A program made the translations under genes and the position numbers. This document shows, piece after piece, positions 1 through 64,000 of a DNA stretch of 64,000 nt; within the stretch, counting starts at the first letter, position 1; each line of letters starts with the position of its first letter. This DNA is from Thaumasiovibrio occultus (GTDB lineage: Bacteria > Pseudomonadota > Gammaproteobacteria > Enterobacterales > Vibrionaceae). The DNA is taken from NCBI GenBank assembly GCA_019703815.1, contig AP023052.1:1054001-1118000 (forward strand), in the 5' to 3' direction. The notes under the pieces are model-generated. The model was not told the DNA's origin and ran no database searches. It saw nothing but the letters and a program-made list of their open reading frames with translations.

Positions 1-402
1 TATATTGATCCGAAAGCGAAAGAGTTAGCGGTCTCATTCGTGCAGTCAGCAATGGCACAAGACTATGCCAAGGCTTATGCATTGACCTCGCAGCAAAGCG
101 AGGTGGGTGTGACTCAAGCTGAGTTTATCGCCTTGCTCGAATCCCAGTTTAGTGATGTCCCTAAAGCGTTTGAGATGACGGTGCTGAATGTGTCGAATTT
201 TCAATCATGGGGACATTACTTGAAGCAGCGCTCGCAAGGGATAACGTGCAACCCGAATCCAATGAGCTTTTTGATCAAGCTCGAAGCCGAGCCTTCTGAT
301 GCAATGGAAAATAAAACAGAGAGCTATGGCGCGAGGGTGTTCGTGGCTCCGACTGAGCAGTGTGAGTGGCAAGTGCTCTCTTTTGAACGCTCAAAGTTTT
401 GA
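1..402 (+). CDS. Hypothetical protein, 5' end cut off by the window
   Basis: The frame is open from the first base, so the gene begins upstream and only the last 133 codons are seen. The visible part is soluble, without a membrane segment, and carries two cysteines about 40 residues apart in its C-terminal half (in the GITCNPN and EQCEWQV contexts) that could form a disulfide. Its size and mixed helix/strand appearance would suit a small secreted NTF2-like or DUF-type domain, but I do not recognise the family. The stop lies about 10 bases before the next start, so the two are probably cotranscribed. Confidence 0.6.
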   Translation, partial: YIDPKAKELAVSFVQSAMAQDYAKAYALTSQQSEVGVTQAEFIALLESQFSDVPKAFEMTVLNVSNFQSWGHYLKQRSQGITCNPNPMSFLIKLEAEPSDAMENKTESYGARVFVAPTEQCEWQVLSFERSKF

Positions 403-413
403 TGGAGACAAAG

Positions 414-767
414 ATGATCAGTAATGCGAAACGATTATCGATAAGTGCGTTGCTGATGGCGCTGATCGCGGGGGTACTTTATGCCAAGCTGTTCACGGCG
501 GTGCTCACCTTTAGTGATGATCCGACCTCTATCTTGGTGTCCTCGACCACACCGCTAGCCAGTAATACCCTTCGCGATCCCATTGATGAAAACGCCTATT
601 CGTGGCTGCTCTTTGATGAAAATGGCTTTATCGGGGACGGGCTCTATTTTCTCGTGGTCGATTGGGCGTATGTCATTATCGGGGTGTTGGTGCTCTTCTT
701 TGGGTATAGCGTAGTGAAGCGCCGACGTGATGTCGGGGCAGATGTCGGAGAAGGGCAGTCAAAATAG
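414..767 (+). CDS. Small membrane protein of unknown function
   Basis: The 117-residue protein has one hydrophobic segment near the N-terminus (about residues 9-27) and a second near the C-terminus (about 85-103) followed by a basic KRRR stop-transfer stretch. The roughly 55 residues between them would lie in the periplasm and the tail in the cytoplasm. I chose ATG 414 because GGAG sits 7 bases upstream; a TTG at 399 and an ATG at 402 are in frame but have no comparable ribosome binding site. It follows the preceding gene closely, suggesting an operon. No family recognised. Confidence 0.6.
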   Translation: MISNAKRLSISALLMALIAGVLYAKLFTAVLTFSDDPTSILVSSTTPLASNTLRDPIDENAYSWLLFDENGFIGDGLYFLVVDWAYVIIGVLVLFFGYSVVKRRRDVGADVGEGQSK

Positions 768-861
768 TCTCGGCGCAGGCTTGTGTTAAACGCTGGTCGG
801 AGTAAGCTAATTCGCCTGATTATCACAAAAGCGCGTCAACAACGAGCGCCAAAATGAGTCC

Positions 862-1449
862 ATGTTTATGCCCACTGCACTGAGTCCTGAATCGTTACTG
901 GCTGAGTTACCCACTTTTTTCTCTGCGGTTGACGCCTTGCTGAGTGACATCGGCGTTGATGCCGGTAACTTACCGGCCGATCATCTGGCGATCCGTGTAA
1001 ATTCTCTCGAAACGGCGCAAACGCTTTATCCGCAGTGGCAAGCCAAAGGGAGACGTATCTCCGATGCAATCATTAATGGTCGCCCGATTTGGATTGTGAA
1101 ACTCACGCAGCCGCTGACCGTCGCCCGTTGGACTATTCCCTGTATTGAGTTGCCGTTCCCGACACAGAAACGCTATCCCAACGAAGGCTGGGAGCATGTG
1201 GAGTTTGTGATCCCCGGCGGCGCGCTGACGCTGGATGAATTAGAGCGTCAATTGGCGCTCAATCAACCGGCCATCTGTTTAGAAGAGCGTCAGCTTGCCG
1301 CAAAAGGGATCAGCCTAAAACGTTCCTCACCGAAGGCCGAAAGTGAGCAGTTGCCCAATCCAACGCTGGCGTTTAAGCGCGATAATATCTGTGTGAAGTT
1401 TCACTCTTTTGATATCGAGGCTGTGATCGCTAGCGAACAATCTCGATGA
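862..1449 (+). CDS. yecM: YecM family protein (VOC-like fold)
   Basis: The 195-residue protein matches the YecM family in length and in its recognisable core: an N-terminal helical part (LLAELPTFFSAVDALL), the DHLAIRVNS stretch, and GWEHVEFVIPG near residue 110. YecM has a fold related to metal-binding vicinal-oxygen-chelate enzymes, and a metal-binding or isomerase-like role has been suggested, but its reaction is unknown. The conserved histidines (DHLAIR, WEHVEF) and a glutamate in the last third are plausible metal ligands. It stands alone, with about 100 bases on either side. Confidence 0.85.
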   Translation: MFMPTALSPESLLAELPTFFSAVDALLSDIGVDAGNLPADHLAIRVNSLETAQTLYPQWQAKGRRISDAIINGRPIWIVKLTQPLTVARWTIPCIELPFPTQKRYPNEGWEHVEFVIPGGALTLDELERQLALNQPAICLEERQLAAKGISLKRSSPKAESEQLPNPTLAFKRDNICVKFHSFDIEAVIASEQSR

Positions 1450-1551
1450 GTGACTTGCTCCCAAGTGGTTTTCACTATGTTATAGCACGTGATTTTCGGC
1501 GGTTGTTTTCTCATCAATACGCTGATTTTTAGCTAAATACGGTAAGAATAA

Positions 1552-1851
1552 GTGAAGTTTTCGACTCTAATTTTCCCGCTTGGGATCGTGATGGCCAGTG
1601 TGTCGGTGTTGGGTTGTAGCAGCCAACAAATGCGCAGCGTTGGCATCGGTAATAGCCCCGTAACGGCGTATCCGCAGCACATGACGGATGAGCAACTGTG
1701 CGAAATCCAAATCTATGGCCGCCAGAGCACCCAAACGAAAGTGGCGGTGGCCGCAGAATATACACGTCGTGGATTAACCGGTGATTTTTGCCATAAGGCT
1801 TACACCCAAACTGTACTGGGTGAGATCTACGACGTGCTCGTCACGGAATAG
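1552..1851 (+). CDS. Small putative lipoprotein
   Basis: The 99-residue protein begins at a GTG with a short hydrophobic signal ending in a lipobox-like VLGC at about residue 22, so it is probably lipid-anchored after processing. The mature part is short and hydrophilic, with conserved-looking cysteines (QLCEIQ, DFCHKA) and an IYGRQST stretch. An ATG 13 codons downstream would destroy the signal peptide, which supports the GTG. It is followed by a strong terminator shared with convergent purU. Function unknown. Confidence 0.6.
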   Translation: MKFSTLIFPLGIVMASVSVLGCSSQQMRSVGIGNSPVTAYPQHMTDEQLCEIQIYGRQSTQTKVAVAAEYTRRGLTGDFCHKAYTQTVLGEIYDVLVTE

Positions 1852-1878
1852 CGCTCTGGAAGTGCGATAATCGCGATC

Positions 1879-1906
1879 AAAAAAGGCATCCTAAGGATGC
1901 CTTTTT
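1879..1906. terminator. Bidirectional intrinsic terminator between the lipoprotein gene and purU
   Basis: A GGCATCC/GGATGCC stem with a TAA loop is flanked by an A-run on the left and a T-run on the right, so it can stop transcription from both convergent genes. Confidence 0.85.
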
Positions 1907-1926
1907 GCGTTGTTATGCAGGGTTTA

Positions 1927-2760
1927 TTACAGCACCACGGTACGGTTACCGTTCACAAAGACTTTGTCTTCTAGCACCGCGCTTAGCGCTTTCGTTAATA
2001 CCGCTTTTTCTACGTCGCGACCAGCATGAGCCAAGTCTTTGGCACTGAAGTTGTGATCGACGGGGATCACTTGCTGGTGGATGATGGGTCCTTCATCCAG
2101 ATCGTCGGTGACAAAGTGCGCCGTTGCGCCAATGATTTTCACGCCGCGATCAAACGCTTGTTGATACGGTTTAGCGCCAATGAAGGCCGGTAAGAAGCTG
2201 TGGTGAATATTGATGATCTTGTGAGGGAACTGTTTCACAAAGTTTGGCGTTAATACCCGCATGTATTTTGCCAGCACCACGTAGTCAGGCTCGTACTGTT
2301 TGACGATCTCGACGATTTTCGCTTCGTGCTCTTCACGCTCTAAGCTTTCGTGACTGACGGTGTGATAAGGAATATCAAACTTTTCGGTTAGGCTGGCAAG
2401 GGTGTCATAGTTTCCGACAACCGCAGCAATTTCCACATCTAACGCACCGTCGTAGGCTTTCATTAAGATATCGCCTAAACAGTGCGCTTCTTTGGTCACC
2501 ATGATCACAATGCGTTTGCGCTCAGAGCTGATCAGCTTACTGCTTGACGCGTCAGGCAAAGCGTCGTTCAGATCGGCAAGGAAAGTCTCATCGTTAAAGT
2601 AACCTTCCAATTCGGTACGCATAAAAAAGCGCAGACTGGCGTGATCGACGAATTCGTTGTTATGAATGATATTGAGTTGATGCTTGTAACAGATGTTCGT
2701 GATCTTGGCGATGAGTCCTTTCGCATCGGGGGACTCGGTGATCAGGGTTTTCCTTTCCAT
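1927..2760 (-). CDS. purU: Formyltetrahydrofolate deformylase PurU
   Basis: PurU hydrolyses 10-formyltetrahydrofolate to formate and tetrahydrofolate, which supplies formate for PurT and balances the one-carbon pool. The 277-residue protein has the expected two parts: an N-terminal ACT domain (about 1-80) and a C-terminal formyltransferase-fold domain. The catalytic triad region is visible as NIHHSFLP (N184, H186) and the aspartate in TDDLDEGP near 220. Length matches the E. coli enzyme (280). It is monocistronic here and convergent with the upstream lipoprotein gene. Confidence 0.95.
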   Translation of the reverse strand: MERKTLITESPDAKGLIAKITNICYKHQLNIIHNNEFVDHASLRFFMRTELEGYFNDETFLADLNDALPDASSSKLISSERKRIVIMVTKEAHCLGDILMKAYDGALDVEIAAVVGNYDTLASLTEKFDIPYHTVSHESLEREEHEAKIVEIVKQYEPDYVVLAKYMRVLTPNFVKQFPHKIINIHHSFLPAFIGAKPYQQAFDRGVKIIGATAHFVTDDLDEGPIIHQQVIPVDHNFSAKDLAHAGRDVEKAVLTKALSAVLEDKVFVNGNRTVVL

Positions 2761-2980
2761 TGTGCTTCCATTCGGCAGTGTCGCTAATCTTACCCTCAGG
2801 ATAAAATGCGGATAATGCGCTGTTCGTGTTAATAATGTGACCCAAAGCGGGTAAGAATAGTGTTGTTTTACCCTTAATTTTAGGGCGGGTCAATTTTCCA
2901 ACGCATTTGGTAAAAGCGGTTCCCTGATTTGTTGCAACAAGGCATAATGGCCGCCACGGTTACTGTACAGATATCCACCT

Positions 2981-4909
2981 ATGATTGATGACTATTTTGC
3001 GCCAAATGGGGTGTTAGCCAAAGCGATCCCCGGGTTTTCTCCGCGTGAAGCGCAGCAGCAAATGGCGCGCGCGGTGCATGACGCGATCGAATCGCAAACC
3101 CAGTTAGTGGTGGAAGCCGGCACGGGAACGGGCAAAACCTTCGCCTATCTGGTGCCTGCGTTGCAAAGTGGCAAGAAAGTCATCATCAGTACCGGTTCGA
3201 AAGCGCTACAAGAGCAACTGTTTCACCGCGATTTACCCTTGATGGCCAAAGCACTGGGCTTTACCGGTGTTACGGCGTTACTAAAAGGGCGCAGTAACTA
3301 TTTATGCCCTGAGCGTCTCGATAAGCAGATCAGTGAAGGTCACGCGGGTGAGCAATTGCTGTTTAGCGATCTGGTCGCGGTGCGACAATGGTCGAGCGCG
3401 ACGAAAACCGGCGATCTTAGTGAGTGTGATGCTCTCAAAGAAGACAGTCCGCTGATCCCCGCCATCACCTCGAACAATGATAACTGCTTGGGCAAAGAGT
3501 GCCCGTCGTTTGAACAATGCTATGTGGTTAAAGCGCGTCGCCGTGCGATGGAAGCCGATCTGGTGGTGGTGAACCACCATCTATTTCTGGCCGATTTAGC
3601 GATTAAAGAGACCGGCTTTGGCGAGTTGATCCCCGAAGCGGAAGTGATTGTGTTCGACGAAGCGCATCAGCTGCCAGATATCGCCAGCCAATATTTTGGC
3701 CAGAGCCTGACCAGCCGCCAGATCACCGAACTGGCCAAAGATATCACCATTGGTTATCGCACCGAAGCGCGCGATATGCGCCAGCTAGAGAAAACTGCGA
3801 CCCGCTTGGATCAAGCTGCGATGGACATGCGTTTAGCCTTGGGCGATGCCGGTTACCGTGGCAACTGGCGCGAAGCGCTGCAATCACCCGCAGTGAAGCG
3901 CGAAATTGAACGTTTGACCGATGCCTTGATGCTGACCCACGATGTGCTGAAATTGGCGTTGGGGCGCAGCCAGTTATTGGACGCCGCTTTTGAGCGCGCG
4001 ACTTTGTTGAAAGGGCGCTTAGAGCGGGTGTGCGATACCTCGATCACCGGCTATTCCTACTGGTATGAAACCAGCCCGCGTCATTTTGGTTTGCACATTA
4101 CGCCACTGTCGGTCGCCGATAAGTTCCATCAACAAATTACCGAACAAGGCGGGGCATGGGTGTTTACTTCTGCCACCTTAGCGGTTGACGATGATTTCGG
4201 CCATTTCTCGCGCCGTTTAGGCTTAACGCCAAAGCAGCAATTTTCCCTGCCGAGTCCGTTCGACTATCAGCAGCAAGCGCTGTTGTGTGTGCCGCGTTTT
4301 CTACCCGAGCCAAACAGCTTTGGCTTAGCCAATAAGCTAGTCACTATGCTGACGCCAGTGATTGAAGCCAACGACGGGCGCTGTTTCTTTCTCTGTACTT
4401 CCCATCAAATGGTGCGCGATCTGGCTGAAGGCTTTCGCGAGCGCTTGGATTTACCCGTACTTGCGCAAGGGGAAGTGCCAAAGCAACAGCTGTTATCGCA
4501 ATATTTAGAGCATGGCAACGCGGTGCTCGTCGCCACCGGTACCTTCTGGGAAGGTGTTGATGTTAGAGGACAGACGTTAAGCTGTGTTATTATCGACAAA
4601 TTGCCGTTTACTGCGCCGGATGATCCTTTACTCAAAGCGCGGATGGAAGATTGTCGCATTCAAGGTGGCGATCCGTTTGCACAAGTGCAGATCCCGGATG
4701 CGGTGATCACACTCAAGCAAGGGGTGGGGCGTTTGATCCGCGATACCCAAGACACTGGCGCATTGATCATTTGTGATAACCGGTTAGTAACCCGACCTTA
4801 CGGGGCCGTATTTTTACGCAGTTTGCCTGATATCCCACGAACCCGTTCGTTAGAAGATGTCAGTCAGTTTTTAACTGCAACTCGAACACCAAAGCATTCA
4901 GAGGTTTGA
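2981..4909 (+). CDS. yoaA: ATP-dependent DNA helicase YoaA (DinG/XPD family)
   Basis: This 642-residue superfamily 2 helicase has a Walker A motif EAGTGTGKT at 45-53 and a DEAH box at 226-229. The cysteines C109, C169, C174 and C180 between them are spaced as in the iron-sulfur domain of XPD/DinG enzymes. C-terminal motifs VATGTFWEGVDV and QGVGRLIRD complete the motor. In E. coli, YoaA works with the polymerase III chi subunit in replication fork repair and azidothymidine tolerance. Its stop codon is immediately followed by the tsaB start, so the pair is translationally linked, as in other gammaproteobacteria. Confidence 0.93.
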   Translation: MIDDYFAPNGVLAKAIPGFSPREAQQQMARAVHDAIESQTQLVVEAGTGTGKTFAYLVPALQSGKKVIISTGSKALQEQLFHRDLPLMAKALGFTGVTALLKGRSNYLCPERLDKQISEGHAGEQLLFSDLVAVRQWSSATKTGDLSECDALKEDSPLIPAITSNNDNCLGKECPSFEQCYVVKARRRAMEADLVVVNHHLFLADLAIKETGFGELIPEAEVIVFDEAHQLPDIASQYFGQSLTSRQITELAKDITIGYRTEARDMRQLEKTATRLDQAAMDMRLALGDAGYRGNWREALQSPAVKREIERLTDALMLTHDVLKLALGRSQLLDAAFERATLLKGRLERVCDTSITGYSYWYETSPRHFGLHITPLSVADKFHQQITEQGGAWVFTSATLAVDDDFGHFSRRLGLTPKQQFSLPSPFDYQQQALLCVPRFLPEPNSFGLANKLVTMLTPVIEANDGRCFFLCTSHQMVRDLAEGFRERLDLPVLAQGEVPKQQLLSQYLEHGNAVLVATGTFWEGVDVRGQTLSCVIIDKLPFTAPDDPLLKARMEDCRIQGGDPFAQVQIPDAVITLKQGVGRLIRDTQDTGALIICDNRLVTRPYGAVFLRSLPDIPRTRSLEDVSQFLTATRTPKHSEV

Positions 4910-5590
4910 ATGACGCTAAAACTGTTGGCAGTTGATACTGCAACTGAAAATTGCTCTGTTGCCCTGCGCATCGGAGATCAAGTGATCCATCGCAGCGCAA
5001 TTGCGCCACGCGAGCACACGCTAAAAGTGTTGCCTATGGTCGATGAAGTGTTGGCCGAAGGCGGTTTAACGCTCAATCAACTGGATGGCTTAGCCTTTGG
5101 CCGTGGCCCGGGGAGCTTTACCGGTGTGCGTATTGGGATTGGCATTGCACAAGGCTTAGCGTTTGGCGCCGATCTGCCGATGGTTGGGGTGTCTACGTTG
5201 GCTGCCATGGCGCAAGCGGTGTATCGCACCACGGGATCGGAGCAAGTGCTAACGGCGATTGATGCCCGTATGGATGAGCTTTACTGGGCGCAGTACCAAC
5301 GTCAAAACGGGATCTGGCAAGCGATCAGCCCAGAAGCGGTGATTTCACCTGAACACCTGAGTGTACAAGTGCAACCTGGTGTTTGGCACTGTGCCGGTAC
5401 CGGCTGGCAAGCCTATCCGGAGCTTGCTGGGCAGTTGAAGCTGGAAACCGAAACTTCCGAGATCTTGTTCCCTGATGCCCGCGATATGGTGATGTTGGCA
5501 ACACTTTCTGAGGGTGTGGCGGCAGAAAATGCGGAACCGACGTATCTGCGTGATAAAGTGACATGGAAGAAGCTACCGGGACGCGAATAG
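4910..5590 (+). CDS. tsaB: tRNA threonylcarbamoyladenosine synthesis protein TsaB
   Basis: TsaB (formerly YeaZ) is the scaffolding partner of TsaD in the TsaBDE complex that makes t6A37 in ANN-decoding tRNAs. The 226-residue protein shows the ASKHA-type start [15 protein letters not shown] and the signature [15 protein letters not shown] near residues 63-77. The start ATG directly follows the yoaA stop, and the pairing of these two genes is common in this class. TsaB has lost the catalytic residues of TsaD-type paralogues, as usual for the family. Confidence 0.95.
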
Positions 5591-5664
5591 TCTCGTTAGC
5601 AAAAGCGTCGCACCGCCAATGTGTGTGGCGCTTATCGAATCGTTATGATTGAGTCGAGGCATTC

Positions 5665-5964
5665 ATGGTTACCATCTCAGGACAGATAGTACCCGCATCG
5701 CAAACGGTACGCTCCGCCCAGAGCAAAAAAAAGGCTGCCCGCAAAACCGCTGAGATCGGCGAGCCCACGGTTGTCGCCACGGCGGTATCGAAAGGGATCC
5801 GTGCCGGCGCGCAAGCGACCGATGCGGCCCAAGCTCATGCACGGTTGCAATACGATGCCCCGTTGGGCCGTAACCGTGAGGCGCTGAGTCGGTATCATGA
5901 TGTGCTGCATCAACAGCGACGCGATGAACTGTCTGAGATGTTCGGCGTTGACATTTATGTGTAG
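5665..5964 (+). CDS. Small conserved-type hypothetical protein
   Basis: The 99-residue protein has no signal peptide or membrane segment. The N-terminal half is rich in Ala, Lys, Gln and Thr and probably disordered; the C-terminal third (HARLQYDAP to the SEMFGVDIYV end) is helical and looks conserved. I recall similar small Vibrionaceae proteins at this locus that databases sometimes label ParA-like, but no Walker motif or any other ParA feature is present, so I do not use that name. It sits between tsaB and an alpha/beta hydrolase gene that starts 9 bases after its stop, so the three may be one operon. Confidence 0.65.
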   Translation: MVTISGQIVPASQTVRSAQSKKKAARKTAEIGEPTVVATAVSKGIRAGAQATDAAQAHARLQYDAPLGRNREALSRYHDVLHQQRRDELSEMFGVDIYV

Positions 5965-5973
5965 AGGGATTGA

Positions 5974-6855
5974 TTGCCTGCGATAGCCCCCCATAGCGAT
6001 TTAATTGAAGAAGCCATCGTCTTGCCGTCAGGGCTGGAGATGGCTTTTTTGCGTTCCGCTGCGTTAGATAGCGACAAGCCAAACGTCGTGTTCCTGCACG
6101 GCTGGCTCGATAACGCGGCCTCGTTTCATTTTTTGGTGCCGTACCTGAGTAAAGACGTCAATTTGTGGCTGCTGGATCTGGCCGGACACGGTAAATCGGC
6201 ATGGCGACAAGACCGTGGCGGTTACAATTTTTTCGATTATGTTGACGATTTCGCCCAATTTATCGATAAAACGCAACTTTGTTCACTTCATCTGGTCGGA
6301 CATTCCCTTGGGGGATTGATATCTACTTGCTATGCGGCAGCATTTCCCGCTAAAGTGCGGGCATTGTGCCTGATTGAGTCGCTAACTCCTCTGTATGAGT
6401 CAGAGGAAAATGTGGTTGAGCGATTGCAAAATGGAATTAAAAGCCGTCATTTGTTGCGAAAGAAACCGCGCCGCACTCTCGCCTCGCTAGAGCAAGCTAT
6501 CGCCTTACGCCAACGCGCCACACCATTGCCAGACAACTTACTCACGCCGCTGATCAGTCGTGCTACTGAAGCGGTGGAAGGTGGCGTGGTTTGGCGTCAC
6601 GACGGCCTGCTGAAAACCGACTCGCTACTGCGAATGTCGCAGGCACAAGTAGAAACCGTGATACGCAGCATTGCTTGCCCGGTCACCGCGATTTTAGGTG
6701 AAAGCGGCTATGCTACGTTAAAACAGACTCAACGGCAGGAGTGGTTCTCGCAGTTGCAATTATGCACCGTACCGGGAGGCCATCACTGTCATATAGAAAG
6801 CCCTAAACACGTTGCAAATGCGATATTGGCCGCAACGGGTAAGGTTCCATTTTAA
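5974..6855 (+). CDS. Alpha/beta hydrolase (serine hydrolase)
   Basis: The 293-residue protein has the features of an alpha/beta hydrolase: the oxyanion region [11 protein letters not shown] near 40, the nucleophile elbow GHSLGG near 110, and a C-terminal catalytic histidine in [10 protein letters not shown]. The substrate is not evident; the family covers esterases, lipases and thioesterases, and the fadD gene just downstream makes an acyl substrate plausible. It begins at TTG with GAGG about 7 bases upstream. The same cluster (tsaB, hydrolase, fadD, rnd) occurs in other vibrios. Confidence 0.85.
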
Positions 6856-6943
6856 AGGTTTGGCTCACCTAGTTAGGATAGAGGCCAAGCCTTGCTGTGA
6901 TGAAATAGCACACGCACATAATTACAAGAAAAGGAGACGACAA

Positions 6944-8629
6944 GTGGAGAAGCTTTGGCTTAATCGCTACCCAGCAGACGTACCAGCGGAAATTAATCCG
7001 GACGAATATAGCTCGCTCGTCGATATGTTTGAAAAGTCAGTGCAGAAATACGCTGATCAAACGGCCTATGTCAACATGGGCCAAGTGATGACCTTCCGTA
7101 AATTGGAAGAGCGCAGCCGTGCTTTTGCGGCTTATCTACAAAACGATCTCAAACTGCAGAAAGGCGATCGCGTAGCGATCATGATGCCGAACTTGCTGCA
7201 ATACCCCATCGCACTGTTTGGTGTGCTGCGTGCAGGCCTTGTGGCGGTGAACGTTAACCCGCTATACACCCCGCGCGAGCTTGAGCATCAATTGAATGAC
7301 TCTGGCGCGAAAGCGATTGTTATCGTGTCGAACTTTGCTCACACCCTAGAAAAAGTGGTGAAGAACACCTCGGTAAAACACGTGGTGTTGACCCGTCTTG
7401 GTGATCAGCTATCGCGTCCGAAGTCGGCTATCGTCAACTTTGTGGTGAAATACATCAAGAAGATGGTGCCAAAGTACAATCTGCCCGATGCGATTTCGAT
7501 GCGTGCAGCGCTGCGCAAAGGTCGTCGTATGCAGTACGTGAAGCCATTTATTAATCCTGAAGATCATGCGTTCTTGCAATACACCGGTGGTACCACTGGC
7601 GTGGCAAAGGGTGCAGTATTGACCCACCAAAATATGGTGGCGAACGTGATGCAAGCCAAAGCCATGTATGGCCCAGTGCTAAAAGAAGGTCGCGAAGCGA
7701 TTGTGACTGCGCTGCCGCTGTATCACGTGTTTGCCTTAACCGTGAACGGTTTGCTGATTTTGGAAATGGGCGGTCAGAACCTACTGATCACCAACCCGCG
7801 TGATATTCCGACCTTCGTGAAAGAGCTAAAAGCGTTCCGTTTTACCGCCATCACCGGGGTAAACACGCTGTTTAACGCTCTGCTTAACAACGAAGATTTC
7901 CACGAGCTGGATTTCTCTAGCCTTAACCTTGCCGTTGGCGGTGGTATGGCGGTACAACGCGCCGTGGCTGAGCGTTGGAAAGCCACTACTGGGGTTTACT
8001 TGCTGGAAGGTTACGGCCTTACCGAGTGTTCGCCATTGGTCGCCGCTTACCCGCACGATACCACGGATTACAACGGCTCTATCGGTGTGCCAGTGCCATC
8101 AACTGATGTCCGTATCGTTGATGATGAAGGCAATGTACTGAGCAATGACCAAGTGGGTGAATTGCAAGTGCGTGGCCCGCAAGTGATGCAAGGCTACTGG
8201 CAGCGTCCTGAAGCGACCAAAGAGATCATGACCGACGATGGTTGGCTATCGACTGGTGATGTGGTCAAGTTCGACGACGACGGTTTCTTGCACATTGTTG
8301 ACCGTAAGAAAGACATGATTTTGGTGTCAGGTTTTAACGTATATCCGAATGAAATTGAAGATGTGGTAGCACTGAATGACAAAGTGCTCGAAGTGGCTGC
8401 GATCGGTCAACCGCACGAAATTTCTGGCGAAGTCGTGAAAATCTGCGTGGTGAAAAAGGATGCGTCACTGGACCGTGATGAGATTTTGATCCACTGTCGC
8501 AAGCATCTTACTGGCTATAAAGTGCCAAAAGTGGTTGAGTTCTTTGATGAACTGCCAAAGAGTAACGTCGGCAAAATTTTGCGACGTGAACTGAGAGAAA
8601 TGCAAGACAAGCAACAAAATAATCAGTAA
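6944..8629 (+). CDS. fadD: Long-chain fatty acid-CoA ligase FadD
   Basis: FadD activates exogenous long-chain fatty acids to acyl-CoA through an acyl-AMP intermediate, at the inner face of the membrane. The AMP-binding P-loop [11 protein letters not shown] is at 213-223; further family motifs are GYGLTECSP, the [12 protein letters not shown] adenylate-binding segment and the C-terminal [13 protein letters not shown] with the catalytic lysine. I chose the GTG at 6944 because AAGGAG lies 7 bases before it and the resulting 561 residues equal the E. coli length; the frame is open 44 codons further upstream, into the hydrolase gene. Confidence 0.95.
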
Positions 8630-8664
8630 AAAGACCGTGTATTGAGTTAATTCAGGTTACACTG

Positions 8665-8692
8665 ACAAATGCCGACATATGTCGGCATTTGT
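8665..8692 (+). terminator. Perfect 12-bp hairpin between fadD and rnd
   Basis: ACAAATGCCGAC and GTCGGCATTTGT form a perfect 12-bp stem with an ATAT loop. It probably ends fadD transcription or insulates its mRNA, but no clear T-run follows, so readthrough into rnd (start 22 bases later) is possible. Confidence 0.5.
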
Positions 8693-8713
8693 ATATAGTA
8701 CAGAGAGTATTGT

Positions 8714-9838
8714 GTGAAGTTCGAGATAGTCACAGAGAGCGCTCGTTTGGCGGAAGTCTGCCAACGCGCGAGTAATGAAGAAGTTGTAATGCTGGACACT
8801 GAGTTTGTCCGTACCCGTACCCTGTACCCTAAATTGGGTTTAATACAGTTGTATGATGGCGAGCAACTTTCTTTAATTGATCCGATCGCGTGTGATGATC
8901 TCAGCTCGCTGTGGGCGTTGCTGCAAAACCCATCTGTGCTCAAAGTGCTGCATGCGTGCGGTGAAGATCTGGAAGTGTTCCAGCATGTGGCGGGGTTCTT
9001 ACCAAGCCCGCTGGTTGACACGCAAGTGATGGCGGCGTTCTTGGGTCACGGTGTATCAATGGGCTTTGGCGCCTTGGTCAGTGAATATGTGGGTGTTGAT
9101 CTTGAAAAAGGTGAAGCGCGCACGAACTGGCTCGCTCGTCCGTTAACGGATAAGCAACTCGATTACGCGGCGGCAGACGTCTATTACTTGTGGCCGCTGT
9201 ATCACAGCCTGCGCGAGAAGGTGATGGAGGCGGGCTGGTACTTTGCCATGCTTGGCGAGTGTGAAGCCCAAGCGGCCAAGCGCGGAAAAACGCCGGATGC
9301 ATCAAAAGCGTATTTGGATGTGAAGAATGCGTGGCAGTTGACGCCGCGCCAATTGGCGACGCTGCAGATGGCGGCGCAGTGGCGTATGGAAGAAGCACGT
9401 AAACGCGACTTAGCCTTGAACTTTATCGTCAAAGAGCTAAACCTGTGGAAGCTGGCGCGTTTTTCGATTAAATCGAAAGGCTTTATGGCCAAGCAAGGCT
9501 TTGACAGCATTGAAATTCAACGCCACGGTAGCCGTTTGATCCAGATGGTGCACGAGGCGGAAAAACTGCGTGAATCCGACTTACCGCCGCGCATCTCACG
9601 TTTGGTTGATTTGCCGGGGTACAAGCAGCAAGTCAAAGACGTGCGCGATATCGTGATGGCGGTAGAGCAAGAGACCGGTTTGGCGCAAGAATTCTTGGCA
9701 TCGAAAAAACAGATGAACCAGTTGATCAGCTGGTATCGCAAACACGACCAACATCCAGATAAGCGTCCGGAAATGTTGTCGTCATGGCGTCAGCCGCTGT
9801 TTGAAGACAAAGTGGCGCCACTGTTTGACAAAGAGTGA
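8714..9838 (+). CDS. rnd: Ribonuclease D
   Basis: RNase D is a 3'-5' exoribonuclease that trims tRNA precursors and other small RNAs. The 374-residue protein has the DEDD-type exonuclease domain first: Exo I MLDTEFVRT near residue 30, Exo II HACGEDLEVF near 80, and Exo III LDYAAADVYYLWPL near 150. The helical HRDC domains follow (about 210-290 and beyond), matching the E. coli layout and length (375). It starts at GTG; E. coli rnd also uses a weak non-ATG start. It is convergent with minE. Confidence 0.95.
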   Translation: MKFEIVTESARLAEVCQRASNEEVVMLDTEFVRTRTLYPKLGLIQLYDGEQLSLIDPIACDDLSSLWALLQNPSVLKVLHACGEDLEVFQHVAGFLPSPLVDTQVMAAFLGHGVSMGFGALVSEYVGVDLEKGEARTNWLARPLTDKQLDYAAADVYYLWPLYHSLREKVMEAGWYFAMLGECEAQAAKRGKTPDASKAYLDVKNAWQLTPRQLATLQMAAQWRMEEARKRDLALNFIVKELNLWKLARFSIKSKGFMAKQGFDSIEIQRHGSRLIQMVHEAEKLRESDLPPRISRLVDLPGYKQQVKDVRDIVMAVEQETGLAQEFLASKKQMNQLISWYRKHDQHPDKRPEMLSSWRQPLFEDKVAPLFDKE

Positions 9839-9959
9839 TGGCCTTTAAGCGAGCGTGAAAGTGCGTTTAATCGCTCCGTTGTTGAACCTTCGTTGACTCG
9901 TCTTTGTTGATTTGTCTTTGTTGATTCGTTCGTTGATCAATGGCTCGCGCTACACGCAA

Positions 9960-9988
9960 TAAAAAACCCGGCTTTGCCGGGTTTTTTA
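9960..9988. terminator. Bidirectional terminator between rnd and minE
   Basis: A CCCGGC/GCCGGG stem with a TTT loop lies between an A-run and a T-run and serves both convergent genes. Confidence 0.88.
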
Positions 9989-10249
9989 TTATTTGTCGTC
10001 AGGTAGTGTTACGTTAAGTTCCAGTACCGCGAGATCACTTTCGTTTTGATCCAAATGGACACTGACATCGCTTGGGTCAATATCAACGTAACGTCGAATA
10101 ACTTCCAAGATGTCTTTTTTCAGCTCTGGTAGATAGCTTGGGCTAGGGCTACCAGCGGCCCGACGTTCTGCCACAATAATTTGTAACCGCTCTTTGGCGA
10201 TGTTTGCACTATTTGGACGCTTAGGCCGGAAAAACTCCAGTAAAGCCAT
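9989..10249 (-). CDS. minE: Cell division topological specificity factor MinE
   Basis: MinE stimulates the MinD ATPase at the membrane and drives pole-to-pole oscillation that restricts the Z-ring to midcell. The 86-residue protein has the N-terminal amphipathic/anti-MinCD segment ([23 protein letters not shown]) and the C-terminal topological specificity domain with [15 protein letters not shown]. Last gene of minCDE, 6 bases after minD. Confidence 0.97.
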
Positions 10250-10255
10250 ATCTAC

Positions 10256-11068
10256 TTATCCTCCAAAAAGGCGTTTTAGGAATCCTTTCTTCTCTTCTTC
10301 CAAGAAGCGGAACGGACGATCTTCACCCAGTAAACGTGCGATTGCGTCATCGTACGCTTGACCTGCAATAGAGTTCACATCGTGGATCACGGGCTCACCC
10401 TTGTTCGACGCGTTGAGTACTGACTGGCACTCAGGGATCACGCCGAGCAGTGGAATGTGCAGGATTTCTTCAACATCTTCCACACTCAACATTTCGCCGA
10501 TAGTCACGCGGCTTGGGTTGTAGCGGGTCAACAGCAGGTGTTGCTTGACGGGCTCAAGACCTTGTTCAGCGCGCAGGGATTTCGAGTCCAGAATACCCAA
10601 AATACGGTCTGAATCGCGTACTGAAGAGACTTCTGGGTTAGTGGTGACAATCGCTTCGTCGGCAAAATACAGTGCCATCAGTGCGCCTGCTTCAATACCG
10701 GCAGGGGAGTCACAGATGATGAAATCAAAGTCCATCGCTTTCAGATCATCAATGACGCGCTGCACGCCATCTTTGGTCAGTGCGTCTTTGTCACGAGTTT
10801 GAGAAGCCGGCAGTACGTAGAGGTTGGAAACTCGTTTGTCTTTGATCAATGCCTGATTTAGGGTGGCCTCACCATTGATCACGTTCACGAAGTCGTACAC
10901 GACGCGACGTTCACAACCCATGATCAAATCAAGATTACGTAGGCCAATGTCAAAATCAATAACAGCAACTTTTTTACCAGCTAAAGCAAGGCCGGTTGAA
11001 ATGGCAGCGCTAGAGGTTGTTTTGCCTACGCCACCTTTACCAGAGGTAATCACGATAATACGTGTCAT
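10256..11068 (-). CDS. minD: Septum site-determining ATPase MinD
   Basis: MinD is a membrane-cycling ATPase that recruits MinC and MinE. The deviant Walker A GKGGVGKTT is at about residues 10-18, DFDIGLRNLD is the switch region, and the C-terminus ends in the amphipathic membrane-targeting helix (EEKKGFLKRLFGG). The 270-residue length equals E. coli MinD. Middle gene of the operon. Confidence 0.98.
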   Translation of the reverse strand: MTRIIVITSGKGGVGKTTSSAAISTGLALAGKKVAVIDFDIGLRNLDLIMGCERRVVYDFVNVINGEATLNQALIKDKRVSNLYVLPASQTRDKDALTKDGVQRVIDDLKAMDFDFIICDSPAGIEAGALMALYFADEAIVTTNPEVSSVRDSDRILGILDSKSLRAEQGLEPVKQHLLLTRYNPSRVTIGEMLSVEDVEEILHIPLLGVIPECQSVLNASNKGEPVIHDVNSIAGQAYDDAIARLLGEDRPFRFLEEEKKGFLKRLFGG

Positions 11069-11089
11069 CGTACTTTTATCCTTTTTAAA

Positions 11090-11764
11090 TTAGTCGACTA
11101 GATGGCGTACCATCAGGTTGTCGCCTTCGAGGGATACCTGCACTTGGGTACCCCAAAAATCACTTGTAATTTTATCGCTGAGCCAATAGTTACCGCAGAT
11201 GGAAATCAGCTCAGGTTGTAGATTCTTACAGAAAATTCTCGCTTCCTTTTGACCGCTAGCGCCAGCAATGGCACGCCCGCGAAGTGTTCCGTAAATGTGA
11301 ATGCTGCCATCGGCGATCACTTCCGCACCAGCACTCACGTGATTAAGTATGACCAAGTCGGCATTTTTTGCGTATATTTGTTGGCCCGATCTGACAGGGG
11401 TTGTGATAACGCGGGTTGGCTCCATCTCAGGCTCACGGGTTTTGGCTTCCCGCGCCGGCGTCATAATGGCTAACCCTGCTTCAACCGCATTTTGTTTTAG
11501 AAAGGGCGGACATCCTGATATACCCACCAATATCATTCCCGATTCCGTCACTATGTCTTTTAGTCGATCAAAGTCAGGGGCAGATCCACATCGACTGATA
11601 TCGATGATGACGGGTGCTGATGAAAAAAATGCCGGAGCACTATTCACCTTATCATTAAGAAACTGAGTGATCGCTTCTTCATCGTTGTCCAATAAATGAA
11701 GGACAGATAAGGTGAAACTGCTTCCTTTCAATTCAGCAATTTTGCTCATATCCAGTAGGCTCAA
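11090..11764 (-). CDS. minC: Septum site-determining protein MinC
   Basis: MinC inhibits FtsZ polymerisation where MinD places it. The 224-residue protein has the N-terminal FtsZ-inhibitory domain (about 1-105) and the C-terminal beta-helix domain that binds MinD, with HIYGTLRGRAIAGASG visible near 160-175. First gene of minCDE, divergent from ycgL across about 240 bases that must hold both promoters. Confidence 0.97.
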   Translation of the reverse strand: MSLLDMSKIAELKGSSFTLSVLHLLDNDEEAITQFLNDKVNSAPAFFSSAPVIIDISRCGSAPDFDRLKDIVTESGMILVGISGCPPFLKQNAVEAGLAIMTPAREAKTREPEMEPTRVITTPVRSGQQIYAKNADLVILNHVSAGAEVIADGSIHIYGTLRGRAIAGASGQKEARIFCKNLQPELISICGNYWLSDKITSDFWGTQVQVSLEGDNLMVRHLVD

Positions 11765-12006
11765 TTCGCTGCTTAAAGCAGAATAGGATTCAAATGAATC
11801 AATGGTATCTATGTTGTTTAGTCACAGCAAGTGATGCGTGTGGTATATGAGGAATAAATCCCCATTTTGAGAAGAGTATTGATTAAACTTAGTTACTAAT
11901 TCGCCGTAATCAGTTTTTAGGAAATGATTGCCGCTAGTGCGGGAAAACAGATAGACTTATCTGATAGTTTACGTTTCAAGTAATTGGATGGGTTTGGAGC
12001 CATTTT

Positions 12007-12282
12007 ATGTATTGCGCTGTATATAAAAGTAGCAAAAAGGCAGATACTTATCTCTATATTGAGACTAAGGATAAATTTGATAGGGTGCCAAAGGCATTGT
12101 TATCAGAGTTTGGTGAACCACATCTTGTGATGGTGGTCGATATCAGTAAGCGTGATAAGTTAGCGCAAATCGCCACGGAAAGATTACAGCAAGTATTGCT
12201 GAAGGATGGCTTCTATTTACAACTGCCGCCACCGCCGATCAATCTGCTGGATGAATATAAGCAAGCAAAATCACAGCAATAG
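12007..12282 (+). CDS. ycgL: YcgL domain protein
   Basis: The 91-residue protein starts with the family hallmark CAVYKSSKKADTYLY and contains a LLSEFGEPHLVM stretch and the PPPPINLL proline cluster. The biochemical role of YcgL is unknown; it is a small cytoplasmic protein conserved next to minC in E. coli and vibrios, exactly as here. The transglycosylase gene follows 29 bases later and may be cotranscribed. Confidence 0.93.
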   Translation: MYCAVYKSSKKADTYLYIETKDKFDRVPKALLSEFGEPHLVMVVDISKRDKLAQIATERLQQVLLKDGFYLQLPPPPINLLDEYKQAKSQQ

Positions 12283-12311
12283 TAAGTTTAAGAATAGAAG
12301 AGGCTAGGATA

Positions 12312-13271
12312 GTGAAGAAGGGAGTATTGTCACTTTTAATTGCGGCAATGAGCATGGGAGCATCGGCACAAGATGCTTCTTTCGATGACTATGTTGTTAA
12401 GATGCAGACATTGGCGCGTGAAAAGGGCTATAGCGAGGAAACCATTGCGAATGCGTTCAGCAATGTTGAATTATATGAATCTGCGATTTCGTCTGATCGA
12501 AATCAGCCAGAGCGTCGTCTAACGCTGGATGAGTACCTTGCCCGTGCTTTACCACAATGGAAAGTGAATCAAGCCCGCAGTCTGTACAACAAGTATTATG
12601 ATGTGCTGCAGCCGATTTCTGAGGAATACGGCGTACCAGGTGAGATCATTATCGCGCTGTGGGGTGTGGAAAGTAATTTTGGTAAGTTTACCGGCAATTA
12701 TGATGTTATTTCAGCGCTGACGACGATGTCGTATGAAGGTCGACGTGAAGAGTTTTTCCAAAACCAATTGTGGGATGCGTTAACCATTCTAGAGCGCGGT
12801 GATATTACCCGTGGTGAAATGAAAGGTTCGTGGGCTGGAGCAATGGGTCAAAGCCAGTTTATGCCAAGTTCTTATCTGGCCTATGCCGCAGACGGCGATG
12901 GTGACGGTAAAGCCGATATTTGGAATAACCCTGCAGACGTGTTCGCTTCAGCGGCGAAATATCTGAGCACAGTGGGTTGGCGTGAAGGTTACCGTTGGGG
13001 ACGTCGCGTTGCGGTAAGTCAACCGCTGGGTGAAGAGCTGATCGGTATTCAAAAAGAGCTGCAGCAGCCATTGCAAGCGTGGGCAGATCTGGGCGTGACG
13101 ATGCCAAACGGTACCGATTTGCCGGTTGCTGATATTCCAGCATGGTTGATTGAGCCAGAGCCAGGCCGTTTTTATCTGATCTATGAAAACTATCAAACCT
13201 TATTAGATTGGAACCGTTCGCATCACTTTGTGTTCTCGGTTGTGGGTCTTGCTGAGCGAATTCGTCGCTAA
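12312..13271 (+). CDS. Lytic murein transglycosylase, MltB/SLT_2 family
   Basis: This enzyme cleaves the MurNAc-GlcNAc bond of peptidoglycan with formation of 1,6-anhydroMurNAc in the periplasm. The 319-residue protein has a cleaved-type signal peptide (MKKGVLSLLIAAMSMGASAQ), no lipobox, then the SLT_2 domain with the catalytic glutamate in ALWGVESNFGKF near 118 and the GAMGQSQFMPSSY substrate-binding motif near 180. It starts at GTG. Because a lipidation cysteine is absent it is a soluble periplasmic form, not a true MltB lipoprotein. Confidence 0.9.
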   Translation: MKKGVLSLLIAAMSMGASAQDASFDDYVVKMQTLAREKGYSEETIANAFSNVELYESAISSDRNQPERRLTLDEYLARALPQWKVNQARSLYNKYYDVLQPISEEYGVPGEIIIALWGVESNFGKFTGNYDVISALTTMSYEGRREEFFQNQLWDALTILERGDITRGEMKGSWAGAMGQSQFMPSSYLAYAADGDGDGKADIWNNPADVFASAAKYLSTVGWREGYRWGRRVAVSQPLGEELIGIQKELQQPLQAWADLGVTMPNGTDLPVADIPAWLIEPEPGRFYLIYENYQTLLDWNRSHHFVFSVVGLAERIRR

Positions 13272-13298
13272 TCGCATTGATGGTTATTACAGATAAAC

Positions 13299-13324
13299 AA
13301 AAGGGCTCCTCGGAGCCCTTTTTT
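13299..13324. terminator. Terminator between the transglycosylase gene and hns
   Basis: AAAAGGGCTCC and GGAGCCCTTTT form a stem with a TC loop, with A- and T-runs on its flanks, so it works for both convergent genes. Confidence 0.88.
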
Positions 13325-13350
13325 GATAAGACGTTAATCTAATTAAGTGA

Positions 13351-13746
13351 TTAGATTAGGAAGTCTTCTAGTTTTTTGCCTGCGTCGATAGCAGTCTTAA
13401 TTACAGAAGGTGTACGACCTTGGCCAGTCCAGGTTTTCTCTTCACCGTTCTCATCGATGTATTGGTATTTCGCTGGGCGAGCTGCACGCTTCGCTTTAGG
13501 TGCTTTACCAAGTAGAGAAACTAGTTCTTCTGGATCGATACCGTCTTTTAGTAGCATTTCACGGTATTGAGCAAGTTTTTCTTCACGCTCTTTTTCTTGA
13601 GCAACCGCTTCTGCTTCTGCTTCTTGACGCTCTTGAACTACAGTAGTTAGCTTTTCAAGCGCTTCTTCAAGTTGTTCCATCGATAACTCGCGAGATAGAG
13701 CTCGCAGACTACGTAGGTTAAGTAGTGCTTTAAATGCTTCAGGCAT
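13351..13746 (-). CDS. hns: Nucleoid-associated protein H-NS
   Basis: H-NS silences AT-rich DNA and shapes the nucleoid. The 131-residue protein has the N-terminal helical oligomerisation domain ([19 protein letters not shown]), a long charged coiled coil rich in Glu and Lys (about 25-70), a linker, and the C-terminal DNA-binding domain with [12 protein letters not shown], the AT-hook-like loop, near residues 108-119. The length is that of VicH, the Vibrio H-NS. A good promoter lies 60-90 bases upstream of the start. Confidence 0.96.
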
Positions 13747-13805
13747 GTTTAATTCCTATTCGCTGTACATCTCGTGGATGTCGTTTGTTTTATGTCTGAT
13801 TAATA

Positions 13806-13833
13806 ATAATACGAAAAAATCTTCGCTTGCCAA
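13806..13833 (-). promoter_or_regulatory. Candidate sigma-70 promoter of hns
   Basis: On the minus strand TTGGCA (-35, 5 of 6) and TATTAT (-10, 5 of 6) are 16 bases apart, giving an hns leader of about 50 bases. The region is AT-rich, as expected for an autoregulated H-NS promoter. Confidence 0.55.
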
Positions 13834-14600
13834 CCTAATATAGTGCATTTTGACCAGGTCACAAATAAATTCTTTTCTTATTTATACTATTTTTAATAGT
13901 TTTTAAGAAAGGAAACCTATTTTCTGAAAAGCCTACATTTTGTGAGCGCCAAAAAATAAGAGTGACGGTGCTGTCAGTATCGGCTCAAAAATGGCTTTCC
14001 GATTTTCGTTAGATTATGCAGTTCAATATGCAATTAGTAACACTGTTATTTGCTTAATAGACTCTGAATGTGATTGAAGTTAGAAAAGAATAGTCGAGAT
14101 TATTCGGCAGGCATCACGAAGGTGTTGTGCGACATTTCAGTAATGTTCACACGTATATATATTCACCATGTTCAGGATGGCTTTGCGTAACAATAGCCAG
14201 TTGAGATCGATTTGATTTGTCTAGTGCAGCACTTGCTGGCGGTGAGGAATTGTTGCCTTGTCTATATTTTCAATAACTGATGTCTATTTTTTGTTTAAAG
14301 TTGCAATAATGATACACAGTTTCATATTGGAGGTTGAATAATTGCACAGGCTGTATGGCTAATATTCAGGTTTAATGTGTGTGATTTTCTTTGGCGCTAT
14401 TTTTCACTTTATGATGATATTTGTTCCATTAGTGCCTTGCTAAGAGGTTAGCGTGGCTAGCCAGGATTTTGAGATGTATACATTTTGTTGCGTTATGGTG
14501 CGTTTCTTACATATGGCAATATTTTATCAAATTATATTGTAGTCATACGTTAAAGAGTGCTTGAAAAAGCATCGGCTTATAGTAGAATCATCTGGTCCTT
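13834..14600. other. Long AT-rich intergenic stretch upstream of hns
   Basis: About 770 bases contain no supported gene on either strand. The stretch is clearly richer in A and T than the neighbouring genes. It separates the divergently transcribed hns and the lysine riboswitch. I find no tRNA-like or sRNA-like structure with a terminator, and no long repeat. Confidence 0.6.
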
Positions 14601-14603
14601 AAC

Positions 14604-14776
14604 TAAGGGTAGAGGCGCATTGCCTATCAGTAGCTGTTGCTAGGGTGACACCGGTGAACAACAGTGAAAGGAGTCAATGCCGAAGTCAGTACAAGGCGTC
14701 ATCCTTGCTGGCTGGGGAAATGTCAAATAGGCATTTAACTGCCATAGTTTATTAAATTCACTATGGAGCGCTACTG
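14604..14776 (+). promoter_or_regulatory. Lysine riboswitch (L-box)
   Basis: The segment carries the conserved L-box landmarks in order: AGAGGCGC at 14611, CAGTAG near 14628, GGGTGA and GGTGAA at 14643-14657, AAGGAG near 14668, GCCGAAG near 14679 and GCTGG at 14707. All helices can be drawn: P2 GCATTG/CAATGC, its distal part CTGTTG/CAACAG, P3 CAAGG/CCTTG, P4 AAATG/CATTT, P5 CCATAGT/ACTATGG (14742-14766), and P1 GGTAG/CTACT with one wobble. It binds lysine in the leader of lysine biosynthesis or transport genes. The downstream gene is an NhaC-family carrier, which fits the known L-box-controlled transporters. Confidence 0.9.
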
Positions 14777-14778
14777 TT

Positions 14779-14865
14779 GGATTAGGTGGGCTTATCCTTT
14801 CCTGCTTTTTCTTATCTCACATTTGTGTGCAGTAGGTCTCCAAGCAACTATATTGCGTAGAGATC
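14779..14865 (+). promoter_or_regulatory. Expression platform of the lysine riboswitch
   Basis: Two structures are visible. GGATTAG/CTTATCC (14779-14797, one mismatch) is followed by a T-rich tract to 14814 and could be a weak terminator. GGTCTC (14835-14840) pairs with GAGATC (14860-14865), supported by an inner GCAA/TTGC pairing, and covers the bases directly before the ATG at 14866. The second suggests control by hiding the ribosome binding site; which one acts is an inference. Confidence 0.5.
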
Positions 14866-16437
14866 ATGGAACTTATTGATTATTCAAACTCATTTATCTC
14901 ATTGCTGCCACCTGTGGTTGCACTGAGTCTTGCGATTATCACAAGGCGTGTTTTGCTTTCTCTTGGCGTTGGTATAGCGCTAGGTGCCTTCTTTCTTAAT
15001 GACTACTCGTTAATTAGCACATTCAAGTACCTGTTTAACACTGTTGCTAATGTGATTACTGATATCAACAAACTGTATATTCTTTGCTTCCTCGCGTTTT
15101 TGGGGATGATGACGGCAGTATTAACGTTGTCGGGTGGTACGCGCGCCTTCGCTGAGTGGTCACAAAATCACATTAAAGATCAGCGTGGGGCCAAGCTGCT
15201 TACCGCTTTCCTTGGTGTGTTTATTTTCGTTGATGACTACTTTAACAGCTTAGCGGTCGGCTCTATTGCACGCCCGGTGACAGATCGTTATCAAGTATCA
15301 CGCGCTAAGCTGGCTTATCTTCTTGATTCAACGGCAGCACCGATGTGTGTATTGATGCCGGCATCAAGCTGGGGCGCGTATATTATCACCGTGATTGGGG
15401 GCATTTTAATCGAACACAATGTGACCGACTATTCGCCTATCGGTGCGTTTATGACCTTGATCCCGCTTAACTTCTACGCTGTGTTTGCGTTGGTGATGGT
15501 GTTTGTAGTGGCGTGGTTCAAAGTAGATGTTGGTCCAATGCGCCGCCACGAGCAATTGGTTAAAGAGGCCGATAGCAATAAGCAAAATGATGCGACGTCT
15601 GATTTAAATGACGAATTGGGCATTGAAGAAAGCCTTAATGGTCGAGTCAGCGATCTAATTATGCCAATCAGTATTTTGATTGTTGCTACCATCAGTATGA
15701 TGATTTTGACCGGTTATCAAACATTGGCCGCCGACGGTAAAGCGTTCTCTGTTCTCGGTGCGTTTGAAAATACCAATGTCGGTGTGTCGCTATTCTGGGG
15801 CGGTGTGATTGGTTTATTGGCAGCGATGTATCCGGTATGGCGTCAACGTTTGCCAGGCAAAGAAGTTGCAAGCACATTGCGCATTGGTGCGCAGTCAATG
15901 TTTGGCGCTATTTTGATCCTGTTGTTTGCTTGGAGTATCGGTACCATCATTAGTGATATTCAGACGGGTCAATATCTGTCGCACATTGCTGAAGGTAATA
16001 TTCCAACTGAGTTTTTGCCGCTGTTGCTATTTGTACTTGCCGGCTTTATGGCATTCTCTACCGGCACGTCATGGGGTACGTTTGCTATTATGTTGCCGAT
16101 TGCCGGTAATTTGGCTCAGGCGTCAGACATTGCCTTAATGCTACCCATGCTTGGCGCTGTTTTGGCCGGTGCGGTATTTGGTGATCACTGCTCACCAATT
16201 TCAGATACGACGATTTTGTCATCGACGGGTGCGCGTTGTAACCATATTGATCACGTGAAAACCCAATTGCCTTATTCGCTATCAGTAGCGTTTGTGGCAT
16301 CAATTGGTTTCTTGACGATCGGTTTTACTAAGTCGTTACCGATCGCTTTTATGGTGACTACTTTCGCGTTTATTGTGATGTGTTTCATCATGATCCGTAT
16401 TTCAGCGAATGCCGATAAGAAATTGGCGTCAGCGTAA
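14866..16437 (+). CDS. NhaC-family transporter, probable lysine carrier (LysW-type)
   Basis: The 523-residue protein is an integral membrane protein with about 11-13 hydrophobic segments and typical Na+/H+ antiporter NhaC-family features: FVDDYFNSLAVGS near 120, STAAPMCVLMPASSWGAY near 160 and GDHCSPISDTTILSSTGA near 440. Annotation by homology would say Na+/H+ antiporter. The lysine riboswitch immediately upstream argues that the real substrate is lysine, as proposed for L-box-controlled NhaC relatives called LysW. A hydrophilic, acidic loop (about 225-255) divides the protein. It is followed by a strong terminator and is monocistronic. Confidence 0.88.
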   Translation: MELIDYSNSFISLLPPVVALSLAIITRRVLLSLGVGIALGAFFLNDYSLISTFKYLFNTVANVITDINKLYILCFLAFLGMMTAVLTLSGGTRAFAEWSQNHIKDQRGAKLLTAFLGVFIFVDDYFNSLAVGSIARPVTDRYQVSRAKLAYLLDSTAAPMCVLMPASSWGAYIITVIGGILIEHNVTDYSPIGAFMTLIPLNFYAVFALVMVFVVAWFKVDVGPMRRHEQLVKEADSNKQNDATSDLNDELGIEESLNGRVSDLIMPISILIVATISMMILTGYQTLAADGKAFSVLGAFENTNVGVSLFWGGVIGLLAAMYPVWRQRLPGKEVASTLRIGAQSMFGAILILLFAWSIGTIISDIQTGQYLSHIAEGNIPTEFLPLLLFVLAGFMAFSTGTSWGTFAIMLPIAGNLAQASDIALMLPMLGAVLAGAVFGDHCSPISDTTILSSTGARCNHIDHVKTQLPYSLSVAFVASIGFLTIGFTKSLPIAFMVTTFAFIVMCFIMIRISANADKKLASA

Positions 16438-16470
16438 CTACGATTATCGTTATCAATAGTCACGAAATTC

Positions 16471-16499
16471 AAAAGAGCCCGCCTTAGCGGGCTTTTTTG
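16471..16499 (+). terminator. Terminator of the NhaC-family gene
   Basis: An AGCCCGC/GCGGGCT stem with a CTTA loop and a following T-run lies 34 bases after the stop codon. Confidence 0.88.
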
Positions 16500-16887
16500 T
16501 ATCTGCTTTTCGCCAAGCTATAGCGTTAGGGTGACGTTGATATTGGGATCACTGATGCCTTATCTCTGACGTTACAGCCCAAATAAAGAGTTGCTTACGA
16601 TTCTTTTTTATCAGCGGTTAGTCATTTAATGGTGTCGAATATATAGCTAGATTAGTCACCGACATCTTTACAATTAGGCAGAGAAAACCAACGCATTGGA
16701 ATGACGCTGCTGATTGCATATTGCTGTTGGTTAGAAGGGCGAAAGACAGCCATCAGGCGCGACGGAAAACCGCTGAGATTGTGATTTACACTTTAATTTC
16801 TGTTCAACCGTTGAAGAATGCAGCGGATCTTTTTGAGTCGCTTTGACAATTCCTGTAGCATGCCGCCAGCTATTTTTAGGAGTTCAC
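16500..16887. other. Intergenic region before tdk
   Basis: About 390 bases without a supported gene. The tdk frame is open from 16843, but no ribosome binding site precedes that point. I see no defined regulatory motif; the tdk promoter must be here. Confidence 0.5.
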
Positions 16888-17466
16888 ATGGCACAGATGT
16901 ACTTTTATTACTCGGCGATGAATGCCGGTAAATCGACCACCTTGTTACAGTCATCATTCAACTATCAAGAGCGTGGTATGAATCCAGTGATCTTTACCGC
17001 TGCAATTGATGATCGCGCTGGTGTGGGTTATGTGAGCTCTCGTATTGGTTTGGAAGCGCAAGCGGAACTTTATGCGCCGGGTGATGATCTCTATGTGCGT
17101 GTTTGCGAGATGAACCAGAGTGAGAAAGTCGACTGCATCTTAGTGGACGAGTGTCAGTTTTTGAGCAAAGCGCAGGTGTACCAGCTTACAGAAGTGGTCG
17201 ATAAGCTTCGCGTGCCGGTATTGTGTTACGGCCTACGCACTGATTTTCGTGGCGAGCTCTTTGAAGGCAGCCAAGCCTTGCTGGCTCTCGCTGACAAACT
17301 GGTCGAGCTAAAGACAATTTGTCATTGCGGCCGTAAAGCCAATATGGTGATCCGCACTGATGCGGAAGGCAACGCGATTGCAGATGGCGATCAGGTGGTG
17401 ATTGGCGGTAATGAACGTTATGTGTCGGTATGCCGTAAACATTACAAAGAAGCACTGGGTCTTTAA
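16888..17466 (+). CDS. tdk: Thymidine kinase
   Basis: Tdk phosphorylates thymidine and deoxyuridine with ATP in pyrimidine salvage. The 192-residue type II enzyme shows the P-loop [13 protein letters not shown] at 8-20, DECQF near 87, and the zinc-binding cysteines in ICHCGRKA and VCRKHY. I placed the start at the ATG before AQMYFYYS because TAGGAG lies 5 bases upstream and this gives the family length; the frame extends 15 codons further upstream without such support. Confidence 0.95.
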
Positions 17467-17491
17467 GGTGTAGATCGCTCAGCTTCAGTAT

Positions 17492-17523
17492 AAAAATGCC
17501 ACCGTTTAAGGTGGCATTTTTTT
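17492..17523. terminator. Bidirectional terminator between tdk and hisI
   Basis: AAAAATGCCACC and GGTGGCATTTTT form a 12-bp stem with a GTTTAA loop and serve both convergent transcripts. Confidence 0.88.
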
Positions 17524-17544
17524 ATCAATTAAAACGCGTCCGGA

Positions 17545-18159
17545 TTATTTACCGTGGCGCTCTGCAAGACGCTGCGTAATATCGGCCAGTGACATACCTT
17601 GATCTTGCAGCAGTACCAGCAAGTGGTAAATCAGATCGGCGGATTCATTGACTAGCTCCGCCTTATCACCCGACGTTGCCGCAAGCGCGACTTCAACGCC
17701 TTCTTCGCCGACTTTCTGCGAAATACGTTTGGTGCCGCGAGCGTAGAGGCTGGCGGTGTAGGAGCTATCGGGATCGGCATTGCGTCGCGACGCCAGCACT
17801 TGCTCAAGTTGATGAAGGAATACCAGCGATGGGGGCGTCGTTTCATCGGCATCAAAGCAAGTGACCGTGCCTGTGTGGCAGGTAGGGCCAATAGGATTGA
17901 CCTGAACCAGCAAGGTGTCTTTGTCGCAATCGAGCGCAATTGACTTTAGCTCTAGCACGTTGCCAGAGGTTTCGCCTTTGGTCCACAAACGTTGCTTGGT
18001 GCGAGAAAAGAACGTTACTTGCTCGGTTTCCAGGGTTTTTGCCAGCGCGTCTTGGTTCATGTAACCCAGCATTAAGACTTGGCCGCTGTTGTTATCTTGG
18101 ACGACGGCAGGGATCAATCCGTCGACTTTGTCCCAATCGATACGTGCTTGTAGGCTCAT
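17545..18159 (-). CDS. hisI: Bifunctional phosphoribosyl-AMP cyclohydrolase / phosphoribosyl-ATP pyrophosphatase
   Basis: HisI (HisIE) catalyses the second and third steps of histidine biosynthesis. The N-terminal cyclohydrolase domain (about 1-110) has the zinc and magnesium sites in [13 protein letters not shown] and [13 protein letters not shown]. The C-terminal pyrophosphohydrolase domain (about 115-204) has [13 protein letters not shown] and [13 protein letters not shown]. Length 204 is that of the fused gammaproteobacterial enzyme. Last gene of the his operon; its start overlaps the end of hisF by 4 bases. Confidence 0.97.
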
Positions 18160-18929
18160 AGTCGGATCTCCACCTGTTGTTGTTTCAAATACTGTTTCAG
18201 TTCACCAATATTGATGATTTGCTTGTGAAAGACGGACGCAGCCAGCGCGCCATCCACATTGGCTTTATTAAAGGCATCGGCAAAGTGAACCATTTCACCT
18301 GCGCCGCCTGAGGCGATCAGCGGGACACGACACACCTCGCGCACCATGTTGAGTTGCGTTAAGTCGTAGCCGTTACGCACACCATCTTGGTTCATCATGT
18401 TGAGTACGATTTCACCTGCGCCGCGCTTTTGTACTTCTTGCACCCAATCGCGAGTTTCCCATTTTGTTGCTTTGGTGCGGGTTTCATCACCGGTGAATTG
18501 ATAGACCTGATATTTACCCGTCTCGGCATCAAAATAGGAGTCGATACCGACCACAATACACTGCACGCCAAACTTGTCGGCCAGCGCGGTGATAAGCTCA
18601 GGGTTCGCCAGAGCAGGGGAGTTGATCGAGACTTTATCCGCGCCAAATTGCAAAATACGCGCCGCATCGTCAGCGGATTTGATCCCGCCAGCGACACAAA
18701 ACGGAATATCGATCACTTCGGCAACCCGAGCGACCCAGCTTTTGTCGACTACGCGACCGTCGCTTGAGGCGGTAATATCGTAAAACACCAGCTCGTCAGC
18801 GCCTTCTTCAGCGTAACGCTTGGCGAGCGGGACGATGTCACCAATGATTTCGTGATTGCGAAATTGAACGCCTTTCACCACTTGCCCGTCACGGACATCG
18901 AGGCAAGGAATAATTCGTCTAGCTAGCAT
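18156..18929 (-). CDS. hisF: Imidazole glycerol phosphate synthase subunit HisF
   Basis: HisF is the cyclase subunit that combines PRFAR with ammonia from HisH to give imidazole glycerol phosphate and AICAR. The 257-residue TIM barrel shows [16 protein letters not shown] with the catalytic aspartate (about D11), the second catalytic aspartate in [12 protein letters not shown] near 130, and phosphate-binding ASGGAGE. It lies 3 bases after hisA and overlaps hisI. Confidence 0.98.
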
Positions 18930-18932
18930 GGT

Positions 18933-19676
<744 letters not shown>

Positions 19677-19679
19677 TTA

Positions 19680-20303
19680 TCACATCTCTAAAAAGTTCTT
19701 GATCAGTTGCGCGCCCGCTTTACTTGAACGCTCTGGGTGAAATTGCACGCCATAATAGTTGCCACTTTGCAGTGCAGCGGTAAAAGGCTGGCCATATTCA
19801 CATTGAGCGATGGTGTTGGCCTCGCTCACTGGCATCGCGTAGCTGTGAACAAAATAGAAGTAGCTGCCAGCAGGAATATCTTTAAATAACGGATGGCCTT
19901 TGGCTGGCGTGATGGTGTTCCAACCCATGTGGGGCAGCGGTAGATCGCCCGGCTGCATCTTCTCAACCGGTGCATCGCACAGGCCAAGACAGTCGACTTG
20001 CGACTCACCGGCGGAGCCTTGCTCTTGCGATAAGCGGCAAAGCAGCTGCATCCCTAAGCAGATCCCGAGCAGCGGTTTGTCGACTTGTTTGACCAAATCC
20101 ACCAAATCGCGCTGTTGCAAGTTCTTCATCGCCTCACTCGCGGTGCCAACGCCGGGCAGAAACAGCTTATCAGCCGCCAGTACCACATCGGCCTCTTTAC
20201 TCACGGTGACCTGGTAACCGAGGCGCTCGATGGCAAAGCGAACCGAAGAGACATTGGCACAACCGGTATCAATAATGACCACCTGTTGGTTAGTCGGAGC
20301 CAT
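19680..20303 (-). CDS. hisH: Imidazole glycerol phosphate synthase glutaminase subunit HisH
   Basis: HisH hydrolyses glutamine and channels ammonia to HisF. The 207-residue class I amidotransferase has the nucleophile cysteine in [11 protein letters not shown] near 80, and the His-Glu pair in [13 protein letters not shown] near 185. The oxyanion strand PGVGTA is near 52. Its start codon overlaps the last base of hisB. Confidence 0.98.
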
Positions 20304-21373
20304 TACAATACCCCCTTGCTGCTCGGCAGCTCGTTGCCTTCCACCTTAATGGCTTGGCGCAAGGTGCGGCCAAAGGCTTTGAACAAGCTTTCAACGATGT
20401 GGTGATCGTTGTCACCGGTTGATGACAAGTGCAGGGTGCACGCGAGCGTGTCGGTTAATGAGCGGAAGAAGTGCGAGACCATTTCGGTGGAGAGATCACC
20501 AACCATATCACGGCTAAATGTTGCCTCAAACTTAAGGTAAGGGCGGCCAGAGAGATCTAACGCGCATTGCGCTAAACACTCATCCATCGGCAAGCTAAAG
20601 CCGAAACGGCCGATCCCGCGCTTATCGCCCAGCGCCTTTTTCAATGCTTCACCCAACGCCAGCGCAGTGTCTTCCACACTGTGGTGATCATCGATGTGCA
20701 GATCGCCATCGACGTTACAAATCATTTGGAAACCGCCGTGGGTGGCGATTTGATCTAGCATGTGGTCAAAGAAACCCAAGCCGGTGGCGATTTGGTTGCC
20801 GCCGGACTCATCCAAGTTCACCTTCACTTTAATGTCGGTTTCTTTGGTGGTGCGAACCACTTCGGCAATACGCGGGCTCGTGGTGAGATCTTTGACGATC
20901 TGCGGCCAACCCATAGTTTGTGGGTGGTACTGAATGCCTTTGATCGCCATGTTCTCAGCCAGTTGCAGATCGGTGGCGCGATCGCCAATCACTGCTGAGG
21001 TTTCAAAATCGACGCGGCCTTGCTGCAGGTAGTCTTTTACCATCCCGAGTTTTGGCTTGCGGCACTGACAGTTATCTTCATCAAAGTGCGGGCAGATCAA
21101 CACGTCAGCAAACTTCACGCCTTGAGATTCGAAGATCTCCATCATCATATTGTGTGGCTCATCGAAATCCGCTTGCGGGTAGCTGTCGGTGCCTAAACCG
21201 TCTTGGTTAGTGACCATGACCAGCTTGTAGCCAGCATCTTGCAGTTGCAGCAGGGCTGGGATGACAAACGGCTCGAGCTTGAGTTTGTCTAGGCGGTCTA
21301 CTTGAAAGTCGATAGGTGGCTCGACGATCAAGGTGCCGTCACGGTCAATAAATAGGATTTTTTCCTTGCTCAT
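20303..21373 (-). CDS. hisB: Bifunctional histidinol-phosphatase / imidazole glycerol phosphate dehydratase HisB
   Basis: The N-terminal HAD-type phosphatase domain (about 1-165) shows the catalytic LFIDRDGTL and cysteines of a zinc loop ([16 protein letters not shown]). The C-terminal dehydratase domain (about 168-356) has the manganese-binding [15 protein letters not shown] and [12 protein letters not shown] repeats. HisB thus catalyses steps 6 and 8 of the pathway. The fused 356-residue form is typical of gammaproteobacteria. Confidence 0.98.
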
Positions 21374-21384
21374 TACGGCTTTCC

Positions 21385-22440
21385 TTATTGTTCGAGTTGC
21401 TGGCGAATAAAGGCGAGGGTTTTCTCACACTCATCGCGGTTGCCAATACTAATACGAATGCAGTTTTCGACAGGGCTGCGACGCAGAATAATGCCGTTGT
21501 CCCACAGCGCTTTGAATAAGCGCTCACCGTCGGGGAATTTCACCAGCAGGTAATTACCATAGCCATCGAAGACGTGCACGCCCGGCAGCATGCCAAGCCC
21601 GGCTTGCAGGTAGGCGCGGTTAGCACACAAATCAAGGATTTGGGTTTTGGCGCGGGCGAGGCCAATTTCAGACAGTGCTTCAACCGCGATATCGGCCACT
21701 GGCACCGGCACCGGATACGGCGCAATCACTTTTAGCAGCAATTCAATCACAACCGGATTGGCGAGAGTGAAACCACAACGCAAACCGGCCAGAGCAAAGG
21801 CTTTTGATAGGGTGCGCAGAATGACGAGGTTTGGATACTTGTCGAGTAAATCTACCACCGACGCATCCATGCAGAAATCGATATACGCCTCATCGACAAC
21901 AACTAAAGCGCGGTTGGCGGTCATATCCAATAGCGCTTCAATATCGGCGCGATTGAGCAAATTACCCGTTGGGTTATTTGGGCTACAGACAAACACCAAC
22001 TTGACGGCATCAAGCGACTGACCAATAGCGTCTAAGTCCAATTGCCACTCGGCGGTCAGCGGTACTTGCTTGGCTTCAACATCAAAGGTTTGGGCACTGA
22101 TCGCGTACATGCCGTAGGTGGGCGGACAGTAAAGAATTTTGTCTTTATTGGGTTCGCAGAAGGCGCGGATCAGTAACTCAATCCCTTCATCAGCGCCACG
22201 TGAAGTTAGTACATACTGACTGTTGATGCCGGCATAAGAGGCATAGGCGTTGATTAGCTCATCCGGTTGACAGGTGCTGTAACGGTTTAGGCGATCGCTT
22301 TTGATCGCGTACTCATTTACAAATGGCGATTCATTGGCATTAAGCCAAATATCACCGCTACCACCAAGGCGGCGCGCAGACATGTACGGGGTCATTTCCC
22401 GTACCGTTTTACGGGCTAACGCTTCAATATTTTGGCTCAT
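21385..22440 (-). CDS. hisC: Histidinol-phosphate aminotransferase HisC
   Basis: HisC is a PLP-dependent fold-type I aminotransferase that converts imidazole acetol phosphate to histidinol phosphate. In the 351-residue protein, SPNNPTGN is near 155, the PLP-binding aspartate and tyrosine are in VVDEAYIDF near 180, and the Schiff-base lysine is in [13 protein letters not shown] near 212. It lies between hisD (2 bases apart) and hisB (11 bases). Confidence 0.97.
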
Positions 22441-22442
22441 GA

Positions 22443-23732
22443 TTAACCTCTTAACTTTTCAACGCGCAAGGTGACCGCACGTTTGTGGGCATCAAGTCCT
22501 TCAGCGTCGGCAATGGTTTCCACCACTGGCGCAATCGCGAGCAAACCATCACTGGTCAGCTCTTGGACTGTCATCCGCTTGGAGAAATCCGCCAGTCCGA
22601 GGCTGGAATAAGTGCGGGTGTAGCCGTAAGTCGGCAGCACGTGGTTAGTACCCGAGGCGTAATCACCAACTGATTCTGGCGACCATAGGCCAAGGAAGAT
22701 GGAGCCCGCATTGTCCAGCTCTGGTAGCAGAGCGCGTGGATTTTCCGTTTGCACGATCAAGTGCTCTGGGCCATAGCGGTTAGAGATCTCGATACATTCA
22801 TCGATAGAATCGGCCACGATCAAAATGCTAGAGCCTAACGCTTGGCGGGCGATATCGGCGCGGCTTAAGGTTTTCAGCTGCGCTTGAATGGCATCTGCGA
22901 CGCGATCAGCAAGGCTTGGTTCTGGGGTGACGAGCACCACTTGCGAATCTGGGCCGTGTTCGGCTTGGCTTAGCAGATCCGCAGCGATGAAGTCAGGATC
23001 GCCAGAGTTATCGGCGATGACCAACACTTCTGAAGGACCGGCGGGCATATCAATCGCCGCGCCGCGAAAATCGTTGCTTACCTGACGTTTAGCTTCGGTA
23101 ACAAAGGCGTTACCCGGGCCAAAGATTTTATCGACTTTGACGATAGACTCGGTGCCATAGGCCATTGCCGCGACCGCTTGAGCGCCACCCAATTGATACA
23201 CTTCTTCGATGCCGCAAAGCTCGGCGACATACAAAATTTCATCAGCGATCGGTGGTGGCGAGCACAAAATAGCGCGTTTACAACCGGCGATTTTGGCAGG
23301 GACGCCTAACATCAATACCGTCGATGGCAATGGCGCGCTCCCGCCGGGAATGTATAAACCGACGTCGTTAATGGGGCGAGTCACTTGCTCACACAACACG
23401 CCTGGCTGGGTTTCGACTTGTACCGGTTTCGGGCGCTGCGCTTTGTGAAACGCACTGATGTTGGCGTACGCCGCTTGCAGCGCTTGCTTCATTTGTTCGC
23501 TCAGACGGCCGGATGCAGCTTTAATGTCTTGTGGCGACACACGAATGCTATCGAGCTCGACCTTATCGAATTTTGCGGTGAGCGCTTTTAATGCCGCATC
23601 GCCTTCGGTTTGGACTTGCTCAATCACCGACGAAACTGCTGCGGTGATGTTCGCGCCTTCCATAATCGCAGGGCGTTGCAGTAGCCCTGCTTGTTGTTCT
23701 TTACTCAGTGACTGCCAAACGACGGTTTTCAT
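22443..23732 (-). CDS. hisD: Histidinol dehydrogenase HisD
   Basis: HisD is a zinc enzyme that oxidises histidinol to histidine in two NAD-dependent steps. The 429-residue protein has the NAD-binding [19 protein letters not shown] near 125, [29 protein letters not shown] near 230 and the catalytic pair in [10 protein letters not shown] near 325. It starts 3 bases after hisG. Confidence 0.98.
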
Positions 23733-23735
23733 GTC

Positions 23736-24632
23736 TTACTCCATCATCTTTTCGATAGGTAGAACTAGAATTGAGCTCGCGCCCAGTGCTTTTAGTTGCT
23801 CCATGGTTTCCCAGAACAGGTTTTCGGCACTCACGAGGTGTACCGCAACGCGGCTGTTGTCTTGGGATAGTGGCAGTACAGTTGGGTCTTCTGCACCCGG
23901 CAGTAGCGCTTTGATCGCTTCAAGACGCTCTGTTGGCGCATGTAGCATAATGTACTTTGACTCTTTTGCTTGGATCACGCCTTGCATACGGGTAAGCAGT
24001 TTTTCGATCAGGGCTTGCTTCTCGGCAGAAAATTCGCCGGTGCGTTGGATCAGTACCGCTTTAGAGCGCAGGATCACTTCGGCTTCTTTCAGGCCATTGG
24101 CTTCCAGCGTGGCACCGGTAGAAACCAAGTCACAAATCGCATCCGCAAGGCCTGCACGTGGCGCAACTTCCACCGAGCCGGTTAGCATACAAGTACTGAA
24201 GTTGATACCACGCTCTTCCATGTAGCGGCGTACAAGGTGAGGGTAGGTGGTGGCAATACGTTTACCTTCGAAATCTTGTGGGCCTGAATAGGCTTCATCT
24301 TTGTTGATCGCGATAGACAGGCGGCAACCACCGAAATCGAGGCGACGCAGTTTCACGTACTCAGCAAATTCGCCTTGGGCCATACGGTCAAGCGCGACTT
24401 CTTCTAGCTCGTTTTCACCAATCACACCCAGATCAACAACGCCATCCATGATCAAACCCGGAATGTCGTCATCACGCACGAGAAGGAGGTCGATTGGCAT
24501 GTTTTCTGAGTGAACGATCAGACGCTCACCGACCATGTTAAATTTCACACCACAGCGTTTTAGTAACTCTTGGCATTCCTTCGACAGACGTCCTTTTTTC
24601 TGTATAGCAATTCGTAAACGTTGAGTTTGCAT
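23736..24632 (-). CDS. hisG: ATP phosphoribosyltransferase HisG (long form)
   Basis: HisG catalyses the committed step, joining ATP and PRPP, and is feedback-inhibited by histidine. The 298-residue protein is the long hexameric form with a C-terminal ACT-like regulatory domain (about 225-298), so it does not need HisZ. The PRPP-binding loop [20 protein letters not shown] is near 168-187. First structural gene of the operon, below the attenuator. Confidence 0.97.
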
Positions 24633-24664
24633 ATTCCAATTCCTTTTCTTGCCTACAGGCCTAA

Positions 24665-24700
24665 AACTAAAAAACCCTCGGAAGAGGCTCTTCCGAGGGT
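24665..24700 (-). terminator. his operon attenuator terminator
   Basis: On the minus strand ACCCTCGGAAGA pairs with TCTTCCGAGGGT (12 bp, GCC loop), followed by TTTTTAGTTTT. The 5' arm GGAAGA also occurs upstream within a competing GGAAGA/TCTTCC pairing near 24727-24750. That gives the alternative antiterminator and terminator folds expected when ribosomes stall or not in the leader peptide. Confidence 0.9.
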
Positions 24701-24777
24701 CTGGTGTTCGCTACATGTAGAGACCGATGGAAGAGATTGATGGTCTTCCGCCGGATATCGCGCATCCTCCCGAAAGA

Positions 24778-24825
24778 CTAGTCAGGATGGTGATGATGGT
24801 GATGTACAACCATGAAAATGCGCAT
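24778..24825 (-). CDS. hisL: his operon leader peptide HisL
   Basis: The 15-codon open frame reads MRIFMVVHHHHHHPD and stops with TAG. Six consecutive histidine codons followed by Pro-Asp closely resemble the E. coli leader, which has seven histidines and the same PD ending. When histidyl-tRNA is scarce, stalling on these codons favours the antiterminator and lets RNA polymerase reach hisG. A weak GAGAG sequence lies 10 bases before the ATG. Confidence 0.95.
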   Translation of the reverse strand: MRIFMVVHHHHHHPD

Positions 24826-25169
24826 ATTGATAAAACTCTCAAAAAATCCGTTGATTACGCGTTTACACTAACGAAGGTATGGGTTTATTGCAACAACAAA
24901 TTTACCTATCCGGCGCAATACTCACGGTATTACGCAAAGAAGTATTAGCAACTTCTGCTGACCGTGATGGGTTTGGTAAGACGTTGGGAACGGCGTTTTT
25001 TCGATCTTCCTAGTGTTTTGCTTCAACGGTTGTCTATAAGTTAGTCAAATAAACTAAATGGCTTGGTGTGTCTTCAACGTGTGAAATGTCCCTTTGAGCA
25101 GGGTCTACCAGCGAGCTTATGAAATCCGTACAGTGGAAGCGAATGGATAGGGTGATACGGCACACCTCG
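24826..25169 (-). promoter_or_regulatory. Upstream region of the his operon
   Basis: About 340 bases without a supported gene. On the minus strand TTGCAA and TAGTGT, 17 bases apart, about 50-80 bases before hisL, are a possible but weak promoter. No ArgR- or TyrR-like palindrome was recognised. Confidence 0.3.
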
Positions 25170-25445
25170 CTATACTTTGTCGATGCTAACGACAAATATA
25201 TACATCCAATACTCGTCCAGTATCGGTTGACACTGTTGCTGGAATTGCGTCGTTTTGAGTTCATTATGACATTGTATGCTGATGATCCCACCATTTTCAG
25301 AGACGTGTTTTATAAACGGAAGCGCTTCGAGATCTTCAATTAAGCAGTCGCGAGACTCGGCATATTCTCTGTCGTTGGCGGCCCACCAACTCTCCGGATT
25401 ATAATCCGATTCGATAACCAGTCTGATCGTGATGTTGAAGTGCAT
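25170..25445 (-). CDS. Small hypothetical protein
   Basis: The 91-residue protein is acidic, soluble and has a normal amino-acid composition with tryptophans (ESWWAAND, DEYWMYIFV) and three cysteines. No signal peptide or membrane segment. An antisense frame over the same bases is less protein-like. No family recognised. It stands alone between the his operon and ychJ, and its ribosome binding site is weak, so I am only moderately sure it is expressed. Confidence 0.5.
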   Translation of the reverse strand: MHFNITIRLVIESDYNPESWWAANDREYAESRDCLIEDLEALPFIKHVSENGGIISIQCHNELKTTQFQQQCQPILDEYWMYIFVVSIDKV

Positions 25446-25657
25446 ACGCCTATCTCTTTCTCTGCTTTGTGCTCTTTATGATTTTGCAATCGATGCCGAT
25501 ATGTTAAGTGCCAGATTATCGAAGAGATTGAGTTCAGCCTTAACAAGGCAATGAGATCAAGATTGCCTTTTGCGAGGTGACAGCGTTTTGAATGCAACGG
25601 GTTGCCATTGGTATGACAACCCATTGTGATGGAAAGGTGGCGGGAGCAGAAGTGCGA

Positions 25658-26146
25658 TTAGCTTATGCAACACTTTTTGAATTTTTTACCACTGCCGCAA
25701 GGGCAGTCGTCGTTGCGGCCAATCGTTATCGCGGCAGTAGGACGCTCGGGATATTGGCCATCCACGTAGAACCATTGACCGTTTTCAAATAGAAAACGTG
25801 AACGCTCCTCAAGGCAGTGCAGTTTGTCACCTTCGCGATACCAAGCCTGAAAATGCACCCAGCCTTGTGGCGCACCGTTATCATCTTGCTCGGTGACTTC
25901 AGGCGCTTCTAAGACATCGAGGCGAATCCAATGGCTATCGATAGACTCTGCAATTGCTTGGCGGAAAGACTCTGCGTTGCAACTTGGATGGTACGTCGCC
26001 ACTACGTAATCCACATTGCCACAGCAGTGCGCACTGTAACGCGAACGCATGAGCTGTTCGGGTTTTAGCGCCAGCGTGGCATCAGCATGGATTGGGGCGC
26101 AGCATTGCGCGAACGGTGTGGCGTTGCCACAGTAGCAAGTCGACAT
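25658..26146 (-). CDS. ychJ: YchJ family protein with SEC-C motif
   Basis: The 162-residue protein has an N-terminal cysteine cluster (CYCGNATPFAQCC), a central NTF2-like domain (about 30-140, with RYSAHCCGNVDYV and WVHFQAWYREGD), and a C-terminal SEC-C zinc-binding motif (DDCPCGSGKKFKKCC). Function is unknown; SEC-C motifs bind zinc and often mediate protein interaction, as in SecA. The start at MSTCYCG, not the longer upstream frame, matches the family. It begins 2 bases after the stop of the EAL/HDOD gene, so they form an operon. Confidence 0.9.
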   Translation of the reverse strand: MSTCYCGNATPFAQCCAPIHADATLALKPEQLMRSRYSAHCCGNVDYVVATYHPSCNAESFRQAIAESIDSHWIRLDVLEAPEVTEQDDNGAPQGWVHFQAWYREGDKLHCLEERSRFLFENGQWFYVDGQYPERPTAAITIGRNDDCPCGSGKKFKKCCIS

Positions 26147-26148
26147 GG

Positions 26149-27366
26149 TTATTGGCTCTTGGCGATAAATTCTTGCGTCCATTGTAGAGATCCCATGTAG
26201 TTCTCTGCAACTTCCTCTTCCGTCACTTGGTAGTATTGGCTTAGGCGAGTGATCACCGGCCAATCAGCGCGATCGTAAGCGCGAGCCAGCAAGATCAGGC
26301 CGCCCAATCGTCCTTGGTTTTTCACCAGTGCCGATTTCACGCGATCGGTGAGAGGTAGTTGTTCTACTAACTCATCGAGCGGCGAGTCGAGCAATGAATC
26401 GAGCATCGAAAACAGGCCGGTTAAAAAGGCTTCACGTGGCGCTAGGTTCACTTTGCTGGCCATGGTTTCGCAAAAACGCGCGCGTTGGATCGACAGGCGA
26501 TACAAGGTGTGGTTTTTGCCTTTGGTTGCGTACGCAGTCGCCACTAGATAGACAAAGCGACGCACGCGCTCTTCGCCAAGGTATACCAACGCTTGCTTGA
26601 ACGAATTTACCGGCTTAGCAGTGCCGGTCGTCATGGTGTTGACGTAGCGCAGCAGCTTATAAGAGATAGAGACATCGTTACTGACGATCTCTTCTACTTT
26701 GGCAAAGTCGACTTCAGGCTGGCTGATCTCTTTGTACAGGCGCATCGTGGTGATGGCTGAAGGGCTTAACGAGCGGCGTTTGATCAGCTCCGGCTTGGCA
26801 AAGAAATAGCCTTGGAAATAATCAAACCCGGCTTCCGCCGCCGCATGGAATTGGGCTTTGGTTTCGACTTTTTCGGCCAAAAATTCCAGCTTCAGATAGC
26901 GGTGGTTATCAATAAATAGTTTCGCATCGTCAATCGAGGTGACTTTTAAATCGAACTTGATGATTTTGATATACGGGAGAAAACGCTCCCATGCCGGATC
27001 GGCGTTAAAATCATCCAACGCTAAGGTATAGCCTTTACCCCACAGTTTTTGCACCGCGAGATACAGCTCTTCATTGGGCTCGCAACTTTCGAGCATCTCA
27101 ATCACGAACTCATTTTTTGGAAACAGAGTTGGCGTCAGATCAACGATGCTGGCATGCGGGAAGTTAATAAACGCAAGTTCTGAGGCTTTGCCTTTTTCTG
27201 AGCTATGACGCAGCGCAGACAGTCGGTCGATCAATAACCGTGACGTCGCGTATTCTGCGCTAACTTCTGGGAAAGCGTTTTTGGGTCCATCGCGAAAAAG
27301 CAACTCATAGGCAATGGTTTCCATCTGCCGGTTGAGAATGGGCTGTCGGGCTACAAAAGAGTGCAT
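26149..27366 (-). CDS. EAL and HDOD domain protein (YuxH-type), probably c-di-GMP-related
   Basis: The 405-residue protein has an N-terminal EAL-like domain (about 1-200) and a C-terminal HDOD domain (about 200-400). The EAL signature reads ELL in AYELLFRDG. The metal-binding region reads LALDDFNAD in place of DDFGTG, although AEKVE and QGYFFAKP are kept. The phosphodiesterase is therefore probably weak or inactive and may serve as a c-di-GMP sensor. HDOD proteins of this type control motility and biofilm in Vibrio. First gene of an operon with ychJ. Confidence 0.9.
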   Translation of the reverse strand: MHSFVARQPILNRQMETIAYELLFRDGPKNAFPEVSAEYATSRLLIDRLSALRHSSEKGKASELAFINFPHASIVDLTPTLFPKNEFVIEMLESCEPNEELYLAVQKLWGKGYTLALDDFNADPAWERFLPYIKIIKFDLKVTSIDDAKLFIDNHRYLKLEFLAEKVETKAQFHAAAEAGFDYFQGYFFAKPELIKRRSLSPSAITTMRLYKEISQPEVDFAKVEEIVSNDVSISYKLLRYVNTMTTGTAKPVNSFKQALVYLGEERVRRFVYLVATAYATKGKNHTLYRLSIQRARFCETMASKVNLAPREAFLTGLFSMLDSLLDSPLDELVEQLPLTDRVKSALVKNQGRLGGLILLARAYDRADWPVITRLSQYYQVTEEEVAENYMGSLQWTQEFIAKSQ

Positions 27367-27565
27367 AACAACTAAATATGCTCCTGTTAAGCGATGCGCG
27401 CTGCATCCTTGATGCAGGCCGATAATAAAAACTAACGTTATGTTAAAAGGGAATGGTAATCCCGTATCTTATCAATAAAAGGAAAAATTGACGAATAAAA
27501 CTGCGGCTTAGCTTGAGCAAAATTACTAAATAAAAGACAGTTTTTGGAAAACGGGACAGATTAAA

Positions 27566-28297
27566 TTAAACGCTGGAGCGAAAGGGATGAGTTGTGAGCG
27601 AAAACTCGCCATTATTATCAAATTTAAGCACTGAGCCTTGATCGTACCAATCACCCAATACAACACGTTGCCCGTGGGTGGCTTGATGGATCGCTGGGCG
27701 ATGCGTGTGGCCGTGGATCAGCAAATCAACCCCGTGAGCTTCAAGCTGATGTTCGACTTCACTCGGCGTGACATCCATGATGGTGTAGGACTTCTCGCTG
27801 TTCGTTGCTTGGCTTTGATGGCGCATTTTGCTACCGATACGTTGGCGCACGAAAAGCGGTAGGGCGAGGAACAGGCATTGTAACCAACGTTGGTGAACCT
27901 TGGCGCGAAAACGCTGGTAGGCTTCATCCGCCGTGCACAGGGTATCGCCGTGCATGATCAGGGTAGGGCGGCCGTACAAATCAATGACCGTATGTTCGTC
28001 AAGCAGTACCATCCCCGCTTCTTTGGCAAAGCGTTTACCAATCAAAAAGTCGCGATTACCGTGAATAAAGTAAATCGGGATCCCGCGCTGATTAACCGCA
28101 AGAAACGCCGACTTTACCGCAGTTAAGAAGGGGTTATTGACATCGTCGCCAATCCACATCTCAAACAGATCGCCAAGCACATACAGCGCATCAGTATCGT
28201 CACTGTTGGTGAGAGAGTGGAGAAATTGGAGCAGACAGTCGGTGATGTCTTGGCGCTCTTCGCTTAGGTGGAGATCAGCAATAAAGTAGGTGGTCAT
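27566..28297 (-). CDS. lpxH: UDP-2,3-diacylglucosamine diphosphatase LpxH
   Basis: LpxH makes lipid X and UMP in lipid A synthesis at the inner membrane. The 243-residue calcineurin-like phosphoesterase has all metal-ligand motifs in order: ADLHLSE, GDLFEMWIGDD, IHGNRDFLIG, MHGDTLC and HGHTHRPA. Length equals E. coli LpxH (240). It lies beside ppiB and cysS, as in E. coli. Confidence 0.96.
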   Translation of the reverse strand: MTTYFIADLHLSEERQDITDCLLQFLHSLTNSDDTDALYVLGDLFEMWIGDDVNNPFLTAVKSAFLAVNQRGIPIYFIHGNRDFLIGKRFAKEAGMVLLDEHTVIDLYGRPTLIMHGDTLCTADEAYQRFRAKVHQRWLQCLFLALPLFVRQRIGSKMRHQSQATNSEKSYTIMDVTPSEVEHQLEAHGVDLLIHGHTHRPAIHQATHGQRVVLGDWYDQGSVLKFDNNGEFSLTTHPFRSSV

Positions 28298-28374
28298 AGC
28301 TTTAGGTGGTAATAGCGTACTGCGTTTGCAAGGGAAGAGAAAAGCGGACCGTTGCCGATCCGCTCATCAGGCGA

Positions 28375-28872
28375 TTACTCTTCAACAGTTACGCTGTTGA
28401 TCAGTACTTCTTCCACTGGCACGTCTTGGTGTACGTAACCCCAGTTGCCGGTAGAAACACCTTTGATCTTGTTTACTACGTCCATGCCTTCAACCACTTC
28501 GGCGAAGACACAGTAACCCCAACCTTGTGCGGTTGGCGCTTTGTGATCCAGAAAGTCGTTGTCGTTCACGTTAATGAAGAACTGAGAGCTTGCTGAATGC
28601 GGCTCCATTGTACGCGCCATTGCTAGCGTACCGGTTTTGTTGCTTAGGCCGTTGTTGGCTTCGTTTTTGATTGGCGCACGAGTTTCTTTTTCTGTCATGC
28701 CGCTGCTCATGCCGCCGCCTTGGATCATGAAACCGTCGATAACACGGTGGAACAGTGTGCCTTCGTAAAAACCGTCACGGCAGTATTGCAGGAAGTTAGC
28801 GCAAGTTTCTGGCGCTTTGTCGCTGTGTAGTTGGATTTTGATATCACCAAAAGTCGTGTGCAGCGTGACCAT
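28375..28872 (-). CDS. ppiB: Peptidyl-prolyl cis-trans isomerase B (cyclophilin)
   Basis: The 165-residue cytoplasmic cyclophilin lacks a signal peptide and shows the active-site motifs [13 protein letters not shown] near 40-52, [16 protein letters not shown] near 85 and [12 protein letters not shown]. It accelerates proline isomerisation during folding. It is divergent from cysS and 77 bases upstream of lpxH, so the two may be cotranscribed. Confidence 0.97.
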
Positions 28873-29168
28873 GTCATTTACCCTTTATTTCAGAAATTAT
28901 CTTTTGAAGTTTAGTTCTGTTCCGTCCGATTGGCTTAAAAACGCCAGAGGGAGATCTTCAGATCAGCATTAAGAATCTTACCTTTACCTTGGTCTGTTGC
29001 CAATCTGTAAACGACGGCCAACAAGAGAAAATCGAGCCAAGCGGTGAAAACGTCAGCAGCAAAGGTGGGATCGGTATGTTGATTGAGGATTCGACTTGCT
29101 AAAGCGCCACGGAACGGGTGTAATGTGCCTTTGTCATCCCGTTAACTATCGAGTTGTTGAGTAACATC

Positions 29169-30548
29169 ATGTTGAAGATTTATAACACACTGACCCGCCA
29201 AAAAGAGGAATTTAAGCCGATCCACGCCAATAAAGTCGGCATGTACGTGTGTGGGGTGACAATCTACGATTTGTGTCATATCGGTCACGGGCGCACGTTT
29301 GTGTCGTTTGACGTGGTATCACGTTACCTGCGCTACAGCGGTTACGATTTAACGTTCGTGCGCAACATTACCGATATCGACGATAAAATTATCAAGCGCG
29401 CCAATGAAAACGGCGAGACGTGCGACGCGCTGACTGAGCGTTTGATTGGCGAAATGCACGCGGATTTCGATGCGCTAAACCTTAAGCGTCCTGATCACGA
29501 GCCACGTGCAACCCAGTACATTGCCGAAATCATTACCTTGTGTGAGCGTTTGATCGAGCGCGGCTTTGCCTATGTGGCTGACAACGGCGACGTGATGTTT
29601 GAAGTGTCGAAGTTTGACGAATACGGCAAGCTGTCGAAACAAGATCTAGAGCAATTGCAAGCCGGTGCGCGCGTTGATATCGAAACCGCGAAACGTAGCC
29701 CGCTGGATTTCGTGCTGTGGAAAATGTCGAAGCCAGGCGAGCCTACGTGGGAATCGCCATGGGGTCCAGGTCGTCCGGGCTGGCACATTGAATGTTCAGC
29801 GATGAACTCCGCTATTTTGGGTAACCATTTTGATATTCACGGTGGTGGCTCAGACTTGCAGTTCCCGCACCATGAAAACGAAATCGCGCAATCGTGCTGC
29901 GCCCACGGTACACAGTACGTGAACACCTGGATGCACAGCGGCATGGTAATGGTTGATCGTGAGAAAATGTCAAAGTCACTGGGTAACTTCTTTACCATTC
30001 GTGATGTATTGGCGCACTACGATGCCGAAACCGTGCGTTACTTCCTGATGTCAGGCCACTACCGTAGCCAGTTGAACTACAGTGAAGAAAACCTAAACCA
30101 AGCGCGAGCTTCACTAGAGCGTTTGTACACTGCACTGCGTGGTCTAGCCGCAGTTGAAGCGCAAGGTGGGGAGGAGTTCGTTGCCCGTTTCCGTGAAGCG
30201 ATGGACGATGACTTTAACACGCCAGAAGCGTACTCAGTGATGTTTGATATGGCGCGTGAAGTTAACCGTTTGAAAGCGACCGATATGGATGCCGCCGCCG
30301 CTTTGGCAGCACGTCTGCGTGAACTTGGCGCGGTATTGGGCTTGCTAGAGCAAGATCCTGAAGCGTTTTTGCAAGGTGATGCAGCGCAGGGCGACGACGT
30401 GGCGGAAATTGAAGCCTTGATCGCACAGCGTGTGGCGGCGCGAGCAGCGAAAGATTGGGCTGCCGCTGATGCGGCGCGTGATAAGCTAGCTGAAATGGGC
30501 ATCGCACTACAAGAAGGCCCGCAAGGCACCACGTGGACGCGTAAATAG
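29169..30548 (+). CDS. cysS: Cysteine-tRNA ligase
   Basis: CysS is a class I aminoacyl-tRNA synthetase. The 459-residue protein has the HIGH-type motif CHIGHGRT near 31-38, KMSKSLGNF near 266 and zinc-binding residues including C28 and those in HIECSAMN and HHENEIAQS. The C-terminal anticodon-binding region is Ala-rich. I start at MLKIYNTL, which is the family N-terminus; the frame is open five codons upstream. It is divergent from ppiB, as in E. coli. Confidence 0.97.
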
Positions 30549-30581
30549 ACCAGATATAAACGCGTTCAGCTGTTGAGATAC

Positions 30582-30613
30582 AAAAAAAACCTGCCGTTTG
30601 GCAGGTTTTTTTT
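30582..30613. terminator. Bidirectional terminator between cysS and ychE
   Basis: AAAACCTGCC and GGCAGGTTTT form a stem with a GTTT loop, with eight A and eight T on its flanks. Confidence 0.9.
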
Positions 30614-30674
30614 CGTCGGTCGTAAAGTGAGAGCGCGCAAGGTGTCTGTACCCACTTCGCGATAATGTTCTTCG

Positions 30675-31316
30675 TTATCCCGCGAGCCCTGGGAACAAGG
30701 CGCGCATGCCGGTAGCAATAAATTCAATCCCCAACGCTGCAAGGATCAAACCCATAATACGGGTGATCACGTTGATCCCAGTTTGCCCCAAGAATCGCAC
30801 GAGTAAAGGCGCACTGCGATAGAGCAACCAACAAGCAAAAACAAACAACGCCAAGGTAGCAATAAAGCCAAGGGTATTCATCGAACCCGGATAGCGCGAA
30901 CCGTACACGATGGTAGAGCTGATCGCACCAGGGCCCGCCATCAACGGCATTGCCAACGGTACCACGCCCACTTGCTCACGGCTGATCGACTCAGTCTCTT
31001 CTTGTTTGTTTTGCTTATCTTCACCCAATTTACCGCTCATCATCGAAAAGGCGATGCTCAGGAGCAAGATCCCGCCGCCGACGCGGAATGAATCTAGCGA
31101 AATACCAAACATGTCGAGTAGGAATTGGCCAGCCAGCAGCGAGACCGTCAAGATCACCAATACCGCGACGTTAGCCACATAGGCGGTACGGTTACGGTCC
31201 GCAGGCGACATGTGCGCAGTGAGCGAGACGAACACCGGCATAATACCGATGGGGTTCACAGCCGCGATCAAACCGACGAAGAACTGGACAAAAATAGCGA
31301 TTTCAAGGGACTGCAT
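30675..31316 (-). CDS. ychE: MarC family integral membrane protein (YchE)
   Basis: The 213-residue protein has six hydrophobic segments and the MarC-family signatures FFVGLIAAVNPIGIMPVF near 12-29 and PLAMPLMAGPGAISS near 115. The function of MarC/YchE proteins is not settled; they were once wrongly tied to multidrug resistance. Adjacency to adhE, in divergent orientation here, is also seen in E. coli, which supports the YchE assignment over other paralogues. Confidence 0.9.
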   Translation of the reverse strand: MQSLEIAIFVQFFVGLIAAVNPIGIMPVFVSLTAHMSPADRNRTAYVANVAVLVILTVSLLAGQFLLDMFGISLDSFRVGGGILLLSIAFSMMSGKLGEDKQNKQEETESISREQVGVVPLAMPLMAGPGAISSTIVYGSRYPGSMNTLGFIATLALFVFACWLLYRSAPLLVRFLGQTGINVITRIMGLILAALGIEFIATGMRALFPGLAG

Positions 31317-31847
31317 GGTGGTTGCTACCTACTAAGAGTGATGAGACTCGCATATTCTAGTGCAAGACTGAATATGCGCTAGTGAATTTTTTTGCCGCGA
31401 TCTTCTAGGAAATCTAATGTTGTCGTACGTGTCTCCGCCAGCCTAATGATAGCGGTGGTGCTGCTGTTTTTGATCAAATGACATCAGCGTGAAGTAAAAG
31501 CAGAGAAGCGGAAAAGTAACTGAGTAGAGCATTCTTGCAACGAATGATAAAAACTTGTTATTTTGCTGCTTAGTGCGCCTTAAATCGCATTAGAGTGGTG
31601 TATATAAATTTGTTGCGGCGGTGTTGGATTATTGGTCCTCGTTTTAAGGGGGCTAACTATCCCTACAACGGATAAAAAAATACTGTAATTTTTCTACATT
31701 TTTGCAGTGGGAAATGCTGAGTAAAACAAGGCTAAATAGCTGTAAAAACGCGAATATAAGTGCTTTATGCCGTTTTGACTAATAAGTAAGCAAGTGCAGA
31801 GGGTAACGAAAGATAGTCGTAATTTTTCTATCAAAAAATGACTGAAA
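31317..31847. other. Intergenic region upstream of adhE
   Basis: About 530 bases without a supported gene. It is AT-rich towards adhE. Short open frames here are not protein-like. Additional distal adhE regulatory sites are likely, as in enterics, but I cannot assign them. Confidence 0.5.
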
Positions 31848-31888
31848 GTGATCTGTATCAACATTTGTTTCGGCGAGCTGGTTATAAT
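31848..31888 (+). promoter_or_regulatory. Candidate FNR-activated promoter of adhE
   Basis: GTGATCTGTATCAA (31848-31861) matches the FNR consensus TTGAT-N4-ATCAA at 9 of 10 positions. A perfect TATAAT lies at 31883-31888 with no good -35. This places the box centre about 41 bases before the expected start near 31895, the geometry of class II FNR activation. It fits a fermentative gene induced without oxygen. Confidence 0.65.
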
Positions 31889-31901
31889 CAACTACGAAAA
31901 C

Positions 31902-31991
31902 ATTTTACTAAGATGATGTGCTACAGACTACAAAGTCGTTACAACTTGGCTTTATGTTCGATGTCTTATGGCCGTCTTAGTAAAATTTTTT
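31902..31991 (+). promoter_or_regulatory. Terminator-like leader structure of adhE
   Basis: ATTTTACTAAGA (31902-31913) and TCTTAGTAAAAT (31975-31986) form a perfect 12-bp inverted repeat that encloses 61 bases, and the right arm runs directly into six T. The left arm begins about 7 bases after the predicted transcript start. The AGGAG for adhE follows 12 bases later. The inner 61 bases can form GACT/AGTC and GGC/GCC pairings. This looks like an attenuator or a stability and processing element of the adhE mRNA. Confidence 0.6.
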
Positions 31992-32014
31992 CGAAATTAA
32001 GTTAGGAGTTAACT

Positions 32015-34702
32015 ATGCCTGTTACAAATGTGGCTGAATTGGATGCAATGATTGCTCGCGTGAAACAAGCGCAAAAAGAATTTGCAACATACTCTCAAGA
32101 GCAAGTTGACAAAATCTTCCGTGCCGCTTCTCTAGCAGCAAACAACGCACGTATTCCTCTTGCTCAACAAGCTGTTGCTGAGTCAGGAATGGGTATCGTG
32201 GAAGATAAAGTGATTAAAAACCACTTCGCTTCAGAATTCATCTACAACAAGTACAAGGACGAGAAAACCTGTGGTGTGCTAGACGAGAACGAAGAGTTCG
32301 GCACCATGACCATCGCAGAGCCAGTCGGCATCATCTGTGGTATCGTTCCTACTACTAACCCTACTTCAACCGCTATCTTCAAATCGCTAATCTCTCTGAA
32401 GACGCGTAACGCAATTATCTTCTCTCCGCACCCACGTGCTAAAAACTCAACCAACGACGCTGCTAAGCTAGTGCTAGACGCTGCTATCGCTGCGGGCGCA
32501 CCGAAAGACATCATCGGTTGGATCGACGAGCCATCTGTAGAGCTATCTAACGCACTAATGAAGCACGACGACATCAACCTGATCCTTGCAACGGGTGGTC
32601 CAGGCATGGTGAAAGCCGCTTACTCTTCTGGTAAGCCAGCTATCGGTGTTGGTGCGGGTAACGTACCTGTGGTTATCGATGAAACTGCAGACGTTAAGCG
32701 TGCTGTTGCATCTATCCTGATGTCTAAAACATTCGATAACGGTGTTGTGTGTGCGTCTGAGCAAGCAGCAATTGTTGTTGATGCAGTTTACGACGAAGTG
32801 AAAGAGCGTTTTGCTTCTCACAAAGCGTACGTATTGAACAAAGCGGAAGCCGATAAGGTACGTAAAGTACTGCTTATCGATGGCAACCTAAACGCGAAAA
32901 TCGTAGGCCAACCTGCAGCAGCAATCGCTGAAATGGCAGGCGTGAAAGTGCCAGTAGACACTAAAGTACTTGTAGGTGAAGGCCTAGGTAAAGTGTCTTA
33001 CGACGACGCATTTGCTCACGAGAAATTGTCTCCAACTCTAGGTCTGTTCCGCGCTGACGATTTCGAAGATGCGGTAGCACAAGCAGTGACTATGGTTGAA
33101 ATCGGCGGTATCGGTCACACCTCTGGTCTATACACTAACCAAGACGTAAACCAAGACCGTATTCGCTACTTCGGCGACAAGCTGAAAACTGCACGTATTC
33201 TTGTCAACATCCCAACCACGCACGGTGGTATCGGTGACCTGTACAACTTCAACGTTGCACCGTCTCTGACTCTGGGTTGTGGTTCATGGGGTGGTAACTC
33301 TATCTCTGAAAACGTAGGTCCTAAGCACCTTATCAACAAGAAAACTGTAGCGAAGCGAGCTGAAAATATGCTGTGGCACAAACTACCGAAATCTATCTAC
33401 TTCCGTCGTGGCAGCCTGCCAATCGCATTGGGCGACCTAGAAGGTAAGAAACGCGCATTCCTAGTTACTGACCGTTTCCTATTCAACAACGGTTATGCAG
33501 ATGACGTAGTTCGTCTACTGAAAGCACAAGGTATCGAAGTACAAACTTTCTTCGACGTAGAAGCGGATCCAACGCTATCTGTGGTTGAGAAAGGTGCTGA
33601 AGCGATGAAGAGCTTCCAACCTGACGTTATCCTTGCTCTAGGTGGTGGTTCACCAATGGATGCAGCGAAAATCATGTGGGTAATGTACGAGCACCCAGAA
33701 ACGCACTTCGAAGAACTAGCGATGCGTTTCATGGATATCCGTAAGCGTATCTACAAGTTCCCTAAAATGGGTCAAAAAGCTGAGTTGGTTTGTATCACTA
33801 CCACTTCAGGTACGGGTTCAGAAGTTACGCCGTTTGCGGTTGTTACCGACGACAAGACTGGCGCTAAATACCCACTAGCGGACTACGAATTGACGCCTCA
33901 AATGGCAATCGTAGATGCGAACCTAGTAATGAACATGCCTAAGTCTCTGACTGCGTTCGGTGGTTACGATGCAGTAACGCACGCACTAGAAGCTTACGTA
34001 TCTGTTCTTGCGAACGAGTACTCAGATGGTCAAGCTCTTCAAGCGCTTAAGATGCTTAAAGAATACCTACCATCAAGCTACGCGAACGGTGCGAACGACC
34101 CAATCGCTCGTGAGAAAGTGCACAACGCAGCAACTATCGCGGGTATCGCGTTTGCGAACGCCTTCCTAGGTGTATGTCACTCAATGGCGCACAAACTGGG
34201 TGCAGAGTTCCACATTCCACACGGTTTGGCGAACGCACTGCTTATCTCTAACGTTGTACGTTACAACGCGAACGATAACCCAACTAAGCAAACTGCATTC
34301 TCTCAATACGACCGTCCACAAGCACGTCGTCGTTACGCAGAAGTTGCAGAGCACTTAGGTCTAACTCAACCAGGCGACCGTACTGCTCAGAAGATCGAGC
34401 GTCTACTAGCATGGTTGGATGAACTGAAGACTAACCTAGACATTCCTAAGTCTATCCAGTCTGCAGGCGTACCAGAAGCTGACTTCCTAGCGAAAGTGGA
34501 TGAGCTATCTGTAGAAGCGTTCGATGACCAATGTACTGGTGCGAACCCACGCTACCCACTGATCTCTGAGCTGAAAGACGTTCTATTGGCTTCTTACTAC
34601 GGTAAAGCATTCGTTGAAGGTGAAACTTACGAAGGCACTTCTGTAATCAAGAAGAGCGAAGATCAAGCAGCGAAACCTGCAGCGAAAAAAGCGAAAGCAT
34701 AA
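32015..34702 (+). CDS. adhE: Bifunctional aldehyde-alcohol dehydrogenase AdhE
   Basis: AdhE reduces acetyl-CoA to acetaldehyde and then ethanol, consuming two NADH in mixed-acid fermentation; it forms spirosomes. The 895-residue protein has the N-terminal CoA-acylating aldehyde dehydrogenase domain (about 1-440) with the catalytic cysteine in DNGVVCASEQ near 246. The C-terminal iron-dependent alcohol dehydrogenase domain has the cofactor motif LALGGGSPMDAAK near 545 and the iron ligands around FANAFLGVCHSMAHKLGAEFHIPHG. The C-terminus is extended with an Ala/Lys-rich tail. Codon use is strongly biased, unlike its neighbours, which indicates high expression. Confidence 0.98.
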   Translation: MPVTNVAELDAMIARVKQAQKEFATYSQEQVDKIFRAASLAANNARIPLAQQAVAESGMGIVEDKVIKNHFASEFIYNKYKDEKTCGVLDENEEFGTMTIAEPVGIICGIVPTTNPTSTAIFKSLISLKTRNAIIFSPHPRAKNSTNDAAKLVLDAAIAAGAPKDIIGWIDEPSVELSNALMKHDDINLILATGGPGMVKAAYSSGKPAIGVGAGNVPVVIDETADVKRAVASILMSKTFDNGVVCASEQAAIVVDAVYDEVKERFASHKAYVLNKAEADKVRKVLLIDGNLNAKIVGQPAAAIAEMAGVKVPVDTKVLVGEGLGKVSYDDAFAHEKLSPTLGLFRADDFEDAVAQAVTMVEIGGIGHTSGLYTNQDVNQDRIRYFGDKLKTARILVNIPTTHGGIGDLYNFNVAPSLTLGCGSWGGNSISENVGPKHLINKKTVAKRAENMLWHKLPKSIYFRRGSLPIALGDLEGKKRAFLVTDRFLFNNGYADDVVRLLKAQGIEVQTFFDVEADPTLSVVEKGAEAMKSFQPDVILALGGGSPMDAAKIMWVMYEHPETHFEELAMRFMDIRKRIYKFPKMGQKAELVCITTTSGTGSEVTPFAVVTDDKTGAKYPLADYELTPQMAIVDANLVMNMPKSLTAFGGYDAVTHALEAYVSVLANEYSDGQALQALKMLKEYLPSSYANGANDPIAREKVHNAATIAGIAFANAFLGVCHSMAHKLGAEFHIPHGLANALLISNVVRYNANDNPTKQTAFSQYDRPQARRRYAEVAEHLGLTQPGDRTAQKIERLLAWLDELKTNLDIPKSIQSAGVPEADFLAKVDELSVEAFDDQCTGANPRYPLISELKDVLLASYYGKAFVEGETYEGTSVIKKSEDQAAKPAAKKAKA

Positions 34703-34730
34703 GCTTTAAATTGCTAGCGCTACATTTTTG

Positions 34731-34757
34731 ACCCGCCCATTGGCGGGTCTTTTTTTA
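34731..34757 (+). terminator. Terminator of adhE
   Basis: ACCCGCC and GGCGGGT form a stem with a CATT loop followed by an uninterrupted T-run. Confidence 0.9.
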
Positions 34758-34992
34758 TCTGCGCTTTCTGATTGCCCCTGTTGGGCGAATGCTGAGTTGC
34801 AGTACCACACGAAACGTCCCACTTGCCCAGTAAGACGTAACCCTGTATTTGCGGCAGGCGTCCCTCGCTTTCTCGCAAGCTCTCAAAATTTGCACACATT
34901 ACTTGCATGAAAATCCATACAAGAGGATAACATCTTCTCTACTTAGTCGAAGTTTGATGCCAAACCCAAGATCTAACAGGAGGAGTTCTCTG

Positions 34993-35919
34993 ATGCACTC
35001 ACTGCTACGAAAAGGATTGATCACCTTATCTTTCGCCCTTTCTCTACCCGTATTCGCTACCAATTACACCATAGGCACCGGCAGCCAAAGCGGGACTTAT
35101 TACCCGCTGGGGGGCTTGCTGGCCAAAATTTGGAGCGAGAATATCGACGATTTTACGATGCGCGCTGAAGTCACGGCGGCGTCGGTGGAAAATGTGATTA
35201 AGGTGTCGACGCAAGATCAGCTTGCCGGTATTGCTATGGGTAATGTGGTACTCCAAGCTCATCAAGGGACTGCGCCGTTTCCGCGCGAAATGGATGTGTC
35301 GGTGCTGTTCGCGCTGTATCCCAATGTGGTGCAGTTTATTGTGCCGGCGGATTCAGATATCCAGTCAATTTCCGATCTTGCCGGAAAGCGCGTCTCTTTG
35401 GGCGCACCGGGATCGGGTACCCGTGTCAGTGCGATTAACATCCTTAACACGCTGGGCATAGAAGAGAGCGATGTGAAAGGGCAAGCACTGAACTACACCG
35501 CGACAACTCAAGCGCTGGCGAATGGTCAAATTGATGCAGGGGTGATCGTTGGTAGTTTGGGTGTCGGGGCGATCACCGAGTTAGCACTGACCCGTGATAT
35601 CCGCATTTTGTCGTTCAGCGATGAAGAAATTGCGCAGATCGTCGCGGCGAATCCGTCTTATGCCGGACTGCCTGTTGAGGCCGATAGCTATCGCAATGTC
35701 CCTGCGTTTACTGCGCCTGCGGTATGGAATGTGCTGGTGGTGAAATCGGACATGGATGACGAGCTGGCTTACGAGATGACCAAAACTGCGTTTGAGAACA
35801 TCGAAGAGATCCGCCAAGCAATTGGGGTAACCCGCTTTACCACGATTGAGAACATGAACCGACTCGATGGTATTTCGTTGCATCCCGGCTCACAGCGTTT
35901 TATGAATGAAAACCTGTAA
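34993..35919 (+). CDS. TAXI-family TRAP transporter substrate-binding protein
   Basis: The 308-residue periplasmic protein begins with a signal peptide (MHSLLRKGLITLSFALSLPVFA) and shows the TAXI-family start YTIGTGSQSGTYYPLGGLLAKIW. It delivers a substrate to the membrane subunit encoded downstream; TAXI systems are associated with glutamate and other carboxylates, but the ligand cannot be predicted here. I chose ATG 34993 because AGGAGG lies about 9 bases upstream; the frame is open 48 codons further but without a signal peptide. The permease gene starts 24 bases after the stop. Confidence 0.92.
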   Translation: MHSLLRKGLITLSFALSLPVFATNYTIGTGSQSGTYYPLGGLLAKIWSENIDDFTMRAEVTAASVENVIKVSTQDQLAGIAMGNVVLQAHQGTAPFPREMDVSVLFALYPNVVQFIVPADSDIQSISDLAGKRVSLGAPGSGTRVSAINILNTLGIEESDVKGQALNYTATTQALANGQIDAGVIVGSLGVGAITELALTRDIRILSFSDEEIAQIVAANPSYAGLPVEADSYRNVPAFTAPAVWNVLVVKSDMDDELAYEMTKTAFENIEEIRQAIGVTRFTTIENMNRLDGISLHPGSQRFMNENL

Positions 35920-35943
35920 GCATAGGAAATGAAGGAGTCAGCC

Positions 35944-37827
35944 ATGTCATCACGTATCGCTGATAGTCTAGTAAAAATAGCCGCTGGTGCGGCTATTGCT
36001 TTATCTGTGTTTCAGGTCTGGCAGGGCGTGACCGCCGATCTGTCAGCGCCGGTTTTTCGCCCGGTACATTTGGGCTGGGTGCTGGCGCTGGTGTTTCTCA
36101 CTAAGCCGATGCTAAAACCCTCGGATTCTGCGATTTACACGTTATCGCGCGGTATTGACGTGGTATTAGTGATCGCCGTGGTGTGGGCGAGCCAGCACAT
36201 TGTCCAATTCGATTACGACGACATTAGCTTTTTGCTCGATGGCTTGACCCGTGCCGACCTCTGCGCCGGTGTGATCCTTGGCGTATTGCTGCTGGAAGCG
36301 ACGCGCCGAGTGGTCGGCTGGGTAATGGTGCTGATCGCCGCGCTGTTTATCGCTTATGCGATGTTTGGTGATTTCCTGCCAGCGCAGGTGGCAAGTAAAG
36401 GGTTTGCGTTGGATGAAATCATTCGCTTTCATATCTATTCCACCAATGGGATCTTCGGCGCACCGTTAGCGATTGCCGCAGGTGTAGTGTTTGTGTTCGT
36501 GCTGTTTGGCGCGTTTTTACAAGTGACTGGCGCGGGGCAGTTCTTTATCGATATGGCTTTTGCCGTGGCGGGCAAATATCGTGGTGGTCCAGCCAAAGCC
36601 AGTGTCGTGGCATCGGCAGCATTAGGGTCAATTTCTGGTTCTGCGATTGCCAATACCGTCACCACCGGGGCGTTAACCATCCCGATGATGAAAAAGCTTG
36701 GCTATAAACCCGAGCAAGCCGCCGGGATCGAAGCCGCAGCATCGACAGGCGGGCAAATTATGCCGCCGGTGATGGGGGCGGGGGCGTTTGTGATGGCGCA
36801 ATTTACCGGCATTCCCTACAGCGACATTTTGTTGGTCTCAATTGCTCCGGCGATCCTCTATTTCGTTTGTACCCTGCTTTATGTTCATCTGATGGCGTGT
36901 AAGTTAGGGCTGCAAGGCATGGCTATCGTTACGGCGTTGCGCGAAGTCTTCAAGCAAGGTTGGCACTTCGTGGTGCCTTTGGTGTTGATCACCAGTTTAC
37001 TGTTGTTGAGCTATTCGCCAGTGTTGGTCGGAATCGCGGGTTGCGCGGCGATTCTTATTGCCGCCATGTGTCGCTCCCATAGCCGGATCTCGTTTGCGCT
37101 GTTGCTTGCGGGGATGAAAGAAGGGGCGCTGCTCGCACTGCCTATTTCGGTTGCCTGTGCGACGGCGGGGATCGTGGTTGGGGTGGTGGGACAAACCGGC
37201 ATCGGGCTGCAGTTTACCCAGTTTTTGATGGCGTTATCCGGTGGCTATCTGTGGTCAGCAATGGCATTAATTGCGGTTGCAGCGGTGATTTTGGGAATGG
37301 GACTGCCCGTCACGGCAGCGTACATTGTGCTGTCGATTATGGCGGTGCCGTCGTTAACGGAATTGGGACTATCGGTATTAGCCGCGCACATGATTGTGTT
37401 TTGGTTGTCGCAAACCTCCAACGTCACACCGCCTATCGCACTAGCGGCATTTGCCGGCGCGGGTATCGCAGGGGCGTCGCCAATGCGCTCGGCAGTACAA
37501 GCGTTTAAGTTGGCGCAGGGCTTTTTTATTATCCCATTGATGATGGCGTTCTCTGGGTTGATATACCAGTCTGGAGCAGCTGTGTCATTTATTTGGGGCG
37601 TGGTGGTGACAAGCTGTGTGGTGGTGGCGTTTGCAGGCGCTATTGAAGGGCGTTTGTTTGAACCGCTATACCGCTACGAGCGGATACTGTTGGCAGCGGC
37701 GGCGATACCGCTGGTCTTTGCCACACTCTCTCTGCAACTGGCAGCGTTGGCAATACTGTTATTGGTTACAGCGATGAACTACCGACGTTACCGCACAACT
37801 GCGGCCGAGGTGGTGAACCAGCACTGA
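35944..37827 (+). CDS. TRAP transporter fused 4TM/12TM permease
   Basis: The 627-residue protein is the fused DctQ-DctM type membrane component of TAXI TRAP systems, with about 16-18 hydrophobic segments. Family motifs are ASAALGSISGSAIANTVTTG near 220, AAASTGGQIMPPVMGAGAFVMA near 262 and GMGLPVTAAYIV near 450. Transport is sodium-driven, which suits a marine or halophilic host. The start ATG at 35944 has AAGGAG 7 bases upstream. It is paired with the substrate-binding gene and followed by a terminator. Confidence 0.93.
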   Translation: MSSRIADSLVKIAAGAAIALSVFQVWQGVTADLSAPVFRPVHLGWVLALVFLTKPMLKPSDSAIYTLSRGIDVVLVIAVVWASQHIVQFDYDDISFLLDGLTRADLCAGVILGVLLLEATRRVVGWVMVLIAALFIAYAMFGDFLPAQVASKGFALDEIIRFHIYSTNGIFGAPLAIAAGVVFVFVLFGAFLQVTGAGQFFIDMAFAVAGKYRGGPAKASVVASAALGSISGSAIANTVTTGALTIPMMKKLGYKPEQAAGIEAAASTGGQIMPPVMGAGAFVMAQFTGIPYSDILLVSIAPAILYFVCTLLYVHLMACKLGLQGMAIVTALREVFKQGWHFVVPLVLITSLLLLSYSPVLVGIAGCAAILIAAMCRSHSRISFALLLAGMKEGALLALPISVACATAGIVVGVVGQTGIGLQFTQFLMALSGGYLWSAMALIAVAAVILGMGLPVTAAYIVLSIMAVPSLTELGLSVLAAHMIVFWLSQTSNVTPPIALAAFAGAGIAGASPMRSAVQAFKLAQGFFIIPLMMAFSGLIYQSGAAVSFIWGVVVTSCVVVAFAGAIEGRLFEPLYRYERILLAAAAIPLVFATLSLQLAALAILLLVTAMNYRRYRTTAAEVVNQH

Positions 37828-37829
37828 CC

Positions 37830-37866
37830 GAAAAAAAGAAGCACCTCAGGGTGCTTCTCTATCTTT
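37830..37866. terminator. Terminator between the TRAP permease and a convergent hydrolase gene
   Basis: AGAAGCACC and GGTGCTTCT form a 9-bp stem with a TCAG loop, an A-run on the left and a T-rich tail on the right. Confidence 0.8.
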
Positions 37867-37929
37867 TAGTATCATCGTTTGCGCTAACGAACTTTGCGCG
37901 TTGTCGGCTACTTTCGTGTGACTTGCTAC

Positions 37930-38709
37930 TTACGCGTTATTGTCTAATTGAAGCGAAAGAAAGTGCTGAACCGCAGCTCCTGTGATGAACGGCACTTCAC
38001 GCTGCGCTTCATGTTCAGCAAACGGAATATTCATAAAGTGCGCATTCGGGATCTGCTGAATTAGCGCCACCGCTTCTTCCAACGAGAACAGATAATCGTG
38101 CTCACCACGCATGATCAAGATTGGGCATGAAATCTCAGTTACAAGCGTGTTGGGATAGCCAGAAGCGGAGTTATCCAGCCACAAGGTTTTGACTGCAGCT
38201 ACCAGTTGGTCGAAATCGGCTGCCGGATTGGTGTTGTTGTAGTGCTCAACCGTTTGAGGGAATTGCGCGCGCCAAAAATCAGCGGTTAACCCTTCTAACA
38301 TTTCACGCGATGGATCGTTATCGTCCAAGCGCCATTGTGCGCCAAGCGTTACAACGGCGGTGACACGCTCGGGGTGCTTTGCTGCAAGGCGATAGGCCGT
38401 AATCCCGCCATCGCTAAAGCCCAAGAGTGCAAAAGTGTTGATCCCCAAATGCGTTAACAAGGCTTCGATATCTTGCTCATAGCGCTGATAGCTAAGAGGT
38501 TGAGTGCCAAGCGTGGATTGGCCGTGACCACGCAGATCAAGCTGGATCACGCGATAATGCGCAGGAATATAGGGCAGGAGCGACGACATATCATCGATAG
38601 AGCCTAGACCGCCGTGAAGTAACAGCAGTGGATGCGCGTCGGTGTTGCCTGAATCGGTAAAGTGCAGAACAGCGTCGTCAACGCTGAAAAATTGAGAGTG
38701 AGGGATCAT
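37930..38709 (-). CDS. Alpha/beta hydrolase
   Basis: The 259-residue protein shows LLLLHGGLGSIDDM (oxyanion region), LDLRGHGQS, the nucleophile elbow GFSDGG near 100 and a C-terminal histidine in IPFAEHEAQRE. The elbow GFSDGG is typical of a subgroup of small cytoplasmic hydrolases; the substrate is unknown. The start at MIPHSQF is a choice by homology of the core: the frame extends 28 codons upstream but neither start has a strong ribosome binding site. Confidence 0.85.
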   Translation of the reverse strand: MIPHSQFFSVDDAVLHFTDSGNTDAHPLLLLHGGLGSIDDMSSLLPYIPAHYRVIQLDLRGHGQSTLGTQPLSYQRYEQDIEALLTHLGINTFALLGFSDGGITAYRLAAKHPERVTAVVTLGAQWRLDDNDPSREMLEGLTADFWRAQFPQTVEHYNNTNPAADFDQLVAAVKTLWLDNSASGYPNTLVTEISCPILIMRGEHDYLFSLEEAVALIQQIPNAHFMNIPFAEHEAQREVPFITGAAVQHFLSLQLDNNA

Positions 38710-38854
38710 GGTTAGACTCGTAAAGAACATAATGTGGCGAGGATTATGACAAAACAAATATGAAACTAGTAACTCAGAGAGTGGGATGTACATGCAGCTT
38801 CACGAATTACAATATTCCCTTATTATGTAAAGGGTTTCTTCTTGACATGCACGG

Positions 38855-38886
38855 CGGCTTTCTACTTAAGCGCAAGCAGAAAGCCG
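38855..38886 (-). terminator. Hairpin downstream of the peroxiredoxin-like gene
   Basis: CGGCTTTCT and AGAAAGCCG form a 9-bp stem, extended by wobble pairs. No T-run follows on the minus strand, so termination is uncertain. Confidence 0.35.
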
Positions 38887-38912
38887 ATGGGAAAAAGAGT
38901 ATCCTGCACGAT

Positions 38913-39452
38913 CTAGTAATCCAGGGTGCCGCGAATGGGGTAGTGATTGTTCGGATCGCGGATCCAAGCAAGGCCACGCGTCAGTGCGCCAAGCTCTGGG
39001 CGAATAAACGGATTGTTGGCGAGATCGACGACATGCAGCGCACCGTGTTCATTAACAATAAACAGAGCAGGCTCGGCAAAGTGGTGGTCGGTTTCTTGCT
39101 CCGAGCGCGGAATAGAAATATAGATGCCCAAGGTTTTCATCTGCGCCTCAGTTAGCCCATAGGCAATAGGGTACGAGACCGTCAGTTGCTCAAGGTGGGC
39201 TTCGAGTTGGGCTTGGGAGTCAGCCGATACCGCTAAGATATCTATATCCGAATCAGTAAAGGCCTGCCGGTAGGTTTCGATCTCATTGAGAAATTTGGTA
39301 CACAAGGGGCAGTGCTTGCCTCGATAAACAAATATCGCTTGCCAACTCATACCGTGTTGAGGCTTTCCGAGCGTAAGTGTGGTGCCTTCCAAGCTTTGGA
39401 CGGTCATCGTTGGAAAGGTGTCGCCCGCTTTTAACTTGGCTGAAGTTGCCAT
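38913..39452 (-). CDS. Peroxiredoxin-like (AhpC/TSA family) protein
   Basis: The 179-residue thioredoxin-fold protein has the active-site motif YRGKHCPLCTKFL near 45-57, with a CxxC in place of the single peroxidatic cysteine environment of classic AhpC. It also has a LAVSADSQ strand and the FIVNEHG core. It is probably a thiol peroxidase or disulfide reductase in the cytoplasm, since there is no signal peptide. The start MATSAKL is fixed by AAGGAG 7 bases upstream. Monocistronic. Confidence 0.85.
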   Translation of the reverse strand: MATSAKLKAGDTFPTMTVQSLEGTTLTLGKPQHGMSWQAIFVYRGKHCPLCTKFLNEIETYRQAFTDSDIDILAVSADSQAQLEAHLEQLTVSYPIAYGLTEAQMKTLGIYISIPRSEQETDHHFAEPALFIVNEHGALHVVDLANNPFIRPELGALTRGLAWIRDPNNHYPIRGTLDY

Positions 39453-39654
39453 TTTGCTCTCCTTCGTTGTGCCGCTAAGTGGTTTCACTAGTGTGGTTGG
39501 CAATACCTGAACTCTCAAGCTGATGGCGTTGCGTCGAGCCAGTGAAGACTTACCGCTGTCAGCGTTTATACCATCAAAGATGAAAAAGCTTTGTCGTACC
39601 GAGTAAAATTACTACGCCAGTTTTGCCTAGTTATCACGGCTAAGTTGATCAACA

Positions 39655-39795
39655 ATGGCGTCGTTGGGGAGTAGTCATCTCATATCCAAGTATCGTCAAT
39701 CCGAAGCTTGCTTCCGGTACTTGGGGATGGTTTAGCACGCTAAGCCATTCTGACGAGACCAATGCCATTTATTAATGTGCGAAAGGTCTCGACTT
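39655..39795 (+). promoter_or_regulatory. Mn2+ riboswitch (yybP-ykoY family)
   Basis: The two conserved blocks of this family are present: GGGGAGTAG at 39667-39675 and TGACGAGACCAATGCC at 39751-39766. The P1 helix TTGG/CCAA with GGC/GCC joins them. Between them are a CCAAGTA/TACTTGG arm and a TTAGC/GCTAA hairpin. CGAGACC (39754-39760) can instead pair with GGTCTCG (39785-39791), which breaks P1 and is the likely switch. In E. coli the same element, called PRE, controls alx in response to manganese and pH, and the downstream gene here is its homologue. Confidence 0.88.
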
Positions 39796-39892
39796 GGATT
39801 GACTGCGTTCTCTGCCGCCTATCGGTGGTGCTCGCCTGTTTCTCCTGCACGTCCTGTGCAAGTCAGCCTTTCCGTATACCTGAGGATAGGTA

Positions 39893-40864
39893 ATGAATCT
39901 TCTTAGTTTTGAAGGCTTTATCGCTTTCACTTTTATCATGCTGGCATTTGACTTTTGGCTCACGCGCGGCAAAACCGTTTCCATTAAACAAGCCATCGGC
40001 TGGAGCCTGTTTTGGGTGGCATTGGCGTTGCTATTCAACGGGGTGATTTGGCTCTACTGGGATGCTATCTCACCCGACAGCCACTACACCAATGGCCAAG
40101 CGGCGATGGCGTTTCTCACCGGTTACTTGTTGGAAAAATCGCTCAGTGTCGACAACTTGTTTGTGTTTGCGATGATTTTTGGTCAGTTTGCGGTACCTGA
40201 AGCGCAGCGCCCACGGGTGTTAATGCTAGGGATCGTCGGCGCATTGATTTGCCGCGGGGTGATGATCGCGATTGGTGCAGAGCTACTCGCGACGTTCCAT
40301 TGGATGCTGTACTTGTTTGCCGCATTCTTGCTCTACACCGGGGTCAAGTTCTGGTTTGAAACCGACGATAGCCATGACGCCAACGATAACAAGCTCAACC
40401 GCCTATTCCGCGGCGTGTTTCCGGTGACTGAGACCTATCAAGGCGATCGCTTTGTGGTCAAGAATAACGGCCGCTGGTTTGTGACGCCGTTAATGATCGT
40501 GATTTTGGTGATTTCGTTAACTGACGTAATGTTCGCTCTCGATTCTATTCCGGCGATCTTTGCCGTTACCCAAGAGCCGTTCTTAGTGCTTGCGGCGAAC
40601 GTGTTTGCGCTATTAGGTTTGCGTTCACTTTATTTTGTGCTGGCGCACCTGCTAAGCGCGTTCTGTTATCTGAAATACGCGCTGTCGGCGATGTTGATTT
40701 TCATTAGCGTGAAGATGGTATTAATGGAAACCGCTTACGCGATCCCAACCAGTATTTCTCTCGCGGTCATTGTCGGGGTTCTAACCGTCGCGATTGTCGC
40801 CTCATGGTGGAAGAATAGACAGGATCGTCCATTGGTTGCACCAGCGAGTGTATCGCTCAAGTAA
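39893..40864 (+). CDS. alx: TerC-family membrane protein Alx, probable Mn2+ exporter
   Basis: The 323-residue protein has about nine hydrophobic segments and the TerC signatures EKSLSVDNLFVFAMIF near 81-96 and SLTDVMFALDSIPAIFAVT near 200, with acidic residues inside membrane helices that are expected to bind the metal. Length equals E. coli Alx (321). Alx exports manganese, consistent with the Mn2+ riboswitch upstream. The GAGGAT before the ATG sits in the loop of a TACCT/AGGTA hairpin, which may add a translational control point. Confidence 0.92.
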   Translation: MNLLSFEGFIAFTFIMLAFDFWLTRGKTVSIKQAIGWSLFWVALALLFNGVIWLYWDAISPDSHYTNGQAAMAFLTGYLLEKSLSVDNLFVFAMIFGQFAVPEAQRPRVLMLGIVGALICRGVMIAIGAELLATFHWMLYLFAAFLLYTGVKFWFETDDSHDANDNKLNRLFRGVFPVTETYQGDRFVVKNNGRWFVTPLMIVILVISLTDVMFALDSIPAIFAVTQEPFLVLAANVFALLGLRSLYFVLAHLLSAFCYLKYALSAMLIFISVKMVLMETAYAIPTSISLAVIVGVLTVAIVASWWKNRQDRPLVAPASVSLK

Positions 40865-40874
40865 GCAAGAATCT

Positions 40875-40900
40875 GATGCCATGCCAAGCGGTGTGGCATC
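40875..40900 (+). terminator. Hairpin downstream of alx
   Basis: GATGCCA and TGGCATC form a 7-bp stem. There is no T-run, so it may be only a weak or factor-dependent terminator. Confidence 0.35.
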
Positions 40901-40941
40901 ACACTAGGTTCAGAGTGATGGCGCTCTGTTGCTTTCTTAAT

Positions 40942-41625
40942 TTATTCTCCCGCCTGCGCTTCAATCAAACGGCCGTTGAAATAGTCGTTATCGACGATGT
41001 ATTCGACGTTTCGTACCATCTCATGCAGTAATCCTACTTGGTCGTGGGCATCCATTGGCACTTTGGCTGCGGTGCGCGGTACGATGCCACCAACCCGAAT
41101 ATGATAAGGGGATAGCTCTTTAGCCCAACTTTGGGTTAGCCCTGCGATCATCTCGCGGGTACCGAGGGCATCGGCATTCGATATGGAGTGGGGCACATCC
41201 GCTAGGTTGACGATCACCCCGGCTTGTCCGTTATCAATCATTTTTTGTGCTGCGATTTGACCAAAGTGCAGGTGCGCAGTCAGGGTGCTGTTGACCAAGG
41301 CGCAGTACTGATCGATCGCATCGCAATTTAACAGGCTCGGTAGTGCCAAGCTATGCCAGCAGTTCACCAGAATTTTGAATTTACCCAGTGATCCTTCGAT
41401 ATCTGCGAACGCCGCTTCAATGGATGGAATAGACTCGCCGGAGGCCGTAAACCCGGCACAACTAGGGTTGAGTGCCTTGCAGGCTGTAACGGTTAACAGC
41501 AGATCTTGTGGTTGGTGATCAACGGCGGCGACGGTGGCGCCAGACCCTGCAAAATGCAGCGCGACCATACGGCCTAAAGGGGAGCTTGCGCCGGTAATGA
41601 CGACAATCGTGTTGGTGATATCCAT
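40942..41625 (-). CDS. Degenerate short-chain dehydrogenase/reductase family protein
   Basis: The 227-residue protein has the SDR Rossmann start (VVITGASSPLGRMVALHF) and overall SDR length. The catalytic residues are lost: aligning GLTQSWAKEL with the usual GLTKSLAKEL puts Ala and Arg where the YxxxK tyrosine and lysine should be (ALGTREM), and the serine strand reads VIVNLADVPHS. It may bind a nucleotide without catalysing reduction. It stands alone; substrate and role are unknown. Confidence 0.8.
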   Translation of the reverse strand: MDITNTIVVITGASSPLGRMVALHFAGSGATVAAVDHQPQDLLLTVTACKALNPSCAGFTASGESIPSIEAAFADIEGSLGKFKILVNCWHSLALPSLLNCDAIDQYCALVNSTLTAHLHFGQIAAQKMIDNGQAGVIVNLADVPHSISNADALGTREMIAGLTQSWAKELSPYHIRVGGIVPRTAAKVPMDAHDQVGLLHEMVRNVEYIVDNDYFNGRLIEAQAGE

Positions 41626-42012
41626 AGTCTCTCTACTGCTACCAGTGTTCTGTTCTTGTATGCATGTTCAGGTTTGAAACAGGCGTTGTGGATCAGATTG
41701 TGGACAAAATAGCAGGATGCTGTAGGGGTATTTCGCAATAAAGTGAAGTGGGTCAAAATGTATATTTCAAAGCTCAAACCAAGTCACACTTCTCCTTTTT
41801 TCTTCTACAAGACCGCACTAAAAGCAGATGCATAAGTGTTGGTGTGCAATGAGATCGAACCGCTGATCACAACAATCGCACAGTAAAATTGAGCGGGAGA
41901 GCAGTAGCAGAATAGATGGAATGAGAGGCAAGTAGAGGACGATAAGTAAAGCAAGGCAAGTCGAAAAACGCGCGCAGCGCAGACTTGTGGGAGTGAGTTG
42001 AGCACACGCTAG
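41626..42012. other. Intergenic region without a supported gene
   Basis: About 390 bases between the SDR gene and the VC2046-family gene. Short frames here are not protein-like. The SDR promoter is presumably inside; nothing else is recognisable. Confidence 0.5.
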
Positions 42013-42522
42013 CTAGGTTTGGAAATGCAGCTGTGAAGCGCGCTTTGAGAGTGTTAGAGCGTCGAGCAATTTCTTCGGCGTCATGTTGACCACTTCTGGC
42101 GCATCCGAAGCTAATTGGCGTCGCTGGTGGCCTGAAAAGTTATGATACAGATTCTCAGGATAGCCAAAGGTGCCCAGTGGTGGATAGGTGAGCGCCGACG
42201 GTAAGGTATAGTGCTGCAAATGCGCTGCTGACAAACCGCCTTCATGAAATGCCATCGCCTCGGCTTCACCTTTAGGATAGTCGTCTTCTTCACCGGCTAA
42301 GGGCTGGGGCTCAGGTACTTCAAACTTCTGCCGCAAAACCGCATCGCTATAGGCGGGGGAGTGAAGTTGATCGAGTGGAGTGTGTTCGCGCAGATCCGGT
42401 GACAGCATCGCCAACAGCAAAGCGAAATCCGCCCGTTGGCCACGCGACACTGATTGATTCAGGTGCGTGCCCAACTGGGTTTCATTGATCAGCAATGCTT
42501 TATCGAGCTGGTGGATCTTCAT
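42013..42522 (-). CDS. VC2046/SO_2500 family protein
   Basis: The 169-residue protein matches a family of uncharacterised proteins found in Vibrio and Shewanella, recognised by the start IHQLDKALLINETQLGT, the block RGQRADFALLLAMLSPD near 28-44 and a proline-rich FEVPEPQPL region. It is soluble, with no membrane segment. Function unknown. It lies 81 bases downstream of the aminotransferase gene and could share its transcript. Confidence 0.85.
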   Translation of the reverse strand: MKIHQLDKALLINETQLGTHLNQSVSRGQRADFALLLAMLSPDLREHTPLDQLHSPAYSDAVLRQKFEVPEPQPLAGEEDDYPKGEAEAMAFHEGGLSAAHLQHYTLPSALTYPPLGTFGYPENLYHNFSGHQRRQLASDAPEVVNMTPKKLLDALTLSKRASQLHFQT

Positions 42523-42603
42523 AACGTCCAGAAAGTGGTGGTCTCTTCCCTTAGTTATCGTCCGGCTGGCCCGTTGCTTTAGGGTTTATTTCACCCTTGG
42601 GGT

Positions 42604-43737
42604 TTAGTTGGCTAAAGATCCTACAGCGGCGCGCAGCCGGGTAAGGGCTTGGTCCAGCACTTCATCGCTACACGCAAAATTCAAACGCACAAACTGACGG
42701 TTGCCAAACGCGCTGCCCGGTGACAGGCCAAGACCAAATTGTTCAAACAGACGTGACGGGTTAGGGTGATTAAGCTGGCTGGCATCAATCCATGCGAGAT
42801 ACGTCGCTTCATTCGGCAGCATCGACAGTCCCGGCAATGCGTTCACAGCGTCGAGGACTTTTTGATGTTGTTGACGTAAAAACGCGAGCTGTTGTTGCAG
42901 CCAGTCGTCGCCATGGCGATAAGCGGCAATCGCGGCGTGGAAACCGAGAATATTGACCGCCGGGATCAAACCTTCAAGTGCCTGTTGGATTTGGCGGCGC
43001 AGTGTCGGGTTTTGGATAACGGCAAACGCGCAGCCAAGGCCCGCGATATTGAATGTCTTACTTGGCGCCATCAAGGTGATCGCGCGCTGGGCGGCATCGT
43101 CATTTAGGCTGGCGTAAGGGATATGGCGCGCGTTCTCGTCGATAAGCAAATCACAGTGGATTTCATCGCTGCACACAATCCAGTCGTTGGTTTTTGCCAG
43201 CGCATCGAGCTTGAGCAGTTCATCGCGACGAAATACCGTACCACCCGGATTCAGTGGATTGCATACCATGGCTAAGCGAATGTCTTTAGCTTTGGCATGC
43301 GATGGCAGTTGTGGTAGCCAGCGTCCATCGACGGTATGGCAATCTTGGAATACGCCGTCGCGGCCGTGTTGCTTGATCGCTTGGCGAAATGGCGGGTAGA
43401 TTGGCGTAGGACAGAAAACCGCGTCATTAGGCTGAGTCAGGGTTTGCACGGCCAGATGCAACGCGGTAACCAAACCGGGCAAGTAAACGATATCATCGGC
43501 CGTGATCCGCCAGTCGTAGCGTTGCCATAAACGCTCGACAATCAGCTCGCTTAATTCTTGTGGTGTTTCACCATAGCCAAACACGCCGTGGCTGATCCGC
43601 GCTTGCAACGCTTCAGTGACGCAAAGCGGGGCAGCGAAATCGCTGTCGGCGATCCACAAAGGTAACACGTCTTTACCGGCGAAACGTTGCCATTTGATAC
43701 TGTCTGAGTCTTGTCGAGGGGGAAAAATCAGTGACAC
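42604..43737 (-). CDS. PatB/MalY-type PLP-dependent aminotransferase (probable C-S lyase)
   Basis: The 377-residue fold-type I PLP enzyme shows LPLWIADSDFAAP near 28, the VCNPLNPGGTVF block near 155, SDEIHCDLL near 190 and the PLP lysine in MAPSKTFNIAGLG near 220. The MADMDF-like WIADSDF block is typical of the MalY/PatB group, which mostly act as cystathionine beta-lyases or related C-S lyases. I chose the GTG at 43737 because GGAG lies 7 bases upstream; the frame is open 18 codons further. It lies just after the ATP-grasp gene. Confidence 0.88.
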   Translation of the reverse strand: MSLIFPPRQDSDSIKWQRFAGKDVLPLWIADSDFAAPLCVTEALQARISHGVFGYGETPQELSELIVERLWQRYDWRITADDIVYLPGLVTALHLAVQTLTQPNDAVFCPTPIYPPFRQAIKQHGRDGVFQDCHTVDGRWLPQLPSHAKAKDIRLAMVCNPLNPGGTVFRRDELLKLDALAKTNDWIVCSDEIHCDLLIDENARHIPYASLNDDAAQRAITLMAPSKTFNIAGLGCAFAVIQNPTLRRQIQQALEGLIPAVNILGFHAAIAAYRHGDDWLQQQLAFLRQQHQKVLDAVNALPGLSMLPNEATYLAWIDASQLNHPNPSRLFEQFGLGLSPGSAFGNRQFVRLNFACSDEVLDQALTRLRAAVGSLAN

Positions 43738-43810
43738 CGCGCCACTCCTTGTGGGTGAGATGTTGATAGAGGAAAAGGGTCTGCCGCACACGAGTGTACG
43801 ACAGATGGTA

Positions 43811-44800
43811 TTACAAGGTTGATTCTTTATGGCCGAATTGTTCAGCAGACCAAGCGACGCGCTCAGCGGGAGAAGGGTAGATCAGATGCTCACCCATGCG
43901 CTCAATTAAACGCAGTCGCGGCAACAAACCGGCGTTATTGGCGATTTGGATAGCCAGCCCAGGACGGGCATTAAGCTCCAACACCATAGGACCGCGAGAC
44001 TTATCCAGTACCATATCGGTACCGATGTAACCAAGGCCCGTCATTTCCCATGCGCTAGCGGCAAGCTCAAGCAGCTGCTGCCAATGCGGCACTTGCAACG
44101 TGCTCAGATCTTTTCCGGTATCAGGATGCTCTTTTACCGGCTGATTAAATTGCACCGCATTGATGGCTTTACCTGTCGCGATATCAATCCCCACACCGAC
44201 CGCACCTTGGTGCAAGTTGGCTTTACCGTCTGATGCGGCGGTTGATAAGCGCATCATCGCCATCACGGGGTAGCCTTTAAACACGATCACGCGAATATCA
44301 GGCACACCTTCAAAGCTGAAGCCGTCGAAGACATCGTCAAACTCGATCAGGTTCTCTACCACCGCCACGTCATTTTTACCGCCCAGCGAGAACAAACCCG
44401 CAAGGGTATTGGTGATGTGACGCTCAACGTCTTGCTCGTTGATTTGTGCGCCAGAGGGTTTGGTGTAAATGCCGTTTTCATGCTTTACCACCACCAAGAT
44501 CCCTTTACCGCCTGAGCCTTGCGCGGGTTTGATCACAAAGCCCGGCCAGTCTTTTACCATTTTATGGATGCGCGGAACTTCGGCTTGGTTATCAATCACC
44601 CCAATTAGCTCAGGCACCGTCGCGCCGTGACGCTGGGCGATCACCTTGGTTTTGAGCTTGTCATCCACCAAGGGGTACTTTTTACGATCGTTGTAGCGAC
44701 TAATAAAACCAATGTTACGTTGGTTCATCCCCATAATGCCCTTGCGATGAAGCTTGAATGGGGAGGTGAATCGGGTAAATACCGACAGCATATTAATCAT
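43811..44800 (-). CDS. ATP-grasp alpha-L-glutamate ligase-like protein (RimK-related)
   Basis: The 329-residue protein has an ATP-grasp fold: lysine and glycine-rich loop in VIKPAQGSGGKGILVV near 92-107, and the magnesium-binding GPMVLELNARPGLAIQIAN near 280. It belongs to the RimK-related ligases found with a transglutaminase-like membrane protein and a pepsin-like protease, as here. Such enzymes form amide bonds between a carboxylate and an amine. The substrate is unknown; glutamate is assumed only from the family name. Its start overlaps the end of the previous gene by 8 bases. Last gene of the three-gene unit. Confidence 0.88.
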   Translation of the reverse strand: MINMLSVFTRFTSPFKLHRKGIMGMNQRNIGFISRYNDRKKYPLVDDKLKTKVIAQRHGATVPELIGVIDNQAEVPRIHKMVKDWPGFVIKPAQGSGGKGILVVVKHENGIYTKPSGAQINEQDVERHITNTLAGLFSLGGKNDVAVVENLIEFDDVFDGFSFEGVPDIRVIVFKGYPVMAMMRLSTAASDGKANLHQGAVGVGIDIATGKAINAVQFNQPVKEHPDTGKDLSTLQVPHWQQLLELAASAWEMTGLGYIGTDMVLDKSRGPMVLELNARPGLAIQIANNAGLLPRLRLIERMGEHLIYPSPAERVAWSAEQFGHKESTL

Positions 44801-46301
44801 CCACCAATGGTTTAAAGCGGCGAAGCTCGCTGAGGCGATAGCCGGTATAGTTACCCAGCACCAAGATCAGCGCCAGAATCAAGAACTGAACCCCAATGAA
44901 GTTGAAGGTCAGGTGGCGAACGATATCATTGGTCATCGCAAGGTAAACCAAAATCGCGGTGAGCAGCGATCCGCCGCCTTGGATCATAACTTCTTTCGCG
45001 CCCTCTTCTTCCCACAGAATCGACATACGCTCGATAGTCCAAGACAGGATTATCATCGGGAAGAAGGTGATGGTCAGGCCTTCCACAATGCCCATTTTGT
45101 AGGCAATGACGGTAAAGCCAGAAATAATCATGATCACCATGATGATCACCGCCGAAATCCGCGATACCAGCAGTAAGTTCAAGCGAGACAAATAGCTGCG
45201 GAAGATCAGACCAACGCCGACGATCAGCAAGAAGCCGAGCACCCCAGTCAGAAGCTGCGTTTGGACAAACGACATGGCGATCAAGACGGGCATGAACGTT
45301 CCTGAGGTTTTCAACCCAACCAATATGCGTAGGAACACCACCACTAACGCGCCGATCGGCACCAGCATGATGGTTTTAAACATCGCTTGCTCTTCGACCG
45401 GTAAGCTGTGGATCGAGAAGTTCAACAGGTTATCCGCTTCGACTTTTTGATCGGTGGCCTGCTGCGGGGTAATGTCTTGCGCAATGTAAGAGAAGGTGAT
45501 CGCACTGTTTTGACCGCCCATGACATCGAGCATGGACGCGCCGGTTTCATTCCAGATCAACACGTTTTCTGGTTGGCCTTCTGCGCCGGTCGCGGCATCA
45601 AACAGCAGCCACTCACTGCCGTCCCAGACATGGATCATTTGCGAGCCTGTTTGACGGCGACGGCCATCTTCGAGCGTTAAGCCATAGACGATTCGCGCCG
45701 GTACTTGCTCCATCGCCAGCAAGGAGGTGATGAGTTGCTCACGTTTGAAGTAGTTAAGCAGCAGCGCGGCATTTTGGTTTTCAGCGTTATTGAATTGCTT
45801 AATCACCTCGCGCGTTAAGGTGCGTGCATCGGCTGATTGTTCGCGGGCACTATCAAGCAGAGCGTACGCGGCTTTTTGCTGCGATTCATCAAACATTAAG
45901 CGACCACTGATCGCGATTGGCGCTGTTTCGGTGACTGCCGCTTTCGCGTCAACCAGCATTTGGGTTTTGTAGTACAGGATTTGACGACCATCGGCGCTAC
46001 GACGAGTCCACTCAACGCGGCGGCCTTGCTCTTGGTCATCAACAAATGCGACACCGTAGCCTGGAGATGAGGTGGTTTCATTGATCAAGGTGAAGCCGTG
46101 TTGGGTGTCTGGGGCAGCCATACTCACGCGAACCGGATCGCCGCTGGCTTCAAACTCAATGCGCGCTTCAATTTCCCATACTTGTGCGCTGCTTTCAGGA
46201 AGTAGCGGTACACCGTACACTTGGTGGCGGTGCATAATCAGCGCCAAGCCTGCCAAAATCAGTGTGGTGATTAGCAGGTAAAAAGGGGTTCTGGAAACCA
46301 T
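44793..46301 (-). CDS. Inactive transglutaminase domain protein fused to seven transmembrane helices
   Basis: The 502-residue protein has an N-terminal membrane anchor (about 7-24), a periplasmic transglutaminase-like domain (about 30-300) with VPARIVYGLTLEDG and HVWDGSEWLLFDAATG, and seven hydrophobic helices (about 310-490). The usual catalytic cysteine of transglutaminases is not visible at the expected place, where the sequence has FKREQLITSLLAM; this agrees with the family name. It would bind peptide-like material in the periplasm and link it to the cytoplasmic ligase. Middle gene of the unit. Confidence 0.88.
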   Translation of the reverse strand: MVSRTPFYLLITTLILAGLALIMHRHQVYGVPLLPESSAQVWEIEARIEFEASGDPVRVSMAAPDTQHGFTLINETTSSPGYGVAFVDDQEQGRRVEWTRRSADGRQILYYKTQMLVDAKAAVTETAPIAISGRLMFDESQQKAAYALLDSAREQSADARTLTREVIKQFNNAENQNAALLLNYFKREQLITSLLAMEQVPARIVYGLTLEDGRRRQTGSQMIHVWDGSEWLLFDAATGAEGQPENVLIWNETGASMLDVMGGQNSAITFSYIAQDITPQQATDQKVEADNLLNFSIHSLPVEEQAMFKTIMLVPIGALVVVFLRILVGLKTSGTFMPVLIAMSFVQTQLLTGVLGFLLIVGVGLIFRSYLSRLNLLLVSRISAVIIMVIMIISGFTVIAYKMGIVEGLTITFFPMIILSWTIERMSILWEEEGAKEVMIQGGGSLLTAILVYLAMTNDIVRHLTFNFIGVQFLILALILVLGNYTGYRLSELRRFKPLVDD

Positions 46302-46322
46302 AATTTCCTCAGTGAAAAATTA

Positions 46323-47111
46323 TTATTTGCTAGCAGCAGGGTCAACTTTGCCTTGCACAAACGAGCGCGCAACATCGACAACCGCAATATCTTGGAAGAA
46401 CTCACGACCAAGTAAGATCGGATATTCCATTTGGGTGCGATCGGCCAAGGTAAATTGGGTCTTCTCGTGAATGTCGCCAATGCGGATCCACGCTTCAATC
46501 ACAGGGCGGCGGTCAGTGCTATCCGCGCTGGATTGACGGATTTTGACCCAACGAACGACCGGCGCTTCAATGATCTCATGGCGACCTTCAAGATCGTCTT
46601 GGGTATGAGCGAGATTGAAACGCACCCAGTTCTTGCCTTCGCGCTCGAATTCTTGAATATCGGTGGCGTTGAGTGATGAGGTGGTCGCGCCGGTATCGAC
46701 CCGCGCTTTAAACTGACTGTTGGCCAAATCAAACCAGACCCACTCTTCTGCGCCAAGCACAATTTTGTCTGACGGGGCAGGGGTCGATGCCGCAACCGGT
46801 GTCGGCTCAGATTCCGCACGCTGCTGGACAACATAACGCTGTTGATTGATTTGACGTTGCAAACGGAGCAAAAGGGCGTTTTGCTCTTGCATGGCTTCGG
46901 TCACCAACTCCAAACTCACTTGTAATTGTTGTATGGTGGTTTGTTGATGGTTGATACGAGAATAGAGGCCGTCTATGTGGGTATTCACACTAGACTCCGA
47001 TTGCTCGATAGCGTTCAACGTCCCCTCGTGGGATGCGCGGTACTGTTCTTCGGTGAGAACACAACCGGATAAGGCGGCGACGATGACGAAAGGCAAGCTA
47101 TGACGAAGCAT
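46323..47111 (-). CDS. Retropepsin-like aspartic protease lipoprotein (RimK/LysX-associated)
   Basis: The 262-residue protein has a lipobox LSGC with the cysteine at 17, a long helical coiled-coil region (about 20-95), a Pro/Ala linker and a C-terminal retropepsin-like domain (about 115-255). The active-site motif is RVDTGATTSSL with the aspartate at 139, and the family's LLGREFF block is near 235. It was once described as an ATP-dependent zinc protease, but the DTGA motif indicates an aspartic protease. It would be anchored in the envelope, facing the periplasm. First gene of the unit. Confidence 0.88.
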   Translation of the reverse strand: MLRHSLPFVIVAALSGCVLTEEQYRASHEGTLNAIEQSESSVNTHIDGLYSRINHQQTTIQQLQVSLELVTEAMQEQNALLLRLQRQINQQRYVVQQRAESEPTPVAASTPAPSDKIVLGAEEWVWFDLANSQFKARVDTGATTSSLNATDIQEFEREGKNWVRFNLAHTQDDLEGRHEIIEAPVVRWVKIRQSSADSTDRRPVIEAWIRIGDIHEKTQFTLADRTQMEYPILLGREFFQDIAVVDVARSFVQGKVDPAASK

Positions 47112-47165
47112 CCAGTTCTCCTGAAATTCTTACTACGTAGTGGTACGGCGGTAGTTTAGCTTAGT

Positions 47166-47194
47166 GTCAAGGCGAGTGCCACGCTCACCTTGAC
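47166..47194 (-). terminator. Hairpin between cmoB and the protease gene
   Basis: GTCAAGG and CCTTGAC form the stem, extended inside by GAG/CTC. No T-run follows on the minus strand; it may end or stabilise the cmoAB transcript. Confidence 0.4.
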
Positions 47195-47206
47195 TCAATT
47201 TGTTGA

Positions 47207-48181
47207 TTAATTTGGGTTTGTGGCAACCAAAATTGCGCGTTTCGGTGCTGGATAACCTTCAACCGTTTTGGTTGGGTCGTTCGGATCTAAATAATCAGGC
47301 AATGAATTGTGGGTCATCCAACCGGTGGTGCGTTGCTCATCAGTTGAGGTGACGCACTCATCGACGATGCGGACGTTTTCAAACCCAGTCAGCTCTAGCC
47401 ACACTTTCAGTGCGCGTGCCGATGGGAAGAAGTAGACGTTACGCATTTGCGCGTAGCGACTTGTCGGCACCAGCACCGCGTTTTCGTCACCATCGATCAC
47501 CAAGGTTTCCAACACCAATTCCCCACCTTTTGTTAGCTGGTTCTTTAGTTGTAGCAGGTGATCCAGCGGAGAGCGACGGTGATACAGCACACCCATACTG
47601 AAGACAGTGTCAAAGGCACGGAGTTCAGGCAGTTGCTCAATGCCTAACGGCAGCAAGTGCGCACGTTGATCGTTACCCAATAGCTTTCTGACCGCTTCAA
47701 ACTGCACCAAGAACAGATGCGATGGATCGATACCGACAGTCAGCGCCGCACCTTCACCTAGCATGCGCCACATGTGATAGCCATTGCCACAGCCCACATC
47801 TAACACATAGCGGCCTTTAAGTGGCGAGATGTGCGGCAGTACGCGATCCCATTTCCAGTCAGAGCGCCACTCGGTATCAATATGGATGCCGTGCAGGTGG
47901 TACGGGCCTTTGCGCCATGGGTGAAAAGAGCGCAGTAGGTTTTCTAGTTTGGCTTTTTCGCCTTCATGCAGCGGTTGTTCGTTATGGATTTCGACCGCTG
48001 TTTTTAGGTCGATATGGTCCGGCGTTTCCACCGGGATCTTTTTCAACACGCGCAGCCACTTTGGCATGTCGCCGTGCTCCGCGTTCTGCCAATCGGTCAG
48101 TTGTTGCGGTAGCGTGTTTAGCCACGGGCTAAGGCGGTTCTTAGCGATAAGTTGATAAAAATCGGAAAAATCAAATTTCAT
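47207..48181 (-). CDS. cmoB: tRNA U34 carboxymethyltransferase CmoB
   Basis: CmoB transfers a carboxymethyl group from carboxy-SAM to 5-hydroxyuridine at the tRNA wobble position, giving cmo5U. The 324-residue protein shows an N-terminal helical domain, then the methyltransferase domain with [19 protein letters not shown] near 124-142 and [15 protein letters not shown] near 198. It lies 48 bases after cmoA, the enzyme that makes its donor. Confidence 0.97.
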
Positions 48182-48229
48182 GTTGTTACCTTGGCGCGTT
48201 CATCGTCGCCATTATTCAGTTGCTCGCGT

Positions 48230-49455
<1,226 letters not shown>

Positions 49456-49506
49456 GAAAAGAACAGATACGCGGAAAGAGCAGATCCGCGAAAGCGCAGA
49501 GAAGCG
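49456..49506 (+). repeat. Three imperfect 16-18-base tandem repeats
   Basis: Units of 18, 17 and 16 bases follow each other directly, each of the form GAAA-purines-CAGA-N-CGCG, degraded in the third copy. They lie 45-95 bases before the siderophore-interacting protein start, so they are probably in its leader RNA or promoter. Confidence 0.55.
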
Positions 49507-49549
49507 TCCGACACTGTATTCGTAATTGATTTAGCAAAGGAAGGCCACC

Positions 49550-50365
49550 ATGAGCACCCCAGATGAGCGCGTAAAGCCGCGTTTGATTGAATGTATACGT
49601 AAAGAGTACATCACCCCTAATTTGATCCGCGTGACCTTCTCTTGTGATGATTTGCTCGGCTTTCCTGAAGATAAAAACGGCGCGGGGATCAAGCTGTTTT
49701 TCGCTAACCGCGAGTCAGGCACCCTAGAGTTGCCGTGGCGTGAAGGCGATAAAATTTGCTGGCCAGAGCACAAACCGGTGCCACGCGCTTACACCGTGCG
49801 TCAGTACCGCGCTGACACCAACGAGTTAGATATTGATTTTGTCGCCCATAACAAAACCAGCCCGGGCGCAGGCTGGGCGGTGAATTGCCAGCCGGGGGAT
49901 ACGATTGGTTTGGCCGGTCCGGGTGGCCCCGACCCGCTATTGCTGCCGGCCGACTGGCACATTATCGCCGGCGATCTGAGTGCGCTGCCTGCGATCAGCG
50001 CGATTTTAGAAGAGTTGCCGTCGACAGCGCGTGGTGTCGTCTTTATTGAAATCGATATTCCTGAAGATGAGCACTCACTGGTGCATCCTGCGGGCGTTGA
50101 AGTGCAATGGCTGGTGCGAGCACCGCAAAAAGACCCATTACCGATCCTCAGCGCGATTAACAAAGTGACACCGCCACAAGATGCGGTATCGATTTCCGCG
50201 TTTGTGGCAGGGGAAAATGAAACCGTCGTGGCCTGTCGTAAAAAGTTGATTGGCGAGTATCAATTAACCCGCAAGAATTTCTACGCGATCCCGTATTGGA
50301 AGCGCGGTAAGAATGAAGAAACGTATCACAACGAACGCCATGAAATCATGGATGAAGAATATTAG
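49550..50365 (+). CDS. Siderophore-interacting protein (FAD-dependent ferric reductase, ViuB-type)
   Basis: The 271-residue protein is a cytoplasmic NAD(P)H-flavin oxidoreductase that reduces Fe3+ in imported siderophores to release iron. The FAD-binding motif PRAYTVRQY is near 77, GAGWAVNCQPGD is the flavin domain end, and ISAFVAGENE with the C-terminal YWKRGKNEE tail is typical of the family. It heads a run of transporter genes in the same direction, which supports the role. Not assigned to a named siderophore. Confidence 0.92.
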   Translation: MSTPDERVKPRLIECIRKEYITPNLIRVTFSCDDLLGFPEDKNGAGIKLFFANRESGTLELPWREGDKICWPEHKPVPRAYTVRQYRADTNELDIDFVAHNKTSPGAGWAVNCQPGDTIGLAGPGGPDPLLLPADWHIIAGDLSALPAISAILEELPSTARGVVFIEIDIPEDEHSLVHPAGVEVQWLVRAPQKDPLPILSAINKVTPPQDAVSISAFVAGENETVVACRKKLIGEYQLTRKNFYAIPYWKRGKNEETYHNERHEIMDEEY

Positions 50366-50436
50366 CGTGTGATCTGCGCGATAACCCTTGCTAAACCCAA
50401 ATATCACGGATGATAGATTCGAAAGGAAGAAAGCCA

Positions 50437-51378
50437 ATGGAAATGCGAGCTTATTATCGCGCTGTGGCGGTGCTTTTTAGCTTGTTAGCGATGGCGCCCC
50501 TGCAGGCGAGTGAATGGCCACTGACCTTTACTAATGCGGATGGCTCCACCACGGTGATTGCGCGTCAACCGACGCGAGTGCTGTCTACATCCGTTACCGT
50601 GACGGGCACCTTGCTTGCGATTGACGCGCCAGTGGTGGCCAGTGCGACCGATCTACCGGGGCGATTTTTCGGCCAGTGGCGTGATGTTGCGGTTGAGCGT
50701 GGCGTGGAGAAACTGTGGCCAGCCGGCAGTGTTGATCTGGAATTAGCGTATGTGATGGAGCCCGATCTGATCGTGGTTTCCGTCACTGGGGCGGATTCCG
50801 CATTAGCACAATTTGCGGAATTAAGCGCCATTGCTCCTACCATTGTGGTCGATTACAGCGACAAATCCTGGCAGGCGTTGGCACAGCGGCTGGGGCAAGC
50901 GACCGGGCTTAGTGACAATGCGCGTCAAACGGTGGCGGATTTCGATCAGTACCTTCTCGACGCAAAAGCTAATTTAGCTCTCCCTGCTGGCGAGGCGAAT
51001 ATCATTAGCTATCATGGCCCGGGCATTATCAATGCCGTGGCCAAAAGAGAAGGTGCGCACGCCATCTTATTGCAGTCACTGGGATTTACCTTAGAAGCGC
51101 CCATGCCAGAGTGGCAAACCGGCCCGATTTCACATCGCGATTTCCTGCGCACGCACTACGAAAACCTCACCTTATTAACCGCAGAAACGACCTTTTTACT
51201 CGAATCGAGCGATGACACCATCGACGGGTTTGTTAATGATCCAGTATTGAAGAACTTGCCGCCAGCACAGCAACAACAAGTTTACGGCTTGGGAATGAAC
51301 TCGTTTCGCATCGATCTGTTTAGTGCGACTGAAATTGTTGAAGCGATGTTGGTCCGTTTCCCGCGTGATGCATCATGA
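50437..51378 (+). CDS. fepB: Ferric-siderophore ABC transporter substrate-binding protein (FepB-like)
   Basis: The 313-residue periplasmic protein has a signal peptide (about 1-25, ending PLQASEW) and the periplasmic iron-siderophore binding fold: PTRVLSTSVTVTGTLLAID near 50, MEPDLIVVSVTG near 110. It lacks a lipobox, as E. coli FepB does. It delivers a catecholate-type siderophore to the FepDG permease; enterobactin is a guess by family. The start is set by AAGGAAG 8 bases before ATG 50437. Confidence 0.85.
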   Translation: MEMRAYYRAVAVLFSLLAMAPLQASEWPLTFTNADGSTTVIARQPTRVLSTSVTVTGTLLAIDAPVVASATDLPGRFFGQWRDVAVERGVEKLWPAGSVDLELAYVMEPDLIVVSVTGADSALAQFAELSAIAPTIVVDYSDKSWQALAQRLGQATGLSDNARQTVADFDQYLLDAKANLALPAGEANIISYHGPGIINAVAKREGAHAILLQSLGFTLEAPMPEWQTGPISHRDFLRTHYENLTLLTAETTFLLESSDDTIDGFVNDPVLKNLPPAQQQQVYGLGMNSFRIDLFSATEIVEAMLVRFPRDAS

Positions 51379-51418
51379 CAAGATCAGCCATCGTAGTTAC
51401 GTCTGATCAGCAGCATCA

Positions 51419-52492
51419 ATGATGTTCGGTTTGTCTCGTCTGCGCGCAACGGCGTCAGCCCCATCCATTGAGGTTAAAGGGGATACATCCTTCTGCGCGC
51501 GTCGTCCCGCCATGCTTATCGCAATGATGGCGGTGCTACTCTGCATGTTGACCGCGATCAGTTTGTTTATCGGCTCGCGAGACATTTCCATCACAACCAC
51601 CTTAGATGCCTTACTGCAGTTTGACGACACCAATAGCCAGCATTTGCTCGTGCACTACCTGCGCGTGCCGCGTACGTTTATTGCGCTCTTCGTGGGTGCG
51701 GCGCTAGGTGCGTCGGGCGTTATTATGCAAGCTATCACGCGCAACCCTTTGGCAGAGCCGGGCATTCTCGGGGTGAACGCAGGGGCGATGGTGGCTATCG
51801 TCGCCGGAATTGCGTTGCTCGGCTGGACGCAAATGCACCACTACCTCTGGCTCGGCTTAGTCGGAGCCGGACTGGCGGGCTTTTTGGTTTACCTGTTAGC
51901 GGGGATCGGCCGCACTTTTCATCCGGTGAAAGTGGTGTTGGCCGGAGCCGCAATGACGGTGGTGCTGTTGTCGCTAACTCAAATCATCACCTTAAACAGT
52001 CATGTTGAGGTCTTTAACCAGTTTCGCCACTGGGCGGTTGGTTCACTGCAAGGGCGAGGTTATGACGTACTTTGGCCAACGGCAATCATTGTTAGCATTG
52101 GGCTTATCTTGGCGTTTTGTCTGGCATCGGCGCTCGATACTGTGGTGTTGGGAAATGACGTCGGAAAATCGCTCGGTGCCAACCCACTAAGGGTGTGGAT
52201 TGGTGCAAGTGGTGTGGTGATTTTATTGGCGGGCACCGCTACCGCAGCGGCGGGGCCGATCAGTTTCTTGGGGTTAACCGCCCCCCACTTAGCCCGCTTT
52301 GCGGTGGGTAACGAGCATCGCTGGCTACTGCCTTTTGCGATGTTATTGGCGTCGGTGTTGTTGCTCGCCAGCGATATCGCTGGCCGCGTGATCGGCCATC
52401 CCGGTGAGATCAGTGTTGGGATCATGGTCGCGCTGCTTGGTGGCCCTTTCTTTGTGGTGTTGGTGAGACGATGGAAACTGTCAGAGCTGTAA
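51419..52492 (+). CDS. fepD: Ferric-siderophore ABC transporter permease (FepD-like)
   Basis: The 357-residue FecCD-family protein has about nine membrane helices and motifs LRVPRTFIALFVGAALGASG near 85, ITRNPLAEPGILGVNAGA near 109 and the ATPase-contacting loop GPISFLGLTAPHLAR near 285. It pairs with the next gene, which starts before this one ends (22-base overlap). The N-terminus is about 30 residues longer than usual and hydrophilic. Confidence 0.9.
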   Translation: MMFGLSRLRATASAPSIEVKGDTSFCARRPAMLIAMMAVLLCMLTAISLFIGSRDISITTTLDALLQFDDTNSQHLLVHYLRVPRTFIALFVGAALGASGVIMQAITRNPLAEPGILGVNAGAMVAIVAGIALLGWTQMHHYLWLGLVGAGLAGFLVYLLAGIGRTFHPVKVVLAGAAMTVVLLSLTQIITLNSHVEVFNQFRHWAVGSLQGRGYDVLWPTAIIVSIGLILAFCLASALDTVVLGNDVGKSLGANPLRVWIGASGVVILLAGTATAAAGPISFLGLTAPHLARFAVGNEHRWLLPFAMLLASVLLLASDIAGRVIGHPGEISVGIMVALLGGPFFVVLVRRWKLSEL

Positions 52493-53640
52493 CGCAACCG
52501 AATAAGCAGGAACCTTCCCGCGAGCAAATCGCACAGAGCCCATCTGTCCGTGACATCGATGCGAATTCATTACCGCAATCAAACCTGTATTCGCGCCACC
52601 TTTTACTGCGACGGGGACGTTTTTCTGTGTTGCTATCCCCGCGTGAGCTGGTGGTGGCTATTGTGTTAGCTCTCGGCTGTATGCTGATGGCGGGTTTTGC
52701 TGCGACGGTGGGCAAACTGCCGATTTCGCTGGCAGAAATCTACGACGCAATATCTGGCGTTTTGTCGGGGGCGAGTGAGCCAAATTTCAAAACCAATGTG
52801 CTATTTAACATCCGTTTTCCTCGCATTTTAACCGCGTTATTTGCGGGCGCGGCACTGGGTGTGTCGGGCGCGATTTTCCAATCCATCTCGCGCAATGTGT
52901 TGGGCTCGCCGGACATTATCGGCTTCACCTCTGGGGCGGCCACTGGCGCTCTGATGCAAATTATCTTGTTCGGTGGCGGCGCCGTTGAAATTTCCCTTTC
53001 GGCTATTGCGGGCGGCTTAGTCACGGCACTGATTGTCTATTGCTTGGCGCTAAAAAACGGCACGGTAGGGCGCTATCGTCTGATCTTAACGGGGATCGGG
53101 ATCAGCGCCGTACTGTCTGCGCTGAATGGCTTATTGCTGGTGAAGGGCAATTTGGATAATGCGATCAGCGCACAATTGTGGTTGGCGGGCTCACTGCATT
53201 CACGTAACTGGCACCACGCTGTGCCGGTGATTGTCAGTGTGTTGGTGCTGCTACCGTTAGCCAAAGGACTAGCGCGTAGCTTGATGATGGCGGAAATGGG
53301 AGATGACTTGGCAACGCAACTCGGTGTTCGTGTGGATGCTGCGCGCTGGAAAATGACGCTGATCGCCGTGGTATTGGCGGCAACCGCGACCAGTGCTGCT
53401 GGCCCTATCGCGTTTATTGCGTTAGCTGCGCCTCAGTTGGCGCGTAAACTCCGCCGCTCGGCAAACTTGCCCTTGATAAGCAGTGCCTTAATGGGCGGCG
53501 CGTTGTTGCTGAGTGCCGATCTGTGTACCCAACTTATTCCGTTACAGCTCACCCTGCCGATCGGCCGGGTCACCGGACTCATCGGCGGCGTGTATTTGTT
53601 GTGGCTGTTGCTGCAATCGAGCACCCACGGCGATAGCTAA
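52471..53640 (+). CDS. fepG: Ferric-siderophore ABC transporter permease (FepG-like)
   Basis: The 389-residue FecCD-family permease shows IRFPRILTALFAGAALGVSG near 118, QSISRNVLGSPDIIGFTSGA near 139 and the ATPase loop GPIAFIALAAPQLARKLR near 312. A hydrophilic N-terminal extension of about 45 residues precedes the first helix; a start further inside cannot be excluded. It overlaps fepD, so the two permease subunits are coupled in translation. Confidence 0.9.
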   Translation: METVRAVTQPNKQEPSREQIAQSPSVRDIDANSLPQSNLYSRHLLLRRGRFSVLLSPRELVVAIVLALGCMLMAGFAATVGKLPISLAEIYDAISGVLSGASEPNFKTNVLFNIRFPRILTALFAGAALGVSGAIFQSISRNVLGSPDIIGFTSGAATGALMQIILFGGGAVEISLSAIAGGLVTALIVYCLALKNGTVGRYRLILTGIGISAVLSALNGLLLVKGNLDNAISAQLWLAGSLHSRNWHHAVPVIVSVLVLLPLAKGLARSLMMAEMGDDLATQLGVRVDAARWKMTLIAVVLAATATSAAGPIAFIALAAPQLARKLRRSANLPLISSALMGGALLLSADLCTQLIPLQLTLPIGRVTGLIGGVYLLWLLLQSSTHGDS

Positions 53641-53661
53641 AAATGCCCGGAATCAAACAAC

Positions 53662-54621
53662 ATGAACCAAAAACCAAGAACTCAACCCAAGGACGAACAC
53701 AGTGAGAGCGGGGCTGTCATGGACACACCGGTGAAAACATCATCAGCAATAACCACGGACATGGCCGACAGCGCACTTAATCCGGCGCAGGCTAAAACCG
53801 CGCAGCCTAGCTCTATGCAGCACAGCTCTATGCCGCATAGCGCGATGCAGCTGAGCGCCTCGCAACTGAGTCTGGGCTATGAAGGTAAAGTGGTTTGTCA
53901 GGGGCTGGATATTACTGTTCCGCAAGGGCAGTTTTCTGTGATTGTCGGGCCAAATGGTTGCGGGAAATCGACCCTACTGAAAAGCCTTTGCCGTTTGTTA
54001 AAGCCCACTCAAGGCAACGTGCAGCTTAACGGTAAAGACATTCATCAGTTGCCGACCAAAACTGTCGCGAAACAGATGGGGTTGTTGCCGCAATCGGCGA
54101 GTGCACCAGAAGGGATAAAGGTGAAAGATCTGGTCGCGCGAGGTCGCTTTCCCCATCAAGGTATGTTTCGCCAGTGGAGCGAAGAAGACGAGGCAGCGGT
54201 CAACGTCGCGATGCAAGAAACCGGCGTTGACGCATTGGCGGAGCGCGCAGTGGATCAGCTTTCTGGCGGGCAACGTCAACGCGTGTGGATCGCGATGGTA
54301 TTGGCGCAGCAAACCCCCATTTTACTGCTTGATGAACCGACCACGTATCTCGATATTGCCCACCAAATTGAGCTGTTAGATCTTTTCCGACGTCTGAACC
54401 GCACCCAAGGCTTTACGCTGGTTGCGGTATTGCACGATCTTAATCAGGCGTGTCGCTATGCTGATCATTTGATTGTGTTTAAAGAGGGCAAGATCGTCGC
54501 AGAAGGCGCGCCGAAACAATTAGTGACTGCGGAGCTGGTGGAGCAGGTGTTTGGTTTGCCATGTACGATTATTGAGGATCCGGTATCACACACGCCGCTG
54601 ATTGTGCCGTTATCGCGCTGA
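53662..54621 (+). CDS. fepC: Ferric-siderophore ABC transporter ATPase (FepC-like)
   Basis: The ATPase domain (from about residue 63) has Walker A VGPNGCGKSTLLKS, the Q-loop in MGLLPQSA, signature LSGGQRQRVWIAM and Walker B ILLLDEPTTYLD, then HDLNQACRYADH. It powers siderophore import. The 319-residue frame has about 62 extra N-terminal residues rich in Ser, Met, His and Gln compared with E. coli FepC. Internal starts at 53719 (with GAGCGGGG upstream) or 53845 would shorten it, so the true start is uncertain. Last gene of the operon. Confidence 0.9.
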   Translation: MNQKPRTQPKDEHSESGAVMDTPVKTSSAITTDMADSALNPAQAKTAQPSSMQHSSMPHSAMQLSASQLSLGYEGKVVCQGLDITVPQGQFSVIVGPNGCGKSTLLKSLCRLLKPTQGNVQLNGKDIHQLPTKTVAKQMGLLPQSASAPEGIKVKDLVARGRFPHQGMFRQWSEEDEAAVNVAMQETGVDALAERAVDQLSGGQRQRVWIAMVLAQQTPILLLDEPTTYLDIAHQIELLDLFRRLNRTQGFTLVAVLHDLNQACRYADHLIVFKEGKIVAEGAPKQLVTAELVEQVFGLPCTIIEDPVSHTPLIVPLSR

Positions 54622-54693
54622 ATGTCGCGTTCATTGCGATAACCACTCTTTGCGATAATGATTCATTGCAATAAAAGGTAAGGTAAACAAGCG

Positions 54694-55494
54694 CTAAGGT
54701 TCGCTGCGCGGGTAGGGATCAACCACAGTAACGGTTTGCCCACTTTGCGCGATCAAGAATTGGATGATCTCCTGCTCTTCAGCGGTGCTCAAATGGTTAA
54801 CGGCTTGGCGAAAGTTATACCGTGTGCCATCGTCAAATTGCAGTTCGAAATGAGGGCGGCGGATCTTCGCACCTAACGCGGATTTGAACGATTTGATATG
54901 CTCAATCGATCTTATTTGATCAAAGCGATAGTGCTCTTCCCCTAAGCGCCAAAATCGGTTGACCACAAATCCGTCTTGAGTGACCTTGGCGTACCAATCA
55001 ATAGATAGGGCGGTAAAACCTAAACACAGTGGAATGACAACAGTGGCGATATAACGAAAGCGACGCCATGAATTAACGCCGTATTTTTGATTGCCGTACT
55101 CGGTATATTCAGCAAAGCATTTTCGACCTAAAAGACAGCGCAGTAAAAAATGGGTGGGAATGACGGTCAGCAGCATCGACAAGAAAAACGCAGGCACTCC
55201 CCACGATACATCGGGCTGATCAATGATGAATTTGGCAACGCCAAAATGAACGACCTGTCTGTCTGACAACAGAGCAAACACCCCCCATAGCACCGCGGTA
55301 AACAGCACAGCGAACCCTGCCAAGGCGAGGCCGGCCCATTTCTCCCACACGGTATATTTTTGTTCAAGGCACGAGAAAGGAACGGGAGTGCAGGTACCCA
55401 TGCGTCGCGTATCTATCCACCACAATAGTGAGAGGATCAGTACAACGAAAACGGCGGCTGCCATGAAACTGATACAGCTTGGCGTGATATCCAT
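54694..55494 (-). CDS. Hypothetical membrane protein
   Basis: The 266-residue protein has four hydrophobic segments (about 8-28, 50-75, 100-125 and 145-165), then a soluble C-terminal domain of about 100 residues that resembles a PH-like or DUF-type cytoplasmic domain. I placed the start at ATG 55494, with AAGG 5 bases upstream; the frame is open for 11 more codons. No family recognised. It is convergent with the fep operon and transcribed away from the hypothetical gene at 55851. Confidence 0.7.
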   Translation of the reverse strand: MDITPSCISFMAAAVFVVLILSLLWWIDTRRMGTCTPVPFSCLEQKYTVWEKWAGLALAGFAVLFTAVLWGVFALLSDRQVVHFGVAKFIIDQPDVSWGVPAFFLSMLLTVIPTHFLLRCLLGRKCFAEYTEYGNQKYGVNSWRRFRYIATVVIPLCLGFTALSIDWYAKVTQDGFVVNRFWRLGEEHYRFDQIRSIEHIKSFKSALGAKIRRPHFELQFDDGTRYNFRQAVNHLSTAEEQEIIQFLIAQSGQTVTVVDPYPRSEP

Positions 55495-55527
55495 AAATGC
55501 CTTCATCAGGGCGACGTTTAGGCGCAT

Positions 55528-55850
55528 TTCCTTGCGCCCACCTTATTTCACTCGCGACGGCTTATCACGGCTGGTAGCGTGATATTTGCACTGTTTTCGG
55601 CGCTTATTTCGGCGCTTATTGAGTGATTTACGCGAACAATATCGCATAGTTATTAACAAAACTAAAATTATAAAGTCTAAATATGATGGCTATCTTGTAA
55701 CGAAATTTAAGAAATTTCTTGCGCAAGATCGCTGTTGGTTGGGGTGAAAGCGCGCCAAATTTTACCGAACGCGCAGGTTTTGCTAGGGTATTACGTGAGT
55801 TAACAACAACGTTTTACGGATAAAAGCGTTGCGAGAAAAAGGATGTAACT
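55528..55850. other. Intergenic region between two divergent hypothetical genes
   Basis: About 320 bases without a gene. It contains two perfect tandem copies of TTTCGGCGCTTA at 55596-55619. AT-rich between 55620 and 55735, where promoters for both sides are expected. Confidence 0.5.
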
Positions 55851-56411
55851 ATGAGCCTAAATTACCAAACCCTTGATTGGACTCCGATTAATCCAAGCGG
55901 TGGCAGTAACTATGCTTCACATCGATTGATCGGTGATGCCCGGGTGAGCGCATTTCCCTGTTTTACCCAAGTGGCGCTGTTTTCGGTGGTGGGCGCCGCC
56001 GGGTTGGCGCTACTCAGTATCGGTATGAACAGCCCGTTAGAGACCGCTGTTGCGTTTATCTTTGCCGGCTTGTTTTTTGCTGGCCTTAGCTTAGTGGGTT
56101 TTTTGCACGCCTCTTCGACTTTTGTTATTCACACCAAACCTAAGTACATCACCTTCGCCGCTGACAAGCTATTCACTAATCAAGACGATATGTTGGCGTT
56201 TGATGATGTCGGCGCGGTGCAACTGCTGAAGAAAAAAGTCGCCCATGAAACTGGCGAATATTGGTGCTTTGAAGTGAACGTTGTGCTTGATAACGGCGAG
56301 CGACGATTGCTACTTGATCACGGTGACGAAGCGCAGATTTGCGCCGATGCAGAAAAAATTGCCGACGTGTTAGATACTCGCCTGTTAGATAACCTTTCCC
56401 AGCGTCGCTAA
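55851..56411 (+). CDS. Hypothetical membrane protein with two transmembrane segments
   Basis: The 186-residue protein has a short N-terminal domain, two adjacent hydrophobic segments (about 43-62 and 68-88) forming a hairpin, and a C-terminal soluble domain (about 95-186) with the strand pattern of bacterial PH-like domains (YITFAADKLFTNQDDMLAFDDVGAVQLL). AAGGA lies 8 bases before the ATG. Function unknown. Confidence 0.7.
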   Translation: MSLNYQTLDWTPINPSGGSNYASHRLIGDARVSAFPCFTQVALFSVVGAAGLALLSIGMNSPLETAVAFIFAGLFFAGLSLVGFLHASSTFVIHTKPKYITFAADKLFTNQDDMLAFDDVGAVQLLKKKVAHETGEYWCFEVNVVLDNGERRLLLDHGDEAQICADAEKIADVLDTRLLDNLSQRR

Positions 56412-56672
56412 CGGACTTGATAGGAGAGGTTATATTACTGCTTTTGTTGCGCTTCATTCGGTGGCGGTGAGTAAGGCGGTTACTGCTTGGGTCAGTGGTG
56501 AACTTAAGGTAGAATCGCCGCTCATTTTTGTTGCCGCTTATTCTTTCGTCGCTTTTTCATCGCCATTTTGTCGCTGACCCTAGCTTTGCTCATGTGGTTT
56601 TCGACCCGTTTTACAATGGCAAAAGCGCACTGATCCCTGCGGCCCATCTTACTCAATGCATAGAGACACCTG

Positions 56673-58085
56673 ATGTCATTTACTAAACTCGGCTTGTGCC
56701 AACCAATTACCGATGCGGTTTCTTCCCTGGGTTATACCTCGCCAACGCGGATTCAGCAGCAGGCGATCCCAGTGGCTCTTGACGGTAAAAACCTGATCGC
56801 GGCGGCGCAAACGGGCACGGGTAAAACGGCATCGTTTGTTCTGCCGATCCTTGAAGCGCTTCGTCATGGCGAAACCAAAAAGAAAAAGCGTGCGCGTGCG
56901 CTTATTTTGGTGCCAACCCGAGAGCTGGCAATCCAAGTTGATAGCAGTATTCGTCAATACGCACAGAACCTTGCCTTAAAATCGATGGTGATGTACGGCG
57001 GCGTGAGCTACGAAGAGCAGAAAAAGGCGCTGATTGAAGGGGCTGACATTATTGTTGCTACGCCGGGGCGCTTACTCGATCTTTACGGCCAGCGCGCGGT
57101 GTACTTTGAAGAGATGGAATACTTGGTGCTCGATGAAGCCGACCGCATGTTGGATCTGGGCTTTATCGAAGACATCAATAAAATATTGTCACGTTTGCCG
57201 GAGAATATTCAAACCTTGCTGTTCTCGGCGACGCTGTCGAATCCAGTGCGCGAGCTGGCCCGCACCGCCGTTCCCGATCCTGTTGAGATCAGTATTACCA
57301 AACACAGCGCCTCGAAAAAAGAGATCGCGCAGTGGTTGGTGACGGTCGATAAAGATCAGAAATCGGCGCTACTAAGTCATATTCTGAGCGAAGAGCGATG
57401 GTCGCAAGCGCTGATCTTTATCGAGACCAAACACGGTGCGGCCAAGTTGGTTAGCCAGCTTGAAAAGCGCGGTATTCATGCGGATGCGATCCACGGTGGC
57501 CGCAGCCAAGCAGCGCGTGAAGCGGTGTTAAACCAGTTTAAAGCCGGTGAGCTGAAATATCTTATCGCTACCGGTGTTGCGGCGCGTGGTATCGACATCG
57601 AAGGCTTGCCGTGTGTGATCAACTACGATTTGCCATTCCCAGCGGATGAATATGTACACCGGATTGGTCGTACCGGTCGTGCGGGCGCACAAGGTGAAGC
57701 GGTTTCTTTGGTGTCAAAAGACAACTTCAAAAACCTGTGCATGATCGAAAGTCGCTTAGGTCACCTGCTTGAACGCCGGGTGATCGAAGGGTTTGAACCG
57801 AAAAAACCTGTGCCAATTTCGATTTTGAACTACAAGCCTAAGGCGCGTCGCGAGCAAAATGACGGTCAAGATAACGGGGAAGCATCGAACTCAGCGCCTC
57901 GTAGAGAGCGCGCATCTGATCGTGGGCCGAAACGTGATGGTGATAAACCGCGTCGTAACGCGCCATTCAGCGATGCGCCGAAGGACAGCGAAAAACGTCG
58001 CTCACCGCGTAAACCTCGTACTCAAGATAGTCGTTCAAGCTCTCGCCCTAAGAACGCTGGACGTAAGCCACGTAGCGCTGAATAA
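56673..58085 (+). CDS. rhlE: DEAD-box ATP-dependent RNA helicase RhlE
   Basis: RhlE unwinds RNA and takes part in ribosome assembly. The 470-residue protein shows the Q motif FTKLGLCQPI, motif I AAQTGTGKT near 47, motif II LDEADRMLDLGF near 157, SAT near 186, and motif VI HRIGRTGRAG near 332. The C-terminal 85 residues are basic and Arg/Ser/Lys-rich, a typical RNA-binding tail. A terminator follows 32 bases after the stop. Confidence 0.95.
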   Translation: MSFTKLGLCQPITDAVSSLGYTSPTRIQQQAIPVALDGKNLIAAAQTGTGKTASFVLPILEALRHGETKKKKRARALILVPTRELAIQVDSSIRQYAQNLALKSMVMYGGVSYEEQKKALIEGADIIVATPGRLLDLYGQRAVYFEEMEYLVLDEADRMLDLGFIEDINKILSRLPENIQTLLFSATLSNPVRELARTAVPDPVEISITKHSASKKEIAQWLVTVDKDQKSALLSHILSEERWSQALIFIETKHGAAKLVSQLEKRGIHADAIHGGRSQAAREAVLNQFKAGELKYLIATGVAARGIDIEGLPCVINYDLPFPADEYVHRIGRTGRAGAQGEAVSLVSKDNFKNLCMIESRLGHLLERRVIEGFEPKKPVPISILNYKPKARREQNDGQDNGEASNSAPRRERASDRGPKRDGDKPRRNAPFSDAPKDSEKRRSPRKPRTQDSRSSSRPKNAGRKPRSAE

Positions 58086-58116
58086 GTCGACTCGCGTGCT
58101 GGCAGTGTCTTGAAAT

Positions 58117-58153
58117 AAAAACCCCAAGCTTTCGATGAAAGCTTGGGGTTTTT
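58117..58153. terminator. Strong terminator after rhlE
   Basis: A perfect 17-bp stem (CCCCAAGCTTTC/GAAAGCTTGGGG plus flanking A and T) with a GAT loop. The A- and T-runs make it usable in both directions, also for the convergent membrane gene. Confidence 0.92.
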
Positions 58154-58215
58154 CGTTATGGATGGGGTTGTCGTCTGCAGCGTAGTTCATGGCATCGCTA
58201 GTCTTTAAAATGCGT

Positions 58216-58824
58216 TTAATGGCCGTATGTTTTTATCTTCTGGACGTTGGCATCAATACGCTCTTGGTACAAGGCTGTCTCTGATATATAGCTTAGGCCT
58301 GCATTTCGTAGGTCGGCTTTTGCCTGCTCTCGGGCGAGTCGGAGTATTTCTTGTTGCTCATAAAACGCTTTTTTCTCCTTCTTAATCCGAGCTTCCCTTT
58401 CTAGGTAGGGTTCGCGATTACTAAATAAACTCGCGATGCCGCCAATGACGAGTACGGCAAAGAACAGCAGAATACCCACAAACTGCAGTTTCACGATGAT
58501 GTCGGCATACAAGGCTTCTTGCCCGAGGAAAGGCAACAATTTAATGGCAACGATCCCGCCCCAAATGACACCGAGCACAATGGATTTGTGGAAAAATATG
58601 CGATAGCCAAGGTAAGCATGCCAAGTAAAAATAATCACATGCCAAACATCATTGGCCGTCATGCTACGCCAGATGCCTAAGTCATCGATGTATCCCAGTA
58701 TGTCTCCGCCATAGTGTGAAAAAATGGGCGGGTAAGGGTTATTGGTAAAAGGGGCAATGACAATTGGACTCCATGCATAAGCGAGCGTGCAAAGCCAATA
58801 GATAACAACGAGAAATTTGCGCAT
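58216..58824 (-). CDS. Hypothetical membrane protein
   Basis: The 202-residue protein has three or four hydrophobic segments (about 1-22, 70-95 and 100-140) and a long charged, helical C-terminal tail (about 140-202, rich in Lys, Glu, Arg) likely to form a coiled coil in the cytoplasm. Start ATG 58824 has AGGAAG 5 bases upstream. It lies 20 bases after the next membrane gene, so the two form an operon. No family recognised. Confidence 0.7.
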   Translation of the reverse strand: MRKFLVVIYWLCTLAYAWSPIVIAPFTNNPYPPIFSHYGGDILGYIDDLGIWRSMTANDVWHVIIFTWHAYLGYRIFFHKSIVLGVIWGGIVAIKLLPFLGQEALYADIIVKLQFVGILLFFAVLVIGGIASLFSNREPYLEREARIKKEKKAFYEQQEILRLAREQAKADLRNAGLSYISETALYQERIDANVQKIKTYGH

Positions 58825-58844
58825 ATGACTTCCTACTTTTAGAT

Positions 58845-59585
58845 TCAAACTTGCTCTTTTACCCATAACATAAAAACGATCACCAACAGAGAGATGATGA
58901 TAGAAATCGTTTGTCTGGTATCTGCACTGAATAAGCTTTTTATCTTTCTATACAATTCAGGGATCCCTAAATATAAAACCACGAGTGTTATTGACCAAAA
59001 GTAAAGGCTACCTTCACGCATCGCTTCAATATAATACAAGCCAAAGAGGCCGAGCATAATGGTGGGTGGCAGTGCTGGCGTAATGAAAGCGAAAAAATAG
59101 GTAATTAATGGCAACACTAATAAGTAATACAGGGCTTTGCTGCGTCGGTTGCCATCAATTAGCATTTTCTTATAAATATGGGCTTGCCCCCACAACACGG
59201 CGAAAATGATGCAAGAGGAGATAAGGTAGTTAAATACGAGCGCGAGAATGTTGCCCCACAGGTTGGGTGCTTCATACGACGTTGATCCGGTTTCAAGGAC
59301 TGAGCTGGTAAACCAATACATCATGCCCCAAAATCCGAGAATACCTGCGGCGGTATACAAGGCGTAAACGGGGATCATGGCCAGAGGGGCATCACAAAAG
59401 TGGTCAATGAATTGCTGCCGACGTTTACCGATAAAGTGAATCGCGAATTGAATAAGTACCGAAACGAGAAACCCGCAGCCCCAAAGCCACATGGGCGTGG
59501 TTCTATTGATGCTGGAGTTTGTTCCCATGGTGGCGAGCGAGGGGATAGATTCGGTAATCGTGACAAAAGTGTCAATGATGCTCAT
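58845..59585 (-). CDS. Hypothetical polytopic membrane protein
   Basis: The 246-residue protein has about six hydrophobic segments spread over most of its length, beginning near residue 33, and few charged residues except short loops. Base composition is lower in GC than rhlE. No known motif seen. First gene of a two-gene unit with the coiled-coil membrane protein. Confidence 0.65.
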   Translation of the reverse strand: MSIIDTFVTITESIPSLATMGTNSSINRTTPMWLWGCGFLVSVLIQFAIHFIGKRRQQFIDHFCDAPLAMIPVYALYTAAGILGFWGMMYWFTSSVLETGSTSYEAPNLWGNILALVFNYLISSCIIFAVLWGQAHIYKKMLIDGNRRSKALYYLLVLPLITYFFAFITPALPPTIMLGLFGLYYIEAMREGSLYFWSITLVVLYLGIPELYRKIKSLFSADTRQTISIIISLLVIVFMLWVKEQV

Positions 59586-60347
59586 CGCGTCGTGCCTTCA
59601 AAATGGTGATACTCGACAGGGGGCACAACGGCCTCACTTGGCGCAATATCGTAAGCGATCGAATTGTGTTGGGTATCTTATCTACTATCAGTACCGTTCT
59701 TTTTATCAGGATCATCAAACCTGATCCTTCGCATTAAATACTGCTGCATTAAATGCCTTTGCATTAAAGCGTGTTGTTCTAACTAAACGCATTGATGAGC
59801 AGCCATAGGGTGAGGACTGTAGCGCCGCCTTATCCGCTCGCCCCATGGTGTGGGGAATTTATCGTTAAAAGTAATAATAGTGATGTGGTGAATTATCTCT
59901 TTGCAACTGTAAGCTGTGCAATAGCTTAACGCTGACGCCCTTCAAATAACTGAAAAATAAGTGCCTGTGCAATTTATTTAGGCGTTTTTGCATGTTTTTA
60001 TGTATTTGTCGTAGCGAAGATGAGGCTTAGTTTTCTTTCCGTGCAACGCTTTGTTGGGTCTTATGAGTAAGCTGAAAATTAAGCATCTGTTGTACATTGG
60101 TTGTATGCCAAGTTAAGGTGGTTTTACATTACAGTCTTCCTTGTGATTTTGTTGTGGTGGAGGTGTTACGCTTTTTGTGTTGTTTAAATGCCTGTTTTAT
60201 AAGTGATTCTCACCATGTGATAAATGGTGGGAATTATGGATTTCTTGAGCTCTTATTAACAACGCTTAATATGGTTGGGTGTTATGTTCTCTCTGAACAG
60301 GTCACCAGAGTGACTTAGTCGTTCTTTGAAATGAAGTGAGAGCTAAC
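59586..60347. other. AT-rich intergenic region
   Basis: About 760 bases without a supported gene. A 73-codon frame at 60097-60318 is cysteine- and valine-rich, without a good ribosome binding site, and I do not accept it. The AT-rich composition continues into the lipoprotein gene to the right. Confidence 0.55.
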
Positions 60348-60983
60348 ATGAAATATACTTTTGGGGCACTGGTATGTGCATCTATCCTTGCTGGGTGTGG
60401 TTCGGATAGTTCAGGCGATAGCGTAAAACCTGAAACAACTAGTGAGAAAATCGCACGTTACTTCAACGTAGATTCAACGTTAATCGAAACTATATGCTCA
60501 GAGGACTGGGAGTTTACTTGTGAATTCAAGGAATTTGATGATGGGGAATACGATGCGAAAATAACATCGAAGCATCTTGGATTTATTCAGAGAATTGATA
60601 CTGGAAACTATTATTCTTATCTTTCAGCTAATATAACGTCTCCGGATTATGTCCTTGATGGGAATGAAACGTTAAAGATTAGCTATTCGTCAAATCATGT
60701 TAATAGCTATGAGCATGAAATTAATGATTTTGAAATTGACATTAGCAATGGTACTCATAACTTCATTATCTCCAATCTAATCTCTTATGATTATAGTTTA
60801 GACAGGGTAGTTGTTGATAATACTTACCTTCCTCTTCTGAATGATCTCTCTTATGACTTTAGCCACAACGGGGTGAGAGTAATATTTATGCCAGATGATC
60901 GTGGTTTTAGCGTGTACAACGACGAACCTGGTATTCAAAGCTTCTTTAAACTGCTAAGTATGAAAGTTGAAGAGAACGCCTAG
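60348..60983 (+). CDS. Putative lipoprotein of unknown function, AT-rich
   Basis: The 211-residue protein has a signal peptide with the lipobox LAGC (cysteine at 17) followed by GSDSSGDS, so it is exported and lipid-anchored. The mature part is acidic, rich in Asp, Asn, Ser and Tyr, with a beta-strand pattern. The gene is clearly AT-richer than its neighbours and uses rare-type codons, which suggests recent transfer. Start ATG 60348 has GTGAG 9 bases upstream. No family recognised. Confidence 0.7.
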   Translation: MKYTFGALVCASILAGCGSDSSGDSVKPETTSEKIARYFNVDSTLIETICSEDWEFTCEFKEFDDGEYDAKITSKHLGFIQRIDTGNYYSYLSANITSPDYVLDGNETLKISYSSNHVNSYEHEINDFEIDISNGTHNFIISNLISYDYSLDRVVVDNTYLPLLNDLSYDFSHNGVRVIFMPDDRGFSVYNDEPGIQSFFKLLSMKVEENA

Positions 60984-61050
60984 TACGAGTCTTGGATGGG
61001 GATACAGTGCTTGGTCTACTGCTCATTCAACTATCGTGTCATATTGAAAG

Positions 61051-61072
61051 AAAGGCGCCTTGTGGCGCCTTT
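61051..61072. terminator. Terminator between the lipoprotein gene and a convergent membrane gene
   Basis: AAAGGCGCC and GGCGCCTTT form a 9-bp stem with a TTGT loop, with an A-rich left flank and a short T-run. Confidence 0.75.
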
Positions 61073-61110
61073 GTCATGTAAGGGTATACCGGATTATGTC
61101 GGTTGCTAGC

Positions 61111-62154
61111 TTACAGCGTCCACTCGCCATCAACGAGTTCAAAGTAAGCATAATCGGTGTCGCCAAAGCGGTGCTCGTAACCGTAGGCACCGGTCACCGT
61201 GGCATCAAACTCTAAGATACACACAGCGGTGTCTTCGCCGCGCATTTCACAATCGCGGACATCAAGTGTGTGGATTTCCAGTTGCTCATTATCGCGCGCG
61301 GCTTCACGCTCCATCATACGTCGTACATCGCCAGTGTTTGGCAGGGACCGACCGAACATCCCGTTCAGCACAATCAGTGACAGAACAACCATACCTGCCA
61401 ATTGTGCCCAGTGACGTTTATTGACTTCTTTAACGCTGGCTTTCGCTGCAGGCACATCTTTGTTTTTCAGTGCGCCAACCACTGGGGTGAAGGCCACTTT
61501 CATCGCTTTTAGTTCAGCGGCTGCGAGCACTGCCAGTTGTTTGCCTTTCGCTTTTAGCGCTTGGCTTTTTTCTGAGTTCATCAGTGAGTTCACACGCGCT
61601 GACGAAGTGGCGTGGTTTTGCTCAGCATTGTCTGCGGCAGAGAACAAGATTTTCCAGAACTGATCGTTGCTGCGGTAGAAAGGCGCAATAGGCGCGATCA
61701 AAAAGCCAAACAGACCAACCAACGCCAGTGCAATGCCCACACGGAGGAACTTGCCGACAAGCTCTAAAATAGCGCCGAGATCACCATTGTCGCTTGATGA
61801 GCCGCCAAACATCGAGAGCATATCAATGGTGTCGGAAATATCAGAGATAAGATCGCGTGAGTGCCATAGGATCACTGCCCACAGCAGTGCCACGTAGAGG
61901 CGCATGATCCAGCGTTTCGCGCCGAACAAGCAAAGTAAAATCAAAGGCCAAATAGCAAAATGCGTCGTTAAAGGAAATTGGTCTTCGAACGGAATAACCG
62001 GGGTGCCGTACACTTCTGCGATGGGGAAGTATCCCCAGATCAGCAGACAGAACAGCATGGCGCTGAGAAGCCAGTTACGTGTTTTAAATTCAGGACGAGC
62101 TGCGGCAAAACTGGCAGCGGAAGGCGCGTTAAGATCAGAGAAGGAGGAAAACAT
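61111..62154 (-). CDS. Hypothetical membrane protein
   Basis: The 347-residue protein has about five hydrophobic segments: four in the N-terminal half (about 28-48, 68-82, 85-100, 138-162) and one near 255-275. Between them is a charged helical loop, and a C-terminal soluble domain of about 70 residues carries two cysteines (RDCEMRGEDTAVCILE) that may form a disulfide in the periplasm. The family is not recognised. Monocistronic. Confidence 0.7.
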   Translation of the reverse strand: MFSSFSDLNAPSAASFAAARPEFKTRNWLLSAMLFCLLIWGYFPIAEVYGTPVIPFEDQFPLTTHFAIWPLILLCLFGAKRWIMRLYVALLWAVILWHSRDLISDISDTIDMLSMFGGSSSDNGDLGAILELVGKFLRVGIALALVGLFGFLIAPIAPFYRSNDQFWKILFSAADNAEQNHATSSARVNSLMNSEKSQALKAKGKQLAVLAAAELKAMKVAFTPVVGALKNKDVPAAKASVKEVNKRHWAQLAGMVVLSLIVLNGMFGRSLPNTGDVRRMMEREAARDNEQLEIHTLDVRDCEMRGEDTAVCILEFDATVTGAYGYEHRFGDTDYAYFELVDGEWTL

Positions 62155-62497
62155 CGGTAATTATGACCTATATACTTGAAAATCGGGCGTATAATGCGGT
62201 CGGTGGATGCAAATTACAAATATTATCTATCGAAAGTATAAAAATTTTTGCTTGTTATAATTTCTTATAAACCAGTGGTTTAACTAATTTTGTAAAGTTG
62301 ACCAATTGTCTAGTCATGAGCGTGTCTTTGCAACGTTTTATGTCGCGTACCGTATCGAAACTGGGCGCTGGAATAACTGAAAAGCAGGGGCTTATCTTTA
62401 ACACCTTGTTTATTTCTCTGGCGTTGGGAAATCGCCCGGATCGCCAATGCTTTCACACGTTGCTGCTCACTATCGTTTCGCCATCAATCTTCGTTTG
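62155..62497. other. Intergenic region
   Basis: About 340 bases with no supported gene. The left part (62210-62290) is AT-rich and probably holds the promoter of the membrane gene at 61111. A 67-codon plus-strand frame to the right is not protein-like. Confidence 0.5.
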
Positions 62498-63376
62498 CTA
62501 AATCAAATTCAGTTGTGCGTCATCGGGCTTTTGCTTTAAGGATGGCAAATTAGGCAGCAGCAGGCCAGTGCCTTGCAACCGTGCATACAGGTGGTGCGCA
62601 AGGATCGGGCCGAGGGCGTTATCAGGGGTGTGGACCATCATATAAGGCGTTTTATCATCGCCTATCCACTGCGGCAGTTTCTTTTCCCACGCACTAAAAA
62701 AAGGCAGGTTGGCTTGCCAATCGTCAACGGTGTTGTCTCTATCAATCCCAATAAAGCGGATCATGGGATTGTCGGCAGTGGCTATCGCGTGGACCGGTAC
62801 GTTTGGCTTTTTTTGCTGCGCATCGAGCAGCGCTTCATCGTTGCGTTGATGGGAAAAAACCGGTCTTGAGTCCATGATCACGCGGTTGATCTTGTGCTCT
62901 ATCAGCAGAGCGTTGAGTTGGCGCTCTTCCTCTCCTTTGGCAAAAAATGCCGGATGGCGCACTTCAACCCCAAGGGGCAGGTTGTCAGGTAAGGCGCGAA
63001 CAAAGCGGGCCAAGTCCGGTAGCTGTGCCGGGCCAAATTTTGCCGGTAGCTGGATGTTCCATATCCCAGTTTGGTTAAGCAGCGGCGTCATGTTAGTGAA
63101 AAACTGGTTGAGCGCCGCATGGGCATGACGTAACTGCAGCTGGTGGGTGATCTGCTGAGGCAGTTTAAAGGTGAATTTGAATGTCTCTGGCACTGCATCC
63201 GCCCATTGCTGGGCGACGCGCACGGTCGGCGTGGCATAAAAGGTGGTGCTACCTTCGACGGTGTTGAAATGCTCAGCGTATTTTTCCAGCCTCGCTGCCG
63301 TGGGTGTGCCTGAGCCATACACACTTTGTTGCCAAGCCGGGCTAGACCATTGCGCCAGACCTAAGTAGAGCGACAT
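62498..63376 (-). CDS. yecE: DUF72 family protein YecE
   Basis: The 292-residue TIM-barrel protein shows the DUF72 features LGLAQWSSPAW near the start, FNTVEGSTTFYATPTV near 40 and FTFKLPQQITH near 68, with VEVRHPAFF near 155 and the MVHTPDN region near 250. The function of DUF72 proteins is unknown. Divergent proximity to aspS resembles the E. coli arrangement of yecE and aspS. Confidence 0.92.
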   Translation of the reverse strand: MSLYLGLAQWSSPAWQQSVYGSGTPTAARLEKYAEHFNTVEGSTTFYATPTVRVAQQWADAVPETFKFTFKLPQQITHQLQLRHAHAALNQFFTNMTPLLNQTGIWNIQLPAKFGPAQLPDLARFVRALPDNLPLGVEVRHPAFFAKGEEERQLNALLIEHKINRVIMDSRPVFSHQRNDEALLDAQQKKPNVPVHAIATADNPMIRFIGIDRDNTVDDWQANLPFFSAWEKKLPQWIGDDKTPYMMVHTPDNALGPILAHHLYARLQGTGLLLPNLPSLKQKPDDAQLNLI

Positions 63377-63789
63377 CCGTTTTCCTTTTCCTTTTCACTT
63401 TTGCCAGTGCCACGCGCTCTTGGGGCGTTAAACTCGCGGTTGAACCTTAGGTAAGATGCCAAGATTTTGCCTCTGGTCACTGCATATCGCAAGGCAAGGT
63501 GCTGTTAACTTGGCAAAGCTGGTGGTATCGTGCGCAATTGAGCGCGATTTGGACACTGGACTTTACCCTCTGCCAGTGTTTTCCTTTATAATGTGGCGTT
63601 CACACTGAATTACTCCCATTTCGTGGCTGATATGCGTGAAATTATTGGGCGGAAGCTGAGTTGATTGGCTCTCTACACCGGCTCGGTAAACTTCGACATC
63701 TGGATGAATGGATACCATCCACGAAATGGATGCCCTGCGACGAGGGTCGTGGCAGGAAGGATTTTAACTTTTTCTAGCGGGAATTTGAT
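63377..63789 (+). promoter_or_regulatory. aspS promoter and leader region
   Basis: About 410 bases without a gene. TATAAT at 63587-63592 is a good -10 without a clear -35 and would give a leader of about 190 bases. In that leader CATCC at 63716-63720 can pair with GGATG upstream (63702-63706) or downstream (63728-63732), and CCTGCGACGA/TCGTGGCAGG (63734-63756) forms a strong hairpin followed by T-rich sequence. Confidence 0.4.
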
Positions 63790-64000
63790 ATGCGCACCCA
63801 ATATTGTGGTCACCTGAACGCGTCTCTTGCGGGACAAACTGTAGAACTCAGCGGCTGGGTAAACAAACGCCGTGACTTGGGCGGTCTGATTTTCATCGAC
63901 ATGCGAGATCGCGAAGGTATTGTTCAGGTTGTGGTTGACCCAGATATGAAAGATATCTTTGAGGTTGCCGACAAAGTGCGTAACGAGTTCTGTATCCGCA
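63790..64000 (+). CDS. aspS: Aspartate-tRNA ligase, 3' end cut off by the window
   Basis: Only the first 70 codons are visible. They encode the typical N-terminal OB-fold anticodon-binding domain: [19 protein letters not shown], then [20 protein letters not shown] and [10 protein letters not shown], which is nearly diagnostic for bacterial AspRS. The ribosome binding site (GGGA) is weak. The rest of the roughly 590-residue class II synthetase lies beyond the window. Confidence 0.95.

Follow-up and report, generated by a model that had tools for sequence, protein, structure and literature searches.

An rlo-type operon in Thaumasiovibrio occultus

The window, a 64,000-nucleotide stretch of T. 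occultus DNA, carries three genes on its minus strand (47111-43811; Table 1). Open reading frames and Pfam matches agree with the first-pass annotation, which had placed a retropepsin lipoprotein, a transglutaminase-membrane protein, and an ATP-grasp protein at these positions. The rloA-like and rloB-like genes are separated by 21 bp and the rloB-like and rloC-like genes overlap by 8 bp. Closely spaced on one strand, the genes follow the order rloA-rloB-rloC. Both this arrangement and the domain content (PF05618 / PF14400+PF14402 / PF14397 with TIGR02291) match the rloABC operon that a 2025 study characterised in Pseudomonas aeruginosa (PMC12239564), and the T. occultus locus is thus an rlo-type operon. 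Besides gene content and gene order, the two systems share an RloA with an export signal and a DTGA site, an RloB with a transglutaminase fold and a membrane domain, and an ATP-grasp RloC. The T. occultus RloA differs from its P. aeruginosa counterpart in being a lipoprotein with a long helical stalk and in having no cysteine pair. The system as such is known, and the stalked lipoprotein is an unreported variant of it. Neither "lipoprotein" nor "coiled coil" turned up as a term in the main text of PMC12239564. Literature searches listed the mBio paper alone for later work on rloA, rloB, or rloC, nothing for lipoprotein or coiled-coil retropepsins, and unrelated work for tandem retropepsins; two papers that mention an "ATP-dependent zinc protease", an association study in Vibrio cholerae and one on the Legionella secretome, may describe such features. 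Terminator-like sites number nine in the segment 43600-49100, with 6.7 (s.d. 2.8) expected by shuffling, and no sigma-70-like match was listed in the 95-bp gap between cmoB and rloA.

Table 1. Features of the rlo-type locus (positions in the window)
Feature	Position	Strand	Description
rloA-like	46323..47111	minus	Signal peptide, lipid Cys17, stalk helix ~21-98, flexible linker, retropepsin domain ~116-250, DTGA at D139
rloB-like	44793..46301	minus	N-terminal helix, cysteine-free transglutaminase-fold domain in the periplasm, PF14402 membrane domain
rloC-like	43811..44800	minus	Cytoplasmic ATP-grasp, alpha-L-glutamate-ligase-like; TIGR02291, PF14397
Possible intrinsic terminator directly 3′ of rloC	43780..43805	minus	11-pair stem, then CCCTTTTCCT; consensus match only
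cmoB-rloA gap, likely leader and promoter region	47112..47206	minus	95 bp

A retropepsin lipoprotein on a helical stalk

The rloA-like product matches PF05618 with 158.9 bits (cut-off 27). Its lipobox (LSG-C17) and its catalytic aspartate, D139 within DTGA, bear out the lipid-anchored aspartic protease of the first-pass annotation, and export is predicted from the signal peptide and the lipobox. The best Foldseek matches to its fold are RloA2 (9g59) and RloA (9g58), both at E ~5e-12, and its sequence matches the solved Pseudomonas RloA (9g58) at 4.4e-19. The NCBIfam RloA models are matched below their cut-offs (RloA3, 113.6 of 210 bits; RloA2, 87.1 of 250 bits; RloA, 85 of 280 bits), as is the RimB model (96.1 bits, cut-off 200). 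RimB cleaves the poly-alpha-glutamate made by RimK (PMC11957791), and this pair, which serves the modification of ribosomal protein S6, resembles the rlo system in combining a polyglutamate-cleaving retropepsin with an ATP-grasp glutamate ligase. However, the RimB-RimK system is cytoplasmic and has no RloB, and RimB lacks an export signal whereas the RloA-like protein has both signal peptide and lipobox. The T. occultus genome also contains a RimB-RimK pair (G000:C1, ~3.033-3.035 Mb), as well as a gene for a secreted protein built from four retropepsin-like units, of which two have kept DTG.

The coiled coil proposed earlier also stood: 4 of 500 shuffles equalled or exceeded its best heptad score, and the structure model contains a single helix over residues 21-98, with pLDDT values of 94-97 in blocks over residues 31-90 and lower values at the ends (83 and 73). 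Among the stalks of 55 aligned RloA (alignment A4, redundant or cut rows omitted), 38 had a heptad score that no more than 5 of 100 shuffles equalled or exceeded, and the remaining 17 did not stand out. No cysteine follows D139 in the T. occultus protein; periplasmic orthologs are said to share a conserved cysteine pair in the protease domain (PMC12239564).

Across relatives, RloA occurs mainly in two forms, either as a stalked lipoprotein without a protease-domain cysteine, the form found in T. occultus, or as a soluble protein with a cysteine pair. Altogether 117 RloA were tallied, comprising the T. occultus protein, 37 from sampled loci, and 79 from near relatives; since the latter are drawn from the best 80 of at least 572 confirmed matches, the tally is biased to close kin, and signal peptides were called by eye or regular expression. 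In this set, so weighted towards the best 80 of at least 572 matches, 98 proteins are lipoproteins with a spacer ahead of the protease domain, 16 are soluble with two cysteines past the active site, and one (L128) combines a spacer with an ordinary signal peptide; single cases are a soluble protein without the two cysteines (L040) and a signal-less, RimB-like protein (L048). Two of the spacer lipoproteins deserve qualification, L114 for an apparent frame-shift past the active site and L059 for the shortest spacer, which is not clearly helical. At one locus (L071) no RloA adjoins RloB, and the unlinked protein of that case (L205, outside the 117) has a signal peptide and two cysteines.

RloC and RloB

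That the third gene encodes a putative ATP-grasp ligase, as annotated, was upheld by both PF14397 (338.8 bits, cut-off 31.4) and TIGR02291 (RimK-related ligase, RloC; 530.8 bits, cut-off 314.2), the latter being labelled a hypothetical equivalog by NCBIfam. Relatives of RloC with solved structures match weakly (best 2e-4). The comparative ATP-grasp study alluded to in the first-pass annotation is presumably that of Iyer et al. 2009.

The rloB-like product matches PF14400 (181.8 bits) and PF14402 (358.3 bits), each with a cut-off of 25 bits. Its match to the NCBIfam RloB model NF052267 is full-length yet below the cut-off (353.5 bits, cut-off 900), which makes it a relative outside this narrow model. 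The structure model (mean pLDDT 82) shows a helix at the N-terminus, and its C-terminal half is mostly helical; the "seven helices" are a description taken from Pfam. The fold of the periplasmic domain is that of transglutaminase- and cysteine-peptidase-like proteins, exemplified by 3isr (Z 13.9 over 216 residues; the sole entry with a Foldseek E < 0.001) and TgpA (6g49; Z 6.6, by itself within background). The evident catalytic cysteine had been noted as missing, and the protein indeed contains no cysteine at all and no histidine at the triad column, so that the Cys-His-Asp triad of active transglutaminases and cysteine peptidases is absent. Unlike in 3isr and TgpA, the domain is without cysteine in 38 of 43 sampled RloB, namely that of T. 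occultus and 37 of the 42 others. Thirty-nine of the 43 were aligned (A1) and the other four checked for cysteine separately; a further alignment (A2) holds 54 RloB, redundant or cut rows omitted.

In the membrane domain, the charged residues R325, E424, R425, E492, and R495 are invariant among the 39 aligned RloB. Fold searches, in which the domain was searched as part of the whole RloB model, returned no convincing solved relative. An internal repeat was rejected when the two halves were compared by hhalign (probability 0.5%), as was a resemblance of residues 331-436 to RND transporters (Z ~5 to 7, within background for helical models). Motifs suggested a relation of the domain to CapC/PgsC (PF14102), the membrane component of poly-gamma-glutamate synthesis. 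Comparison by hhalign with three CapC alignments, all of them thin, gave probabilities of 4.5% (an alignment of five proteins), 0.3%, and 1.2% and did not support homology; the analogy would be one of role only, both being membrane components of a polyglutamate system. No PF14102 match was listed at E ≤10 in the T. occultus RloB or in 39 members, in a range where the HMMER filters drop most weak matches, and a scan of viral contigs confirmed no extra CapC. Five stretches of 9 to 16.5 kb each around Zetaproteobacteria-like CapC genes contained no RloC-, RimK-, or RloB-like frames. The absence of CapC from the fold lists says nothing because a CapC query found no solved relative by sequence.

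Co-occurrence of the three genes

Of 249 Pseudomonadota genomes sampled, 43 contain RloB, and a strong match to RloC was found in precisely these 43; the two genes adjoin each other in every one read, and the best TIGR02291 match in the other 206 genomes scored 55.8 bits. The order A-B-C on one strand is kept in 37 of 42 sampled loci; at one of these (L048) the protease is the signal-less RimB-like one and lies at a distance of 1.9 kb. Of 80 close relatives (the best 80 of at least 572 confirmed matches), 79 keep this order too, and in the remaining one a contig end interrupts the locus. Gaps are short or genes overlap in most sampled loci. The order and adjacency of the three genes are not due to chance. 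The first-pass annotation had let its reading depend on co-occurrence in related genomes, and this holds for RloB and RloC, which appear together in the 43 genomes, but not throughout for the protease: a secreted retropepsin was not found in 5 of the 43 genomes and was unlinked in one (G169). In two of these five genomes, which belong to family f38, the transglutaminase domain is missing as well, and trimming by a retropepsin is therefore not universal. The missing and unlinked proteases would suit a merely conserved neighbourhood of genes with unrelated functions. Such an arrangement is nevertheless highly improbable given the co-occurrence of RloB and RloC and the tight spacing of the genes in most loci, and it is contradicted by published epistasis in Pseudomonas, where deletion of rloB or rloC completely restored growth without salt in a triple rloA mutant from which all three RloA proteases were gone (PMC12239564).

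Transglutaminase triad and secreted retropepsin

All 38 sampled RloB with a cysteine-less transglutaminase domain come from genomes that also encode a secreted retropepsin. RloB with an intact triad were found five times, all in one Zetaproteobacteria-like family and all in genomes in which no secreted retropepsin was found. The retropepsin may have replaced a lost transglutaminase-type peptidase. As a tentative extension of this idea, the trimming step might have been re-invented: RloB would export the product and also carry the peptidase that processes it, and this peptidase would be retained in the intact-triad proteins of the Zetaproteobacteria-like family and replaced elsewhere in evolution by a secreted retropepsin, either soluble (mostly with a cysteine pair) or in the form of a stalked lipoprotein.

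The prevalent loss of the domain cysteine would also fit an RloB whose main task is to sense or to act as a scaffold, controlling RloC from the periplasm, with RloA cleaving RloB or a partner rather than the RloC product, and the invariant charged residues of the membrane domain would fit signalling as well. We regard this as improbable, since some RloB have an intact peptidase-type triad, and since RloA cuts runs of glutamate while genome-encoded acidic stretches were judged unlikely substrates by the authors of the Pseudomonas study (PMC12239564).

A proposed pathway across the envelope

The account that we favour, with somewhat more confidence than doubt, is that the operon encodes an envelope system in which RloC makes alpha-linked (poly)glutamate, probably as short chains, inside the cell, RloB transfers or exposes it, and RloA trims it in the periplasm. 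In the cytoplasm, the ATP-grasp ligase RloC would build the glutamate chain, either free or on some acceptor. RloB would then carry the product to the periplasmic side or expose it there, where its dead transglutaminase domain may bind the chain, and RloA, acting as a dimeric retropepsin, would cut it. The T. occultus RloA would be tethered by its lipid and a ~12-nm helical stalk with coiled-coil-like heptads, probably from the outer membrane, and the stalk may supply, in place of a disulfide, both dimer formation and reach. If RloA is missing, the untrimmed product of RloB and RloC would damage the envelope at low osmolarity. The first-pass annotation had likewise proposed a pathway that makes an amide-linked product inside and senses or trims peptides outside; making inside and trimming outside fits the Pseudomonas genetics and biochemistry (PMC12239564) as well as the co-occurrence described above and is broadly right, whereas no support for sensing was found. 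Its remark that the substrate was not established is partly out of date, since Pseudomonas RloA cleaves polyglutamate in vitro and a mutant of its catalytic aspartate gives no rescue in vivo (PMC12239564), but continues to hold for the natural substrate.

In Pseudomonas, deletion of rloB or rloC rescues the biofilm, antibiotic, and shape defects only partially, and single rloB or rloC deletions are themselves defective (PMC12239564); the product is thus not merely toxic. The triple mutants show shape defects even when unstressed and are sensitive to wall antibiotics, and a link to peptidoglycan was called tempting by the authors (PMC12239564). The phenotypes of the triple mutants would be consistent with a specific acceptor in the envelope (for example a lipid carrier, a cell-wall precursor, or a protein) that RloC glutamylates or otherwise amidates, with RloA controlling wall enzymes by removing or cutting the modification and with a product other than free polyglutamate. 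A similar hint comes from Shewanella vesiculosa, in which disruption of an "inactive transglutaminase" gene led to more vesicles (PMC12096838). That plain runs of glutamate are cut by RloA in vitro (PMC12239564) argues against such an acceptor, which we consider possible though rather doubtful.

The stalked lipoprotein form makes the location and the dimerisation of RloA testable. The mutually exclusive pattern of a dead triad with a secreted retropepsin and a live triad without one likewise yields a testable idea, namely that the transglutaminase domain touches the same product that RloA cuts. In Pseudomonas, the effects of the rlo system extend to osmotic survival, biofilm formation, and tolerance to wall antibiotics (PMC12239564).

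The rloABC operon

The first-pass annotation had placed three genes at 43811-47111; they lie at these coordinates, on the minus strand (see table). What it reported is confirmed, and the principal reading it gave is sound; the system is already known as rloABC, a name given in 2025 to the same three genes in Pseudomonas aeruginosa (PMC12239564). The gene 1 sequence features LSG-Cys17 as an N-terminal lipoprotein signal and a DTGA motif at residue 139 within the C-terminal domain, and the gene 3 product exceeds the cut-off of TIGR02291 (RloC-type ATP-grasp) in a profile search. As described in the 2025 report, RloA proteases are dimeric retropepsins that cut glutamate runs in vitro; a P. aeruginosa strain devoid of all three RloA proteases does not grow without salt, and deletion of rloB or rloC in that strain restores growth (PMC12239564). 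In a related system, poly-α-glutamate is made and cleaved by the cytoplasmic pair RimB-RimK (PMC11957791), which is likewise encoded in the window's genome (4.5 Mb, two contigs), elsewhere than the operon.

Features of the operon and of a further retropepsin-like protein (window coordinates unless prefixed; G000:C1, contig C1 of the window's genome; L079, the locus of the four-unit protein)
Feature	Coordinates	Strand	Description
Gene 1, rloA-like	47111-46323	minus	262 residues; lipoprotein signal, Gln-rich helix, retropepsin domain
Gene 2, rloB-like	46301-44793	minus	502 residues; one N-terminal helix, periplasmic transglutaminase-fold domain, PF14402 membrane domain
Gene 3, rloC-like	44800-43811	minus	329 residues; ATP-grasp protein
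Terminator-like hairpin	3′ of gene 3	minus	weak evidence
Four-unit retropepsin-like protein	G000:C1:1928571-1930454 = L079:3571-5454, outside the window	minus	627 residues; signal peptide

Linkage across genomes

Among 249 Pseudomonadota genomes scanned for PF14402 (the RloB membrane domain) and TIGR02291, PF14402 was found in 43, and exactly these had TIGR02291 matches of at least 250 bits, the curated cut-off being exceeded in 38 of them; the best match in the remaining 206 genomes reached 55.8 bits. RloB adjoins RloC at all 42 sampled loci read, the window not counted. The A-B-C order with a protease gene on one strand is present at 37 of the 42, including L048, a locus whose protease gene is RimB-like, signal-less and 1.9 kb away; a secreted RloA is adjacent at 36, and in the window. 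The proposed co-occurrence thus stands for RloB and RloC and only partly for secreted RloA. Among the near relatives (best 80 of at least 572 RloB matches), which include Photobacterium, Vibrio, Aeromonas, and Halomonas, A-B-C order is kept in 79, the other being cut by a contig end; among the matches listed, Photobacterium supplies the closest RloB, with identity of up to 72% across the best segment, and on this basis the window's organism probably belongs to Vibrionaceae. Upstream of the three genes lie cmoA and cmoB, and a cmoB relative occurs at 39 of these 80 loci and at 10 of the 42 sampled loci. By eye, the cmoB-rloA gap (47112-47206) contains an imperfect inverted repeat (tcaaggtgagcg...actcgccttgaca) with no T run.

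Transglutaminase triad and secreted retropepsin

In the model of the window's RloB (mean pLDDT 82, pTM 0.63) a transglutaminase fold is seen. Only one entry, 3isr, falls below a Foldseek E of 0.001 (Z 13.9 over 216 residues), and TgpA gives Z 6.6, by itself within background. That the domain lacks a catalytic cysteine, as annotated, is borne out: the window's RloB contains no cysteine, and none was found in the transglutaminase domain of the near relatives (best 80 of at least 572; L104 and L114 are partial frames). The 43 sampled RloB comprise 38 with a cysteine-free domain, two without the domain, and three with Cys, His, and Asp in register; two further RloB with this live triad were found among 78 genomes of the three's class. 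All five (L045-L047, L210, L214) have an RloC-like frame adjoining and form one family, which we take for Zetaproteobacteria. Retropepsin (PF05618) searches found no such protein in four of their genomes and one, without signal peptide, in the fifth; a secreted retropepsin was found in none of the five. The short RloB lacking the domain (L048 and L049, 385 and 373 residues; family f38) have an RloC-like gene adjoining, and only signal-less PF05618 proteins were found in their genomes.

Since a secreted RloA is present in 38 of 38 genomes with a Cys-less domain (beside rloB in 37, i.e., 36 sampled and the window; unlinked in one, L205 of genome G169) and was found in 0 of 5 live-triad genomes, live triad and secreted retropepsin are mutually exclusive in this sample. 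The pattern is weakened by two of the five live-triad genomes, only 88% complete, and by the two f38 genomes, where both features are absent. Because the live-triad cases constitute one family, they perhaps reflect a single evolutionary event.

A stalked lipoprotein form of RloA

The annotation of gene 1 as a lipid-anchored DTGA protease with a coiled coil agrees with Cys17, the D139 motif, and a stalk heptad score reached by 4 of 500 shuffles. In a one-chain AlphaFold2 model, residues 21-98 form a single helix (block pLDDT 94-97 at residues 31-90, 83 and 73 at the ends); the linker that follows is predicted poorly and leads into the protease domain. The 78 helical residues correspond to about 12 nm and, as one chain was modelled, the coiled coil itself lies outside the model. 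Solved structures matched by the protease domain are RloA2 (9g59) and RloA (9g58), each at E of about 5e-12, and 2pma from Legionella at 8e-11.

The 117 RloA read (that of the window, 37 at sampled loci and 79 in near relatives; classes partly corrected by hand) include 98 lipoproteins with a spacer and a cysteine-free protease domain, among them L114, whose cysteines lie only past an apparent frameshift. Another 16 are soluble and carry exactly two cysteines, both beyond the active site; the last three take other forms. Lipid Cys and catalytic Asp are 104-138 residues apart (median 117) in script-scored near relatives and 84-138 in sampled loci by script, three false lipoboxes included. For 38 of 55 aligned stalks, no more than 5 of 100 shuffles attained the heptad score; the other 17 were unremarkable. 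In the window's RloA, Val directly follows the lipid Cys, which by the usual rule directs a lipoprotein to the outer membrane. In the RloA lipoproteins of L129 and L149 (Marinagarivorans, Cellvibrionaceae), DTG is replaced by VDDEA and LDTAL; these proteases are possibly dead, the operon being otherwise intact.

The 2025 report describes a cysteine pair as conserved in periplasmic RloA orthologs (PMC12239564). The lipoprotein form, that of the window, is an exception, and we infer that its stalk takes the place of the disulfide, keeping the protease together, and sets its reach.

A four-unit retropepsin-like protein

Four successive units of a protein encoded elsewhere in the genome match the RloA protease domain with hhalign probabilities of 99.6, 96.8, 81.9, and 99.8%. 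DTG is kept in units 1 and 4 only, as in seven aligned relatives; single-sequence HMM scores were weak for units 2 and 3, unit 3 of the window genome's protein giving none. With the catalytic Asp only at the two ends, a single chain might by itself make up one active site. Among 81 genomes belonging to the window's family, a long match was found in 12, the window's own included; in a class sample of 184 genomes, no match beyond about 160 of 627 residues was found outside the window's genome, counted by aligned extent, some of these matches lying in long open frames. By analogy to Pseudomonas RloA2 and RloA3, both further periplasmic retropepsins, it is likely the second periplasmic retropepsin of this genome. 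A non-exhaustive search of partly accessible literature found no description of the stalked RloA, the triad-retropepsin exclusion, or the four-unit protein.

Proposed mechanism

Foldseek and structure comparison of the whole-RloB model found no clear relative of the membrane domain among solved structures, and homology to CapC, a membrane component for poly-γ-glutamate, was unsupported by profile comparison using thin CapC alignments. CapC-like proteins of roughly 1080 residues with two CapC-like units occur in Zetaproteobacteria-like genomes (L081-L088, L198-L202); in the 78-genome class, CapC and RloB carriers are separate genomes, five each. Across 39 aligned RloB, the charged membrane-domain residues R325, E424, R425, E492, and R495 are invariant.

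A three-step pathway seems most likely, its transfer step being the weakest given the lack of a clear solved relative and of a CapC link. RloC would synthesize an α-glutamate chain, as its RimK-like family and the Pseudomonas epistasis suggest; RloB would bring this chain to the periplasm, for which topology and the invariant charged residues argue; and RloA would trim it, consistent with the published cleavage assays (PMC12239564).
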